Assembly: GCA_030765785.1 (NCBI GenBank)
Contig: JAVCCC010000056.1
Coordinates: forward strand, 1-52,928
Direction: 5' to 3'
Source of the DNA: Candidatus Aceula lacicola
GTDB taxonomy: Bacteria > Omnitrophota > Gorgyraeia > Zapsychrales > Aceulaceae
Length of the DNA: 52,928 bases
This document shows positions 1 through 52,928 of the stretch, one piece after another. The position numbers and the translations under genes are program-made. Below the pieces are notes generated by a model that saw only the letters and a program-made list of their open reading frames with translations, ran no database searches and was not told the origin of the DNA. Each line of letters begins with the position of its first letter. Position 1 is the stretch's first letter.

Positions 1-32
1 ATTAAAAATGATTTCAAAATATTTTTCCTTTC

Positions 33-800
33 CTAAGTTAAAGTCTCTTTAAGCCAAGACCTCACAAGATCAACAACCTTTTTTTTATTCTTATTTTCTC
101 GAAGCAAATATTCTGCATGCGGACCATCTTTAAACGTAACAATATCTTTTTTAGTATTTGCTTTCTTATAAAGGTTTCTTGAATGCTTTGGCCTAATAAG
201 CCAATCTTTTTCTCCATGAAGAAAAAGAATAGGACACTTTAAGCAGTCAACACAATCAATTGGCTTTTCTTTTTTTAACCAAAAAGGTCCAGGGCGAACA
301 CCTTTACCGACCTTTCCTTCCTCCGTTAAATTATATAAAATATCATTTTCAATGTCCATGTCCCAAACATGATATTCAATTTTATCAAAATCGCAAGGAC
401 TGCCCACGCAAACAAGAGTATCGATTAAGTCTGTTTTATTTGCAGCAATGATGCTCGTCGATCCTCCTAAAGAAAATCCAACAATCCCAATATTGTCATA
501 ATCCTTTTTAAGAATCTCAAGAACAGCTATAAGATCAACATGCTCTTTTGTTGTCCAATAAAAAAATCCGCCACTTTTCCCGTGCCCGCGAAAATCTAAC
601 AAAACAACATCATAGTCTTCAATTAATTCTTTTCCTAAACTTTGCAACAAAAATGACTGTTTACTATTAAAGAATCCATGAGCAATCACAATAACTTTCT
701 TATGATTTGCTTTATAATGATCATAAGAAATCTTAACTTGATCATGCGTCATAACACTCTTAGATTCTCGAATCTCTGCCCATCGTGAATTCTTAATCAT
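33..800 (-). CDS. alpha/beta hydrolase
   Basis: A 255-aa serine hydrolase of the alpha/beta fold, probably cytoplasmic because no signal peptide is seen. The nucleophile elbow GFSLGGS places Ser110. HGEKD supplies Asp199 and DGPHAEYLL supplies His228, giving a complete triad. An HG oxyanion motif sits at residues 41-42. Length and lid-like region (about 140-185) fit the lysophospholipase/acyl-esterase-like branch, but the substrate cannot be read from sequence. It lies 15 bp downstream of the Aas-like fusion gene on the same strand, so a role in lipid or acyl-chain turnover is a reasonable inference. The ATG start has no strong Shine-Dalgarno, which suggests coupling to the upstream gene. Confidence 0.85.
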   Translation of the reverse strand: MIKNSRWAEIRESKSVMTHDQVKISYDHYKANHKKVIVIAHGFFNSKQSFLLQSLGKELIEDYDVVLLDFRGHGKSGGFFYWTTKEHVDLIAVLEILKKDYDNIGIVGFSLGGSTSIIAANKTDLIDTLVCVGSPCDFDKIEYHVWDMDIENDILYNLTEEGKVGKGVRPGPFWLKKEKPIDCVDCLKCPILFLHGEKDWLIRPKHSRNLYKKANTKKDIVTFKDGPHAEYLLRENKNKKKVVDLVRSWLKETLT

Positions 801-815
801 TATAAAACTTTATCC

Positions 816-3800
816 CTATTCATTGTTAATATTTTGAAAAGCATTCTTGGCAATTTCTTTAATTTTTCCGAGATCGATTTTTCCAGATCCAAGAAGCGGG
901 ATAGATTCAACTTTATAAAAGTTTTCTTTTGATGGTACCCATAAATTTGGAAGATCACTTTGTTTTAATTTCTCAACAATAAAATCTGAATTAACATCGC
1001 TTAAACAAAGAACAACAAGCTTCTCCCCTTTTTTATCATCCGGCAATGACGTTACAACACATTTTTGTTCTGATATACCAAGAATTTGAACAATCGCTTC
1101 TTCAATTTTAATATGTGGAACCATCTCTCCTGCAATCTTACTAAATCGGCTTATACGATCTGTAATCACAATAAAACCATCTTCATCAACCATCGCAATA
1201 TCCCCTGTGACATACCAACCCTCTCGAAGCACCTCTCGCGTTAAATCGTCCCGATTTAAATACCCTTTCATAATATTAGGACCCTTTACAAGCAACAATC
1301 CGCTCTGCCCTTCCGAGACAGGATCAAAAGTTTCTTGATCGACAATTTTAACCGTAATACCCGGTAACGGCTGACCAATGCTCCCAAATTTATGCGCTTT
1401 TTGTCGTCCACCAGGGCCAGCATAATCAGGTAAATTCAAAGCCACAATAGGCGAAAGCTCTGTACACCCATACCCTTCCATCGGCTCAACATTAAACTTT
1501 TCTTTAAAAGCATCGGCAACCTGCGCCTTTAGCTTTTCTGCACCAACAACAACAATACGCAAACTTTCAAATTGTTTTGAATCACAGCGCTTAACATAAG
1601 CATTTAAAAATGTTGGCGTAGCTTTTAAAATTGTTGCCTTATGTTTTTCAACAAGCTTTCCAATCATTTTAGCGTCCAAAGGATTGTAGTGATAAACAGC
1701 TGGTGTGCCGCTAATTAGCGGCAACCAAAGCGTTGCTGTAAATCCAAACGAATGAAAAAATGGCAAAACTCCCATGAACACTTCATCGTTATTCATACGA
1801 AAAATTTGATAAAGCCCCTCGAGATTAGAAATAATATTAAAATGCGTTAACATGACGCCCTTAGGAGCGCCAGTCGACCCGCTGGTAAACATAATCGTGG
1901 CTAAGTCATCCAAACTTCTCTGGTGTGACTTTTTAAAAATGATCCGGTTGATCATAAAAATAGGAATAGAAAAGGACTGAAGGAATGCTTTAACTTTTTC
2001 AAAAATTGAAACATTTTTAATGATATCTTCAACAAAAACTAACTCTGATGGAATATCAATTTTTATCTTTTCAAGAAATGCACGCGATGTAACAACATAT
2101 TTAATGTCACATTGATTTAAGATATTCTCAATCGCTTCTTTCGAGGTTGTGTAATTTAAATTAACAGGAACTTTATTTAAGAAAGAAACGGCAATATTAG
2201 AAAGTACACCAGCAACCGAAGGTGGCAATAAAATGCCAACATTTTTATCTTTTCCTAATATCTTCTTAAGCTGATTTTCTAAAACAACAGATGAAACCAA
2301 AGTCATTGCATAATTTAAGCTTTTTCCAGATGAATCCGAAATACACTTTCTAAAAGGGTGACTTCGGGCTCCTCGATAAAATGCTTCTGATAAAGTTATC
2401 TTATCCTTTAGGCGGTATTGAAATGCGTCTGATCCTAGATCCATAACCTTTTGACGAACCTCGAAAGACGTTGAATTTGACGGCATTGACTTTCCGATTG
2501 AAATCGTAATTGGATATGGAATTAATTTCGGAATCTTAAAATAATACTTTCCTCCCTCAAAACTAAAAATACTACCCCATACGCGATCAATGTGAACAGG
2601 AATAATTGGCCGATCAACATCGCTCATAATTCTTTCTAAGCCTTTCTTGAACTTTAGTATATTTCCCGTTCTCGTTAATTGCCCTTCAGCAAAAACACAA
2701 ACCAGCTCTCCATCTCGAATTGCATTCTTTGCCAAATCAAGAGATTCTAAAGTTTGTTTTGGTCGATCACGATGAGAAACAGGAATTGTTTTTGCCAATC
2801 TTAACAGCGGTCCCCATACTTTTGAATAATAAATATCTCGATTGACCAAAAAACGAATCGGACGAGGAGTCGAACAAAGAACAAGTATCGCATCAACAAC
2901 AGAAACATGGTTTGAGACAAGCAGCGCGCCTCCTTGCTCTGGAATTTGGTTACGACCAATAATTTTCATTTTATAAATTGTATGCGTTAAAATAAAAACC
3001 AATAATCGCACCAAAGAATACGGCAACAACCGACAAACATAAATCGCACCAACGCTTGTCACAATCCCCGCCACAACAAAGATTTCTGCCGAATCAAGCT
3101 TTATAACATCTTGAAATACATACAGCATCACTGAAGCAAACAATCCAGTTAGACAAATTAAAATATTTGATGTTGCCAAAAACTGACCTTTACGATCAGG
3201 AGGACTATATTGCTGCAAAAATGCATTTAGCGGAACAATGTAAAATCCTGCACAAATTCCGAGACTAAACAAACAAATTGCAACATTAAAATATGAGTGA
3301 TACACAAAACCTAAAATAATAGAAAATACACTTAATCCAATAGCGCCCAAAGGAACAAAGCCCAGCTCTATTTTTTGATCAGACAATTTTCCAGCTAAAA
3401 AACTACCAACCGCGATTCCTAAGGCAAGAATAACTAAAAGCATGCTCAAAGGAAACTGCTCAACGCCCATAATTTTTCGCGCATACAAAAGAATATTAAG
3501 ATGAAATAGCCCTCCTAAAAATCCAAAATACATCAATCCCAAAATAGAACGAAAAATCCCTATATCCGGCTTAATAAGTTTAATATTGCTGACAAGTTCG
3601 CCTAGAAAATTCCATTGAAATTTTCGCTGTGCCCCAGAAGGCTCAACTTTAGTCACGAAGAAGCTCGTAAAAACACCTAAGGCAGCAATAGCAATAAAAA
3701 TATAAGACGATTGAAAAATCCTCGCATGATCAATGCGCGAAAGCAATCCTCCGCAAGCCTGCCCTAAAATAATGGCGCAAAATGTCCACATTTGCATTCT

Positions 3801-4226
3801 TCCATTACCATTAGAAATTTCATCAGACTGAAGAATCTCTGGTAAAATTCCATATTTCGATGGATCAAAAAGTGCGCTTTGAGTTCCCATTAAAAACAAA
3901 ACGCTAAAAATAAACCATATGTTTCCACTTATCAAAGCCAAAAGCCCTACAGCCATGACAAAAACTTCAAGAAATTTCATCCAAATAATGATCTTTCGTT
4001 TACTGAAATGATCAGCTAAATAACCAGCATAAGTCGAAAACAAGAAAAAAGGCAAAGCAAACAATATCCCTGCCAATGCCAAAAACATCGTGCTTCCCGA
4101 CTGCAATACAAACTTATCAACAGCAATAAAAGCAATAACCATTTTAAAAGCATTATCATTAAATGCACCTAAAAATTGTGTCGCCAAAAGTGATCGAAAA
4201 CCCAATGTCTGTATATTATTTTTCAT
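816..4226 (-). CDS. aas: Aas-like fusion: LplT-type MFS transporter + PlsC acyltransferase + acyl-ACP synthetase
   Basis: A 1136-aa three-part protein. Residues 1-400 are a 12-helix MFS lysophospholipid flippase of LplT type (QFLGAFNDNAFK near the N-terminus). Residues 420-600 are a PlsC/LPLAT acyltransferase with the H440-x4-D445 motif (NHVSVVD) and an EG block at 514-515. Residues 620-1130 are an AMP-binding acyl-CoA/ACP synthetase with TSGSTGAPKG at 781-790 and YGCTE and TGD motifs. Known families: LplT flips lysophosphatidylethanolamine inward and Aas re-acylates it; in E. coli these are two adjacent genes, whereas here all are one inner-membrane polypeptide. The gene heads a short run with the hydrolase downstream and follows the GH26-like gene by 9 bp. 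Fusions of this type are known in other bacteria. Confidence 0.93.
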   Translation of the reverse strand: MKNNIQTLGFRSLLATQFLGAFNDNAFKMVIAFIAVDKFVLQSGSTMFLALAGILFALPFFLFSTYAGYLADHFSKRKIIIWMKFLEVFVMAVGLLALISGNIWFIFSVLFLMGTQSALFDPSKYGILPEILQSDEISNGNGRMQMWTFCAIILGQACGGLLSRIDHARIFQSSYIFIAIAALGVFTSFFVTKVEPSGAQRKFQWNFLGELVSNIKLIKPDIGIFRSILGLMYFGFLGGLFHLNILLYARKIMGVEQFPLSMLLVILALGIAVGSFLAGKLSDQKIELGFVPLGAIGLSVFSIILGFVYHSYFNVAICLFSLGICAGFYIVPLNAFLQQYSPPDRKGQFLATSNILICLTGLFASVMLYVFQDVIKLDSAEIFVVAGIVTSVGAIYVCRLLPYSLVRLLVFILTHTIYKMKIIGRNQIPEQGGALLVSNHVSVVDAILVLCSTPRPIRFLVNRDIYYSKVWGPLLRLAKTIPVSHRDRPKQTLESLDLAKNAIRDGELVCVFAEGQLTRTGNILKFKKGLERIMSDVDRPIIPVHIDRVWGSIFSFEGGKYYFKIPKLIPYPITISIGKSMPSNSTSFEVRQKVMDLGSDAFQYRLKDKITLSEAFYRGARSHPFRKCISDSSGKSLNYAMTLVSSVVLENQLKKILGKDKNVGILLPPSVAGVLSNIAVSFLNKVPVNLNYTTSKEAIENILNQCDIKYVVTSRAFLEKIKIDIPSELVFVEDIIKNVSIFEKVKAFLQSFSIPIFMINRIIFKKSHQRSLDDLATIMFTSGSTGAPKGVMLTHFNIISNLEGLYQIFRMNNDEVFMGVLPFFHSFGFTATLWLPLISGTPAVYHYNPLDAKMIGKLVEKHKATILKATPTFLNAYVKRCDSKQFESLRIVVVGAEKLKAQVADAFKEKFNVEPMEGYGCTELSPIVALNLPDYAGPGGRQKAHKFGSIGQPLPGITVKIVDQETFDPVSEGQSGLLLVKGPNIMKGYLNRDDLTREVLREGWYVTGDIAMVDEDGFIVITDRISRFSKIAGEMVPHIKIEEAIVQILGISEQKCVVTSLPDDKKGEKLVVLCLSDVNSDFIVEKLKQSDLPNLWVPSKENFYKVESIPLLGSGKIDLGKIKEIAKNAFQNINNE

Positions 4227-4235
4227 AAAAATTTA

Positions 4236-5182
4236 TCATTTCTCCAAAACCTGAGATTTCCATCTATTTAAAATAATTTTATTATCTTCAATGCATCCGT
4301 TGCCCCATCCCTGCCCTTGAAACATAGGGATCTTTTCCCAGTCCCAATTAATGTAACAAATAATTTCGATATTATTCTTATTAGCAAAATCAAATAGGCG
4401 CTTATACCAAAATTTCCAAATTTTCTTTTCTTCCTTAACGTCTCCACCTCTTGGTGTTGCCTCTGCTATCATTATTGATTTTCCGTGTTTTTTTGCAACA
4501 TTAACAACTCTGACCATATTTGATTTGCCAAAAGCATCAAAGAATGAAATTCCAACCCAATCCACATAATTATCCCCTGGGTACCAGCGCTCAATATTTC
4601 CCTCTACAAAAGCTGCATAAGAATGCCAAACATAAAAAACATTAAGAACGTCAAGCCTCCTTAAGCGGCTTACAATATATCGATAAGCCTGAATATATGG
4701 CAATGGCGCATAATCATTTCCTGGATTATCAAATTCATAGCCAATGCGAAGATAAAATGTCGTCTCTGAATTCTTCTTAAACCAACTAGCAAGCTTAAAA
4801 ATATTTTCATCATATTTCCCATCTACAATATTATCTAGCGCCCCTACCATATATAAACCTATCTGAATCTGTGCGTCTGGATATCTATCAATAAGTGTCT
4901 GGGCGTATTGAACACCTGCCCCCTTATCTGAAAAAGAATCAAGCCCCTCAAGATCTTGAATAGACGTATACGTCATAAAACCATCTGGAATATGATCAAC
5001 ATCTTTAATGTAGGAATCAATCGAATCAACGTCTTGACCAATAAAAATGCGAGGAGATTTCTCAAGATTTTGAGCTAATGAAGAAGGTGGAAATAAAAAG
5101 ATGCTGAATAACGCAGTAAATACTATTTTTCTATATTTATAAAATAAAATAAAAAAGATGATAGGTGAAGATTTTTTTTCAT
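4236..5182 (-). CDS. secreted GH26-like glycoside hydrolase, frameshifted in a poly-A tract near the start
   Basis: The uninterrupted frame from the internal ATG at 4976 gives 246 aa of a GH26-like TIM barrel. Candidate acid/base is Glu81 in RIGYEFDNPGN and candidate nucleophile is Glu172 in MIAEATPRGG (numbering from that ATG). The same frame stays open upstream to 5190 and encodes barrel strand 1 (GQDVDSIDSY) and a signal peptide ending SSLAQ, but contains no ATG, GTG or TTG. An ATG at 5180-5182 lies one frame off and is followed by eight A (plus-strand T at 5172-5179). One extra A would join it to the open frame and give about 315 aa starting MKKKSSPIIFF. Either the assembly lost one base or the gene is disrupted or slippery. 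Substrate (mannan or a mixed-linkage glucan are typical of the family) is not determined. Confidence 0.75.
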
Positions 5183-5188
5183 AAAGAT

Positions 5189-5217
5189 ATTATAGGTAGA
5201 AACACAGTCTGCGCCAA
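5189..5217 (-). promoter_or_regulatory. sigma70-type promoter of the GH26-like gene, apparently leaderless
   Basis: On the minus strand TTGGCG (5212-5217) and a perfect TATAAT (5189-5194) are separated by 17 bp. The expected transcription start, about 7 nt past the -10, coincides with the ATG at 5180-5182, and no Shine-Dalgarno could fit. A leaderless transcript is therefore inferred. Confidence 0.6.
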
Positions 5218-5254
5218 TGACAAGAAATGAACAACCTTATATAAAACAAAACAT

Positions 5255-5479
5255 TTAATAATTAAAAAGATCTTTAAGTGCAAATTCTTTTTGGCAAGAT
5301 TTGTTGAGTGCGCTTAAAATTTTTCGCCTTGTCGGCGGCGTCAGCCATCGACCTTTGACTGCACGTGAAACCATCTTATGAGTAATCTTGCCTTCAGAAG
5401 CAACAACAAGGTCATGCGATTTAAGACTATGCTTTTCTAGAATTTCTTTTATAGGCTGTTCGCCAAGATTACGCTCCAT
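5255..5479 (-). CDS. small helix-turn-helix protein
   Basis: A 74-aa basic protein. The central part (about residues 33-60, with HKMVSRAVKGRWLTPPTRRK) resembles a lambda-Cro/XRE-type helix-turn-helix, and no other domain is present. It is probably a DNA-binding protein, but no target can be named. It lies 35 bp downstream of purN on the same strand. The chosen ATG has no clear Shine-Dalgarno; an overlapping ATG four bases upstream is in another frame. Function is unknown. Confidence 0.65.
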   Translation of the reverse strand: MERNLGEQPIKEILEKHSLKSHDLVVASEGKITHKMVSRAVKGRWLTPPTRRKILSALNKSCQKEFALKDLFNY

Positions 5480-5514
5480 ACATCGCCGAGATTTCGCTTG
5501 TAACCTTCAAATAC

Positions 5515-6093
5515 TTATTCATTAAGGTGTCCTTTAGCAAAACGTGAAATAACTTCAGGATAAAGTTTATGCTCAACTTTATGGATACGCGCTTCGAGGC
5601 TTTTTAAGGTTTCCTTGTTTCGAACTTGCACAGGCTCTTGCGCAATCACAGGCCCATGGTCAACTTTTTCATCAACAAAATGAACTGTGACACCAGTCGT
5701 TTTAACACCATATCGAAAAGCATCTCTGATAGCATGCGCACCTTTAAAAGAAGGTAAAAGCGCTGGATGAATATTAAGAATCTTGTTTTTATATGCTTTA
5801 ACAAAATACGGACTTAAGATGCGCATATACCCTGCCAAGACCACGAAATCAATACCAAAACTTTTAAGCTCTTTAACGATAGCCTTATCCATATCTTTTC
5901 GGCTCTTAAAAGATTTTGGATCAACAACGACAGTTGCAATCTTTTCTTTAATCGCACGCTTTAAAGCTAGCGCATTTCTATTATCCGAAACAACAACATT
6001 AAGGTTTGCCTTAATCTTCTTTTTCTTAATAGCATTCAAAATAGCTTGCAAATTAGAACCCTTACCGCTTGCTAAGACTGCAAAGTTTTTCAT
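5515..6093 (-). CDS. purN: phosphoribosylglycinamide formyltransferase
   Basis: The 192-aa protein has the standard length and motifs of PurN, which transfers the formyl group of 10-formyl-THF to GAR in de novo purine synthesis. LASGKGSNLQAIL near the N-terminus binds the phosphate of GAR. The catalytic residues are present as Asn107 and His109 in NIHPALLPSFKG and Asp145 in DEKVDHGPVIAQ. It is cytoplasmic. No other pur genes are adjacent; it sits 8 bp after the MFS transporter start region and ahead of the small HTH gene, so it may be cotranscribed with the transporter. Confidence 0.97.
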   Translation of the reverse strand: MKNFAVLASGKGSNLQAILNAIKKKKIKANLNVVVSDNRNALALKRAIKEKIATVVVDPKSFKSRKDMDKAIVKELKSFGIDFVVLAGYMRILSPYFVKAYKNKILNIHPALLPSFKGAHAIRDAFRYGVKTTGVTVHFVDEKVDHGPVIAQEPVQVRNKETLKSLEARIHKVEHKLYPEVISRFAKGHLNE

Positions 6094-6101
6094 ATCGAAA
6101 T

Positions 6102-7373
6102 CTACGCCCCCTTTATAATTTTATCTTCATTGCGATTGTAATATATCAAGCTAATAACTCCAACCAAAGAGAAAATAATACCAACTCCCATTAAAATCTT
6201 ATAATTTGCAACATTCATTTTATCAGACAACCAAGAGCTTATAAACATAGCCAATAAAAAACCTAAATGCATAACAAACTCAAGAGAACTAAACACTCGC
6301 CCTCTCATCTCATCTTTACTTAAATCATGAATAATTGTATTAGAAGCAATAAAAATTGGTCCAACAATAAGACCAAGCAAGAAAGCTAAAGCAGAGCCGA
6401 GAGACAATATAGGAATTTTCTGAACAGCCAAAGCAAATATCATCATCATCAATCCGCCAAGAATTAAGCACGTAAAAATTACCTTAAAACGTGAAAAGTT
6501 TTTCCCGTATCGTCCATACAAAACTGATCCACAAAAAAGTCCAGAACCCAAAATAACGGCTAAAAACCCAAGATCTTTGGTAATGCTTTGAAAAGCCTCT
6601 TGGACGAAAACAATAATCACTACATACACAGCTCCAGCAGCAGCCATTAAAACAAACATCATGTTAACGACAAAACGGATTTCTTTATGATTTATAAGAT
6701 AAACAAATCCTTCTTTAATATCAGCAAAAACCGATTTCTTAATTTTACTAATCATTTCTTTAGATGTGTCAATAATCTTTCTTCGATTAAGATGTATGTT
6801 CATCTTTGTATTAATCAAAAATACTAAAATACCTGAAACAAAGAATGTCACCGCATCCCAAAAGAAGCCCCCTCTTGCTCCTGCCTTTTCAACTAAGTAT
6901 CCACCGAATGCGCACCCTAAAACAAAGGCAATCATGCCCGTTATAGAAACAAGGGAATTTGCAGATAATAACGTTTTTTTAGCAACTAAATCAGGAACAA
7001 TAGACATTTTGGCTGGAACATAAAAACGACTAAGACAAAACACAAGAAACACAATTAAATAAATCGGAATCATTGAATCTTGAAAAATAAAAATAGTTGG
7101 AATAGTTAAAACAAGAAGCCCTCGGACAAAATCACAAACAAAAAGTATTGTACGCCTATCCCATCGATCAACATAGACACCAGCAATTGGACCAACAATA
7201 AAAACAGGAATAATTGTAAAAGATAACAGCTTGGCAAGCTCGAATGTTGATCCCGGCATACGCCCAGCAACAAGACCAATCAAAGCCATCTGATTAATTC
7301 GGTCTCCGAACTGAGATATAATTTGACCTAGCCAAAGAAGGAGGAAATTTTTATTTTTAAAATTATCGAGCAT
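6102..7373 (-). CDS. MFS transporter (MFS_3 / drug:H+ antiporter-3-like)
   Basis: A 423-aa integral membrane protein with about 12 predicted helices. The GDRINQMAL motif in the first helix and the YVDRWDRRTILF loop between helices 2 and 3 are typical of the MFS_3/EntS-like exporter branch. A proton-coupled efflux role is likely, but the substrate is unknown. The ATG at 7373 is preceded by an AT-rich leader with an extended -10 promoter (7404-7432). It is followed directly by purN, which has no obvious functional link. Confidence 0.85.
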   Translation of the reverse strand: MLDNFKNKNFLLLWLGQIISQFGDRINQMALIGLVAGRMPGSTFELAKLLSFTIIPVFIVGPIAGVYVDRWDRRTILFVCDFVRGLLVLTIPTIFIFQDSMIPIYLIVFLVFCLSRFYVPAKMSIVPDLVAKKTLLSANSLVSITGMIAFVLGCAFGGYLVEKAGARGGFFWDAVTFFVSGILVFLINTKMNIHLNRRKIIDTSKEMISKIKKSVFADIKEGFVYLINHKEIRFVVNMMFVLMAAAGAVYVVIIVFVQEAFQSITKDLGFLAVILGSGLFCGSVLYGRYGKNFSRFKVIFTCLILGGLMMMIFALAVQKIPILSLGSALAFLLGLIVGPIFIASNTIIHDLSKDEMRGRVFSSLEFVMHLGFLLAMFISSWLSDKMNVANYKILMGVGIIFSLVGVISLIYYNRNEDKIIKGA

Positions 7374-7403
7374 ATATTTATTCTTTTAATAAAACTAAAA
7401 GTT

Positions 7404-7432
7404 ATTATACCATCTACTTAAAGACAGATAAA
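7404..7432 (-). promoter_or_regulatory. extended -10 promoter upstream of the MFS transporter
   Basis: A perfect TATAAT (7404-7409 on the minus strand) is preceded by TGG, giving an extended -10. A poor -35 (TTTATC, 7427-7432) lies 17 bp upstream. The start would be about 25 nt before the ATG at 7373. Confidence 0.5.
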
Positions 7433-7454
7433 CCTTTGTCCCAAGCTTTTTAAT

Positions 7455-9188
7455 CTAAAAAAGAATCCCTTTTTCCCGGCATATTTGGGCCTTTTTTTCT
7501 TCTCCTATCATATAATACGCAAAACATAAATTCTGATGCGCATTCTCAAATTCAGGATTAAGCTTAAGCGTTTCTTTATACATTTCAATAGCCTTTAAAA
7601 ACTTTCTTTCTTTAGAATATACAACTCCCAAACTAAAATAAATAGCTGCATTCTTCGGATCCTCTAAGAGCATGCCTCTATATTTATTCTCAAGAGTCGC
7701 ATAAGCTTCTCGAATGTTGCCATCAAGAATATCTTTAAAATCCTGAGAATAAGCAACATTTTCATATTCTGACAATCCTTTCCAATATTGATCTTGATCG
7801 ATTAATGTCTTCCCAAGACTAATACGCGCACGTGCATCGCCTGGATCTACCTTAAGAACCTCTTTAAAATGATACTCAGCTTGTTTAAAATCCTTTTGTC
7901 GTGCCCAGTAAAGCCCCAAAATCGCATGTGCCCTCTGATGATGAGGTTGATAAAAAATAGCTTTCTCCTGCGAAGCAATCGGGCTTGTCGCATAAATATT
8001 TTCTTGTACTGTTAAAGCTCCTAAAACAATAAGCCAAGGAATAATAATAATCTTTAAAATTAATCCCGAGAACTTTTTATGTAAAAAAAGAATCAAGATA
8101 GCTAAAAGTGAGAATATTCCAACAGAGGGAACATACCAGAAATGATTTGGAAAGAAAATATAACCAGGCTGAAGACGAAGTGGAATAATCTGACAAACAG
8201 GAAAGAAAGTTATAAAAGTAAACGCGCTAAAAAATACGATTCTTTTATCAATATGTTTGCGAAGCTTTATAAACACAAACACACTAATAACGGTTGCTAA
8301 CAAAATTAATAAAAACTGAGGCACCAATAACGTTTGTTGAACAGAAAAAATTCGTTCAAAATACAAATCACAAGGGAAAATTAAAATACGTAAATAATCA
8401 AAGAATCCCACTATGAAAGCGGAGATCCCAAGAATCGTATCTTTTAAAGCAAAACTATGCGGTGTTGAAACAATCCCAAGATCTTTTCTAAGAAACAAAT
8501 AAAGAACGGAAATTAAAAAGAAACCCAGCACAGGTTTTATTTTTTTAAGAATATTTTCTTTATTCATCCGGTGAAATACATATTCATATACAAAAATAAT
8601 TGCCGGAAACATAAACGACGATTCTTTGCTTAAAAGAGCAAAACAAAAACATCCTAACGACATCAAATAACAAGACGCTTTCTTTTTTTCTCTAAATATC
8701 AAATACAATATAAAACTAGACCATTCAAAAAAAGCTGACAACAAGATAGATCGACCAGCAATATGAGAAACAGCCTCTGCATTAATCGGATGAATAACGA
8801 ATAAAATTCCAACTAAAAAACCTAAAAATTCGTTTCTTAACACTCGACTACACACCCTAAAAATAAGAAGAGAAATGCAAAGATGAAGAATTAAATTTGT
8901 TAGATTAAAAAAGAAAGAGTTAAGGCCAAAAAGCTGGCGCTCAATAGCAAAACTTAATGTCACAAATGGTCGATAATAACGATCGGCACCAAAAAAAGAA
9001 CTTTTAAAAATAGAAAAAATATTCTTGAAACTTTCAATCTGGGTATTATTTAAAATAGAAATTTCATCGTCTAATATCTTAAATGGAGCTGAAAGCATAA
9101 ACGAATAAAGGAAAAAACCAACGCTGAGAATGATGAGAATTTGAATAGATGTTTTAGAAAAGAAATTAGAATTTTTTTTAATTGTCAT
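7455..9188 (-). CDS. polytopic membrane protein with C-terminal TPRs (TMTC / PMT-like)
   Basis: 577 aa. Residues 15-390 hold about ten hydrophobic helices in a GT-C-like arrangement: an early acidic loop (LDDEI), a PFVTLSFA segment and HPINAEAVSHIAGR. These match the bacterial relatives of TMTC/DUF1736 proteins. Residues 415-575 are tetratricopeptide repeats (RAHAILGLYWARQKDF, IYFSLGVVYSKERKF, ENAHQNLCFAYYMIGE). Known eukaryotic TMTCs transfer mannose from a lipid carrier to protein hydroxyls. An O-glycosyltransferase role here is inference, since the bacterial members are uncharacterised. It lies alone between the MFS gene and tRNA-Thr. Confidence 0.75.
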   Translation of the reverse strand: MTIKKNSNFFSKTSIQILIILSVGFFLYSFMLSAPFKILDDEISILNNTQIESFKNIFSIFKSSFFGADRYYRPFVTLSFAIERQLFGLNSFFFNLTNLILHLCISLLIFRVCSRVLRNEFLGFLVGILFVIHPINAEAVSHIAGRSILLSAFFEWSSFILYLIFREKKKASCYLMSLGCFCFALLSKESSFMFPAIIFVYEYVFHRMNKENILKKIKPVLGFFLISVLYLFLRKDLGIVSTPHSFALKDTILGISAFIVGFFDYLRILIFPCDLYFERIFSVQQTLLVPQFLLILLATVISVFVFIKLRKHIDKRIVFFSAFTFITFFPVCQIIPLRLQPGYIFFPNHFWYVPSVGIFSLLAILILFLHKKFSGLILKIIIIPWLIVLGALTVQENIYATSPIASQEKAIFYQPHHQRAHAILGLYWARQKDFKQAEYHFKEVLKVDPGDARARISLGKTLIDQDQYWKGLSEYENVAYSQDFKDILDGNIREAYATLENKYRGMLLEDPKNAAIYFSLGVVYSKERKFLKAIEMYKETLKLNPEFENAHQNLCFAYYMIGEEKKAQICREKGILF

Positions 9189-9226
9189 TCTTATTTATTT
9201 TGAGCCACTAACTAAATAAAAAATAA

Positions 9227-9298
<72 letters not shown>

Positions 9299-9326
9299 AA
9301 GTTTGCCGTTCTTTCAGAAATCTTTC

Positions 9327-9752
9327 TTATTCTAATGGCGCTTTTACCACCCCGTAACCACATACAGGTCGATAATATTCATGAGAAGCATAATCATCGC
9401 TTTGAGGCTTGCTTAAATAAAGGTATCCTTTTTGTCCGACATAAAATATAGGAATCCCAGAAACCCCCATGCAATACGCTTCTATGCATCCTCCAGGAAG
9501 CTTAAGAACAATGCTGCTTCTTCCTTCACCTTTTATATACTTATCAGCTTTAACATTAACAAGCGTATAAATTTGCCCCTTCTTAACTTCTTTAGTTTCA
9601 ACCTTAACCACTTCACCATAAACAATGACATCGGAAATCTTTACGACAAGCTGAACATCGCCACATTCTTGTGAATGTATCGCATAGGTTTTGGATAGAA
9701 AAAATACTGAAAATAGAAGGATAAGGAAAACAATGATTTGTTTACTAGTCAT
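9327..9752 (-). CDS. exported hypothetical protein
   Basis: 141 aa with an N-terminal signal peptide (hydrophobic residues 6-22, likely cleavage after TYA). The mature part is beta-rich: CGDVQLVVKISDVIVYGEVVKV and a YTLVNVKADKYIKGEG segment, then LKLPGG and several cysteines. The pattern resembles small OB- or TIMP/NTR-like secreted domains, but I do not recognise a family with certainty. It lies between two tRNA genes on the same strand. Function unknown. Confidence 0.65.
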   Translation of the reverse strand: MTSKQIIVFLILLFSVFFLSKTYAIHSQECGDVQLVVKISDVIVYGEVVKVETKEVKKGQIYTLVNVKADKYIKGEGRSSIVLKLPGGCIEAYCMGVSGIPIFYVGQKGYLYLSKPQSDDYASHEYYRPVCGYGVVKAPLE

Positions 9753-9812
9753 ATAAAATCTCTCTTTATTCTATAAAAAGAAAAACCTATTACATGCTAT
9801 ATAAAGAAAAGT

Positions 9813-9884
9813 GCCGAGAGGCGGAATTGAACCGTCGACGCAAGGCTTTTCAGGCCTTCGCTCTACCTACTGAGCTATCTCGGC
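9813..9884 (-). tRNA. tRNA-Phe (anticodon GAA)
   Basis: A 72-nt cloverleaf with acceptor GCCGAGA/TCTCGGC, D-arm GCTC/GAGC, anticodon stem AAGGC/GCCTT with loop CTGAAAA, and T-loop TTCAATT. There is one A-C mismatch in the T stem. Anticodon GAA identifies tRNA-Phe. No CCA is encoded. Confidence 0.95.
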
Positions 9885-10021
9885 ATAAATCAAATTTCTT
9901 ATATTTAACACATTGTTTTATTAATGATTGAGCCGTTTTATGACTCACAACATCAATGATGACAATGTCTAATACCACATTTCGCAAATTACAATTCATA
10001 AAACTTGGTATTGAAAATCCC

Positions 10022-10049
10022 ATTGTACCAAAGTTCATAAAGTTGTCAA
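10022..10049 (-). promoter_or_regulatory. strong promoter upstream of tRNA-Phe
   Basis: On the minus strand a consensus TTGACA (10044-10049) is followed after 16 bp by TACAAT (10022-10027), preceded by TGG (extended -10). It would drive tRNA-Phe and possibly the exported-protein gene and tRNA-Thr, with about 130 nt of leader before the tRNA. Confidence 0.6.
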
Positions 10050-10082
10050 CGGGTTTAAACACACCTCTTATCAACAAATCTC

Positions 10083-10481
10083 TTATTGTCTCGCGTGATT
10101 CTTAATCTTCACAAAAATATCTTGGGCAATCTTGATATTCGGAAGCATATTCTTTCGAGCCTTAATTCGCATGCGGACTTCTGATGAAGAAATTTGTGCA
10201 AGATCAATGGTAACCGCTGCCCCACTAATCGAAGCTTTGATATTTCCAAGCTTATAATCTTTGGTTCGGATAAGTCCCATGATGCCCACAATTTCAACAG
10301 CCGAATCCCAAAGCGTATCATAATCAAGCTCTGAATCTCCTTCGACAGTGTCCGGACTAACCGCGTAACCACCCAAAGCGCCAAGTCCACCAGCGACAGC
10401 ATAAATACAACCGCTTGATGTCAATAAAAAAACAAGTCCAAGTGCGATCCAAAAACCATTTCTTTTCCTCAAATCAAACAT
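10083..10481 (-). CDS. DUF3568 family lipoprotein
   Basis: 132 aa with a lipoprotein signal: a hydrophobic stretch, then LTSSGC with the lipidated Cys25. The mature region begins with a glycine-rich segment (AGGLGALGGYAVSPDT), followed by an amphipathic alpha/beta domain ending in VRMRIKARKNMLPNIKIAQ. This matches the small DUF3568 lipoproteins seen in delta-proteobacteria and related diderms. It is likely anchored on the periplasmic face of a membrane. It lies 26 bp downstream of the NSS transporter. Function unknown. Confidence 0.75.
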   Translation of the reverse strand: MFDLRKRNGFWIALGLVFLLTSSGCIYAVAGGLGALGGYAVSPDTVEGDSELDYDTLWDSAVEIVGIMGLIRTKDYKLGNIKASISGAAVTIDLAQISSSEVRMRIKARKNMLPNIKIAQDIFVKIKNHARQ

Positions 10482-10507
10482 AACATCCTCCCGTTTAGAA
10501 TTAAATT

Positions 10508-12046
10508 CTACTTCTTTATAACTTCAACAACTTCTAAGTCTCGTTTCCAATGCCGTGCCGCCACAAACAAAGACACAATTAAAGCTGCCAAAAGCCAATC
10601 GCGTCCAATCAAAACAATCGCCATCCACGAGTATCCACCATAAGGCTGGGCAATCTCTTTACCCAAATCATTAATCAGTAGAATTCCCAACACGGTAGGT
10701 GTCACAAAACGCACACACACATCCCATGCTGGAGTTAAACTTTTCTGCGTTACATGATTAATATGATCACGCAATTTCTCTGACTTTAAAACCCAACCAA
10801 CCAAAAGACATTCAATAATACCAATAGCCACAAGCCCATAATGCGTAATAAAATGATCGACAATATCAACCCAATAAATACCTGCTTTAGTTGAAAAAAC
10901 CATGCTTCCAAAGAACCCAGCTGCACACACCACTGACACAATAACTCGACGTGGATAATGAAATTTATCAATCACAGCGGAAGCAAAAGCTTCGACCAAT
11001 GAAATCGCACTCGACAACCCAGCAATCACCAATGTCACAAAAAACAAAACACCAAATATGTTAGCAAATCCTGGCATTAAACTAATCGCCTTCGGATACG
11101 TCACAAACGCAAGACCTATCGACTCTTTAACAACTTCTTCAACAGGAAGCCCTGTTGTAAACGACATATAACCCAAAACGCCAAAGACCGCAAATCCTGA
11201 AATAAAAGAAAACAAGCAATTACCCACAGTAATCATTAGCGCATCTTTAATGATACTTGTCTTACGCGGTAAATATGATGCATATGTCATCATAATACCA
11301 AAACCTAAAGATAGCGTAAAAAATATCTGAGAAAAAGCATCAATCCAAATCTGAGGTTTGGATAAAAGAGAAAAATCTGGTTTTAAATATTTCTCAATTC
11401 CAATCGCCGCTCCTTTTAAACTTACGCTCCAAGCTACCAAAATTAAAATGAGCACAAAGAGTAGCGGCATAAAAATCTTATTAGCGCGCTCTACTCCTTT
11501 TTGCACACCAAAAAATACAATCATCCAACTCAAAAACCAAACTGCACTTAGCGAGAAAAGGATCGGAGTACGAATATCTCCAATATTTCCCGGGCTAGCA
11601 CTGACCTGCAAGTATTGATTGAAAAAGAAATCGTTTGGGTCTGCACCCCAAGACAAATTAAAAGAAAAGAAGACGTAGCTGACACACCAGGCAATAATAA
11701 CCGCATAATACACCATGATACCAAACATGGCACAATTGACTGCCCACCAACCAGCCCACTCCCAATGACGATCCACTTTAGCAAAACACAAAGGCGTTGA
11801 GCCGCGCATCTTGTGGCCTAAACCCAACTCTAAAATCATGAGAGGAATCCCAACAACAAAAAGTGCAATCGCATAAGGGATTAAAAACGCACCTCCCCCA
11901 TTTTTATAACAAAGATACGAAAACCGCCAAATATTTCCAAGACCGACGGCTGATCCCAACGCCGCTAAGATAAATCCCATCCGCGTCCGCCATTGCGGGC
12001 GCGGATGGTGAGGTTCACTCAATTGATTTACTGTATTTGTCATCAT
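10508..12046 (-). CDS. sodium-dependent symporter, NSS/SNF family
   Basis: 512 aa with about 12 hydrophobic helices. The signature helix 1 reads GFILAALGSAVGLGNIWRF, with the unwound sodium/substrate site, followed by NGGGAFLIPYA and GIPLMILELGLG. These are hallmarks of the neurotransmitter:sodium symporter family (LeuT, MhsT, TnaT), which imports amino acids or related amines with Na+. The exact substrate is not evident. It lies 75 bp downstream of hppA, which could maintain an ion gradient this carrier consumes. The start is one of two tandem ATGs (12046 or 12043). Confidence 0.93.
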   Translation of the reverse strand: MMTNTVNQLSEPHHPRPQWRTRMGFILAALGSAVGLGNIWRFSYLCYKNGGGAFLIPYAIALFVVGIPLMILELGLGHKMRGSTPLCFAKVDRHWEWAGWWAVNCAMFGIMVYYAVIIAWCVSYVFFSFNLSWGADPNDFFFNQYLQVSASPGNIGDIRTPILFSLSAVWFLSWMIVFFGVQKGVERANKIFMPLLFVLILILVAWSVSLKGAAIGIEKYLKPDFSLLSKPQIWIDAFSQIFFTLSLGFGIMMTYASYLPRKTSIIKDALMITVGNCLFSFISGFAVFGVLGYMSFTTGLPVEEVVKESIGLAFVTYPKAISLMPGFANIFGVLFFVTLVIAGLSSAISLVEAFASAVIDKFHYPRRVIVSVVCAAGFFGSMVFSTKAGIYWVDIVDHFITHYGLVAIGIIECLLVGWVLKSEKLRDHINHVTQKSLTPAWDVCVRFVTPTVLGILLINDLGKEIAQPYGGYSWMAIVLIGRDWLLAALIVSLFVAARHWKRDLEVVEVIKK

Positions 12047-12121
12047 GTAAAATAAAGAAAAGCTTCCCTAGATTTCTTATTTTATCATTTACCTTATGGC
12101 AAAACGATAAAATTACATTTT

Positions 12122-14221
12122 TTATTTTACAAGTGTATTTTGAATAATAAAAGCAACGAATACAATTGAAACCATAGACATCAGCTTAATAAGGATGTTG
12201 ATGCTTGGCCCTGAAGTATCCTTAAAAGGATCACCAACTGTGTCACCTGTGACAGTTGCTTTATGGCAATCTGATCCTTTCCCTCCAAAATTACCTTCTT
12301 CAATATATTTCTTAGCGTTGTCCCAAGCACCTCCAGAATTTGCCATCATAACAGCCAAAACAAATCCAGATGCGGTAGCACCCATCAAAAGCCCGCCTAA
12401 ACTATTAATACCTAACAAGAGACCAATAACGATTGGAGTTAAAATTGCAAGCATCGATGGCAAAACCATTTCTTTAAGAGCTGACGTGGTTACAATGTCC
12501 ACACAACTAGCATAATCTGGCTTGCCTGTTCCTTCCATAATGCCTACAATCTCTTTAAATTGTCGTCGAACTTCCACAACAACTTGTCCAGCCGCACGCC
12601 CTACAGCACTCATAGTCAACGCTGAGAAAACATATGGCATGGTGACACCGATAAAAACACCAACCAATACTTTTGGATCCATCAAATCTAGATTAATTCC
12701 AAAATCTGGCATATTCAACGCCCCTGCTTCCAAAACTGCTTTTTCTTGAAAAGTTGCAATCAAAGCAAGTGCAGTTAACGCAGCCGATCCAATCGCAAAG
12801 CCTTTTCCAGTTGCAGCGGTTGTATTTCCAAGAGAATCAAGTGCATCTGTTCTTTTTCTAACTTCAGGCTCTAGCCCTGCCATTTCTGCGTTTCCGCCGG
12901 CGTTATCGGCAACCGGACCATACGCATCTGTTGCAAGCGTAATGCCAAGAGTACTCAACATTCCAACAGCAGCAATTCCTATACCATAAAGACCTGCACA
13001 ATAATAGCTCAAAAGAATGCCAACAGAAACAATCACAACAGGAATCGCTGTTGAAATCATTCCAACAGACAACCCTTCGATGATAACAGTCGCAGGTCCC
13101 GTTTCAGATGCTTTTGCAATTCTCTGTGTTGGTTTAAAATGAGCTGATGTAAAATATTCCGTCACATGACCGATCAAGATGCCGGCCACAAGACCTGTGA
13201 CAACAGCACCAGCCACGCCGATATTTTCTTTTCCTAAAAACAGATAAACAAATCCAACAGATAATACAAAAACTAAAGCAGATGCCACGTTGACACCGGC
13301 ATGCAATGCCTTAAGAAGAACTTTTTGTGATGCATCTTCACCTGTGCGAACAAAAAACATACCGACAATAGATGACACAATACCAATGGCCGCAATCACC
13401 AAAGGAGTAATCATTCCCTTAAAACCTAAGCCAGCTGCAACACCTAACGCTGCCGCTGCCACAATAGATCCAATATATGATTCAAAAAGATCAGCTCCCA
13501 TACCCGCAACATCGCCAACATTATCACCAACATTATCTGCGATAACCGCAGGATTTCTTGGATCATCTTCTGGAATTCCTGCCTCCACCTTACCAACAAG
13601 ATCAGCTCCAACATCAGCCGCTTTTGTAAAAATACCTCCACCAACGCGTGAAAACAATGCCAAGAAACTTGCCCCTAAACCAACGGTTAGCATAACGCTC
13701 GTAATCGCAGTTGGAACATCCGGAATCCCAGTCGGTAAAGCATGTCCTAAATAATACCATTTAAGGAAAAAATACCATGCTGTTAAATTTAAAAGTCCAA
13801 AACCAACAACAGAAAATCCCATAACGCATCCAGAAGAAAATGCAACGCGAAGTCCACCATTTAAAGATGTGCGACATGCATTTGCTGTTCGAGCAGATGC
13901 TAATGTTGCAACCTTCATTCCGCAAAACCCTGATAATCCAGATAAAAATCCACCTGTTAAAAATGCAAATGGAACAAAAATAACTAAATATCCCATTGAT
14001 GCTAAAAGAAGCAAGATAGCAAAAACAACTGCAAAAAAGATGCCAACCGCTTTATACTGTCGAGATAGATAAGCGCTAGCACCTTCGCGTACAGCCGATG
14101 CGATTTCTTTCATTCGGTCTGTTCCTTCATCTTTTTTCATAATCGAAAAGAACAAAAAAATAGCAACTGCCAAGGCAAGCAGTCCGCCTACGGGAACTAA
14201 TAATAAAATGTTTTCTGACAT
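12122..14221 (-). CDS. hppA: membrane-bound ion-translocating pyrophosphatase, K+-dependent type
   Basis: 699 aa with about 16 transmembrane helices. The PPi-binding region (residues 196-248) is intact, with [16 protein letters not shown] and [19 protein letters not shown]. It hydrolyses cytoplasmic pyrophosphate and pumps H+ and/or Na+. The key block [10 protein letters not shown] (465-474) has Ala at the position that is Lys in K+-independent enzymes, with Gly three residues on, so the K+-dependent subfamily is indicated. Na+ versus H+ specificity cannot be fixed by eye. The neighbours are an Na+ symporter and a cation exchanger. A 27-codon basic ORF with a strong ribosome-binding site ends 31 bp before its start. 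Confidence 0.96.
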
Positions 14222-14252
14222 TTTTTCCCTCCTTAAATTAAGTTTCTAAAAA

Positions 14253-14336
14253 TCAATGCCCCTTATTTGGGCTTTTTCCATGTCGTGCTTTTTTATTACG
14301 CCAGCTTAATTTGCCGCGTCTTGCTTGTTTTCCCAT
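14253..14336 (-). CDS. 27-aa highly basic protein, possible bTHX-like ribosomal peptide
   Basis: ATG at 14336 to TGA at 14253 encodes 27 residues beginning MGKQARRGKLSW and ending GKSPNKGH; about 9 of 27 are Lys or Arg. A near-perfect Shine-Dalgarno AAAGGAG lies 7 nt upstream of the ATG. It resembles the 30S peptide bTHX in length, charge and the MGK...RRGK.W.R pattern, but similarity is too short to be sure. It lies between the DUF502 gene (whose stop is 3 bp upstream) and hppA. It could be a ribosome-associated peptide or another nucleic-acid-binding miniprotein. Confidence 0.6.
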   Translation of the reverse strand: MGKQARRGKLSWRNKKARHGKSPNKGH

Positions 14337-14339
14337 TTC

Positions 14340-14945
14340 TTATCTCCTTTCCATAGAATTAACAACGCCGCCGGAAACAATCGTTCGAATGGCTTGCTCC
14401 ACACTGATATCAACATAAATCAATTCTTTGCGAGGAACCAAAAGAACAAAACCCGTAAACGGACCGGGAGCGCTTGGAATAAATACATGACAAACATCTT
14501 GTCGTACTTTTTCTACTACTTCTTCGGATGCCTCATTAGTAAGGAATCCATAAGAATATACACCTTTGCGAGGATACTCCACCAGAACAACTTGACGAAA
14601 AGCCATTTTCGTAGGAGAAAATAAAAAAATCGCCATTTGTTTAATCGCCGGATAAACCTGTTTAAAGAATGGGAGCTTTAAAAGCCACCCCTCTATAACT
14701 GGATAAATTCTTCGGCTTAAAAAATTTGTTGCAAAAAATCCAATTAAAATAATAAAAAGAAAACATATTAAAATACTAATGCCTTGAATATAAAATCCAA
14801 ACTCACGCGCAAAATACGGCTCAATATATTTACCTAGAAAATTATCAGCCACGTTAAACATTAAAGTAAACAAATAGACCGTTAACGATAACGGCAAAAA
14901 TATAATAAGCCCTGAAACAAAATACGATCTCAATTTCTTTTTCAT
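14340..14945 (-). CDS. DUF502 family membrane protein
   Basis: 201 aa. Two transmembrane helices (about 8-30 and 50-75) precede a soluble domain of about 110 residues. The family marks are present: VSGLIIFLPLSLTVYL, the YPAIKQ segment, YSYGFLTNEA and FIPSAPGPFTGFVLLVPR. DUF502 proteins are widespread in Gram-negatives; their role is not established. It sits upstream of the basic miniprotein and hppA on the same strand and could form one transcript with them. Confidence 0.88.
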   Translation of the reverse strand: MKKKLRSYFVSGLIIFLPLSLTVYLFTLMFNVADNFLGKYIEPYFAREFGFYIQGISILICFLFIILIGFFATNFLSRRIYPVIEGWLLKLPFFKQVYPAIKQMAIFLFSPTKMAFRQVVLVEYPRKGVYSYGFLTNEASEEVVEKVRQDVCHVFIPSAPGPFTGFVLLVPRKELIYVDISVEQAIRTIVSGGVVNSMERR

Positions 14946-15016
14946 CTCTTTTTCCTTAAATGAGGATATAGTTTACGTAACAAAGCGTTCGTAAGCTATC
15001 GATCCGAATTTACCCC

Positions 15017-15038
15017 AGTCCTGACCCAGAAGGACGAG
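15017..15038. repeat. intergenic hairpin-like element, copy A
   Basis: The intergenic stretch contains AGTCCTGACCCAGAAGGACG, able to pair GTCCT with AGGAC. A related sequence (AGTCC, ACCC, AG, GGACGAG in the same order) occurs at 39008-39031. By eye 18 of 24 aligned positions agree. The rest of 14946-15058 shows no gene. Confidence 0.3.
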
Positions 15039-15058
15039 GGATTTCCTTATCTCAAAAT

Positions 15059-16060
15059 TCATCTCAAATCATACAAAAACTTCATGCCAATTGCAAAACA
15101 AATCATCATTAAGATCACATCAAATCCAAATCCAAAAAATGTTTTTTTCGCGCCCTTTCGAATCCCAACAATCAAAATCGTGGTCAAAACAACGCTTAAC
15201 GTCATCATCAAAATATGCGTTTGAGCCACAGCTGCAAAAATAGGACCCTTTCGATAAACAATTTCACAAATTGCCAAAATCAAAATATTAAACATATTGC
15301 TGCCAAAAATATTGCCAAAAGCTAAATCAAATGCTCCCATCTTTAAAGCCGAAACCGAAACCACGATTTCAGGAAGCGATGTTACAAAACCTAAAAGAGT
15401 TATCCCCACAAAAGTTTGACCCAATCCTGTGATAGCAGAAATTTGATTACAGGAATCTGAGAGCCAAACACCGCCGAGAATAACAGCAAAAGCACCTGCT
15501 GCCATCTTAAGAATCAATATTTTGTCTTGCGAAGTAACCACGCGCTTAACGCTATTGCTTTTATCGTTAGCTTCTTTCTTAAAAATAAATTTTGACCCCA
15601 AAAAATAAAAAACCACAATCAAAATGCTTCCCAAGCTTATCGGGCCAAACGCAATCAAATTCGTTTTTGATGATAAAAATATTTCAATAACAACAATCGA
15701 AGAAAGAAGACTGTAAAATACCGCAGACCACTCATACGTCCGTTTTGTTTGAATTTGAGCAGTGATAGAACCCTTACGATACACAAATTCCATCAACACG
15801 ACAATCATCAAATTAAAATTAACGCTTCCTGCAATGTTTCCAACCGCTAAATTCGGTGCATGAAATACTGCTGCTGAAGCGATGCTTGCTGTTGCCTCTG
15901 GAAGTGACGTAATCGCTCCCAAGAGAATCATCCCCATCCAGGCTTTGCTAATCGAAAATCGATCGCTTAAAATATCTGCATATTTCGTCAGCTTAATTCC
16001 AGCAAAAACAACCAATCCTGCACTAATAATAAATTTTAACCAAACCATCGAATTTACCAT
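15059..16060 (-). CDS. calcium/sodium antiporter, CaCA family (YrbG-like)
   Basis: 333 aa with ten hydrophobic helices in two inverted halves. Each half carries the alpha-repeat ion-binding motif: GAITSLPEATASI with VGNIAGSVNFNL (about 50-90), and GFVTSLPEIVVSV with FGNIFGSNMFNI (about 225-265). This is the standard bacterial YrbG/CaCA layout for exchange of Ca2+ with Na+ or H+ across the inner membrane. It starts at ATG 16060 and abuts the small membrane protein gene upstream (1 bp gap). With hppA and the NSS carrier nearby, a sodium-centred ion economy is plausible. Confidence 0.93.
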   Translation of the reverse strand: MVNSMVWLKFIISAGLVVFAGIKLTKYADILSDRFSISKAWMGMILLGAITSLPEATASIASAAVFHAPNLAVGNIAGSVNFNLMIVVLMEFVYRKGSITAQIQTKRTYEWSAVFYSLLSSIVVIEIFLSSKTNLIAFGPISLGSILIVVFYFLGSKFIFKKEANDKSNSVKRVVTSQDKILILKMAAGAFAVILGGVWLSDSCNQISAITGLGQTFVGITLLGFVTSLPEIVVSVSALKMGAFDLAFGNIFGSNMFNILILAICEIVYRKGPIFAAVAQTHILMMTLSVVLTTILIVGIRKGAKKTFFGFGFDVILMMICFAIGMKFLYDLR

Positions 16061-16061
16061 A

Positions 16062-16223
16062 TTAATCTCGAGCGACCGACATCATCGCAAGGCCACCAAC
16101 GACCAAGATTCCACCAATCAGCCCTTTAAATAGGCCTGCCACATCTTTCCAAAAGAATAATATACAGCTGACACCTACGATCAAAACGCATAAACCTAAA
16201 ACCAACAATGCTACTTTTTTCAT
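16062..16223 (-). CDS. small two-helix membrane protein
   Basis: 53 aa when started at ATG 16223, which has a good ribosome-binding site (AAGGAAAGAG, spaced 2-3 nt). A longer reading from 16301 would overlap the acyltransferase gene and adds no conserved features. The peptide begins MKKVALLVLGLCVLIVG and has a second hydrophobic stretch GLIGGILVVGGLAMM. No known family is recognised. It sits between the acyltransferase and the Ca/Na exchanger genes, all closely packed on one strand. Confidence 0.65.
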   Translation of the reverse strand: MKKVALLVLGLCVLIVGVSCILFFWKDVAGLFKGLIGGILVVGGLAMMSVARD

Positions 16224-16236
16224 ATCTCTTTCCTTC

Positions 16237-17139
16237 TTATTTTTTCCACCGACGATGCATCCAGCCCCATTCCTCAGGATATCGACGAATATATTGTTCA
16301 ATCACATTTGTAATACGCGCAATATTCACCTGAATCGTTTCTTTCTCATTCCCGCATTGTTCAAGGCTAAGCGGCTTCTCTACAATGATTTTATGCGTAT
16401 CATCTTTTTGACGGACTATAAAAATCGGTACAATCGGCGCCTTGGTGCGCATTGCAAAAACAGCTGGACCTGTAGCCGTTGCCGCTTTCTCACCAAAAAA
16501 ATCCACAAATACCGCGCCCCCACTTCCAAAATGCTGATCCAACGGAATAAACAAAAATTCGTTATTGCGAAGTGCCTTAATCGAATCTGTTACGCACACT
16601 TGTCGTGGATGACTATAAATGGTTTTAAGCCCAAGATCCGTTCGCAATTTCTGAAAATATTGTTCAACCTTTTTATCACGTGCAGATCGAATAATCGCGT
16701 TTGTCGGGTATTCTTCTTGGGCAACACGTAAAAGCATTAAAGGAAAATTTCCAAAATGTGCGCTCACGGCAATCACCCCTTTGCCTTGACTCAAAGCCTC
16801 GTCTAAATAATGCTTATTTTCAAAGACCACTTTTTCTTTAATCATCTTAGGATGCGCCATAAAATAAATCAGCTCAATCATCCCTTTACCAAAATTACGA
16901 AAACACATCTTAAATATATTCTTAATTTCGTCTTCACTCTTTTCACCTGCAAACGCAATATGAAGACTTTCAATCGCATTACGCTTTTTCTCACCAAGCA
17001 ATAAAAACCCTGCTGAGATAAATGCGTGTGCCAAAAAACACACAACCGAATAAGGCAAATGCGTTAAAATAAAAGTAAACACATAAAGCGCCTGCCGTGC
17101 AACAGCGCGCTCAAACTTCTTAATTCTACGAATTGACAT
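16237..17139 (-). CDS. LpxL/HtrB-type lipid acyltransferase
   Basis: 300 aa, the usual length for lipid A late acyltransferases, with an N-terminal membrane anchor (about 15-50). The catalytic block reads VIAVSAHFGNFPL; the His of HxxxxD/E is present but the acidic residue position is Pro. A second family block, FVDFFGEKAATATGPAVFAMR, and DQHFGSGG before it are well conserved. The likely substrate is a lipid A precursor or another lysolipid at the inner membrane. The altered acidic position makes the exact reaction uncertain. It lies 11 bp downstream of the adenosine-specific kinase gene. Confidence 0.85.
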   Translation of the reverse strand: MSIRRIKKFERAVARQALYVFTFILTHLPYSVVCFLAHAFISAGFLLLGEKKRNAIESLHIAFAGEKSEDEIKNIFKMCFRNFGKGMIELIYFMAHPKMIKEKVVFENKHYLDEALSQGKGVIAVSAHFGNFPLMLLRVAQEEYPTNAIIRSARDKKVEQYFQKLRTDLGLKTIYSHPRQVCVTDSIKALRNNEFLFIPLDQHFGSGGAVFVDFFGEKAATATGPAVFAMRTKAPIVPIFIVRQKDDTHKIIVEKPLSLEQCGNEKETIQVNIARITNVIEQYIRRYPEEWGWMHRRWKK

Positions 17140-17150
17140 AATAAATTCTT

Positions 17151-17633
17151 CTAACGTTTGTATCCAAATTTGCGTAAAAAATCTTTGCGCCAGACAACAT
17201 CTTCTTCGTTTTCCACGCCTTTAGGTTTTAGCCCATCAATCACGCCTAAAATACCACACGCCTTTCCTGTGTCGGCAACAACCACCTCTACAGGATTAGC
17301 TGTCGCCGCAAAAATCGAACAGACTTCCTGAATGCCTTTAATTTGATTTAAAATATTAATCGGGAAACCTTCTCGAAGAGCAATAATAAACATATGCCCT
17401 GCCGATACGCTCAGCGCATTGTCGGCTGCGATCTTTTTTAAATCCTCGTCGTTTCCCTCAACACGAATCTTGCATGCCCCAGATGCCTCGCAAAACGCAA
17501 TGCCAAATTTCATTGCAGGAACGGCTGCAATAATTGTTTCATACAAATCTTCAACGGTCTTGATAAAATGGGCTTGTCCGATGACCACATTGACATCTTC
17601 AGGTTTTTTAATTTTAATCGCTCTGATTTCCAT
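17151..17633 (-). CDS. adenosine-specific kinase family protein (PF04008)
   Basis: 160 aa covering the full length of the family, annotated in archaea and bacteria as an adenosine/AMP-specific kinase. Marks are FGIAFCEASGACKIR, AGHMFIIALREGFPINILNQIK and EVCSIFAATANPVEVVVA, followed by GRGILGVIDG-like sequence (GILGVIDGLKPKG). A structure of a thermophile homologue is known, but physiological function is weakly established. The gene lies between a CheY-like gene and the LpxL-type gene, with short gaps, suggesting one transcript. Confidence 0.88.
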   Translation of the reverse strand: MEIRAIKIKKPEDVNVVIGQAHFIKTVEDLYETIIAAVPAMKFGIAFCEASGACKIRVEGNDEDLKKIAADNALSVSAGHMFIIALREGFPINILNQIKGIQEVCSIFAATANPVEVVVADTGKACGILGVIDGLKPKGVENEEDVVWRKDFLRKFGYKR

Positions 17634-17657
17634 CTGCCCTACTCCTTAAAAATCTTT

Positions 17658-18035
17658 TTAATTGCTTTTGCGTGGCAAAATTTCCATAATTTTTGGAATG
17701 AGACCATTTAAATCAATCGGTTTTGTGATATGCGCAACACCCCCTGCTTCCATTTCAGCTTTAATATCATCTTCGGAATCCTTTGCTGTAAGAAAAATGA
17801 CCGGGATAAGTTTTGTTTTTTCGTTTTCTTTTAGTTTCATGCACACTTCTCGACCTTTCATGCCAGGCAAAATAACGTCGAGCAAAACCAAATCGACATC
17901 TTTATTTTCTGCAATCTGAAGGCCTCCTTCACCCGTATTAGCCGAAAGCACATAATATCCAACGTCCGCTAGTCCACTTTCTAAAAGCTTAACCATTCCT
18001 CTGTCATCGTCAATGATTAAAATTGTTTGAGCCAT
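17658..18035 (-). CDS. single-domain response regulator (CheY-like)
   Basis: 125 aa, only a receiver domain. The acidic pocket is Asp9-Asp11, the phosphoacceptor is Asp53 (LLDVILPGM), Thr83 is in FLTAKD, and Lys105 is in HITKPID. No output domain is present and no histidine kinase lies in the window, so it probably acts by protein-protein contact. It begins with a strong Shine-Dalgarno (GGAGG) and lies 30 bp after lnt. Partner unknown. Confidence 0.93.
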   Translation of the reverse strand: MAQTILIIDDDRGMVKLLESGLADVGYYVLSANTGEGGLQIAENKDVDLVLLDVILPGMKGREVCMKLKENEKTKLIPVIFLTAKDSEDDIKAEMEAGGVAHITKPIDLNGLIPKIMEILPRKSN

Positions 18036-18065
18036 TTGTATCCTCCGATTTACGCTGTTAAAAAC

Positions 18066-19625
18066 CTATTTTTTCCTCACAAAAGCAATTGTCCCCATTA
18101 GTATACCGCCAAAACAAAGGTATGTAAAAACATCTCCAAACTTTGTATAAACACTTAAATTCCTTTTCGGGCTATCTTGTACAATAACAAAAGCTCGATC
18201 TGTCAGGTGTCCTTTAAAATAAACTTTCTTTCCTTGTGCGTCAGCTGCTGTGCTAAATATTCTGCCCAAGGCATCAATAAAACAACTCACCCCCACATTT
18301 CCACATCGAACCAAATATCTTCTGTTTTCAATTGAACGAAAAACAGCATTTTGTAGATGCAAAAACGGCTCTTTTGTATCACCAAACCATGCATCGTTAC
18401 TTAAGCTAATCAAGAATCCAGCTCCAGCCTTAACAAAACCGCGGACAACTTCAGGAATAGTATCTTCAAAACAAATCAAAGTTGAAAATCTTTTATCCGC
18501 ACAATCAATCTCTAAAGGCCCAACCGGAAATGTTATATATTTCTTCCCACGAGTAAAATCATCAATCGGTACAATATTGACAAGCCATGGAAAAATGTTA
18601 CGCAAAGGAATATATTCGCCAAAAAGAACTAAACGCAACTTATCGTAAACTTTTTGGACATCACCCCTGGCCGAAAAAAGAAAAGCTGAATTATAATAAC
18701 GATCTTCTCTTTTGTCAACAATTCCGATCAAAAATGGCTTATTAATCTTTTTGACAAAACTTTTAAGCTTATTAAAAAGAACGGGTTTCTCCCAATGATA
18801 CCCAGGAAAAGCTGATTCTGGCCAAATGACAAGGTCAGGCTCATCTTTAACAGCCTGTTCTGTCAGATCAAAATAATCTCTTAAAATAAGAGGCCACGCA
18901 TCCGGGTGCCAATTTTTCTCAAGCGAAACATTTCCTTGCACAACAGCTATTTTCGTTGAACAGCGTTTAGGCAAAGGCTGCTTTATTTTATACAATCCAT
19001 AAAAACAAATTGCTCCAATCAAAACAAAAGTCAAAAGCGAAACAATAACAATTTCTTTGTCTTTCCAAAATTTCCTTTTTGCAATCTGAGCAAAAATGTA
19101 TTCTTTTAAAAGAACATTAACCGCTACAATCAAAAACGAAACACCATATGCTCCTGTAATATCCGCAATCTGAATAAGAATAAGATTTTTATATTGCGTA
19201 TGAGCTAAAAACACCCATCCGAATTCGCCAATCAAATGTCCTCTCACAAATTCAAGCACAACCCACAGGCATGGAATAAGAATAATCTTTAACTTTAACG
19301 ACTGCTTAGAAAAATAGAAATATCCTATCGAAAAAAGAGCAAAATACAAAGCCAAATAGGCAATAGATAATACAGCGCCTAAGGTTGTCACTAAAAAAAG
19401 CCAATGAATCGTGAAACCAAAGAATATGATACCTGTAAAATATCCTATCTTAAAAGATTCTTTCAGACTTTTGCCGTCTAACACCAACATCAGCGGAACA
19501 AGAGCGATCCATACTAAAAATGAAAATTCCATACTTGGAAAAGAAAGTACTAGCAGCAATGCTGATGAAAAATATAAAACCATTTTGTTTATCAAAGAAC
19601 GTTTCAAAAGAAAATTATTTATCAT
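18066..19625 (-). CDS. lnt: apolipoprotein N-acyltransferase
   Basis: 519 aa, the usual length. About six N-terminal transmembrane helices (10-210) are followed by a nitrilase domain (220-490) in the periplasm and a final helix. The catalytic triad is intact: Glu270 in VIWPESAFPG, Lys329 in KVYDKLRLVLFGEYIP, Cys385 in TLICFED. Lnt adds the third acyl chain to lipoproteins and is characteristic of diderms. It lies 15 bp after secA on the same strand. Confidence 0.97.
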   Translation of the reverse strand: MINNFLLKRSLINKMVLYFSSALLLVLSFPSMEFSFLVWIALVPLMLVLDGKSLKESFKIGYFTGIIFFGFTIHWLFLVTTLGAVLSIAYLALYFALFSIGYFYFSKQSLKLKIILIPCLWVVLEFVRGHLIGEFGWVFLAHTQYKNLILIQIADITGAYGVSFLIVAVNVLLKEYIFAQIAKRKFWKDKEIVIVSLLTFVLIGAICFYGLYKIKQPLPKRCSTKIAVVQGNVSLEKNWHPDAWPLILRDYFDLTEQAVKDEPDLVIWPESAFPGYHWEKPVLFNKLKSFVKKINKPFLIGIVDKREDRYYNSAFLFSARGDVQKVYDKLRLVLFGEYIPLRNIFPWLVNIVPIDDFTRGKKYITFPVGPLEIDCADKRFSTLICFEDTIPEVVRGFVKAGAGFLISLSNDAWFGDTKEPFLHLQNAVFRSIENRRYLVRCGNVGVSCFIDALGRIFSTAADAQGKKVYFKGHLTDRAFVIVQDSPKRNLSVYTKFGDVFTYLCFGGILMGTIAFVRKK

Positions 19626-19640
19626 ATTTTACGTTTTAAA

Positions 19641-22607
19641 TTATCGCCCACAACACTTTTTATATTTCTTTCCGCTCCCGCACGGACATGGGTCATTGCG
19701 TCCAACTTTTTCATGAGAGCGTACTTGTGGTTCGCGTGCAGGCTCACTCGAAGATTGATCTGTAGGCTGCTGAGGCATTGGTGCCTGCCTTTTATCCAAA
19801 CTAGAAAATTCTGTATGTACAAACTCTTGTGGTAAAGAATTAAAAACATTCTTAAAATTTGCTTCTTCTTTGGCAGGCTCGACTTTAAAGACAGTCTCAA
19901 CCACATCCTGCATAATCGAATCATACATCATCTCAAACATGCCAAATGCTTCATGCTGATATTCTACCAAAGGATCTTTGTGAGCAAAGGCGCGCAGCCC
20001 TATGCCCTCCTTAAGTTGATCCATGGCATATAAATGATCTTTCCACTTGCTGTCAATCGTCTGAAGCAAAATAATGCGCTCGAGCCGTCGCATTTGATCA
20101 ATGCCGATATCTTTTTCTTTTTGCTCGTACATAGCATATAATTTCTCAGAAATCAGCTCTTCAATTTGCTCTTGTGTCATTTCAACTAAATCTTTTTGAA
20201 TCGGCTGAATATCTAATCTAAATGTTGCTTTCAACGCAACAACCAGCCCTTCAATGTCCCACTGAACTTCTTCACCTGAAAATAAATACTGAGGAACCAT
20301 CACACGAATTGCATTATGGATACCGTCGAGTACGCGCTCTTTTATATTTTCACCTTCAAGGATAGAGCGTCGAAGCTCATAAACCACTTCTCTCTGGCGG
20401 TTCATAACATTATCATATTCCAAAAGTTGTTTTCGAATTTCAAAATTATGCGTCTCAACACGTTTTTGAGCAATTTCAATTGCCCGACTTACCAAAGGAT
20501 GTTCAATCGCCTGTCCTTCTTCCATGCCAAGAGTATTCATCATGTTCATAATGCGATCTGAGCCAAACAAACGCATCAGATTATCTTCCAAGGAAACAAA
20601 AAATCGAGAAGACCCTGGATCTCCTTGTCGTCCGCTACGACCACGAAGCTGATTATCAATACGTCGAGACTCATGGCGCCCTGTTCCTAAAACATGCAAT
20701 CCTCCTAACTCAATCACCTGGCTATGCTCTTTTTCAACTTCTTTCGTAAATTGCGATAAAAATTTCTGATACAATTCTTCTAGCGGTGGAGCACCATCTT
20801 GATCATCCTTGGCATGACTTTCTAACAAACTTTTTGCTAAGTGTTCGGCATTGCCCCCTAAAACAATATCTGTTCCGCGTCCTGCCATATTTGTAGCAAT
20901 CGTCACAGCCTTATAGCGACCTGCTTGCGCAACAATATGTGCCTCTAAGTCATGATACTTGGCATTTAAAACTTGATGCTCAATGCCGCGCTGCTTTAAC
21001 ATCGACGATAAAAGTTCTGATTTCTCGATCGAAATGGTTCCCACCAAAACGGGACGACCTTTAGCAGAAAGTTCTGCAATTTCATCAACAACAGCATTAA
21101 ACTTTTCTTGTTCCGTCTTATAGATGCAATCTGGATAATTTTTCCTCTGTAAAATACGATTCGTCGGCAAGACGATACAATCGACCTTATAAATTTGCTT
21201 AAATTCACTCGCTTCTGTATAGGCGGTACCTGTCATACCGGAAAGCTTTTCATACATACGAAAATAATTCTGAAACGTTACCGTTGCAAGTGTTTGATTC
21301 TCTCGCTCAATTTTTATGCCTTCTTTGGCTTCGACAGCTTGATGAAGCCCATCAGACCAACGTCGACCCGGCATCATGCGTCCAGTAAATTCATCAACAA
21401 TAATAACTTGACCATCTCGAATAACATAATCCACATCCAGCTTAAAAAATTCTCTGGCCTTGATGGCCTGTAGAATATGATGACGGTATTCAATCGTTTC
21501 CATATCATGAAGATTATCAACGCCAAACATTTGCGCTACTTTTTTCTCCCCCTCTTCCGTCATTGAAATGGAACGCGCTTTTTCATCTGCACCATAATCA
21601 AGTCCAACTGTCAAATCTTCACCTTTATGTTTTGCATCAATCTCTTCTTTTTCAGTAATGCGTCGCCCTTTGAGCTGCAGCACAATCTGATTAGCTCGAT
21701 AATATTTATCCGTCGATTCTTCTGCAGGTCCAGAAATAATCAAAGGCGTTCTCGCCTCATCAATCAAGATACTGTCAACCTCATCAGCCACAGCAAAATA
21801 ATGGGAGCGTTGCACCATCTCTTCTTTAAAACTCACCATATTATCGCGCAAATAATCAAACCCGAATTCATTATTCGTTCCATATGTAATATCGCAACCA
21901 TATTCTTTTTTTCGTTCAGACGGAATGTTATCGTGCTGAATAACACCGACCGTTAATCCTAAAAATTCATAAACAGGACCCATCCAGGCTCTGTCGCGTC
22001 TGGCTAAATAATCATTAACCGTAATGACATGCGTGCCCTTGCCCGAAAGAGCATTTAAATATGCTGGAGCTGTCGCCACAAGAGTTTTTCCTTCACCCGT
22101 TGCCATCTCAACGATATTGCCTTTATGCAAAATCATGCCTCCAGCGAGCTGGACGTCGAAATGTCTCATCTTTAGAGTTCGCCATGCTGCTTCTCTTACA
22201 ACAGCAAACGCCTCAGGCAAAATCAAATCTAAAATCTCTTCTCTTTTTTCAATAAGCTGTTGCTTCGCTTTATCCGTATCATTCAAAAGACTATCACGAC
22301 GTTCATGATCCGCTTCTTGTCGATACTGTTTTTCAATATCTATAAATTGCTGCTCATAAGAACGCGTTCCTTCTTGAATCTTAAAACGAAACTCTTGCGT
22401 TTTAGCGCGCAACTCACCGTCTGTCTTTGCCTTTATTTCTGATTCAAGACTATTAACCTTCGAGACAATCGACGCCATCTTCTTAATAACTCCCACAGAC
22501 GGCAGAGGCAAGTCTACCGGAAGATGAATATTAACTTTCGGCTCTAGTCGATCAATAGACTTTTGTGCATTTCGAATAACACTTTTTCGAATTAAGAAAT
22601 CAAACAT
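19641..22607 (-). CDS. secA: preprotein translocase ATPase SecA
   Basis: 988 aa. The Walker A motif (ATGEGKT, about 169-175) and the DEVDSILIDEARTPLIISG block form NBD1. Lys- and Arg-rich helicase motifs follow (ATNMAGRGTDIVLGG, QLRGRSGRQGDPGSS), then the helical scaffold and wing domain. The C-terminus carries the zinc-binding SEC-C tail with DPCPCGSGKKYKKCCG, which binds SecB or ribosomes. It drives Sec-dependent export at the inner membrane. It starts at ATG 22607 with a TTGGAG ribosome-binding site and lies about 90 bp after prfB. Confidence 0.98.
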   Translation of the reverse strand: MFDFLIRKSVIRNAQKSIDRLEPKVNIHLPVDLPLPSVGVIKKMASIVSKVNSLESEIKAKTDGELRAKTQEFRFKIQEGTRSYEQQFIDIEKQYRQEADHERRDSLLNDTDKAKQQLIEKREEILDLILPEAFAVVREAAWRTLKMRHFDVQLAGGMILHKGNIVEMATGEGKTLVATAPAYLNALSGKGTHVITVNDYLARRDRAWMGPVYEFLGLTVGVIQHDNIPSERKKEYGCDITYGTNNEFGFDYLRDNMVSFKEEMVQRSHYFAVADEVDSILIDEARTPLIISGPAEESTDKYYRANQIVLQLKGRRITEKEEIDAKHKGEDLTVGLDYGADEKARSISMTEEGEKKVAQMFGVDNLHDMETIEYRHHILQAIKAREFFKLDVDYVIRDGQVIIVDEFTGRMMPGRRWSDGLHQAVEAKEGIKIERENQTLATVTFQNYFRMYEKLSGMTGTAYTEASEFKQIYKVDCIVLPTNRILQRKNYPDCIYKTEQEKFNAVVDEIAELSAKGRPVLVGTISIEKSELLSSMLKQRGIEHQVLNAKYHDLEAHIVAQAGRYKAVTIATNMAGRGTDIVLGGNAEHLAKSLLESHAKDDQDGAPPLEELYQKFLSQFTKEVEKEHSQVIELGGLHVLGTGRHESRRIDNQLRGRSGRQGDPGSSRFFVSLEDNLMRLFGSDRIMNMMNTLGMEEGQAIEHPLVSRAIEIAQKRVETHNFEIRKQLLEYDNVMNRQREVVYELRRSILEGENIKERVLDGIHNAIRVMVPQYLFSGEEVQWDIEGLVVALKATFRLDIQPIQKDLVEMTQEQIEELISEKLYAMYEQKEKDIGIDQMRRLERIILLQTIDSKWKDHLYAMDQLKEGIGLRAFAHKDPLVEYQHEAFGMFEMMYDSIMQDVVETVFKVEPAKEEANFKNVFNSLPQEFVHTEFSSLDKRQAPMPQQPTDQSSSEPAREPQVRSHEKVGRNDPCPCGSGKKYKKCCGR

Positions 22608-22666
22608 ACATAAACTCCAATTTTACGGAACGTCAATGACGTAAATTTTCTGAATGAATTTATTCC

Positions 22667-22687
22667 ATTTTTCGCAAAACGAAAAAT
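22667..22687 (-). terminator. weak hairpin between prfB and secA
   Basis: An inverted repeat ATTTTTCG / CGAAAAAT with a 5-nt loop, 10 bp after the prfB stop. The stem is A/T-rich and no long T run follows, so termination would be weak. Confidence 0.35.
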
Positions 22688-22697
22688 CGGAACTACC

Positions 22698-23786
22698 TCA
22701 TTTCCCTTTTTTTAAATAAGCCTCTATAAACATATCTAAATCGCCATCCATAATTTTCTGAACATTTCCACTCTCACAATTTGTGCGATGATCTTTGACC
22801 ATGCAATACGGCTGAAAAACATATGAGCGAATCTGGCTACCCCATTCAATTTTTTGTTTTTCACCATACTCAGAAGCCATTTTTTTATCCTGCTCTTTTC
22901 TTCTTCGCTCATATAATCTAGCTTTTAAAACACGCATAGCTGATTCTTTATTTTGCAACTGCGAACGTTCATTTTGACACTGCACCACAACACCTGTCGG
23001 AATATGAGTTAAGCGCACAGCTGAGTCTGTGGTATTAACGCTTTGTCCCCCTGGACCAGAGGAGCGAAAAATATCAATACGCAAATCATCAGAATTCACT
23101 TCAATCTCGACATCTCCTTCTATTTCCGGAATCACATCAATAGAAACAAAAGATGTATGACGTCTCTTATTGGAATCAAAAGGTGAAATGCGCACTAATC
23201 GATGCACGCCTTTTTCTGCCTTTAAAAATCCATACGCCATTACCCCGCTAATACGCAGTGTCGCACTCTTAATGCCTGCCTCTTCTCCAGCTAAAATATC
23301 CAAAACTTCAACTTTATATTTCTTGCTATCAGCCCACCGCGTATACATGCGTAAAAGCATGTTGGCCCAATCGCAAGATTCCGTTCCGCCTGCACCAGCA
23401 TTAATGCTTAAAAGTGCATTGTTTTGATCAAATTCGCCACCTAAAATCGTTTGAATCTCGACTTGATTAATGCTTACAGAAAGCTGATCTAAATCAGATT
23501 GAATTTGATCAACAAGAGAAGCGTCTTCTTCTGCAAACTCGCTAAACTCGCCAAGATCCGAAAGCCGCTTTACAGAATCCTCAAAAGGCTCCACAACAGA
23601 TTTTAAAGCCTTTAAATCCCGCATAATTTTATTTGAACTCTTGTTGTCATCCCAAAAATTTGGCTGAGACATCTGATCTTGAATAGATACAATTTGCTCG
23701 TTCTTCCCTGGAAGATCTAAAAGCCCTTTTAGGCTCTCTAGCTTTTTTCCGAGCTCTTTAATTCTTTTTTTAATTTCGTCTAACAT
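22698..23786 (-). CDS. prfB: peptide chain release factor 2
   Basis: 362 aa RF2. The stop-codon recognition tripeptide SPF is present in VRISPFDSNKRRHTSF, which specifies UGA/UAA, and the GGQ peptidyl-hydrolysis motif occurs in GPGGQSVN. The reading frame is continuous from the ATG through the DLPGK segment, so the programmed +1 frameshift that controls RF2 in many bacteria is absent. It lies between pilT upstream and secA downstream on the same strand, with its own extended -10 promoter (23832-23859). Confidence 0.97.
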   Translation of the reverse strand: MLDEIKKRIKELGKKLESLKGLLDLPGKNEQIVSIQDQMSQPNFWDDNKSSNKIMRDLKALKSVVEPFEDSVKRLSDLGEFSEFAEEDASLVDQIQSDLDQLSVSINQVEIQTILGGEFDQNNALLSINAGAGGTESCDWANMLLRMYTRWADSKKYKVEVLDILAGEEAGIKSATLRISGVMAYGFLKAEKGVHRLVRISPFDSNKRRHTSFVSIDVIPEIEGDVEIEVNSDDLRIDIFRSSGPGGQSVNTTDSAVRLTHIPTGVVVQCQNERSQLQNKESAMRVLKARLYERRRKEQDKKMASEYGEKQKIEWGSQIRSYVFQPYCMVKDHRTNCESGNVQKIMDGDLDMFIEAYLKKGK

Positions 23787-23831
23787 ATATATTTATAATA
23801 ATATTAGTATAAAATGTCACAATTGAACTGT

Positions 23832-23859
23832 ATTATATCACATCTTTTTTGGAATACAA
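23832..23859 (-). promoter_or_regulatory. extended -10 promoter of prfB
   Basis: On the minus strand TATAAT (23832-23837) is preceded by TGA. A TTGTAT -35 (23854-23859) lies 16 bp upstream. Transcription would start about 40 nt before the prfB ATG. Confidence 0.5.
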
Positions 23860-23907
23860 TTTCGAATTTGGAGGCTAAAAAATGACAAAAAAGGCAGATT
23901 TATTAAA

Positions 23908-24981
23908 CTAAAGTCGTTTCATTCCGCTTAACTCGAGATCAAATTCATCTCTACTATCAGAGGCATCTCTCGCGTCTTCCTCTGAAACTAATCCTTCGCG
24001 AACAAGCTTCGCTAAAGTCTGCTTAAAAGCTTTCATGCCAAAAAGTTTTCCATCATTAATAAACGATTGAATCTCCCTGACCTTTTGTTCCCGAATAAGA
24101 CGTGCCACAGTAGGCGTTGTGATCATCGATTCATAAGCAGGAAGACGTCCTTCTCCATCTTTGCGCGATAAAAGTCGAAGCGACAAAACACCTTTTAAGA
24201 GCATAGAAAGCTGAAGGCTCATCTCGGAATGAAGATGCGGCGGAAAAAAATTTATAATACGTTCTAATGTTTGTACTGCATTATTAGTATGAAATGTCGC
24301 TAAAACAAGGGCTCCCAGCTCAGCCGCTGAAAGTGCTGCGCGCATAGTTTCTTCATCTCGAATGGTTCCCACAAAAATAACATCAGGACTTTGTTGTGTG
24401 ACATGCCGCAAGGCCATGGGATACGAATAAAAATCAATACCAAGCTCTCTTTGATTAATCAAACTTTTTTTATCTTTAAACAAAAACTCAATGGGATCCT
24501 CTAGCGTTACGATGTGTTTTTCTTGATGCGCATTGATATAATCAATCATGCTTGCAATCGTCGTAGTTTTGCCAACGCCTGCCGGTCCACAGGCAAGAAT
24601 GAGTCCTCTTGTTTCTTTAGCAAATATTTCACAAAGTTCTTTCGGCAAATTTAAATCTTCAAAACTTTTAGTTTGATTCTTTATATAACGCGCGACCAAA
24701 GCTGGAACTGTTCTCTGATAAAATATGTTAATACGAAAACGACCACAATCAGGATCGTTATAAATAAAATCAACATCCTTGTTTTGTTCTAAAATATCTC
24801 TTTTTCTTTTATCATTAAAAATGACAGCCAACAGCTCGCTCATATCTGCTTCAGAAACAGACTCGTCATCTAAATGCTGAACCTTGCCGTTAATACGCGC
24901 TCTAGGCAAAGCATGAGAACGCAAGAATAAATCCGACGCCTCTTTTTCAACCATAAGTTTAAAAAATCTTAATAATTTCAT
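23908..24981 (-). CDS. pilT: type IV pilus retraction ATPase (PilT/PilU family)
   Basis: 357 aa hexameric secretion ATPase. The N-terminal PAS-like half ends near residue 110. Walker A is GPAGVGKT (132-139), the Asp box is EDPIEFLF, and Walker B and the His box appear as VIFVGTIRDEETMRAALSAA and ALVLATFHTNNA. A VARLIREQK segment corresponds to the AIRNLIRE motif of PilT that is needed for retraction. No other pilus gene is in the window. PilU rather than PilT is possible, since the C-terminal motif is divergent. Confidence 0.92.
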   Translation of the reverse strand: MKLLRFFKLMVEKEASDLFLRSHALPRARINGKVQHLDDESVSEADMSELLAVIFNDKRKRDILEQNKDVDFIYNDPDCGRFRINIFYQRTVPALVARYIKNQTKSFEDLNLPKELCEIFAKETRGLILACGPAGVGKTTTIASMIDYINAHQEKHIVTLEDPIEFLFKDKKSLINQRELGIDFYSYPMALRHVTQQSPDVIFVGTIRDEETMRAALSAAELGALVLATFHTNNAVQTLERIINFFPPHLHSEMSLQLSMLLKGVLSLRLLSRKDGEGRLPAYESMITTPTVARLIREQKVREIQSFINDGKLFGMKAFKQTLAKLVREGLVSEEDARDASDSRDEFDLELSGMKRL

Positions 24982-25050
24982 AATGTTTCCTCAGTTTTTC
25001 GTTTAATATTTAATATAAGTATTGTATCTTAAAATATTTATTACCAAAAT

Positions 25051-25338
25051 CTATTTTTTACAAAAATGATTTAAAGATTCCTTCTCCATGTTTAGCAGAA
25101 ATTTCTTTAATCTGGATCCTCCAGCATATCCACCTAAAGATCCATCTGCGCAAACAACGCGATGACATGGAATTGTTGGGGCATACGGATTTTTATTTAA
25201 TGCCTGACCGACAGCGCGGGCCGCTTTTGGCTTTCCAATCTTGCCTGCCACCCATTGATACGACCGAGTCTCTCCGAACGGAATCTTTTGAATCGCGGTC
25301 AGAACACTCCATTGAAAATCAGTTAAATTATTTTGCAT
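25051..25338 (-). CDS. ogt: methylated-DNA-protein-cysteine methyltransferase (Ogt/MGMT domain)
   Basis: 95 aa when started at ATG 25338, which has an AGGTG ribosome-binding site; a longer reading only extends into uvrC. It is the catalytic DNA-binding domain alone. The acceptor cysteine is in IPCHRVV, preceded by the RAVGQALNKNP arginine-finger region, and followed by LGGYAGGSRLKKFLL. Direct reversal of O6-alkylguanine is the family function; short members (ATL-like) lack the Cys, which is present here. Its start overlaps the end of uvrC by 11 bp, coupling two alkyl/bulky lesion repair genes. Confidence 0.9.
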   Translation of the reverse strand: MQNNLTDFQWSVLTAIQKIPFGETRSYQWVAGKIGKPKAARAVGQALNKNPYAPTIPCHRVVCADGSLGGYAGGSRLKKFLLNMEKESLNHFCKK

Positions 25339-26578
25339 CAAACACCTTTCTGGATCGCAACAATCGATGATAGTTAATCGCAAAACGATGCGCCTCATCT
25401 CGAATACGCTGAATTAATTTTAACCCCAAGGCATCCTTGGAAAGAATCACAGGATTTCTTTTGTATGGCATAAAAATTTCTTCATTTCTTTTTGCAATAG
25501 ACACAACAGGAATGCCCAAATCCATTCCTTCTAGCTTCTTCTTAGCCGCAGATAATTGACCTTTCCCTCCATCAACCAAAATCAAATCTGGAAAAAGTGC
25601 ACCTTCTTTTTTTAAACGCTGATATCGCCTCTGAACAACTTCGCCAATCATCTTAAAGTCATCAATGCCTTGCGTCTCACGAATACGAAAACGTCTATAA
25701 TTCTTTTTATCTGGCATTCCGTTTAAAAAAGATACCATTGACCCAACAGACTGCTGTCCCATGGTATTAGATATATCAAAGGCTTCAATACGCTCTGGCC
25801 GTCGTGGAAGCTTCAAGACACGCTGCAACTGCTCGGCCTCCTTAAAACAATTAACGTCCTTTGTTCCAGAATAAAGAGCTCCAATAGCTCTTATTTGATC
25901 ACGAATTTTTCCTGCTTTCTCAAACTCTTTTTTCTTAGATGCCCTCTCCATCTCTTCTCGAAGAAAACGATATAGGCTTTCTTTTTTTCCTTCTAAAACA
26001 AGCGACACATTTCGAATAATCTTTCGATATTCTTTTTTTGTAATATTCTTAATACACGGCGCATCACACAAACCAATATGATAATCTAAACAAGCTTTTT
26101 TAGGAAAACTCATACACGTGCGAAAATGAAAAATTCTACGAATCACCCCAAGAGCCTCTCGAATCAACTTCGCATTAACATATGGACCGAACATCCTTGC
26201 TGTCTTTGCCCCGCCTTTCTTGGAGCGAGGACGCACAATCGAAACTCTCGAAAAATCTTCTTCCGTCATTTGAATAAGCGGATAGCTTTTGTCGTCTTTT
26301 AAATCAACGTTATATTTTGGCTTATATTTTTTGATGAGACTCGCTTCCAAAATCAATGCTTCAGCCTCACTCGACGTTACAATATAATCAATGTCCTTAA
26401 TTTCTAAAACAAGCGATGCTGTCTTTGGAGAACTTTGAGATGCTTTTCGAAAATACGACTGTACGCGTTTACGTAAACAAACCGCTTTTCCGACATAAAT
26501 AATTTTTCCTCTCTTCGATTTCATTAAATACACACCGCTCGAAAGAGGAATTTGTTCTATCTTCTTTTTGATATCCAT
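25328..26578 (-). CDS. uvrC: compact UvrC-type excinuclease subunit lacking the C-terminal HhH domain
   Basis: 416 aa from ATG 26578 (a GTG 42 bp upstream is the alternative). The order is GIY-YIG nuclease (about 10-90, SSGVYLMK and IIYVGKAVCLRKRV), cysteine-rich segment, UVR motif (about 195-230), then the RNase H-like endonuclease domain (IEAFDISNTMGQ, DLILVDGGKGQL). Typical UvrC is about 600 aa. This one lacks roughly 100 residues between the UVR motif and the RNase H domain and ends right after AHRFAINYHR, without the usual (HhH)2 tail. Downstream sequence in any frame is ogt, so no tail was lost by a nearby frameshift. Incision in nucleotide excision repair remains the likely role. Confidence 0.88.
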   Translation of the reverse strand: MDIKKKIEQIPLSSGVYLMKSKRGKIIYVGKAVCLRKRVQSYFRKASQSSPKTASLVLEIKDIDYIVTSSEAEALILEASLIKKYKPKYNVDLKDDKSYPLIQMTEEDFSRVSIVRPRSKKGGAKTARMFGPYVNAKLIREALGVIRRIFHFRTCMSFPKKACLDYHIGLCDAPCIKNITKKEYRKIIRNVSLVLEGKKESLYRFLREEMERASKKKEFEKAGKIRDQIRAIGALYSGTKDVNCFKEAEQLQRVLKLPRRPERIEAFDISNTMGQQSVGSMVSFLNGMPDKKNYRRFRIRETQGIDDFKMIGEVVQRRYQRLKKEGALFPDLILVDGGKGQLSAAKKKLEGMDLGIPVVSIAKRNEEIFMPYKRNPVILSKDALGLKLIQRIRDEAHRFAINYHRLLRSRKVFDAK

Positions 26579-28128
26579 TGGACTAATCTTTGTGCTTCTT
26601 GAATTTTTAAAAAATAGCACGACTGGAAAAAAACAATAACGCTCACAACGCTAATCAAAACAAGGCGAAATACCTCTGGAATGCCCTGTGCCTGATTCCA
26701 AAGCCATAGCGACACTGATCCCATAATCACCGCTGCTAAAAGAACTTTAAGCCCATAGTTTAAAAATCCTTGCCCGATGCGTCCTAAGCGCTTATTTAAA
26801 ATGAAAAATAGAATAGAAAAATTAATCGTTGCCGCAATCGAACTTGCAAGCGCAATTCCACCGACCTTTAAAGGTCCCATCAAAAGAAAATTCAACATCG
26901 CATTAATGCTCAAACAAAGTCCTGCGGTCTTTGCCGGTGTTGCCGTATCTTGAAGCGAATAAAACGATGTTACTAAAATTTTAATTCCCGCAAAACAAAA
27001 AAGTCCAATTGCATAAAACAATAATGCCGACGAAGTAATCGATGTCGAATAAATGCCAAATTCTCCTCTTTGAAAAAGAAGACGAATAATAGATGTAGAA
27101 AAAAGCATTAGGAATATGCTAATCGGCAACATGACAAGCAAAATATTCTTTAAGGCAAAATTAAGTATTCGCTTAAATTCTTCAAAATCATTGCGTGCCG
27201 CAAATCCTGACATTGACGGCAAAAGTGCTGAGGCAAGCGCAATCCCAAAAAGTCCCATAGGAAATTGCAAAATACGATTAGAATAATAAATCGCAGAAAT
27301 TCCCCCAGCCCCAACAATCATTGCCAAAGACGCGCAAAAAGTATCCACAAAAACAGTGAGCTGATAGACGGCCGATCCAAAAAGCCGAGGCAGAAGTAAT
27401 TTACCTATTTTCTTAGCCCCAGAATGATTCAGCGTTTTTGGTATTTTAAATCGAATGCCCTTTTTAAAAATGGGAATGCCCTGAACGCCAAGCTGCAAAA
27501 TACCACCTATCAAAACACCAACAGCTAAACATAAAACAGAATCTGTTTTTGTCTTAAGAGCAACAAAAACACTTGCAATGATTGAAATATTCAAAAGACA
27601 TGGACTAAACGCTGGAACCACAAAAGATCTCAATGTATAAAGAATGCCTGCACCATACGCCGTTAGACCAATAAAGATTAAATATGGAAACATCAACCGC
27701 GTTAACTTAATCGTTAGCTTAAGCTTCTCGGGATCTACCACAAATCCAGGTGCAATCGCACGTACAATAATTGGCGCAAAAACAATCCCTAAAATCACAA
27801 TCACACTTAAAACAATCGCTGCTAAAACAAAAACAACGCTTAAGAACTCCAAAAGTTCCTTCTTTTCCTTCTTTTCTGCATACTCCGAAACCACAGGCAC
27901 GACCGAAGAATTGATTCCTCCTTCTCCAACCGTGTCGCGAAATAGATTCGGAATGCGAAATGCTACAAAAAAGGCATCTGCCTGAAAACCCGTTCCTAAG
28001 AATTTAGCCAAAAGAACATCTCGCACAAACCCCAAAACCCTGGAACCGAAAGTCCCTAAAGACAATATCGATGTGGATTTGGCAATTCCGCTATTCGTGT
28101 CGTGATGTGAATATTTATTAGTTGACAT
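26557..28128 (-). CDS. murJ: lipid II flippase MurJ
   Basis: 523 aa with 14 predicted helices of the MVN/MurJ family. The start has the characteristic SILSLGTFGSRVLGFVRDVLLAKFLG, followed by FFVAFRIPNLFRDTVGEGGI. It flips lipid-linked peptidoglycan precursors to the periplasmic side. The ATG at 28126-28128 overlaps the -35 element of the divergent rpsT promoter. Its 3' end overlaps the uvrC start by 22 bp. Confidence 0.96.
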   Translation of the reverse strand: MSTNKYSHHDTNSGIAKSTSILSLGTFGSRVLGFVRDVLLAKFLGTGFQADAFFVAFRIPNLFRDTVGEGGINSSVVPVVSEYAEKKEKKELLEFLSVVFVLAAIVLSVIVILGIVFAPIIVRAIAPGFVVDPEKLKLTIKLTRLMFPYLIFIGLTAYGAGILYTLRSFVVPAFSPCLLNISIIASVFVALKTKTDSVLCLAVGVLIGGILQLGVQGIPIFKKGIRFKIPKTLNHSGAKKIGKLLLPRLFGSAVYQLTVFVDTFCASLAMIVGAGGISAIYYSNRILQFPMGLFGIALASALLPSMSGFAARNDFEEFKRILNFALKNILLVMLPISIFLMLFSTSIIRLLFQRGEFGIYSTSITSSALLFYAIGLFCFAGIKILVTSFYSLQDTATPAKTAGLCLSINAMLNFLLMGPLKVGGIALASSIAATINFSILFFILNKRLGRIGQGFLNYGLKVLLAAVIMGSVSLWLWNQAQGIPEVFRLVLISVVSVIVFFQSCYFLKIQEAQRLVQWISKRR

Positions 28129-28150
28129 GCGTTTATCTCTCTGCTATATT
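28122..28150 (+). promoter_or_regulatory. consensus sigma70 promoter of rpsT
   Basis: TTGACA (28122-28127), 17-bp spacer, TATATT (28145-28150). The predicted start is about 22 nt before the rpsT ATG. The -35 shares bases with the murJ start codon on the opposite strand. Confidence 0.8.
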
Positions 28151-28178
28151 GGCTCCCTAAAGAAAGGAGTGATTCTTT

Positions 28179-28442
28179 ATGCCACAAAGACGATCAGGCA
28201 TCCAAGAGTTGCGTTTAACTAAAAAGAAACGTTTACATAATTTAGACATCAAAACTGACCTTAAAAAGACAGTTAAAGGTTTTCGCGCAGCGGTTGAATC
28301 CAAAAACGCTAAAGAAGCGGAAACTCTTCTCAACACTGTATTTAAGAAGATTGATAAGTCTGCTAAACGCAATCTTATTCAAACAAATACAGCTGCCCGA
28401 AGAAAATCTCAATTCAGCAAACTGCTTAAGAGCATAGCTTAA
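28179..28442 (+). CDS. rpsT: 30S ribosomal protein S20
   Basis: 87-aa basic, helical protein with the S20 pattern (RRSGIQELRLTKKKRLHN, then KNLIQTNTAARRKSQFSKL near the C-terminus). It binds 16S rRNA during 30S assembly. The ATG is preceded by AAAGGAG. It is one of only two genes on the plus strand; its 3' end overlaps the 3' end of holA tail to tail by 17 bp. Confidence 0.96.
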   Translation: MPQRRSGIQELRLTKKKRLHNLDIKTDLKKTVKGFRAAVESKNAKEAETLLNTVFKKIDKSAKRNLIQTNTAARRKSQFSKLLKSIA

Positions 28443-29064
28443 CCACCAGGACTTCCAAGGCATATTCTGGCTTTAAACGGCTTCGTTTAATGCAAAAATC
28501 TGCCTCTTGTAATGCAGTAAGTCCTTGGCGAAATTTCTCTTTTGATATTCTATTTCTTGATTTCTTCCAAGCCCAAAGAATAGGCGCCATAATTTTTAGC
28601 GGATGATTTCCTTCTTTTATTAATTGATCCGCCAACTTTAACGCTTTGACTTTCTGTCCTACAGAAATAGCTTTTGTCAATTCAAAAACATCAACCTTTT
28701 GTTCCTTTTCAAAATTAAAAACCTTAACCAACTTGCCAAAACTCTTCAAAAGACTATCTTTAGGACTCCAATAGTCTGCGTCCAAAATTAACTCCAAAGA
28801 TATCGAGCAATCTTTCAGACAACCTGCAATTATTTTCTTAGCCTGCGCATTTAAATCATGCGCCTGACGAATTAAAACAACTCTTTTTTGAGAAACACTT
28901 GGAAGAGAAATAAGAGATTTTTTCAAGACTTCTACGCTTAGCTTATGTGCGTACAAAACTTCATAATCAAAAAATAAAGATTCTTTAGAAGTTAATATGT
29001 TCGTTTTTATTTCGGAAATTTTATTTTCTTTAGATGGGCTCTGACCAACAAGAAGATAAGTCAT
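28426..29064 (-). CDS. holA: DNA polymerase III delta subunit-like protein
   Basis: 212 aa, clearly shorter than the usual 330. The central AAA+-like segment carries FFDYEVLYAH, QKRVVLIRQAHDLN and LELILDADYWSPKDSLLKSF, followed by the helical C-terminal collar with ALKLADQLIKEGNHPLKIMAPILWAWK. Delta opens the sliding clamp in the clamp loader. The N-terminal domain is reduced or highly diverged. Position after lptE supports the assignment, since leuS-lptE-holA order is conserved in many Gram-negatives. Its end overlaps rpsT by 17 bp. Confidence 0.8.
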   Translation of the reverse strand: MTYLLVGQSPSKENKISEIKTNILTSKESLFFDYEVLYAHKLSVEVLKKSLISLPSVSQKRVVLIRQAHDLNAQAKKIIAGCLKDCSISLELILDADYWSPKDSLLKSFGKLVKVFNFEKEQKVDVFELTKAISVGQKVKALKLADQLIKEGNHPLKIMAPILWAWKKSRNRISKEKFRQGLTALQEADFCIKRSRLKPEYALEVLVVKLCS

Positions 29065-29083
29065 CGTTTAGTACCAACTCCGG

Positions 29084-29623
29084 CTACCAGTCTTCAACAG
29101 TTCGTTCAACAATTCTCTTTGCGAGATCTTTAACCGCTTCATCAATAGCTGTGCTCTCCGATTTAGCAGCTGGTCCTGATTCAAAAAATGTAGCCTCCCC
29201 TGCAAAACTTGGCTCAACCCAAAGAGGTTCATTGTTTGCAACATCCCAAAGCACCATAGAAACAATAACATTTACACGATATTCCTGAGCATTATCATCG
29301 TCATCGTATCGCAAAGCATCTCGGCTATAATTGATCAATTCTGCCTTGAGGATAACATCCGCTTCGTCTTCTTTAGAAACCTTAAGATTGCCGTCGTAGA
29401 TAAACCGATCAATAGTCTGATTTGTGGCCTTGACTTCCAACATTGGAATATACAAATTCTTGCTTCCCCGCGCTGTTCCATAATCGACATTATTAACGAA
29501 CGGTTCAATATAGATCGTATTAATGTCTTCTAAGATTGGAGACAAGGATTGCGTCGTGTATCCACACCCAACAAAGCCGATACAGACAAAAAGAATAATA
29601 AAAACTTTTAAAAAATTTCTCAT
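29084..29623 (-). CDS. lptE: LptE-family LPS-assembly lipoprotein
   Basis: 179 aa. The signal ends in FVGCGYT, with lipidated Cys20, and the mature part is the alpha/beta fold of LptE (DINTIYIEPFVNN, LEVKATNQTIDRFIYDGNL, ADVILKAELINYSRDALRYD). LptE plugs the LptD barrel in the outer membrane for LPS delivery. The start overlaps the BamD gene stop by 4 bp (ATGA). It indicates a diderm with LPS or a similar glycolipid. Confidence 0.9.
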   Translation of the reverse strand: MRNFLKVFIILFVCIGFVGCGYTTQSLSPILEDINTIYIEPFVNNVDYGTARGSKNLYIPMLEVKATNQTIDRFIYDGNLKVSKEDEADVILKAELINYSRDALRYDDDDNAQEYRVNVIVSMVLWDVANNEPLWVEPSFAGEATFFESGPAAKSESTAIDEAVKDLAKRIVERTVEDW

Positions 29624-30573
29624 TTACCTTTACACTTCTTTTCAATAATTTTTATCTGCTCTAAAGACTTAACCGCCCATAGGCTTGCAGGAAATTCATC
29701 AATAATCGATGAAAAATAAATCTTTGCTGATTCATAATCTTTTTGTTTTTGATAAAATTCAGCAACTAAAAAATTATTTTCAGCTTCTTTCTCACGCAGC
29801 TGCGCAATTTCAGAACGTGCTTTTTGAGATAACTGCGCATCTGGATATGTTTTTATAAAATCTTCAAATTCTTCGGCTGCGGCTTGCGTGATCTTTTGAT
29901 CATACGCAGGACCTACTGAGCGCTCCACATCAACGAGTGCGATCTGATATCGAGCAGCTTTGACCCATTCACTATCTGGATAATCGTTAATAACTTTCTC
30001 AAGCCCATCGCGTGCTTCTGAATACATCTTTTTCTCAGCCAAGTACAAGCCAATCTTATATTGTGAAACAGCCGCATAATTGCCATATGGCGCATTCTTA
30101 ATAACTGTACGAAAAACATCAATCACGTCATATTCTCCACCCGTTAACGTCGTAACAAAATGATTTGTGGATGGAGTTAAAAGCATTTTTTCGCCAATCT
30201 TGTATTGACGCTCAACAACCACAGGAGACAAATCACTAAAAGGATATTTTCCAATAATCTTTTGGTATTCCTGAAACGCCTTATACGGCTTGTTCATCTT
30301 CTCAAAGCTTTCACCAATATACCACTGCGCTTTTGGCGCTTCCATTGCGCGAGGATAATGCTTTAAAAGCTTCTCAAGCTCATTAATGGCCTTTTTATAT
30401 TCCTGAACGTTAAAGAATTCCAGCCCGTATTCTAACTGTTCTTTAGGGGTTTCTTTAACGGCATATTTCGGGTTAATCCATTTATTTGTTTCTGGCGTCC
30501 AAATCCAAAAAGCAGAAGCATTTGTTGCACAAATACTAATAATAGTAATAGATATAAGTATTATTCTTTTCAT
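29620..30573 (-). CDS. bamD: BamD/ComL-like TPR protein
   Basis: 317 aa from ATG 30573 (longer readings start at a site without a signal peptide in phase). A signal peptide (MKRIILISITIISICATNASA) is followed by TPR motifs: YGLEFFNVQEYKKAINEL, KAFQEYQKIIGKYPFS, YKIGLYLAEKKMYSEA and others. BamD is normally a lipoprotein in the outer-membrane protein assembly complex; here the Cys lies outside a standard lipobox (ISIC), so a soluble periplasmic form or another TPR role is possible. It sits between comEC and lptE. Confidence 0.78.
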   Translation of the reverse strand: MKRIILISITIISICATNASAFWIWTPETNKWINPKYAVKETPKEQLEYGLEFFNVQEYKKAINELEKLLKHYPRAMEAPKAQWYIGESFEKMNKPYKAFQEYQKIIGKYPFSDLSPVVVERQYKIGEKMLLTPSTNHFVTTLTGGEYDVIDVFRTVIKNAPYGNYAAVSQYKIGLYLAEKKMYSEARDGLEKVINDYPDSEWVKAARYQIALVDVERSVGPAYDQKITQAAAEEFEDFIKTYPDAQLSQKARSEIAQLREKEAENNFLVAEFYQKQKDYESAKIYFSSIIDEFPASLWAVKSLEQIKIIEKKCKGK

Positions 30574-30611
30574 GTCGTCCACTTTATCATAGTTAAATAA
30601 TTTTGTCAACA

Positions 30612-32147
30612 TCACGACAAATCCTTGTTTTCTCTTAAAATTCTAAAGAAACAAAACCCAAAAAATACAACATAATAAACCACAACAGCGCTAAAAGAAA
30701 ATGAAAAATGCTCAAAATACGCCCCGGGGATCTGTGCCATAATATAAATACCTGCCACCATTGCGTTTAAAACAACTTTGATGCAGTACGCAAAAAAGAC
30801 ACTTAATCCTGGAGCTAAAACACCTGAAAACATTAAGCTTAAGCCAAGGGCAATGACAACGGAAATACAAGGAATAACGAAAAAATTCGCCAAAATGGTA
30901 ATCGGCGTAACGATCTCAAAATAATACCCAATTAAGCCCAGCACCCCTATCCAAACGACCAAAGAAACAAGCAACGATTCAACAAAAACCTTTAAAGTCT
31001 TTCGTTTGTTTAATTTTTCTATCATCCATGGATTTTTTGAAAAGACTGGATATAAGCATAAGATCGAAAAAACACTCACAAATGATAGTTGGAATCCCGC
31101 ACCGAACAAATAAAGCGGATTGATAAGCAATATGACAAAACCTGCCAAACACAATGCGTTAAGCGGATCTGCCTCCTTTTCTGATACAAAACTAAACAGA
31201 AAGACACTCGCCATAATTGTAGCGCGCACAACTGAGGGTCGAGACCCAATCAAAAAACAATAAAACATAAGAAAAGCCACTGTTAGAATATATCGCCATT
31301 TCCTTTTTAAAGGAACAACTTTAAGCATAAGAAAAATGAGAAACGCCACAATCCCAATATGAAGTCCACTAATCGCTAAAATATGTGCTGTCCCTGTCTG
31401 GATAAAGAGTGTGCGAATATGTGCTGGAATATTCTGCCGCTCCCCCAAAAGAATCGCACGCATGATACCCGATTGATTCGGCGTAAAACTTTGTTCGAGA
31501 ATACGCGACAATTTCTTCTTTAAACGAAGCGAAAGTGCTTTTAAAGGATTTCCTTGGTTGCGCCCTATAATTTCAACAGGCAATGCTTTTTTTACACTTA
31601 AAATGGCACGAACACCTTTTCGCAAAAGATATTCTTTATACGAAAAACGATTATCTGTTTTAAAATTAAACGCCGGATAAATTTTTCCTTCAATTTTGAG
31701 ATCATCCCCATAATGAATATCTCTCTCGCCAAAAACGTGAACCAAAACTTTTCCGCTTTTCTTTTTCCAGCCCCAGGGACTTTTGATACGTTTAATAACA
31801 AATTCAAAGGAATATTTTTTTGTTGCATGAAAATATTTTTCTTGAATATCAGAAACAACAATCCCTTCGACTGTAACAGGTGTTTTTCGATAGAATCGCA
31901 CAACATTTGAAATATCATCAAGGCCAACGCTCTTTGTATTCTGAACAAGGGTCGCTCCAACTAAAAACAATGAAATAAAAATAAAGATAAGTGAAACTTT
32001 TGTTTTCTTCAGAAAGATATAACTTAAAAAGAATCCGACCAAACAAAGAGAACTTAAAACATAGAACGAAAAGTTTGTGTATTTCCCGACGAGAATGCCG
32101 AGACTAAGAAAAATAACCATGCTTAAAAATGGTCGGCGGGGCGTCAT
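30612..32147 (-). CDS. comEC: ComEC/Rec2-family DNA-uptake channel
   Basis: 511 aa. An N-terminal DUF4131 OB-like region (about 60-180) is followed by the competence domain (about 220-490), which contains GTAHILAISGLHIGIVAFLIFLMLK and SRPSVVRATIMASVFLF. The C-terminal metallo-beta-lactamase domain present in many longer ComEC proteins (700-800 aa) is missing. It forms the inner-membrane pore for single-stranded DNA import. The ATG overlaps the comEA stop by 4 bp. Confidence 0.92.
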   Translation of the reverse strand: MTPRRPFLSMVIFLSLGILVGKYTNFSFYVLSSLCLVGFFLSYIFLKKTKVSLIFIFISLFLVGATLVQNTKSVGLDDISNVVRFYRKTPVTVEGIVVSDIQEKYFHATKKYSFEFVIKRIKSPWGWKKKSGKVLVHVFGERDIHYGDDLKIEGKIYPAFNFKTDNRFSYKEYLLRKGVRAILSVKKALPVEIIGRNQGNPLKALSLRLKKKLSRILEQSFTPNQSGIMRAILLGERQNIPAHIRTLFIQTGTAHILAISGLHIGIVAFLIFLMLKVVPLKRKWRYILTVAFLMFYCFLIGSRPSVVRATIMASVFLFSFVSEKEADPLNALCLAGFVILLINPLYLFGAGFQLSFVSVFSILCLYPVFSKNPWMIEKLNKRKTLKVFVESLLVSLVVWIGVLGLIGYYFEIVTPITILANFFVIPCISVVIALGLSLMFSGVLAPGLSVFFAYCIKVVLNAMVAGIYIMAQIPGAYFEHFSFSFSAVVVYYVVFFGFCFFRILRENKDLS

Positions 32148-32488
32148 GATACGGGCAAAAGCTTTAGATACCGAATAATGACTTTATATTTTGAATGACT
32201 AATGCCCTTTATGCTTTTAAGCTCTCGCAATGTTTCAAACGGTTTTTTATCACGATATTCTATAATTCGATCAGCTGTCATAGGACCAATTTGAGGGATG
32301 TTCATCAATTGACTGCGGTCGGCTTGATTGATGTCCACCTTTGGATAAATTCTTTGATTATCAACAACATTAATCAAATTCCAAAGATTTGGATTTTGTT
32401 TCGAGGCATAATAAAAAAGACTCCCCAGGGCAACGGTTACCCCGAAATAAATAACAACAAGTCGCTCTTCTTTTGTTAAATGAAACAT
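32144..32488 (-). CDS. comEA: ComEA-like helix-hairpin-helix protein
   Basis: 114 aa from ATG 32488, which has an AGGGGG ribosome-binding site. One transmembrane anchor (about residues 13-32) precedes a double helix-hairpin-helix domain (DINQADRSQLMNIPQIGP and LRELKSIKGISHSKYKVI). ComEA binds incoming double-stranded DNA in the periplasm and hands it to ComEC, which follows directly and overlaps by 4 bp. With PilT it suggests that natural transformation is at least partly encoded. Confidence 0.92.
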   Translation of the reverse strand: MFHLTKEERLVVIYFGVTVALGSLFYYASKQNPNLWNLINVVDNQRIYPKVDINQADRSQLMNIPQIGPMTADRIIEYRDKKPFETLRELKSIKGISHSKYKVIIRYLKLLPVS

Positions 32489-32510
32489 GCGCCCCCTATT
32501 AATCAAAATT

Positions 32511-34175
32511 TCATTGTAAAAATAATTTAAGCTGTTGGTCTTCGCTTTTCTTTTTTCTTTTTTCCTGCTGTTCGTACGATTTTAAATTTTCCTCAATATC
32601 AAGCAAAAATGGCGAACTTTGGGCTTCCCTTATTTTTCCGTAAAACATTCGCTTTTTAGATCGCAAAAGATACAGCGTTTTTTTCGCGCGTGTCATTCCA
32701 ACGTAAAAAAGCCGCCTTTCTTCTTCTAAGTTAACTTCTCTGCCCTCTTGTTCTAACGGGATTAACCTCTTCTCGCATCCAGCGATAAAAACAACATCGA
32801 ATTCTAATCCCTTGGCAGCGTGCAATGTTAAAAGTAAAACTTTTTCAGCACGAGGATCTCCGGCATCGTCTTCCTTTTGCAAAAAAACAATATCCGTAAA
32901 TTCTTCGACACTGCTAGCTTCTTTGGCTAATAATGTGAGTTGAAAAATATTTTGCTCATTACTCTCTAAGTTCTCTAAATATCTACGAACCTCTGCGATA
33001 TCTTTCATATTTTTTGTTTCCGAAATAACCTTAAGGGCACTTTCTTGTTGCGCCAAACGCTTATCGCCGGAAACCTGATACGGAATACCACTTCTCTTAA
33101 AAGCCTCTTCAAGCACACGCCCTTGAGCGTTCAATCGATACAAAACCGCCATGTCGCCAAAGCTATACTCACCATCAATCTCGCGGCCCACACGTTTAGA
33201 ATCCTGAGAAAACATGCTCAGTCCTCCGACCATTTTCTCGATGGTATGCACAATATATTCAGCTTCGGCTTTATCTGTAGAAGCCTCAAAGATAACAAGA
33301 TTTCCTTGGGCATGCATCTTAGCGATCAAGCTCGGAGCTCCAGAGTCTCTTGATTTCTCGATCACCTGACCTGAGGCCTTAAGAATATTTTCACTCGAAC
33401 GATAGTTTTCCGTTAAGCTCATTTTTTGTGCTCCTGGAAAATCATCGGTAAACATATCAAAAAAACGTATATCACTTCCACGAAATCCATAAATCGCCTG
33501 ATTGGGGTCACCTATCGCTGTTACAAAATTATTCGACGATATTATTGTTTTTAAAAAAACATGTTGAACATCATTGATGTCTTGATATTCATCAACAAAA
33601 ATATAACGATATTGATTTTGTAATTTTATACAAATATCGCGATCTTTTCTCAAAAAATCAAGCGTGTTTATCAAAATATCATCAAAGTCAATAATATTAT
33701 TTCTTTTCAAAAGCGCATCGTATTCTTTTCGATCAGAAGATTGCTCTTGCAAGCTATCTTTTTGTTTTTCATCGGATATTTTTTTTAACTTTTCTCGACG
33801 CTCTTTAATCGACAAATCAGGAAAAGAAACTTTAAAAATTCTACTAATCTCATCTGGCGATCCGATAGAAAAACTTTCTTTTGTCTGCTCGCGCAAAATC
33901 TTAAGGCCAATTTTGTGAAATGTGCCGACATCAACTTTTTGCATATTATCGCCTAGCTTCTTTGAGAGACGCTGTTTCATTTCATTAGCCGCTTTATTGG
34001 TAAACGTAATGGCGAGAACTTTTTTATTCTTGGAAAGATTTGGAACAAAAGACAGGATACGTTCTACGAGAGTATGAGTTTTGCCGGTTCCAGGGCCGGC
34101 AACAATCAGAAGGTGGCTATCCGCTAGGCTGACAGCCTCTTTTTGCTGAGAATTAAGAGTCAGGCTTTTATGCAT
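32511..34175 (-). CDS. UvrD/PcrA-like SF1 helicase, short form
   Basis: 554 aa against about 720 for UvrD. Motif I is AGPGTGKT (26-33), motif Ia is ITFTNKAANEMK, motif II is FVDEYQDIND, motif III is IGDPNQAIYGFRGSD, motif IV YRSSENIL, and motif VI RRLFYVGMTRAKK. The 2B region and C-terminal tail are reduced. It lies 10 bp after the EndoQ-like gene on the same strand, and the pairing suggests helicase-assisted processing of a nicked damaged strand. Family is secure; a specific role is inference. Confidence 0.9.
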   Translation of the reverse strand: MHKSLTLNSQQKEAVSLADSHLLIVAGPGTGKTHTLVERILSFVPNLSKNKKVLAITFTNKAANEMKQRLSKKLGDNMQKVDVGTFHKIGLKILREQTKESFSIGSPDEISRIFKVSFPDLSIKERREKLKKISDEKQKDSLQEQSSDRKEYDALLKRNNIIDFDDILINTLDFLRKDRDICIKLQNQYRYIFVDEYQDINDVQHVFLKTIISSNNFVTAIGDPNQAIYGFRGSDIRFFDMFTDDFPGAQKMSLTENYRSSENILKASGQVIEKSRDSGAPSLIAKMHAQGNLVIFEASTDKAEAEYIVHTIEKMVGGLSMFSQDSKRVGREIDGEYSFGDMAVLYRLNAQGRVLEEAFKRSGIPYQVSGDKRLAQQESALKVISETKNMKDIAEVRRYLENLESNEQNIFQLTLLAKEASSVEEFTDIVFLQKEDDAGDPRAEKVLLLTLHAAKGLEFDVVFIAGCEKRLIPLEQEGREVNLEEERRLFYVGMTRAKKTLYLLRSKKRMFYGKIREAQSSPFLLDIEENLKSYEQQEKRKKKSEDQQLKLFLQ

Positions 34176-34185
34176 AATGCAAAAA

Positions 34186-35475
34186 TTAGAACAACGTTAA
34201 CTGCTTGGTGAGCTTACTTCGCTCGTCATCTGAAAAAAGTTTAACAATGCCGTATTCACCATCATAGCCAGGTGCAATATTTACTTTTCCTTCGCGCATG
34301 CGCCTAACCCCTTCAGCAACTACATCACCGACACAAGCTTGGATGTCTTTGATTGGGCAATCACGCAAAATTGAGATTTCACCACCGAGCTTATTAAGCA
34401 TTTTATGAAAAATCTCCTGAACAGCTTTTGAGCTTGGCCCCATGCCTCTAGCCTCGGCAACAACTTCTACAAGAGGAATCAGGCTATAATAAGGTCGAGC
34501 ACGCTTTCCTTTTTCACCTTCTTTTCTATCGGCGAGTTCTTCAATACGCGCCATGACTCCAACTGTTACCGGCTTGCCACACTCAGGACATAAACCCTTA
34601 TTTTTAATTGTCTCTTTGGGCGTTAAACGCACCTTGCAATCACGATGCCCATCGTAATGATATTTTCCCTCTTCTGGAAAAAATTCAATCGTTCCCAAAA
34701 AACCTTTATTTTTTGGATTCTTTAATGCTTTATACATTCCATCATAAGAAAATTCTGTATCAAAAATATTAGCCTCACGCGCAAGCTTTGGTGCGGAATG
34801 CGCATCTGAATTAGAAATCAAAACATAATCATCGAGCTGACTTAGTCGCCAATTCATTGCCGGATCTGAAGACAGTCCTGTCTCAAGGGCAAAAATATAC
34901 TTGGTCAAATCACCATAACAATCCTCGACTCTATCAAATCCACTCTTGGAACCTAAAAGTGCAAACCATGGTGTCCAGATATGTGCTGGTACCAAAAAAG
35001 CTTTGTCATCGGCTTCTAGCGTTATTTCTAATAAGTTCCGTGAGTCTAAGCCCAAAATCGGACGGCCGTCCGAACAAATATTTCCAATGCTCCCGAGTTT
35101 CTTTTGAATCTTTCCTGCTACTTTCAAATTAGGCGCAAAAACCAGATTGTGGATTTTGCGCACCTTATCCATCTTCTTATAGATGCTTGAAATTTCGACT
35201 GACAAAACAAAACGCACCTCGCCTCGGCAAGACGCTGAAATATTCTTATCAATTTCTTTAGCATATTCTTCTTTTAATTTATAAAATCCAGGCTCGGCCT
35301 CTTCAAGTTTTGTTGTGATTTCCTTAAACCATGCAGGATGCGTAAAATCGCCTGTACTAAGAACATGAAGCCCTTTAAGCTGGCCCCACAAATAGAGTTC
35401 TTCTAAATTTAGGTTCTTACTGGTTGCACGGGAATATTTTGAATGAATATGAAGGTCTGCGTAGTATTTTGACAT
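34186..35475 (-). CDS. EndoQ-like PHP-domain endonuclease
   Basis: 429 aa starting at ATG 35475, which shares one base with the leuS stop (TGATG); the in-frame TTG three bases earlier is unlikely. The PHP metal-binding signature is DLHIHSKYS (near residues 7-15), with STGDFTHPAW, VEISSIY, AHIWTPW and SNSDAHSAPKLARE following. A zinc-binding segment (HRDCKVRL ... CPECGKPVTVGV) at about 285-310 matches endonuclease Q, known from Thermococcales and some bacteria, which nicks 5' of uracil, hypoxanthine and abasic sites. It is often mis-annotated as a UvrD protein. The helicase directly downstream supports a repair function. Confidence 0.88.
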   Translation of the reverse strand: MSKYYADLHIHSKYSRATSKNLNLEELYLWGQLKGLHVLSTGDFTHPAWFKEITTKLEEAEPGFYKLKEEYAKEIDKNISASCRGEVRFVLSVEISSIYKKMDKVRKIHNLVFAPNLKVAGKIQKKLGSIGNICSDGRPILGLDSRNLLEITLEADDKAFLVPAHIWTPWFALLGSKSGFDRVEDCYGDLTKYIFALETGLSSDPAMNWRLSQLDDYVLISNSDAHSAPKLAREANIFDTEFSYDGMYKALKNPKNKGFLGTIEFFPEEGKYHYDGHRDCKVRLTPKETIKNKGLCPECGKPVTVGVMARIEELADRKEGEKGKRARPYYSLIPLVEVVAEARGMGPSSKAVQEIFHKMLNKLGGEISILRDCPIKDIQACVGDVVAEGVRRMREGKVNIAPGYDGEYGIVKLFSDDERSKLTKQLTLF

Positions 35476-37937
35476 CAAACAACTATGTTTACGATTTTAT
35501 TGGGAACAATAATAAAGCGTTTTATGGTTTTACCAGCGACATGCTCTTTGATTTTATCGTCAGATAAAACGATCTCTCTTAGAGACGCTTCATCGGCATC
35601 CAGCGGCACTTGGAATTTGCCGCGTACTTTACCATTAACCTGAGCGACAACCAAAACTTCATCAACCACAAGCGCTTTTTCATCATAAGTTGGCCAAGCG
35701 ACTTCACTAATGGTTTTATCTTTCTTGCCAATCTTTTGCCAAAGTTCTTCGCATAAATGAGGAGCAATGGGAGCAAGCAGCAAAGCAAACACCTTACACG
35801 TCTGATTAACCAATCCTTGTTTTGGATCAGCATATTTATATTTTTCTGCATGATTCAGTAAAATCATTAATGCACTAATCGCCGTATTAAATTTATAATT
35901 TGAAAGATCTTCTGTTACCTTCTTTATGGTTCCATTTATTTGACGATTAAGCTCTTTGTCTTCGTCATCAAAATCTTTTTCTTCTGATTGCCCTGAAGTA
36001 AACCGATCGTCAATGTAATGAGAAACGCGACTCAAAAACTTCCACGCCCCCTCAACTGCGTTATCATTCCACTCTAGCTGATCTTCCGGCGGTGCCGCAA
36101 AAAGAATTGATAAACGAAGTGCGTCAGTACCATATTTCTCAATCACAGCGTCAGGATCAACAGTGTTGCCTTTAGATTTAGACATGACCTCACCATCTTT
36201 TAAAACCATGCCTTGCGTTAAAAGTCGCGTAAATGGTTCATCAAATTTTATCAATCCTAAATCTTTAAAGAATTTTGTAAAAAATCTTGAATACAAAAGA
36301 TGCAAGATAGCATGCTCAATGCCGCCAATATATTGATCAACTGGCATCCAATAATCCGCATCTTTTTTAGAAAAAACTTCTTTTTCGTTGTGAGCTGAAC
36401 AGTAACGAAGATAATACCAAGACGAATCAAAAAATGTCGCCATAGTATCTGTTTCACGTTTAGCATCCTTTTTACATTTAGGACACTTCACGTTTACAAA
36501 ATCCTTGCACTTAGCCAAAGGACTTCCACCCTCACCTGTAATTTTAATATCCTCAGGAAGCACAACAGGTAGATTTTTTTCAAACACTGGCACAACGCCA
36601 CAAGTATCACAATAAATAACTGGTATCGGTGTTCCCCAATAACGCTGACGAGAAATCAACCAATCACGCAAACGCCAATGCACAACACTTTTACCGATCT
36701 TTTCTTTCTCCATCCAATCAGAAATTTTCTTTAAAGAATCAACATTACCAATACCATTAAATTGCTCAGAATTTACCAGAACACCCTCATCTTCATAGGC
36801 CTCATCCAAAACATCAGAAGAAATATCAGGCCTCTTTGAATCTTGAATAACAATACACATTGGCAACTTGTGCTCTTTCGCAAACAAAAAGTCTCTTTGG
36901 TCATGAGCCGGTACAGCCATGATTGCACCCGTTCCATATTCCATTAAAACATAATCAGCAACCCAAATCGGAATCTTTTCATTGTTCACAGGATTAATCG
37001 CATAACTTCCTATAAAAATACCTTCTTTTTTAAGTCCCCCTGCAATACGATCGGTTTTGCTGACCTTCGCAATCTTTTCACAAAACGCTGCAACTTCTTT
37101 TTCTTGGGGAATACCTTTAATGAGATTAGAAACAAGTGGATGTTCCGGAGCTAAAACAACATAGGTGGCACCAAAAATCGTATCTTGGCGCGTTGTAAAA
37201 ACCGGCAGATTCTCGCCAGTCCTTTCAACCTTAAAATAAATCTCGACACCATAGCTTTTGCCAATCCAATTCTTTTGCATCGCGACAACGCGCTCTGGCC
37301 AATCTTTAAGCGTATCAAGATCTTCTAAAAGCTTCTCAGAATAATCTGTAATCTTCAAGTACCATTGATTTAAATCTTTTTGTGTAACTTCTGACTTGCA
37401 TCGCCAGCATTCACCCTGAATAACCTCTTCATTAGCTAAAGTCGTTTCACAGCTTGGACACCAATTCACAGATGAGGCTTTTTTATATGCAAGCCCCTTT
37501 TCCATCATCTTTAAGAAAATCCATTGATTCCATTTATAATAATCTTTATCACAAGTAGCGATTTCACGTGACCAATCATAAGAAAATCCCATCTTCTCAA
37601 AACCTTCATGCATCTCTTCAATACACCGATTAGTCCATTTGGAAGGATCCGTCTTATGTTTTATAGCAGCATTTTCAGCAGGTTGGCCAAAAGCATCATA
37701 GCCAATCGGATGAAGCACATTAAATCCTTGCATTTTCTTCATGCGGGCAATCACATCGGCAATAGTATAGTTTCGAACATGACCCATATGAATCTTGCCT
37801 GATGGATAAGGAAACATCTCAAGGACATAGTATTTTGGAATTTTTGTATCTTCTTTGACCTCAAAGACTTTGTTGTCTTTCCAAAATTCCTGCCACTTCT
37901 TCTCTAAACTTTTTATAGTCTGAATGTCGTAACTCAT
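35475..37937 (-). CDS. leuS: leucyl-tRNA synthetase
   Basis: 820 aa class I synthetase. HMGH (50-53, in [14 protein letters not shown]) is the HIGH box and [13 protein letters not shown] the KMSKS box. The CP1 editing domain is present ([22 protein letters not shown]). CPSCE...CWRC and CDTCG...CPKC pairs resemble zinc-binding segments. It is cytoplasmic and essential. It shares its last base with the EndoQ-like gene. Two palindromes lie immediately upstream, terminating the preceding gene. Confidence 0.97.
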
Positions 37938-37989
37938 AGAAATCTATTTTATACTAATATTAATATTTTTAAAGGAAAATATTAAAGAC

Positions 37990-38020
37990 AAAAAATGGGC
38001 AAGCTTTTAAAAGCTTGCCC
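37990..38020 (-). terminator. rho-independent terminator after the AdoMetDC-like gene
   Basis: A perfect palindrome, 10-nt arms GGGCAAGCTT / AAGCTTGCCC (37997-38020), is followed on the minus strand by ATTTTTTG. It lies between the AdoMetDC-like stop and leuS. Confidence 0.8.
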
Positions 38021-38031
38021 TTGTAAAATTA

Positions 38032-38069
38032 AAGATAGGCTATGTTTTTATAAAAACATAGCCTATCTT
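38032..38069. repeat. perfect 38-bp palindrome
   Basis: Arms of 19 nt (AAGATAGGCTATGTTTTTA and its exact complement) with no spacer, 18 bp from the AdoMetDC-like stop and 11 bp before the terminator hairpin. Could be a second terminator stem or a binding site. Confidence 0.8.
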
Positions 38070-38087
38070 CCTTTACCTTCTTATTTC

Positions 38088-38558
38088 TTAAACCCCAACT
38101 TCTAAATCTTTCTGATCAATCGTAACTTTTGGCGTTGACTCTGCCTTGTCTACAACAATGGTGTGATAATTAGTATCTGTCTTAAAATAATCTAACCCTC
38201 GCTCAATATATTGCTCATCTGTTTTCTTCGGATCAAAAAACTTTCGACACATCTCCCTAGCAACTTCAAGATCAAAAGCCTTACAGCAATAAACATCTAC
38301 AGAAATATAATTTTTCGGCGTAAGCGTATGAATAACAATAGAGCTTTCAATCAAGGGCGCCCAACCCGAAAGACCAGCTTTATCTGGAAAACGAACTTCA
38401 TCACTTCTAAAAATATTTGGCGGAGCTTGCTTTTCCATACCTAACGCATCAACAATATCATCTAAGAATTGATAGCACAAAGAAAGGTCATCACACACAC
38501 CTTCTTTGCATTCGTATAAATCTAAAAGCAATTGATATCCAAATATTTGATTCGTCAT
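38088..38558 (-). CDS. divergent S-adenosylmethionine decarboxylase-like protein
   Basis: 156 aa with the SpeD-type fold. FGYQLLLDLYEC near the N-terminus matches the family opening (GRHLLLDLYGC). The self-processing site, normally ESH(I/V), reads ESSIVIHT (Glu71, Ser72, Ser73), so the Ser that becomes the pyruvoyl group is kept while the His is changed. IHTLTPKNYISVDVYCC supplies the later His and Cys. If processed, it would decarboxylate AdoMet for polyamine synthesis; if not, it is a SpeD homologue with a new role, such as another amino-acid decarboxylase. No spermidine synthase is adjacent. Two palindromes follow the stop. Confidence 0.8.
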   Translation of the reverse strand: MTNQIFGYQLLLDLYECKEGVCDDLSLCYQFLDDIVDALGMEKQAPPNIFRSDEVRFPDKAGLSGWAPLIESSIVIHTLTPKNYISVDVYCCKAFDLEVAREMCRKFFDPKKTDEQYIERGLDYFKTDTNYHTIVVDKAESTPKVTIDQKDLEVGV

Positions 38559-38649
38559 TTTTTCTTTTATCCTTCCAAACTCAAATTATTTTATAGGATA
38601 ACTATCTTTATACTATAAATACATCAATAAAAGCAAGAAAAAAACTTTT

Positions 38650-38853
38650 TTAATTATAAAAAATCATCAAAACAAAAAATGCTAATAAAACACAAAAAGT
38701 CATAAAAAATAGCACAACCTTAAAATTCGAATACCGAATTCTTCCTAAAAATCCTTTTCCTGCTCTCTCAAGACTTTGACCGCAATGATGACACAAAAGA
38801 GCATCATCATCGATAATCAACATTCCACAATGCGGGCAAGTATATTCACTCAT
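38650..38853 (-). CDS. zinc-ribbon membrane protein
   Basis: 67 aa. Residues 5-25 form a short zinc ribbon (CPHCGM and CHHCGQ, four cysteines) and residues 44-65 a single transmembrane helix (VVLFFMTFCVLLAFFVLMIF). Start ATG with GGAGAG Shine-Dalgarno. The zinc ribbon would face the cytoplasm. No function is known for such proteins. It lies alone, 91 bp before the AdoMetDC-like gene, after a structured intergenic region. Confidence 0.8.
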   Translation of the reverse strand: MSEYTCPHCGMLIIDDDALLCHHCGQSLERAGKGFLGRIRYSNFKVVLFFMTFCVLLAFFVLMIFYN

Positions 38854-38891
38854 CTGCTCTCCTTTAAATGAACACGTAATTCATGGAACAT

Positions 38892-38983
38892 CCGTGAACA
38901 TAAATCACGGTGCAAATTTATCCCGACACGCGAAGCGTGTCGGGATTAATGTATTAGTCGGCATCGATCTAATAAAGGATGCC
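38892..38983. repeat. cluster of three inverted repeats between mnmG and the zinc-ribbon gene
   Basis: CCGTGA/TCACGG (38892-38910), an 11-bp stem TCCCGACACGC/GCGTGTCGGGA with GAA loop (38921-38945), and GGCATC/GATGCC (38960-38983). The middle one is a likely mnmG terminator; a T run after it is weak. The remaining bases, to 39031, contain the element listed at 39008. Confidence 0.55.
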
Positions 38984-39007
38984 CAGCATACATAAATCGA
39001 TTTTGCG

Positions 39008-39031
39008 AGTCCAAAACCCTAGCGGGACGAG
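39008..39031. repeat. intergenic hairpin-like element, copy B
   Basis: Starts AGTCC and ends GGACGAG, with CCCTAGC between. It shares blocks in the same order with 15017-15038. It lies immediately after the mnmG stop on the minus strand. Confidence 0.3.
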
Positions 39032-40921
39032 TCAGAACTTTCCATTATTTAACTTCTTTCTTAAATAAATCATCAAGATCGATATCGCTGCAGGGGTTAC
39101 CCCTGATATGCGATGTGCTTGCCCTAATGTTTGTGGGGCAAAATGTTTTAGCTTATGTTGAATTTCAATCGACAACCCAGAAATGCTAGAATAATCAAAT
39201 CCCGACGGAATTTTGATATATTCAAGATGTTTAAAGCGTTCGACATCTTTTTGTTGCCGTGCGATAAATCCTTGATATTTTATTTCATACTCAATTTGAT
39301 CAATAATCTGCTTTGAAAAATCTTTAAGCTCACCATCAAAAGGTGCAATCATTTCATAAGAAACTCCGGGACGTTTTAAAATTTCGGATAATCGCGTTGT
39401 GTTTCGCAAAGGCGCACTATGATTTTCCGTTAAAATTTTATTTATTCCTTCTCCAGGATCAATACGCATTTGTCGTAAGCGTTCGATTTGTTTTTCAATC
39501 ACATCATACTTTTCTTTTATCGCATCATAACGCTCTTTAGAAATAAGCCCTAAACGAAGGCCATGCTCGCACATACGCTTATCAGCGTTATCTTCACGTA
39601 CAATCAAACGATATTCAACACGTGAGGTAAACATACGATACGGCTCGTCTGTTCCCTTGGTAACTAAATCGTCAATTAAAACACCAGTATATGACTCATC
39701 CCGTCCTAAAATAAAAGGTTCTTGATTTTTTACCTTTAACGCAGCATTGATCCCAGCGACAAGTCCCTGGGCGGCGGCCTCTTCGTACCCTGTGGTTCCG
39801 TTGATTTGTCCAGCACAAAAAAGTCCTTCAATCCTTTTTGATTCCAGTGAAGACTTTAATTCCGTCGACGGAATGACAGCATGTTCAATCGAATATCCAT
39901 AACGCACAATACGCGCATTCTCAAGTCCTTTAATCGAATGTACCATTTTTTCTTGAACATCCTCTGGTAATCCTGTCGAAATTCCATTTGGATAATATAA
40001 ATCTTCATCCAATCCTTCTGGCTCTAAAAAAACTTGATGCCTTTCTTTATCAGAGAATTTTACTAATTTATCTTCAATCGAAGGACAGTAACGCACACCC
40101 GTAGACTTTATCTTTCCAGAATACATTGGAGAAAGATGAATATTATCTTTAATAATTTTATGCGTCCTTAAATTCGTAGCGGTAATATAGCAAGACAAAA
40201 GTTTTTGTGTTTCCGGAATCTCTGTCGTTAAAAAAGAAAACGGCACCGGAACCTCGTCGGAATCTTGGCGAACCATCTGCGTAAAATCAATCGTTTTTCC
40301 ATCAATGCGAGGCGGTGTTCCCGTTTTAAAACTTAGCAATTCAAATCCTAAACTTTTCAAACTATCGGCAAGCTTATTCGATGCTGACTCATCAATGCGA
40401 CCCGCGGACGTAGTTTTCTTACCAATATGAATCTTACCATTTAAAAATGTTCCTGGCGTCAAAACAACAGTTTTAGCATAAATTTCTTGCCCTGATTCCA
40501 ATCGAATACCATAGACTAAATTCTCACGCACTAAAATATCAAAAACTTTTCCTTCTAAAAAAAACAAATTTTCTTGATTGCGAACCACATCTTGCATATA
40601 CAACAAATACTGTTTTCGATCTGATTGACATCGTGACGAACGCACAGCTGGACCTTTTGACGCATTAAGCTGGCGAAATTGAATTCCTGTTTTATCTGCA
40701 GCTTTTCCCATTTCGCCTCCAAGAGCATCAATTTCTTTAACTAACTGTCCTTTACCTACACCCCCAATAGCAGGATTGCAACTCATCTGACCAATCGTAT
40801 CAAACGAAAAGTTCACCATTAAAGTACCGCAACCCATGCGAGCCGCCGCTAATGCCGCCTCAACGCCAGCATGGCCTGAACCTATGACAATACAATCATA
40901 TGTTTTATTTAATACATTCAT
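39032..40921 (-). CDS. mnmG: tRNA uridine-5-carboxymethylaminomethyl modification enzyme MnmG
   Basis: 629 aa, full length. The FAD-binding Rossmann motif is VIGSGHAGVEAALAAARMG at the N-terminus, followed by MSCNPAIGGVGKG and GTFLNGKIHIG blocks. The C-terminal domain begins near 460, and its tail GITPAAISILMIYL is the expected family ending. With MnmE it modifies U34 of several tRNAs; mnmE is not in the window. A 55-aa membrane protein gene precedes it by 12 bp under the promoter at 41141-41169. Confidence 0.97.
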   Translation of the reverse strand: MNVLNKTYDCIVIGSGHAGVEAALAAARMGCGTLMVNFSFDTIGQMSCNPAIGGVGKGQLVKEIDALGGEMGKAADKTGIQFRQLNASKGPAVRSSRCQSDRKQYLLYMQDVVRNQENLFFLEGKVFDILVRENLVYGIRLESGQEIYAKTVVLTPGTFLNGKIHIGKKTTSAGRIDESASNKLADSLKSLGFELLSFKTGTPPRIDGKTIDFTQMVRQDSDEVPVPFSFLTTEIPETQKLLSCYITATNLRTHKIIKDNIHLSPMYSGKIKSTGVRYCPSIEDKLVKFSDKERHQVFLEPEGLDEDLYYPNGISTGLPEDVQEKMVHSIKGLENARIVRYGYSIEHAVIPSTELKSSLESKRIEGLFCAGQINGTTGYEEAAAQGLVAGINAALKVKNQEPFILGRDESYTGVLIDDLVTKGTDEPYRMFTSRVEYRLIVREDNADKRMCEHGLRLGLISKERYDAIKEKYDVIEKQIERLRQMRIDPGEGINKILTENHSAPLRNTTRLSEILKRPGVSYEMIAPFDGELKDFSKQIIDQIEYEIKYQGFIARQQKDVERFKHLEYIKIPSGFDYSSISGLSIEIQHKLKHFAPQTLGQAHRISGVTPAAISILMIYLRKKLNNGKF

Positions 40922-40933
40922 TCTCTGTCTAAT

Positions 40934-41101
40934 TTATTTTGTTTTTACCGTGATATACGTATTGGCTAGAGTTAGAACAGCTAAAATAACAACAATGATG
41001 TTTAAATCTGTATAACGAAAACTTGTAAACGTAATCACCAAAATACCAATTAACGTTAATACCCATAGAGCATACATCATAATTGTAATTAATTTATTCA
41101 C
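40934..41101 (-). CDS. 55-aa two-helix membrane protein
   Basis: GTG at 41101 to TAA at 40934. The Shine-Dalgarno GGAGG lies 4 nt before the GTG. The peptide has two hydrophobic segments (about residues 7-25 and 34-50) separated by FRYTDLN. It is too short for ordinary gene lists. It precedes mnmG by 12 bp and shares its promoter. No family is recognised. Confidence 0.7.
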   Translation of the reverse strand: MNKLITIMMYALWVLTLIGILVITFTSFRYTDLNIIVVILAVLTLANTYITVKTK

Positions 41102-41140
41102 TTTTCCTCCACATGCTTTTCCTAATTTTTAACGCCTATA

Positions 41141-41169
41141 AGAATACCTTTTTCATGTTGTCTTGTCAA
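41141..41169 (-). promoter_or_regulatory. consensus promoter for the small membrane protein-mnmG unit
   Basis: TTGACA (41164-41169), 17-bp spacer, TATTCT (41141-41146) on the minus strand. Start about 33 nt before the GTG at 41101. The -35 lies inside a palindrome. Confidence 0.75.
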
Positions 41170-41175
41170 CAAGAC
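41160..41175. promoter_or_regulatory. operator-like palindrome over the -35
   Basis: Perfect arms GTCTTGT/ACAAGAC with 2-nt centre, fully covering the -35 element. No protein partner is known; the neighbouring LacI-family gene is one candidate. Confidence 0.4.
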
Positions 41176-41206
41176 TTAAGAAAGCTGGAATTATTTTAAA
41201 AGAATT

Positions 41207-42211
41207 TTAAATCTTGGGAGATGAGCAAGATTCGCGGACAACAAGCTCAGGGTCGAGCAAGCTTCTAACAGGCGTATGCCTGCGGCCACCGACAATCGCG
41301 TTAAGATGACGCACCGCATCTTCTGCCATCTTAAATAACGGCTGATGCATCGTTGTAAGACCAACGGAACCATATAAGCCACCTGGATTATCGTCAAATC
41401 CAATGACGGATAAATCTTCTGGAACCTTAAGACCTTTTTCAATGGCCACGTTAATAATTTCAAGAGCCATATCATCACTTGCTGAAAAAATAGCAGTAGG
41501 CTTATCTTTTAAGGAAAGCAGGTGCTCAAGCCCTAATCGAGCACTTCTTCGAGAATAATCACCTTCATAAATATAGTCATCGTTGATGGCGATATTTTTT
41601 TTCTTTAAAGCATCTTTGTAGCCCTGGAGTCTATGCAACCCGCTTTGGGTCTGAAGACTTCCGGTAACAGTGGCAATCTTTTGATGGTCAAGGCCAAGAA
41701 GATATTCTGTCGCTGTTTTGGCCCCTTTAACATTATCAACAGCAATATAATTGACCTTTAAATCTTCAACCACATTGTTAATAACCATGCATGGGATGCC
41801 TTCGGCAAGAGTAGCTTCGATTTGCTTACGGTTCTCAATGATGTCAGCAAAAATAACACCGCCAACATTGTTTGTATTGAGCGGGTTATACCCGTTAGTA
41901 ATATGAAAAATTAAATCAAGCTTTAGTGTTTCGCAGGCATGCCCAATGCCTCGAATAATTTCAATGGCATAAAACGAATGAAAAATGCCAGGGTATCCTG
42001 GCATGACAAGACCAACAGCAGTATTTAAGCCTTTAGCTAAACGCTGCGCACTAACATTAGGTTTAAAATTAAGGTGGGCAACCGCTTCTTCGACTTTAGC
42101 GCGATTTTTCTTGGAAACCGTTAAAACATTGTTGATAACACGAGAAACAGTGGTGATAGAAACCCCTGCTCGTGCCGCAACGTCTTCAATGCTGATTTTC
42201 TTTTTGCTCAC
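41207..42211 (-). CDS. LacI-family transcriptional regulator
   Basis: 334 aa. The N-terminal HTH reads SIEDVAARAGVSITTVSRVINN, the hinge helix PNVSAQRLAKG follows, and residues 60-330 are a sugar-binding periplasmic-protein-like domain (IIENRKQI, AVDNVKGAKTATEYLLG, FSASDDMALEIINVA, VIGFDDNPGG). It is probably a sugar-responsive repressor of the nearby glycan genes. The GTG start has no good Shine-Dalgarno and follows the coiled-coil gene by 15 bp, suggesting coupling. Confidence 0.93.
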   Translation of the reverse strand: MSKKKISIEDVAARAGVSITTVSRVINNVLTVSKKNRAKVEEAVAHLNFKPNVSAQRLAKGLNTAVGLVMPGYPGIFHSFYAIEIIRGIGHACETLKLDLIFHITNGYNPLNTNNVGGVIFADIIENRKQIEATLAEGIPCMVINNVVEDLKVNYIAVDNVKGAKTATEYLLGLDHQKIATVTGSLQTQSGLHRLQGYKDALKKKNIAINDDYIYEGDYSRRSARLGLEHLLSLKDKPTAIFSASDDMALEIINVAIEKGLKVPEDLSVIGFDDNPGGLYGSVGLTTMHQPLFKMAEDAVRHLNAIVGGRRHTPVRSLLDPELVVRESCSSPKI

Positions 42212-42226
42212 GGTAGTAGAAATACT

Positions 42227-43498
42227 CTATTTAACAACATCCCCGGCTTTAAGCGGCGCGGATATCTTAATGATATCAGCAGCAGAGATATCTTTTCGAA
42301 CTTGAATAACCTCTAGGTCTCCGATGTACTCGTCATTACGATACACTGTCAATTGGTCGCCGATCTTAATACCTGTTTCTTCACCAAGATCGATGATAAC
42401 AAAATTATTTTCATCATTAACACTAATAATCTCACCAGATGACATTAGAACAATTGGAGCGCCAAAACTTTCTTCTGCGCGTGCTGAAGAAGAACCATTG
42501 ACAATGATTGGCGGCAAGATAACTTCTTTTTTCTCGCTCGAAGAAACATCTTTGCGCAACTTTTCATCGATATCCATTTTGATATCCATGACTTCTTCAA
42601 TACGGCCTTGAACAATAATTTCAGTTTCAGCTAGTCTCTTCTCAACTTTTGCTTTCTGATCTTGAACCTTTGCGACGCTTTTTTCAAGTGCAAGCTTAAT
42701 ATTATTAAGCTGTTTGATTTGCGCACGCAACATTAAATTTTCATCTTTAATTCTTTCTAGTCGTTCATTAACATATTTCTTATCATTCTTTTCACGCACT
42801 AAAGCAATAGAAAGACTGTCGGTAATTTCACCATTATATGTCAGCTTCCTCTCAGCTTCCTCTCGAGCATTCTTTAAATACCCAACTTCCAAATCTAAAT
42901 CAGAATTCTTCTTTCGAAGCTCTTCAACATCCATTGCACCTTGATCTAACTCTGTTTCTAATTTACTAATGCGAATCTCAAGCTCTGTCTTTTCTCTTAA
43001 GATTCCTGCCCAATGTTCTTCATCTACTTTTCCACCCATAGAATCAAAATCAGGACCGCGCACGACAACAGGTTCTTTTTTTACAGCAGCTACTTTTTGC
43101 TTTTGTGCTTTCTGCAATTTTACAATTGCGTCATCGCGTTCTTTCTGCACTTCCTGATAACGAGATCGCCATTCTTCTTTTTCATCAATCGTTTCTTCGA
43201 CGCGCGATTTTAAATCTTGCATCCGACCAGAGAGAGCATCAATCTCATCTTCCAAGTCTTCTTTTTGAGATACAAGCGCCTCGGCTTTCTTTTTTATGTC
43301 GTCGACTTCGTCAGCAGCGGCTTTATTCTTTTGTTGATAGTCTAAAGCTTTTTTCTTATGCTCGACAACTTGTCCTTGCAATTGCGTATTCTTCTCATCA
43401 AGATCAGTCTTTTGGCTAAACGTCGATAAAGCAACGGCAACGCTTACAGCTAAAAGCAAACATAAAATAAAAATAACTTGTTTTGCTGCTTTTGACAT
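42227..43498 (-). CDS. membrane-anchored coiled-coil protein with C-terminal beta domain
   Basis: 423 aa. A signal anchor (about 7-26) precedes a long coiled coil (about 30-330, rich in Glu, Lys and Leu with heptads). A small beta domain follows at 365-423 (GEIISVNDENNFVIIDLGEETGIKI, GDQLTVYRN). Such domains occur in proteins of unknown function in diderms. It is likely anchored in the inner membrane with the coiled coil in the periplasm. The ribosome-binding site GAGGGGA is good. Function unknown; probably cotranscribed with the LacI gene. Confidence 0.75.
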   Translation of the reverse strand: MSKAAKQVIFILCLLLAVSVAVALSTFSQKTDLDEKNTQLQGQVVEHKKKALDYQQKNKAAADEVDDIKKKAEALVSQKEDLEDEIDALSGRMQDLKSRVEETIDEKEEWRSRYQEVQKERDDAIVKLQKAQKQKVAAVKKEPVVVRGPDFDSMGGKVDEEHWAGILREKTELEIRISKLETELDQGAMDVEELRKKNSDLDLEVGYLKNAREEAERKLTYNGEITDSLSIALVREKNDKKYVNERLERIKDENLMLRAQIKQLNNIKLALEKSVAKVQDQKAKVEKRLAETEIIVQGRIEEVMDIKMDIDEKLRKDVSSSEKKEVILPPIIVNGSSSARAEESFGAPIVLMSSGEIISVNDENNFVIIDLGEETGIKIGDQLTVYRNDEYIGDLEVIQVRKDISAADIIKISAPLKAGDVVK

Positions 43499-43632
43499 AA
43501 TTCCCCTCTTTGTATTAAAGTTAAAAAATAAAAGATAAATACATTTATATTATTAATTTTAATATATCAAACTATTAAATATAAAACAAGGAAAAGAATG
43601 TTTTTTTATCTATAAAATTCAAAAATAGAAAA

Positions 43633-43657
43633 GGGGGGGCAATAAAATTGCCCCCCC
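43633..43657 (-). terminator. G/C hairpin terminator after the lipoprotein gene
   Basis: Arms GGGGGGGCAAT / ATTGCCCCCCC with AAA loop, 27 bp after the stop at 43685. It is followed on the minus strand by TTTTCTATTTTTG. Confidence 0.85.
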
Positions 43658-43684
43658 CTTTTAAAAACATTTATTTCTAAAAAT

Positions 43685-44317
43685 TTATTCGTATCGAATA
43701 TCGTCTAAATAAAATATACAATTTTCTGGGTTCACGTCCACATTCGTTGACCAGGAAAAACCGCCACTAACATAAGAAAGGTCTTTTCCTCTCAAATCAA
43801 CAACATATTGTTTCCATTCTGGCGTCAAAACAACAGGTCCAATAAACGCTGTGTCTGTGTCTGGATAATCCCCCGTGATACCACCCATCTTAAATTCTTC
43901 AATACGCTCGCCACCCTTTTCTCCTTTGGCCCAAAATGTTAGCTTAGTTGCCCCCTCTAAGTTATACCCGCCTTTTCGATTACCCCAATTATTAGCTGGA
44001 TTTTGCCAATAAACACCGACCCAGCGTGCCCCTTGTTTAGAGCATTCAACATCATAGGCGATGCGAAGACAAGTTCTCTCAGAATGACAATCTTCTATCC
44101 AACGATTAGAAAATTCGAGACATGACCCATCTGGCATAAAACCAGAAGGAACAAAATGATTGTCCCGAGAACCAATATTGGTATAAACAGGAAAAGGTTT
44201 AAAAGAATTTTCAGCCTTGGTTTGCACTTCTTTTTCTGCTGCAGGAGTCGATGGTTGACCGCATCCGATCACAACAACGCATAAGAACAGAAAAAGGGCC
44301 TTGAGAATCTTGTTCAT
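43685..44317 (-). CDS. lipoprotein with carbohydrate-binding-like domain
   Basis: 210 aa from ATG 44317 (AAGGGG ribosome-binding site). Signal with VVIGCGQP gives lipidated Cys19. The mature part resembles a CBM/galactose-binding beta-sandwich: LRIAYDVECSKQGARWVGVYWQ, ATKLTFWAKGEKGGE, EWKQYVVDLRGKDLS and the typical ending IFYLDDIRYE. Likely glycan-binding. It follows the double-module gene and ends at a strong hairpin. Confidence 0.78.
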   Translation of the reverse strand: MNKILKALFLFLCVVVIGCGQPSTPAAEKEVQTKAENSFKPFPVYTNIGSRDNHFVPSGFMPDGSCLEFSNRWIEDCHSERTCLRIAYDVECSKQGARWVGVYWQNPANNWGNRKGGYNLEGATKLTFWAKGEKGGERIEEFKMGGITGDYPDTDTAFIGPVVLTPEWKQYVVDLRGKDLSYVSGGFSWSTNVDVNPENCIFYLDDIRYE

Positions 44318-44390
44318 ACGTCCCCTTTCAATAAAGCCTTTTACATCTTTACTTGCCATGGAATTTTTTCTATCGCTTTAAGCGAAGAAA

Positions 44391-45245
44391 TTACATCTCT
44401 TCAATTTCAAGAAGTCTTTGCTCTGCGCCTTCAGCTGGTTTCCAAAACCATCCTTTAGGATCCCAGGCTTGTGCAAAATAATAATTGTCAATCAATTGAT
44501 TGAATGATATTTTTGCTTCTTCTGTCATACCGGCTTTCTTATAAGCATCGCCTTGAATAAAAAGACAAGTTCCAACGTCATTAAGAGCCCAATATGAAAA
44601 AATTTCCTCATTTGTTTCCCAAGGAAATTCTGTTAAAGAAGCTTGCATCTCTTTTGCTTTGGCACCATACAGTTTAATACATTTATTGGTATAAAGCAAA
44701 ACAGACTCTAGATCATCCGCTGCATAAGCTTCCCAGGCTTTGGTTGCAAGACCTGAAGAAGTGGAATCACTGAAATCTGCATCAAGACCAGCTTCAATCG
44801 CATCTAATTTTTCTTGTGCGGCTTCTGCTGGTTTCCAGAACCATCCTCCAACATCCCAGCATTGACCATAGGAATAATTGTCGATTAGCTTCTGATATGT
44901 TTCTTTGGCTTCATCCATCATGTTAGCTTTGCGATAAGCCTCAGCCTGAATAAAAAGACATGTGGCAACATCATTCAAAGCCCATTTCTTAAAAATATCT
45001 TCTTTTGGACCTTCAACGTATCCATCCATAGATGCTTGCATTCTTCTAGCTTTCTCGCCGTAAAGCTCAATACACTTATTTGTGTAGGCTAAAACAGCTT
45101 CGATGTCTCCTTTTGACAATGCATCCCAGGCCTTAGTCGCTAAGGTGACTGATCTGTAATCACCAAAGTTATACGCCGATGAGATCGCAGGACTGACAAA
45201 CCCAATACCCAAAATCAATAGGGCACAAATTAAGATTTTTCTCAT
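44391..45245 (-). CDS. secreted protein with two tandem TPR-like WALNDV/GWFW modules
   Basis: 284 aa. A signal peptide (to about residue 24) precedes two copies (36-152 and 167-281) of a 115-residue helical module. Each copy has ATKAW near its start, then CI.LYG.KA..MQAS, WALNDV.TCLFIQ.(D/E)AY, EAK, and WD..GWFWKPAE. The central part resembles tetratricopeptide helices, but the aromatic-rich block is distinctive. A third copy lies in the GH2-like enzyme next door. The module may bind a partner or a glycan; the function is not known. Confidence 0.72.
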   Translation of the reverse strand: MRKILICALLILGIGFVSPAISSAYNFGDYRSVTLATKAWDALSKGDIEAVLAYTNKCIELYGEKARRMQASMDGYVEGPKEDIFKKWALNDVATCLFIQAEAYRKANMMDEAKETYQKLIDNYSYGQCWDVGGWFWKPAEAAQEKLDAIEAGLDADFSDSTSSGLATKAWEAYAADDLESVLLYTNKCIKLYGAKAKEMQASLTEFPWETNEEIFSYWALNDVGTCLFIQGDAYKKAGMTEEAKISFNQLIDNYYFAQAWDPKGWFWKPAEGAEQRLLEIEEM

Positions 45246-45296
45246 AACCCACTCCTCCTTATTAATAGTTTATATTACTATATTTAACCTAATTTT

Positions 45297-45317
45297 AAAA
45301 AGTATAGCATACTTTTT
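45297..45317 (-). promoter_or_regulatory. extended -10 promoter overlapped by a 21-bp palindrome
   Basis: Arms AAAAAGTAT/ATACTTTTT around AGC. The extended -10 TGCTATACT lies within (45301-45309). It precedes the double-module gene (ATG 45245) with GGAGGAG ribosome-binding site. The 11-mer TATGCTATACT recurs at 50812-50822. Confidence 0.6.
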
Positions 45318-45338
45318 CGCACTTTGCCGAAAATTTTA

Positions 45339-47669
45339 CTAATTCCAGACACTTTTATAATAATCATACACTTTGCGCAAATGGCGCAAAAATGGACTAT
45401 TTTTGCCATTTCCTTGGCCTGTTAGGCCAAACCATTCCTCATACATATAGCCATCTGGAAAAGGACCCAAGGCACCTGCGGTTTTGTCATGAAATGCCGG
45501 CTCATAATTCTTCCACCACTCATCAATCCACTGAAAAACAACACCTCCAATGGCATTTCCTACGCCATCCGCTGTTCCGGCTGAATTCAATATAATATCA
45601 CTCCAAGCCCCATTATGGTAATCCGCCTGTGCCTGCTCTGCATCTTCACGACTTAAGTGATTGGCATAAGCCGGACAACCATATTCCGTAATAAAAGCAG
45701 CTTTTCCAGAAGCATCAAAAACTTGATCCCAATAAGATCCAAACCCGTAATCGCCACGATAAGCATTAGCTGCAAACGCATCGACCGATGGACAATTCTC
45801 TGCAAAAATATCTAAGAAAAGCGTGTCTCCATTAGATATCGCCACAGGGTGATTCCTATCAATGCTCTTAATCATCTGCGCAACTTCTTCAACAAAGGCA
45901 TAATAAGCATGCGGTTTTTTATCTGCATTGCATCCTAAACCATAATTATTTTCATTGCCTAAAAGCCACATCAGAATATACGGCTCATCTTTGAACTCTT
46001 CAACCATCTTTCGAACAGATTCCAGCATAGTCTTCTTATGCTCTGGATTTTCATAATCTGTTCCTTCAAACCATGTCGCACCAGAACCAAGTGCATATTT
46101 TCCTAAGAAATCTCCCATAATCACCATGATGCCGTAATCTTCATACATTTTTCGAAGAAGTTCTTTGTTAGGATTATAAGGTTGCTTATAAACGCGTATC
46201 GTATTAACACCCATATCTACCAAAAGCTGAAAATCACCAACAACGGGTTCGTCCTCATCTTGAATATTATTTAAGTTTTTATCCACCCAAGAATCATAAG
46301 GACCATCAGCAAGACCATTATGATTAATGTCCTCAATCATCCAATCAGCCAATGTTCCCTTGTCAGGACTTTGCCCAACTTTTGTGGCTTGATAGGTCAC
46401 AGCCTGAATCATAAAAGGTTTGCCGTCGACCAAAAGTTGCCAATGGCCTGTCTCCGCACATTGAATAAGACGCACCTTTTTACCGCCAATTGATTTTTTA
46501 AAATTCTTGATACGACGATCACAAGTTCTTTTTGCAAAGAATGATTGAAACTTTTCAACAACTTTATCCCAAAATGTTTTTTTGCGCAAAGTTCCAGGCC
46601 ATGTCAAAACAATATCGTTAGCGATATCATTATCGAAACCGTTTATGACTTGAATTTTAGCATCTTCATATTTCAGATCCAGCTCTGGATGCACTTTAAT
46701 AATATGTCTAATTTTTGCAATGGCAGCCTGCCCTGGATACCAAGGCGTGTTCCAATATGTTCTTCCTACGGAAGACGGAAAATGAATCTGAATCGCACGA
46801 TAAGCTTTAAGCGCATCATAAATCATATCCGCTTTCTCAAGAATAAGCCCGAGATAAAAAAGCTTAACACCCTGCGGTTCCGACGCCGTTGCCCATTTAT
46901 AAAAAGCTTTCTGAAGATCATCAGTCTGAACATAATCCCAATGGCTTCTCGATAAAGCACCTTCTTTCTGAAATTTTCGATACATTGGATCTTTTAAGAC
47001 ACCACTTGTATTTGGATAAATGCCTTCACCAATAGCCTTCATTAGCCCGGCAGGATCATCCATAACGTATTGATAATCTTTTGTTCCAACATTTTCAAAA
47101 TGACCGTATTTCTTATAATCAATCACTTCTTCTGTGCCAGGAAATGCAAGCGTTGGCATTGTTTTAGATCCACGATCAATCTTAATTTCCTTTTTCTCCT
47201 CTTCTTTTCCTCGAAGCTTATCTACACTTGCCTGGCTTTTTTCAGCCACCGACCAATACCACCCTCGAGGATCCCAAGACTGTGCCCAAAAATAATCATC
47301 AATCGCTTGCTGAAAAAGCTCAATGGCTTTATCTATTTCTCCTCTATTCATCAAAGCTTCTGCATGAATAAATAAACATGTGGCAACATCATTAAGCGCT
47401 TTGTACTCATCCTCTGTCCCCTTAAGAGGAAAAGCGGTTAATGTTGCCTGCTGTTGCTTGGCTTCATCGCTATATTTCTCAACACACTCTGTGGTAAGAC
47501 GTTCAATCTCTTCAAAATTTCCGCTTGAAGACGCTTCCCACGCCTTCGGAACATAGTCTTGAAAGGTTAATACTTGCGCAAAACTGCTTGTGACAGTTAA
47601 ACAAAAAATAAAAAAAACGAATGTCCGAAATAAAATGGACGGGCGATTTGAAAATAATATTTGTTTCAT
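45339..47669 (-). CDS. secreted GH2-like glycosidase with N-terminal WALNDV module and EF-hand-like loop
   Basis: 776 aa. The signal peptide ends SSFA. Residues 34-152 are a diverged copy of the neighbour's module (YKALNDVATCLFIHAEAL, SWDPRGWYWS). Residues 155-395 include a helical part and a linker. The catalytic TIM barrel (400-776) has candidate acid/base Glu573 in LLGNENNYG and nucleophile Glu662 in FITEYGCP, as in GH2/clan A. A calcium-loop-like insertion (447-475: DINHNGLADG and DKNLNNIQDEDE) sits before the barrel strands. The start shares one base with the MalG stop (TAATG). Substrate unknown. Confidence 0.85.
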   Translation of the reverse strand: MKQILFSNRPSILFRTFVFFIFCLTVTSSFAQVLTFQDYVPKAWEASSSGNFEEIERLTTECVEKYSDEAKQQQATLTAFPLKGTEDEYKALNDVATCLFIHAEALMNRGEIDKAIELFQQAIDDYFWAQSWDPRGWYWSVAEKSQASVDKLRGKEEEKKEIKIDRGSKTMPTLAFPGTEEVIDYKKYGHFENVGTKDYQYVMDDPAGLMKAIGEGIYPNTSGVLKDPMYRKFQKEGALSRSHWDYVQTDDLQKAFYKWATASEPQGVKLFYLGLILEKADMIYDALKAYRAIQIHFPSSVGRTYWNTPWYPGQAAIAKIRHIIKVHPELDLKYEDAKIQVINGFDNDIANDIVLTWPGTLRKKTFWDKVVEKFQSFFAKRTCDRRIKNFKKSIGGKKVRLIQCAETGHWQLLVDGKPFMIQAVTYQATKVGQSPDKGTLADWMIEDINHNGLADGPYDSWVDKNLNNIQDEDEPVVGDFQLLVDMGVNTIRVYKQPYNPNKELLRKMYEDYGIMVIMGDFLGKYALGSGATWFEGTDYENPEHKKTMLESVRKMVEEFKDEPYILMWLLGNENNYGLGCNADKKPHAYYAFVEEVAQMIKSIDRNHPVAISNGDTLFLDIFAENCPSVDAFAANAYRGDYGFGSYWDQVFDASGKAAFITEYGCPAYANHLSREDAEQAQADYHNGAWSDIILNSAGTADGVGNAIGGVVFQWIDEWWKNYEPAFHDKTAGALGPFPDGYMYEEWFGLTGQGNGKNSPFLRHLRKVYDYYKSVWN

Positions 47670-48511
47670 TAACCGACGGCTCCTGCTGTTAGGCCTTTAA
47701 TAATATGTTTTTGCATAAACAGATACACCAAAACAACTGGCGCAACGGTAATCGTTAAGCCAGCCATTAAAAGAGGATAATCTACGCTATGCGTCCCTTG
47801 AAAAACCATCAATCCACGCTGCAACGGCATCAATGACTTGTCGTTTAAAAGCAACATGGCTAAAATATATTCATTCCAAACATTCAATGTATTAAAAATG
47901 ACAACAACCGCAATCGCCGGACGCGCCAAAGGCAATGCCACATGCAACCAAATGCCGAGCTTGCTGCATCCATCTATGCGAGCCGCATCCTCTAAGGCCG
48001 ACGGCATTTTATCAAAAAATGTTTTCATTATATAAATACTCAAGGAAAGTCCGACATTAATCATACATAAAATATATCCAATGCGCGTATTCACAAGATG
48101 GAGCTTGTTCATCAAAACATAAAGCGGAACGAAACTCCCTGGCAAGGGAATCATCATCGCTGCCAAAAACATATAAAAAAGAAAATTGCTTCCAGGAAAT
48201 TTTAGACGAGAAAAAGCATACGCGGCTAAGGACGAAATCAAAACAATACCAAAAACAACGCATACTGTGTAAACAACGCTGTTGATAAAATACATACCAA
48301 AGCCACCCTTTGTCCAGGCAAGATAAAAATTCTGAAAATGAATTGTGCTTGGGATAAGTCCTTTATCGACAAATATCGTCTGATTAGTCATTAATGCCGA
48401 ACGAAACATCCAAATAAATGGAAACAAACATGTCATGGCTACAGCCATTAAAAATGTATGCACAAAAATCGAACTTATTGTTTTAGTTATTTTATAGCGA
48501 TTAATACTCAA
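47669..48511 (-). CDS. sugar ABC transporter permease, MalG-like
   Basis: 280 aa, six helices. The EAA loop is LEDAARIDGCSKLGIWLHVALPLARP. It starts with TTG at 48511 behind AGAGGT, 14 bp after the MalF-like gene. It belongs to the CUT1 family for oligosaccharide import. It ends overlapping the GH2-like start by one base. Confidence 0.93.
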   Translation of the reverse strand: MSINRYKITKTISSIFVHTFLMAVAMTCLFPFIWMFRSALMTNQTIFVDKGLIPSTIHFQNFYLAWTKGGFGMYFINSVVYTVCVVFGIVLISSLAAYAFSRLKFPGSNFLFYMFLAAMMIPLPGSFVPLYVLMNKLHLVNTRIGYILCMINVGLSLSIYIMKTFFDKMPSALEDAARIDGCSKLGIWLHVALPLARPAIAVVVIFNTLNVWNEYILAMLLLNDKSLMPLQRGLMVFQGTHSVDYPLLMAGLTITVAPVVLVYLFMQKHIIKGLTAGAVG

Positions 48512-48525
48512 CAGTGGACCTCTTT

Positions 48526-49452
48526 TTATTCTTGCTTAGCTTTCTTTGATATTTTATTAAGCATAAATGAGCCAATCATCAAAATCAAACCAAATACAAT
48601 GCCTTGCGCACAAGCATAGCCAAACCGACTCATTCCTGTCATAGACGCTAAGATACGCGTAACGGGAACTTCCGTATGATAAACCAATCCCTGGCCAACC
48701 ATCGAAAGCACCAAGACAAAAACCTGCATCGATCCTAAAATTGTTAAAATCATAACCATAACGAAAACCGGAACCATCATAGGAACGGTTATATTCTTAA
48801 ACGTACTAAAGACGCCTGCTCCGTCAACATGAGCAGCCTCATAAAGCTGACGATCAATCGTTTGCAAGCCTGCCAATAAAATAATAAATCCCCATCCAAA
48901 TCCTTTCCAGCTATGGACAACGGCGATACACGTCAAAGCGGTGTCAGGATCAGATAACCAATTATGAACAAGATGATTTAAATGAACTTTCGTAAGAAAA
49001 TAATTTAAAAGACCAATCGGTTTCCCGGATTGCATTCCAGAATTTAAAATCCATTGCCAAATTAAACCAACAACAACTTCAGATAAAACAGGTGGAAGAT
49101 AAAAAACAATACGATAAAATTTACGCATGCGAATATCGCGATCACACGAAAGAGCAAGCGCAAAAGCCAACATGTTCTGAAAAGTAAGAGCAATAAGGGT
49201 GATATATCCTGCATGCCCTATCGACGACCACCAGACTTTGTCTTGCATAATTTCTTTAAAATTACCAAGACCAATAAAGTCACGAGCTAAACTAATGCCG
49301 TTCCACTCATGCATGGACAAGTTTAAAATTTCAAAAAATGGATAAATATAAAAAATAGAAAAAATCACAACTGCGGGCAGGATAAACAAATAATTTTCAG
49401 CAACGCCTTTAAATTCTAAAAACGAAAATTTATCAAACACTCTGTTCTTCAT
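48526..49452 (-). CDS. sugar ABC transporter permease, MalF-like
   Basis: 308 aa, six helices. The EAA loop is LYEAAHVDGAGVFSTFKNITVP. It overlaps the binding-protein gene by 4 bp (ATGA) and precedes MalG. It forms the other half of a CUT1 channel in the inner membrane. Confidence 0.93.
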   Translation of the reverse strand: MKNRVFDKFSFLEFKGVAENYLFILPAVVIFSIFYIYPFFEILNLSMHEWNGISLARDFIGLGNFKEIMQDKVWWSSIGHAGYITLIALTFQNMLAFALALSCDRDIRMRKFYRIVFYLPPVLSEVVVGLIWQWILNSGMQSGKPIGLLNYFLTKVHLNHLVHNWLSDPDTALTCIAVVHSWKGFGWGFIILLAGLQTIDRQLYEAAHVDGAGVFSTFKNITVPMMVPVFVMVMILTILGSMQVFVLVLSMVGQGLVYHTEVPVTRILASMTGMSRFGYACAQGIVFGLILMIGSFMLNKISKKAKQE

Positions 49453-50762
49453 TGTCTCATCGATCTCTTTTTAACTTTTTCTATCTCACGAACTTTAACT
49501 TCTTGAACAGCTTGAGCCACTTCTTCAGGCGTTTTTTCGCCAATGATAATCGACTGGATTCCCTTGTCAAATGTCTCAGAAACTAAAGGATTTTCATTGT
49601 ATTTCCAAATAGAAGGATGTGTCGTTTCATCCATAGCGCTCGCGAATTGCGAAAGGATTTCTGGAATAGCGGACAGCGCATATCGGTTAGCGGGTAAATT
49701 CTTTGTTTTTTTGGATAAAAAAGCTTGCTGATCTTTTGCGGTAAGCCATTTTAAAAAATCAATAGCTTGTTGTTTATTTTCCGAAATACCATTAACCACA
49801 AATGATGACCCTGCTCCCCCCCAAATGCTCATCGGTCTTTCTTCGTTGATAACAGGTGGCAACATGACTCCATAATTTAAATCTTGATTCATGTCGTTGT
49901 AGACATTCACACACCAGGATCCATTAAATGCAAAAGCAGCGCGACCTAATGCAAAATCCTGTTCGGCATATTTATTGCCTTTGGCAACAATGCCCTTAGC
50001 CAAGGCATTATTTTTGCGCAAAACTTTAAATATGTTAAAAACTTTTATCCAATCTTCATCTGTATAAGGAACTTCACCTCTATATGTTGCCATTATTTTT
50101 TCTTCACCCATAATATTAAAGGCATAATTCGATGCAAAACAATCAACCATCCAAGTCTCCCCCCATCCCGAGACAAGCCCTTCAATCCCAATACGATTCA
50201 GCGTAGAAATATTTTTAATAAATTGCGCAAAAGTTTTTGGGTAGCCCTTAATGCCAGCTTTGGTCAAAAGATCTTTATTGTATAACATTTGAATATTCGT
50301 GACATCAATGGGCACTCCATAAATACCTGGCTTAACGTTATAAATATTGTCTTCTTTAAACCGATTCACATTTAATGCTTTTTCAAAAAGACTTTTTTCC
50401 CAAGCTCCTTCGCTCGCATTAAAACTTTCAGTTAAATCAGCCACAAATCCACTATTAATAAACGCAGCTCGTTTTTTCTTTTCTCCCAAAATACCATAAA
50501 TATCTGGCAATACACGTGCTTGAGCCGCAGCAACAATCTTCTTAGAATACTCATCAGATGGCGCATATAACTCAAAGTTAACTTCAATTCCCGTTTGTTC
50601 TTTATATTGTTCGGCGAGTTCTACGAAGACTTCTTGGCGGTCAGTCATCCAGTGCCAAATATTAACAACATTGGCTTGATTTCCTTGTGAACATCCCATC
50701 AAGAAAAATGTGATACAAAAAAGAAATAAAAAGAGTTTTCTTATTAAAATTTCTGCCCCCAT
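49449..50762 (-). CDS. extracellular sugar-binding lipoprotein, CUT1 type
   Basis: 437 aa. Signal ends LMGCSQG with Cys24. The mature domain follows the MalE/MsmE pattern (VVNIWHWMTDRQEVFVELAEQYKEQ, FALGRAAFAFNGSWCVN, AIDFLKWLTAKDQQ). It captures an oligosaccharide in the periplasm for the MalF/MalG pair. The ATG at 50762 has no ribosome-binding site upstream; a GGGGG run lies just after it, so the true start may differ. It heads the operon under the promoter at 50812-50840. Confidence 0.92.
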   Translation of the reverse strand: MGAEILIRKLFLFLFCITFFLMGCSQGNQANVVNIWHWMTDRQEVFVELAEQYKEQTGIEVNFELYAPSDEYSKKIVAAAQARVLPDIYGILGEKKKRAAFINSGFVADLTESFNASEGAWEKSLFEKALNVNRFKEDNIYNVKPGIYGVPIDVTNIQMLYNKDLLTKAGIKGYPKTFAQFIKNISTLNRIGIEGLVSGWGETWMVDCFASNYAFNIMGEEKIMATYRGEVPYTDEDWIKVFNIFKVLRKNNALAKGIVAKGNKYAEQDFALGRAAFAFNGSWCVNVYNDMNQDLNYGVMLPPVINEERPMSIWGGAGSSFVVNGISENKQQAIDFLKWLTAKDQQAFLSKKTKNLPANRYALSAIPEILSQFASAMDETTHPSIWKYNENPLVSETFDKGIQSIIIGEKTPEEVAQAVQEVKVREIEKVKKRSMRQ

Positions 50763-50811
50763 GTCACATAGAATGAATGAGTCATTTAGAATACAAATTA
50801 ATTGAAATGGC

Positions 50812-50840
50812 AGTATAGCATAGCGATTTTATTTTGTCAA
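50812..50840 (-). promoter_or_regulatory. consensus promoter of the glycan ABC-transporter operon
   Basis: TTGACA (50835-50840), 17 bp, TATACT (50812-50817) with TGC before it (extended). About 45 nt of leader. An 11-bp palindrome AATGAGTCATT lies at 50776-50786. Confidence 0.85.
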
Positions 50841-50908
50841 AATTAGAATAAACAAGAGAAAAAATCCAAAAAACTCACTTTTTTAAATAAAAAGATTCTT
50901 GAGATAGC

Positions 50909-50938
50909 TTGGTTTTCTTAAAGATTATATGGTATACT
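50909..50938 (+). promoter_or_regulatory. divergent promoter of the outer-membrane-type protein gene
   Basis: TTGGTT (50909-50914), 18 bp, TATACT (50933-50938). Leader of about 65 nt to the TTG at 51011. Confidence 0.6.
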
Positions 50939-50952
50939 GAATAAAACATATC

Positions 50953-50979
50953 ATCTTTATTAGTAGTTTTAATAAAGAT
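50953..50979 (+). promoter_or_regulatory. A/T hairpin in the 5' leader
   Basis: Arms ATCTTTATTA/TAATAAAGAT with a 7-nt loop, between the promoter and the ribosome-binding site of the gene at 51011. Could be an mRNA stem or an operator. Confidence 0.4.
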
Positions 50980-51010
50980 AAGAGCTTTCACTTTTTTCAA
51001 GGAGACTATT

Positions 51011-52928
51011 TTGAAAACGCCTTATAAACACATGAGGTTGTTGCCTTATTGCGCAATAGCACTATGGGTATTTCTTATTTTCACCCCCTGCCCTACTTTT
51101 GCGGCAGATTCTTCAATGGATGTTGGCATCATACTTTATCAAAGAGGGAACTATGATGAAGCTTTGATGGAATTTCGAAGAATCCTAGCAACTAATCCCG
51201 ACAGCAAAGAAGCTCGAAAATATATTAAACTAGTCAGAACATCTAAAAATCTTTTGGAAGAAAAAACGAATCTTACGAAACAAGCTTCTCCTAAAGTCAA
51301 AAATATCAAAACACGTAAATCACAAACAACAAATGAGCTAGACGCACTTGAAAAAGAATATCTTAAAAAAAGACACCAAGATCTTGTTTATGCAACAGAA
51401 CCGGAAGAATCTGAAGAAATAATCGTTCCTATCGAAGAAGTCGAAATAAAACGCAGATCAAAACCCATCTCTCCTTTTGGCACCTTCTACGAATCCGAAA
51501 AAATATACGACGATGCTGTTGCAGAAGAATCAGATAAAACAGTGGAAATTCACGGCGAGATTCGCCTTGGCGTGGGATACGATGTTTCAAATAATGATTT
51601 TATTTGGAAAAGAGCCAACTTTGATTTAAATGAAAAGAATTGGCGTATGATTTCATGGAACCAACTTAACAAAAGAGTTGATACTTACGATCCAGGCATC
51701 TTTGACCGACTTAGTGTTGACATTGATGCCGATCCAAAAGATAGCAAGTTCTCTTATCATGCAAACATCACGGTTGATCCATGGAGCTATACTGGAAAAA
51801 CTCAAAAAGTGACTTTGCAGGGTGTTGGCGGCGACAGTGTTGATGTTCAATTCCTTTATTGGGGCAACAACGGGTATACTGTCAACAATGATGTTTTTAC
51901 TCTTGAAAACGGAGATATGATCGCTCTTCCAGAGCTCAAGGTTGTCAATTCCGTTCTTCCAGCTGGATCAGTCACATCAAAGTTTAATAATACTTTTAAT
52001 TATCCAGAAATGGAAGTAACAAACGATTTCTGGCCCTTAAGAGAATTCTGGGTTAATTACGAACCAACCGACGAAATTGCGCTTCAGGTCTTCCCTTATG
52101 CATTTGAAAACAAAGCCTTAAGTTCTAACGATCCACTTAGGCTATCAAACAATCATATCTGGTGGGAAGAAAGTCCTTGGATGAGAAACTGGTCACCTGG
52201 GCACATTAATGCAGGAGCAACTCCTGAAGATTTTATGAAAGGTCGATGGAATGGTGACCTTGCATTTCAAACACGCGATAGTGACGGAAAGCGTCTAACA
52301 ACACTTCGAGGTTTTTCTCTTAGCACAATTACCGACGACACAACAATGGATGTTGTCATCGCATCACCTAAAACATTGTGGCAAGACTATGAAGAAGTCG
52401 ACGCTATTCCAGGAAGCTTTCGCCTTCAGCACAATATCTCTGATAATCTTTATGTTGGCAACATCGAAAATATTCATCTTGGTCTTATTAACGGAAAGAT
52501 TGACACTTACAACGTTGTTACCGGCTACGACACTGGCTGGCTTGTAAATCCAGGACTCCAATTAAAAGCAGAATATGCTTTTTCTTTTTACGAACAAGAT
52601 CGATCTTTCCAAGACTATGACACGCGCAGTAATGGCAGCGCCTACGATCTTTCTCTCGTTGGATCTACTAATGATATTGAATCTCCAGGTGATGATTATT
52701 TAACAATTCAGCCAGAAGAAGATGATGATTATTTCTTTAAAACACAATTACGCATGACGCGTATGGACAATGGTTTTCAATCAAGTTTGGCAACTTACCA
52801 CGAAACTCGAGATGATCAATTCTGGAGTCGACACATTACGTTTCGCGAACCAATGGATTTTACTGACATTAAATATTGTGACATCGAACCGTTTCGCATT
52901 GGAAACAGTATTGATTACGGCCGTTACG
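51011..52928 (+). CDS. TPR and outer-membrane-type protein, partial at window edge
   Basis: Open for 639 codons to the window end, without a stop. It starts at TTG 51011 behind AAGGAG. A signal peptide ends PTFAADSS. One TPR-like hairpin (LYQRGNYDEALMEFRRILATNP) and a charged linker (to about residue 170) precede a beta-rich, aromatic region (FWVNYEPTDEIALQV, LQHNISDNLYVGNIENI, LQLKAEYAFSFYEQD) with alternating residues typical of outer-membrane barrels. It faces the glycan transporter operon divergently, which suggests a glycan porin or surface protein. The family is not recognised. Confidence 0.75.
   Translation, partial: MKTPYKHMRLLPYCAIALWVFLIFTPCPTFAADSSMDVGIILYQRGNYDEALMEFRRILATNPDSKEARKYIKLVRTSKNLLEEKTNLTKQASPKVKNIKTRKSQTTNELDALEKEYLKKRHQDLVYATEPEESEEIIVPIEEVEIKRRSKPISPFGTFYESEKIYDDAVAEESDKTVEIHGEIRLGVGYDVSNNDFIWKRANFDLNEKNWRMISWNQLNKRVDTYDPGIFDRLSVDIDADPKDSKFSYHANITVDPWSYTGKTQKVTLQGVGGDSVDVQFLYWGNNGYTVNNDVFTLENGDMIALPELKVVNSVLPAGSVTSKFNNTFNYPEMEVTNDFWPLREFWVNYEPTDEIALQVFPYAFENKALSSNDPLRLSNNHIWWEESPWMRNWSPGHINAGATPEDFMKGRWNGDLAFQTRDSDGKRLTTLRGFSLSTITDDTTMDVVIASPKTLWQDYEEVDAIPGSFRLQHNISDNLYVGNIENIHLGLINGKIDTYNVVTGYDTGWLVNPGLQLKAEYAFSFYEQDRSFQDYDTRSNGSAYDLSLVGSTNDIESPGDDYLTIQPEEDDDYFFKTQLRMTRMDNGFQSSLATYHETRDDQFWSRHITFREPMDFTDIKYCDIEPFRIGNSIDYGRY

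Follow-up and report, generated by a model that had tools for sequence, protein, structure and literature searches.

At least six bacterial phyla have an exported module of about 117 residues on a TPR-like scaffold that is either fused to a β-glucan-cutting enzyme or encoded immediately next to one. We regard it as an accessory domain, secreted or periplasmic, that serves to break down β-glucan and most likely binds β-gluco-oligosaccharides or β-glucan (probability about 0.55). The module was followed up from a stretch of 52,928 nucleotides of Candidatus Aceula lacicola (Omnitrophota), here called the window, for which a first-pass annotation had suggested a co-assembly or glycan-binding module shared by an exported protein and the adjacent glycosidase. 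This interpretation is partly supported: its general direction is upheld and can be sharpened to β-glucanases, mainly of family GH158.

All module copies of the window are encoded on the minus strand. An exported protein of 284 aa (44391..45245) is composed of a signal peptide and two tandem modules, copy 1 (residues 32–149; 44799..45152) and copy 2 (residues 163–280; 44406..44759), and TPR_6 is its sole Pfam match. The independent profile A4, built without any window sequence, detected the two copies with 163 and 162 bits, respectively (E = 5e-49 and 1e-48 when the whole genome was searched). At 117 residues in length they share 59% identity (Z = 63, from 1000 shuffles), in agreement with the earlier description of a unit of about 115 residues occurring twice in one exported protein. 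A diverged third copy had been proposed for the N-terminus of the adjacent glycosidase and was indeed recovered there by profile A4 (residues 41–151; 47217..47549; 120 bits, E = 3e-36), with 43–45% identity to copies 1 and 2 (Z = 40–42 against shuffles). The glycosidase itself (45339..47669) is an exported protein of 776 aa, in which signal peptide and module are followed by a TPR-like and β-rich middle part and a GH-A TIM barrel. Signal peptides of the Sec type were read by eye on both proteins. An iterative profile proposed a fourth module at residues 225–323 of the glycosidase; since this candidate was missed by the independent profile and barely exceeded shuffled sequences (Z = 1.9–3.8), we count three modules in the window.

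The first-pass annotation had described the module as TPR-like and as lying outside the named families. The first part is borne out by the match of the 284-aa protein to TPR_6 (PF13174; E = 7e-14, 51.9 bits at a Pfam cut-off of 26.3) and by consensus TPR proteins being the nearest neighbours of the module in both PDB sequence and Foldseek searches. TPR_2 was matched at E ≤ 0.001 by 28 of 46 diverse modules. The second part holds outside the TPR portion: no Pfam family beyond TPR was matched by these 46 modules from many phyla, a search of the module against NCBIfam gave nothing above cut-off, and the defining signatures WALNDV and CWDPKGWFW lie outside every named family of both libraries. These two motifs are conserved from phylum to phylum. 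Seven columns are invariant in the 46 copies (W9, N60, A82, Q97, D100, G103, W106) and a further set is nearly so (L59, D61, V62, T64, W99, W104, F105).

AlphaFold2 modelled the two-module protein, aligned with 73 relatives, with a mean pLDDT of 89. In the predicted order of elements, helices lead into a β-hairpin that carries the C-W-D..G-W-F-W motif, and a last helix closes the module. Structure prediction, proposed earlier as a check, thus yielded a helical domain that includes a β-hairpin and is predicted with confidence, and no good match among solved structures: Foldseek of the two-module model against the PDB returned zero matches at E ≤ 0.001, with query TM-scores of at most 0.34. The likeness to TPR proteins is limited to about 30 residues, a helix-turn-helix that matches TPR profiles. 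A TPR superhelix is made of consecutive repeats of about 34 residues, whereas the module is a fixed unit of about 117 residues with one TPR each, followed by the hairpin and a helix, and with invariant signatures. None of the libraries searched has a name for the module, yet it is built from a known repeat type.

For the catalytic domain of the window glycosidase (residues 398–776; 45342..46478, minus strand), PDB sequence and fold matches indicate a distant relative of GH158. The best PDB sequence match is a GH158 enzyme (E = 3e-17, with only about 130–140 residues aligned), as is the best fold match (Foldseek 2e-12, TM normalised to target 0.52); fungal GH72 glucanosyltransferases are likewise close. 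The AlphaFold2 model of the glycosidase reached a pLDDT of 83 and a pTM of 0.79, and its barrel has the acid/base and nucleophile Glu residues at β4 and β7, as expected for clan GH-A. N572-E573 and E662 are invariant in 31 relatives and align with N136-E137 and E220 of BuGH158, which are essential in that enzyme (PMC7157763). Fold, acid/base N-E and nucleophile E are common to the window domain and the GH158 structures (BuGH158, 6pal; GH158(Pro), 9oro). The window enzyme differs from these in bearing the N-terminal module and in matching over the short stretch given above. In Pfam, GH2_C (1e-12) scores higher than GH72 (4e-7; 30.0 bits at a cut-off of 25.9). We do not name the enzyme a β-galactosidase or β-glucuronidase after GH2_C, because it stays far below the NCBIfam cut-offs for GH2 and comes closest in fold to GH158. 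We take it for a very divergent GH158 or, more probably, a member of a sister family. Its most likely substrate is β-1,3-glucan; a mixed-linkage or other β-glucan is possible.

Glycosidase and two-module protein belong to an operon on the minus strand with the order solute-binding protein, two permeases, glycosidase, two-module protein, lipoprotein, coiled-coil protein and LacI regulator. The solute-binding lipoprotein (49449..50762) is of the oligosaccharide type (SBP_bac_8, 2e-31; oligosaccharide-binding proteins of the PDB, 7e-20), and the two permeases (47669..49452) resemble those of MalFG/UgpAE-type sugar ABC importers (BPD_transp_1; PRK10973, 5e-34; PRK10561, 3e-26). A LacI-family regulator (41207..42211; Peripla_BP_3, 2e-29; LacI, 1.5e-17) ends the operon. 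The gene that follows the two-module protein encodes a conserved, secreted lipoprotein with the lipobox VIGC (43685..44359; 30 members in the loci studied). Rich in invariant Trp and Gly residues, it accompanies the module protein in most Omnitrophota loci and occurs in Auribacterota as well. It matched nothing in the PDB and, above cut-off, nothing in Pfam, and an assignment to a CBM family is supported by neither source. On the plus strand a divergent gene (51011..52927) encodes a protein that is TPR-like at its N-terminus and has an extended β-rich region; it could be an outer-membrane porin, and relatives occur in loci L031, L038, L039, L061 and L105.

The same gene order, including the position of LacI, is kept in Omnitrophota relatives, often with a GH94 phosphorylase in front. 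The two-module protein has relatives in 52 of 54 genomes, which nearly all belong to the taxonomic order of the window. Nearly all genomes sampled around this order carry module proteins, 1.5-Mb genomes among them. The glycosidase lies just upstream of the module protein in 19 of the 27 loci L031–L057. In the phylum as a whole the module is present in 132 of 236 genomes, that is, in about half. Beyond the order of the window, the matches mostly come one per ORF of about 760–860 aa, which is the size of the glycosidase. The GH94 partner in Omnitrophota is nearer to cellobiose phosphorylase (3e-144) than to laminaribiose phosphorylase (4e-38), and for this reason the glucan linkage in this phylum may be other than β-1,3.

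A scan of GTDB genomes detected the module outside Omnitrophota in Auribacterota, Verrucomicrobiota, Planctomycetota, Lentisphaerota, Gammaproteobacteria and Myxococcota. Except in Auribacterota, the proteins that carry it there are usually short and have a single module, and are secreted or of the lipoprotein type; in 17 of 22 such loci an endo-β-1,3-glucanase of GH158 is encoded at a distance of at most 1.8 kb (this count includes one GH158 fragment at a contig end, confirmed at 2e-31). The association with glycosidases elsewhere, the absence of which had been named as refuting the earlier proposal, thus extends far beyond this genome. In 12 of the 17 loci GH158 directly follows the module gene, downstream and in the same orientation, and pairs of a single-module gene and GH158 are found in Verrucomicrobiota, Planctomycetota and Gammaproteobacteria. 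The neighbouring GH158 of locus L088 is genuine (9oro, 7e-90; 6pal, 8e-63), and the remaining ones align with it at 46–93% identity. Several single-module proteins have lipoprotein-like N-termini (L080, L081, L091, L097, L102).

Partners of the module are not restricted to GH158. In four Opitutales loci the module is N-terminal to a PF11790 (GH128-type) domain (8e-50), and in a myxobacterial genome it precedes, in trans, a GH30 whose best NCBIfam match is endo-1,6-β-glucanase. Some loci further contain a GH149 β-1,3-oligosaccharide phosphorylase (7e-281), a GH3, a GH16, two GH17 or sugar transporters. The relatives of the paired glycoside hydrolases act on β-1,3- or β-1,6-glucan. Several other arrangements were observed. 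A GH99/GH71-like protein stands in front of the module–GH158 pair in three planctomycetal loci (L085, L087, L100). Multi-module proteins are adjoined by enzymes of about 1200 residues in L061, L064–L066, L068, L071, L082 and L106; these have two GH-A catalytic domains, one GH158-like and one of the window type. In Cerasicoccus (L086, L095) the module is adjoined by a protein of about 1225 aa without a Pfam family and with a start like that of pilin-type secretion substrates.

Co-occurrence was quantified in 188 genomes from one class of Verrucomicrobiota, that of the cultivable Cerasicoccus. The module is present in nine of them (eight with strong matches) and GH158 in 29, and all eight strong-module genomes have GH158 (Fisher p = 1.3e-7). 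In seven of the eight, module and GH158 are less than 2 kb apart on one contig. As the GH158 profile was built from module-adjacent GH158s, genome-level co-occurrence could be inflated, yet this bias leaves the physical adjacency unexplained.

In Auribacterota the module forms tandem arrays of up to eight copies per protein, with 23 and 43 copies in the two genomes G054 and G055. Most array loci that were read lack a GH neighbour. Behind one array (L070:4925-8260) come relatives of the window lipoprotein, with a LacI nearby; TPR Ser/Thr kinases and FHA-sigma54 regulators are encoded in the vicinity of the arrays in L067, L069 and L072. A tree of 66 modules, with few columns and without resolution of the deep forks, groups the glycosidase N-terminal modules in one clade (support 100/98) and the GH128-fused modules in a separate one (100/99). 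The existence of two supported clades indicates that fusion of module and GH happened independently at least twice. In the main Omnitrophota group copy 1 forms a clade (99/96) apart from copy 2. The tandem pair is hence old: its main lineages, copy 1 and copy 2, parted before the order diversified.

Given its fusion and adjacency to β-glucan-cutting enzymes, the module is probably a helper that keeps hold of the polysaccharide, or of the enzyme, while digestion proceeds. Binding of β-glucan is judged the likeliest role because the module tracks β-glucan enzymes and not one enzyme family, because it is exported, present in cis and in trans and arrayed in Auribacterota, and because it keeps aromatic and amide or acid residues that are typical of sugar sites. 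The conserved set W9, N60, D61, Q97, W99, D100, W104, F105 and W106 includes polar residues for which a TPR core has no need, and a sugar-stacking site may be formed by the conserved W, N, D and Q residues that surround the helix with WALNDV and the hairpin with CWDPKGWFW. The polymer would thereby be kept at the glucanase, in cis by the module within the glycosidase and in trans by the two-module protein. The ABC importer would take up the oligosaccharides set free, and a GH94 or GH149 phosphorylase would split them. The Auribacterota arrays would suit multivalent binding.

The ligand could also be a protein. TPR domains usually bind proteins, and a TPR-like fold would be suited for an adaptor that docks the enzyme, or for a folding or assembly partner, either binding the GH itself or linking GH, lipoprotein and importer at the envelope. 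Such a function agrees with the single short module gene that stands side by side with one GH gene in most genomes outside Omnitrophota, and membrane anchoring would be fitted by the lipoprotein-like single-module proteins. Moreover, every paired catalytic domain is a clan GH-A barrel, so that genomics alone cannot separate glucan binding from enzyme binding. Nevertheless, we consider this explanation, the main rival, less likely than glucan binding: fusions in cis join the module to two distinct GH families, Auribacterota have arrays of up to eight modules without a neighbouring GH, and a dedicated chaperone would hardly stay covalently attached to the mature enzyme. Occurrence in cis and in trans, with several GH families and in tandem arrays, moderately favours substrate binding over enzyme-specific assembly.

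The kinases and FHA/sigma-54 regulators near the Auribacterota arrays might point to a structural or signalling repeat of the envelope that has no direct role with glucan and shares its location with GH genes through common regulation. This is improbable: it hardly accounts for a GH158 within 2 kb of the module in seven of the eight genomes of one class that have it, or for modules joined directly to catalytic domains. Least of all do we expect an ordinary TPR protein with signatures due to lineage drift and tandem copies due to recent local duplication. TPR_6 does score above its Pfam cut-off; against drift stand WALNDV and CWDPKGWFW, kept across phyla, and the seven invariant columns in 46 diverse copies, and the split between copy 1 and copy 2 (copy 1 clade 99/96) predates diversification of the order.

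The preferred reading, a β-glucan-binding module, has parallels among known non-catalytic glycan-capture proteins, which its working probably resembles. SusD is a non-catalytic partner of glycoside hydrolases with a TPR-like helical scaffold. In the β-1,3-glucan locus of B. uniformis, GH158 is paired with surface glycan-binding proteins (SGBPs; PMC7157763). The module shares the TPR-like scaffold with SusD and the pairing with GH158 with the SGBPs, and differs in that the module protein is small and single-domain. The module is not a member of the SusD family by any search: there was no Pfam SusD match, and SusD was absent from the PDB sequence matches and the top 50 folds. No SusC partner was seen among the neighbour proteins that were identified, and none of the 80 listed module loci belongs to Bacteroidota. 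Most CBMs are β-sandwiches or β-trefoils. Like the module, CBMs are discrete and non-catalytic, GH-fused or free, and sometimes tandem, and the linkage to a carbohydrate-active enzyme that characterises them is found in the module N-terminal to the window GH and to GH128-type domains. None of the CBM profiles in Pfam and NCBIfam matched the module. By comparison with these systems, it is most likely analogous to SusD or CBMs and not homologous with them. That it founds a new carbohydrate-binding module family on a TPR-derived scaffold, acting in cis and in trans with β-glucanases of several phyla as a non-Bacteroidota counterpart of the SusD type, we propose tentatively and at slightly less than even odds.

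GH158, tetratricopeptide and laminarin did not occur together in any paper of the library searched, and the words glycoside, CAZyme and glucan are absent from a survey of Omnitrophota (PMC10066038). If it binds glucan, the module would be a helical newcomer among binding modules that are mostly β-sandwich CBMs, and it would serve as a marker for β-glucan loci in phyla without SusCD. In Omnitrophota, where it mostly forms the N-terminus of a glucanase-type enzyme, its spread among uncultured members suggests that they rely on β-glucan, or on a glucan like it, as a core resource.
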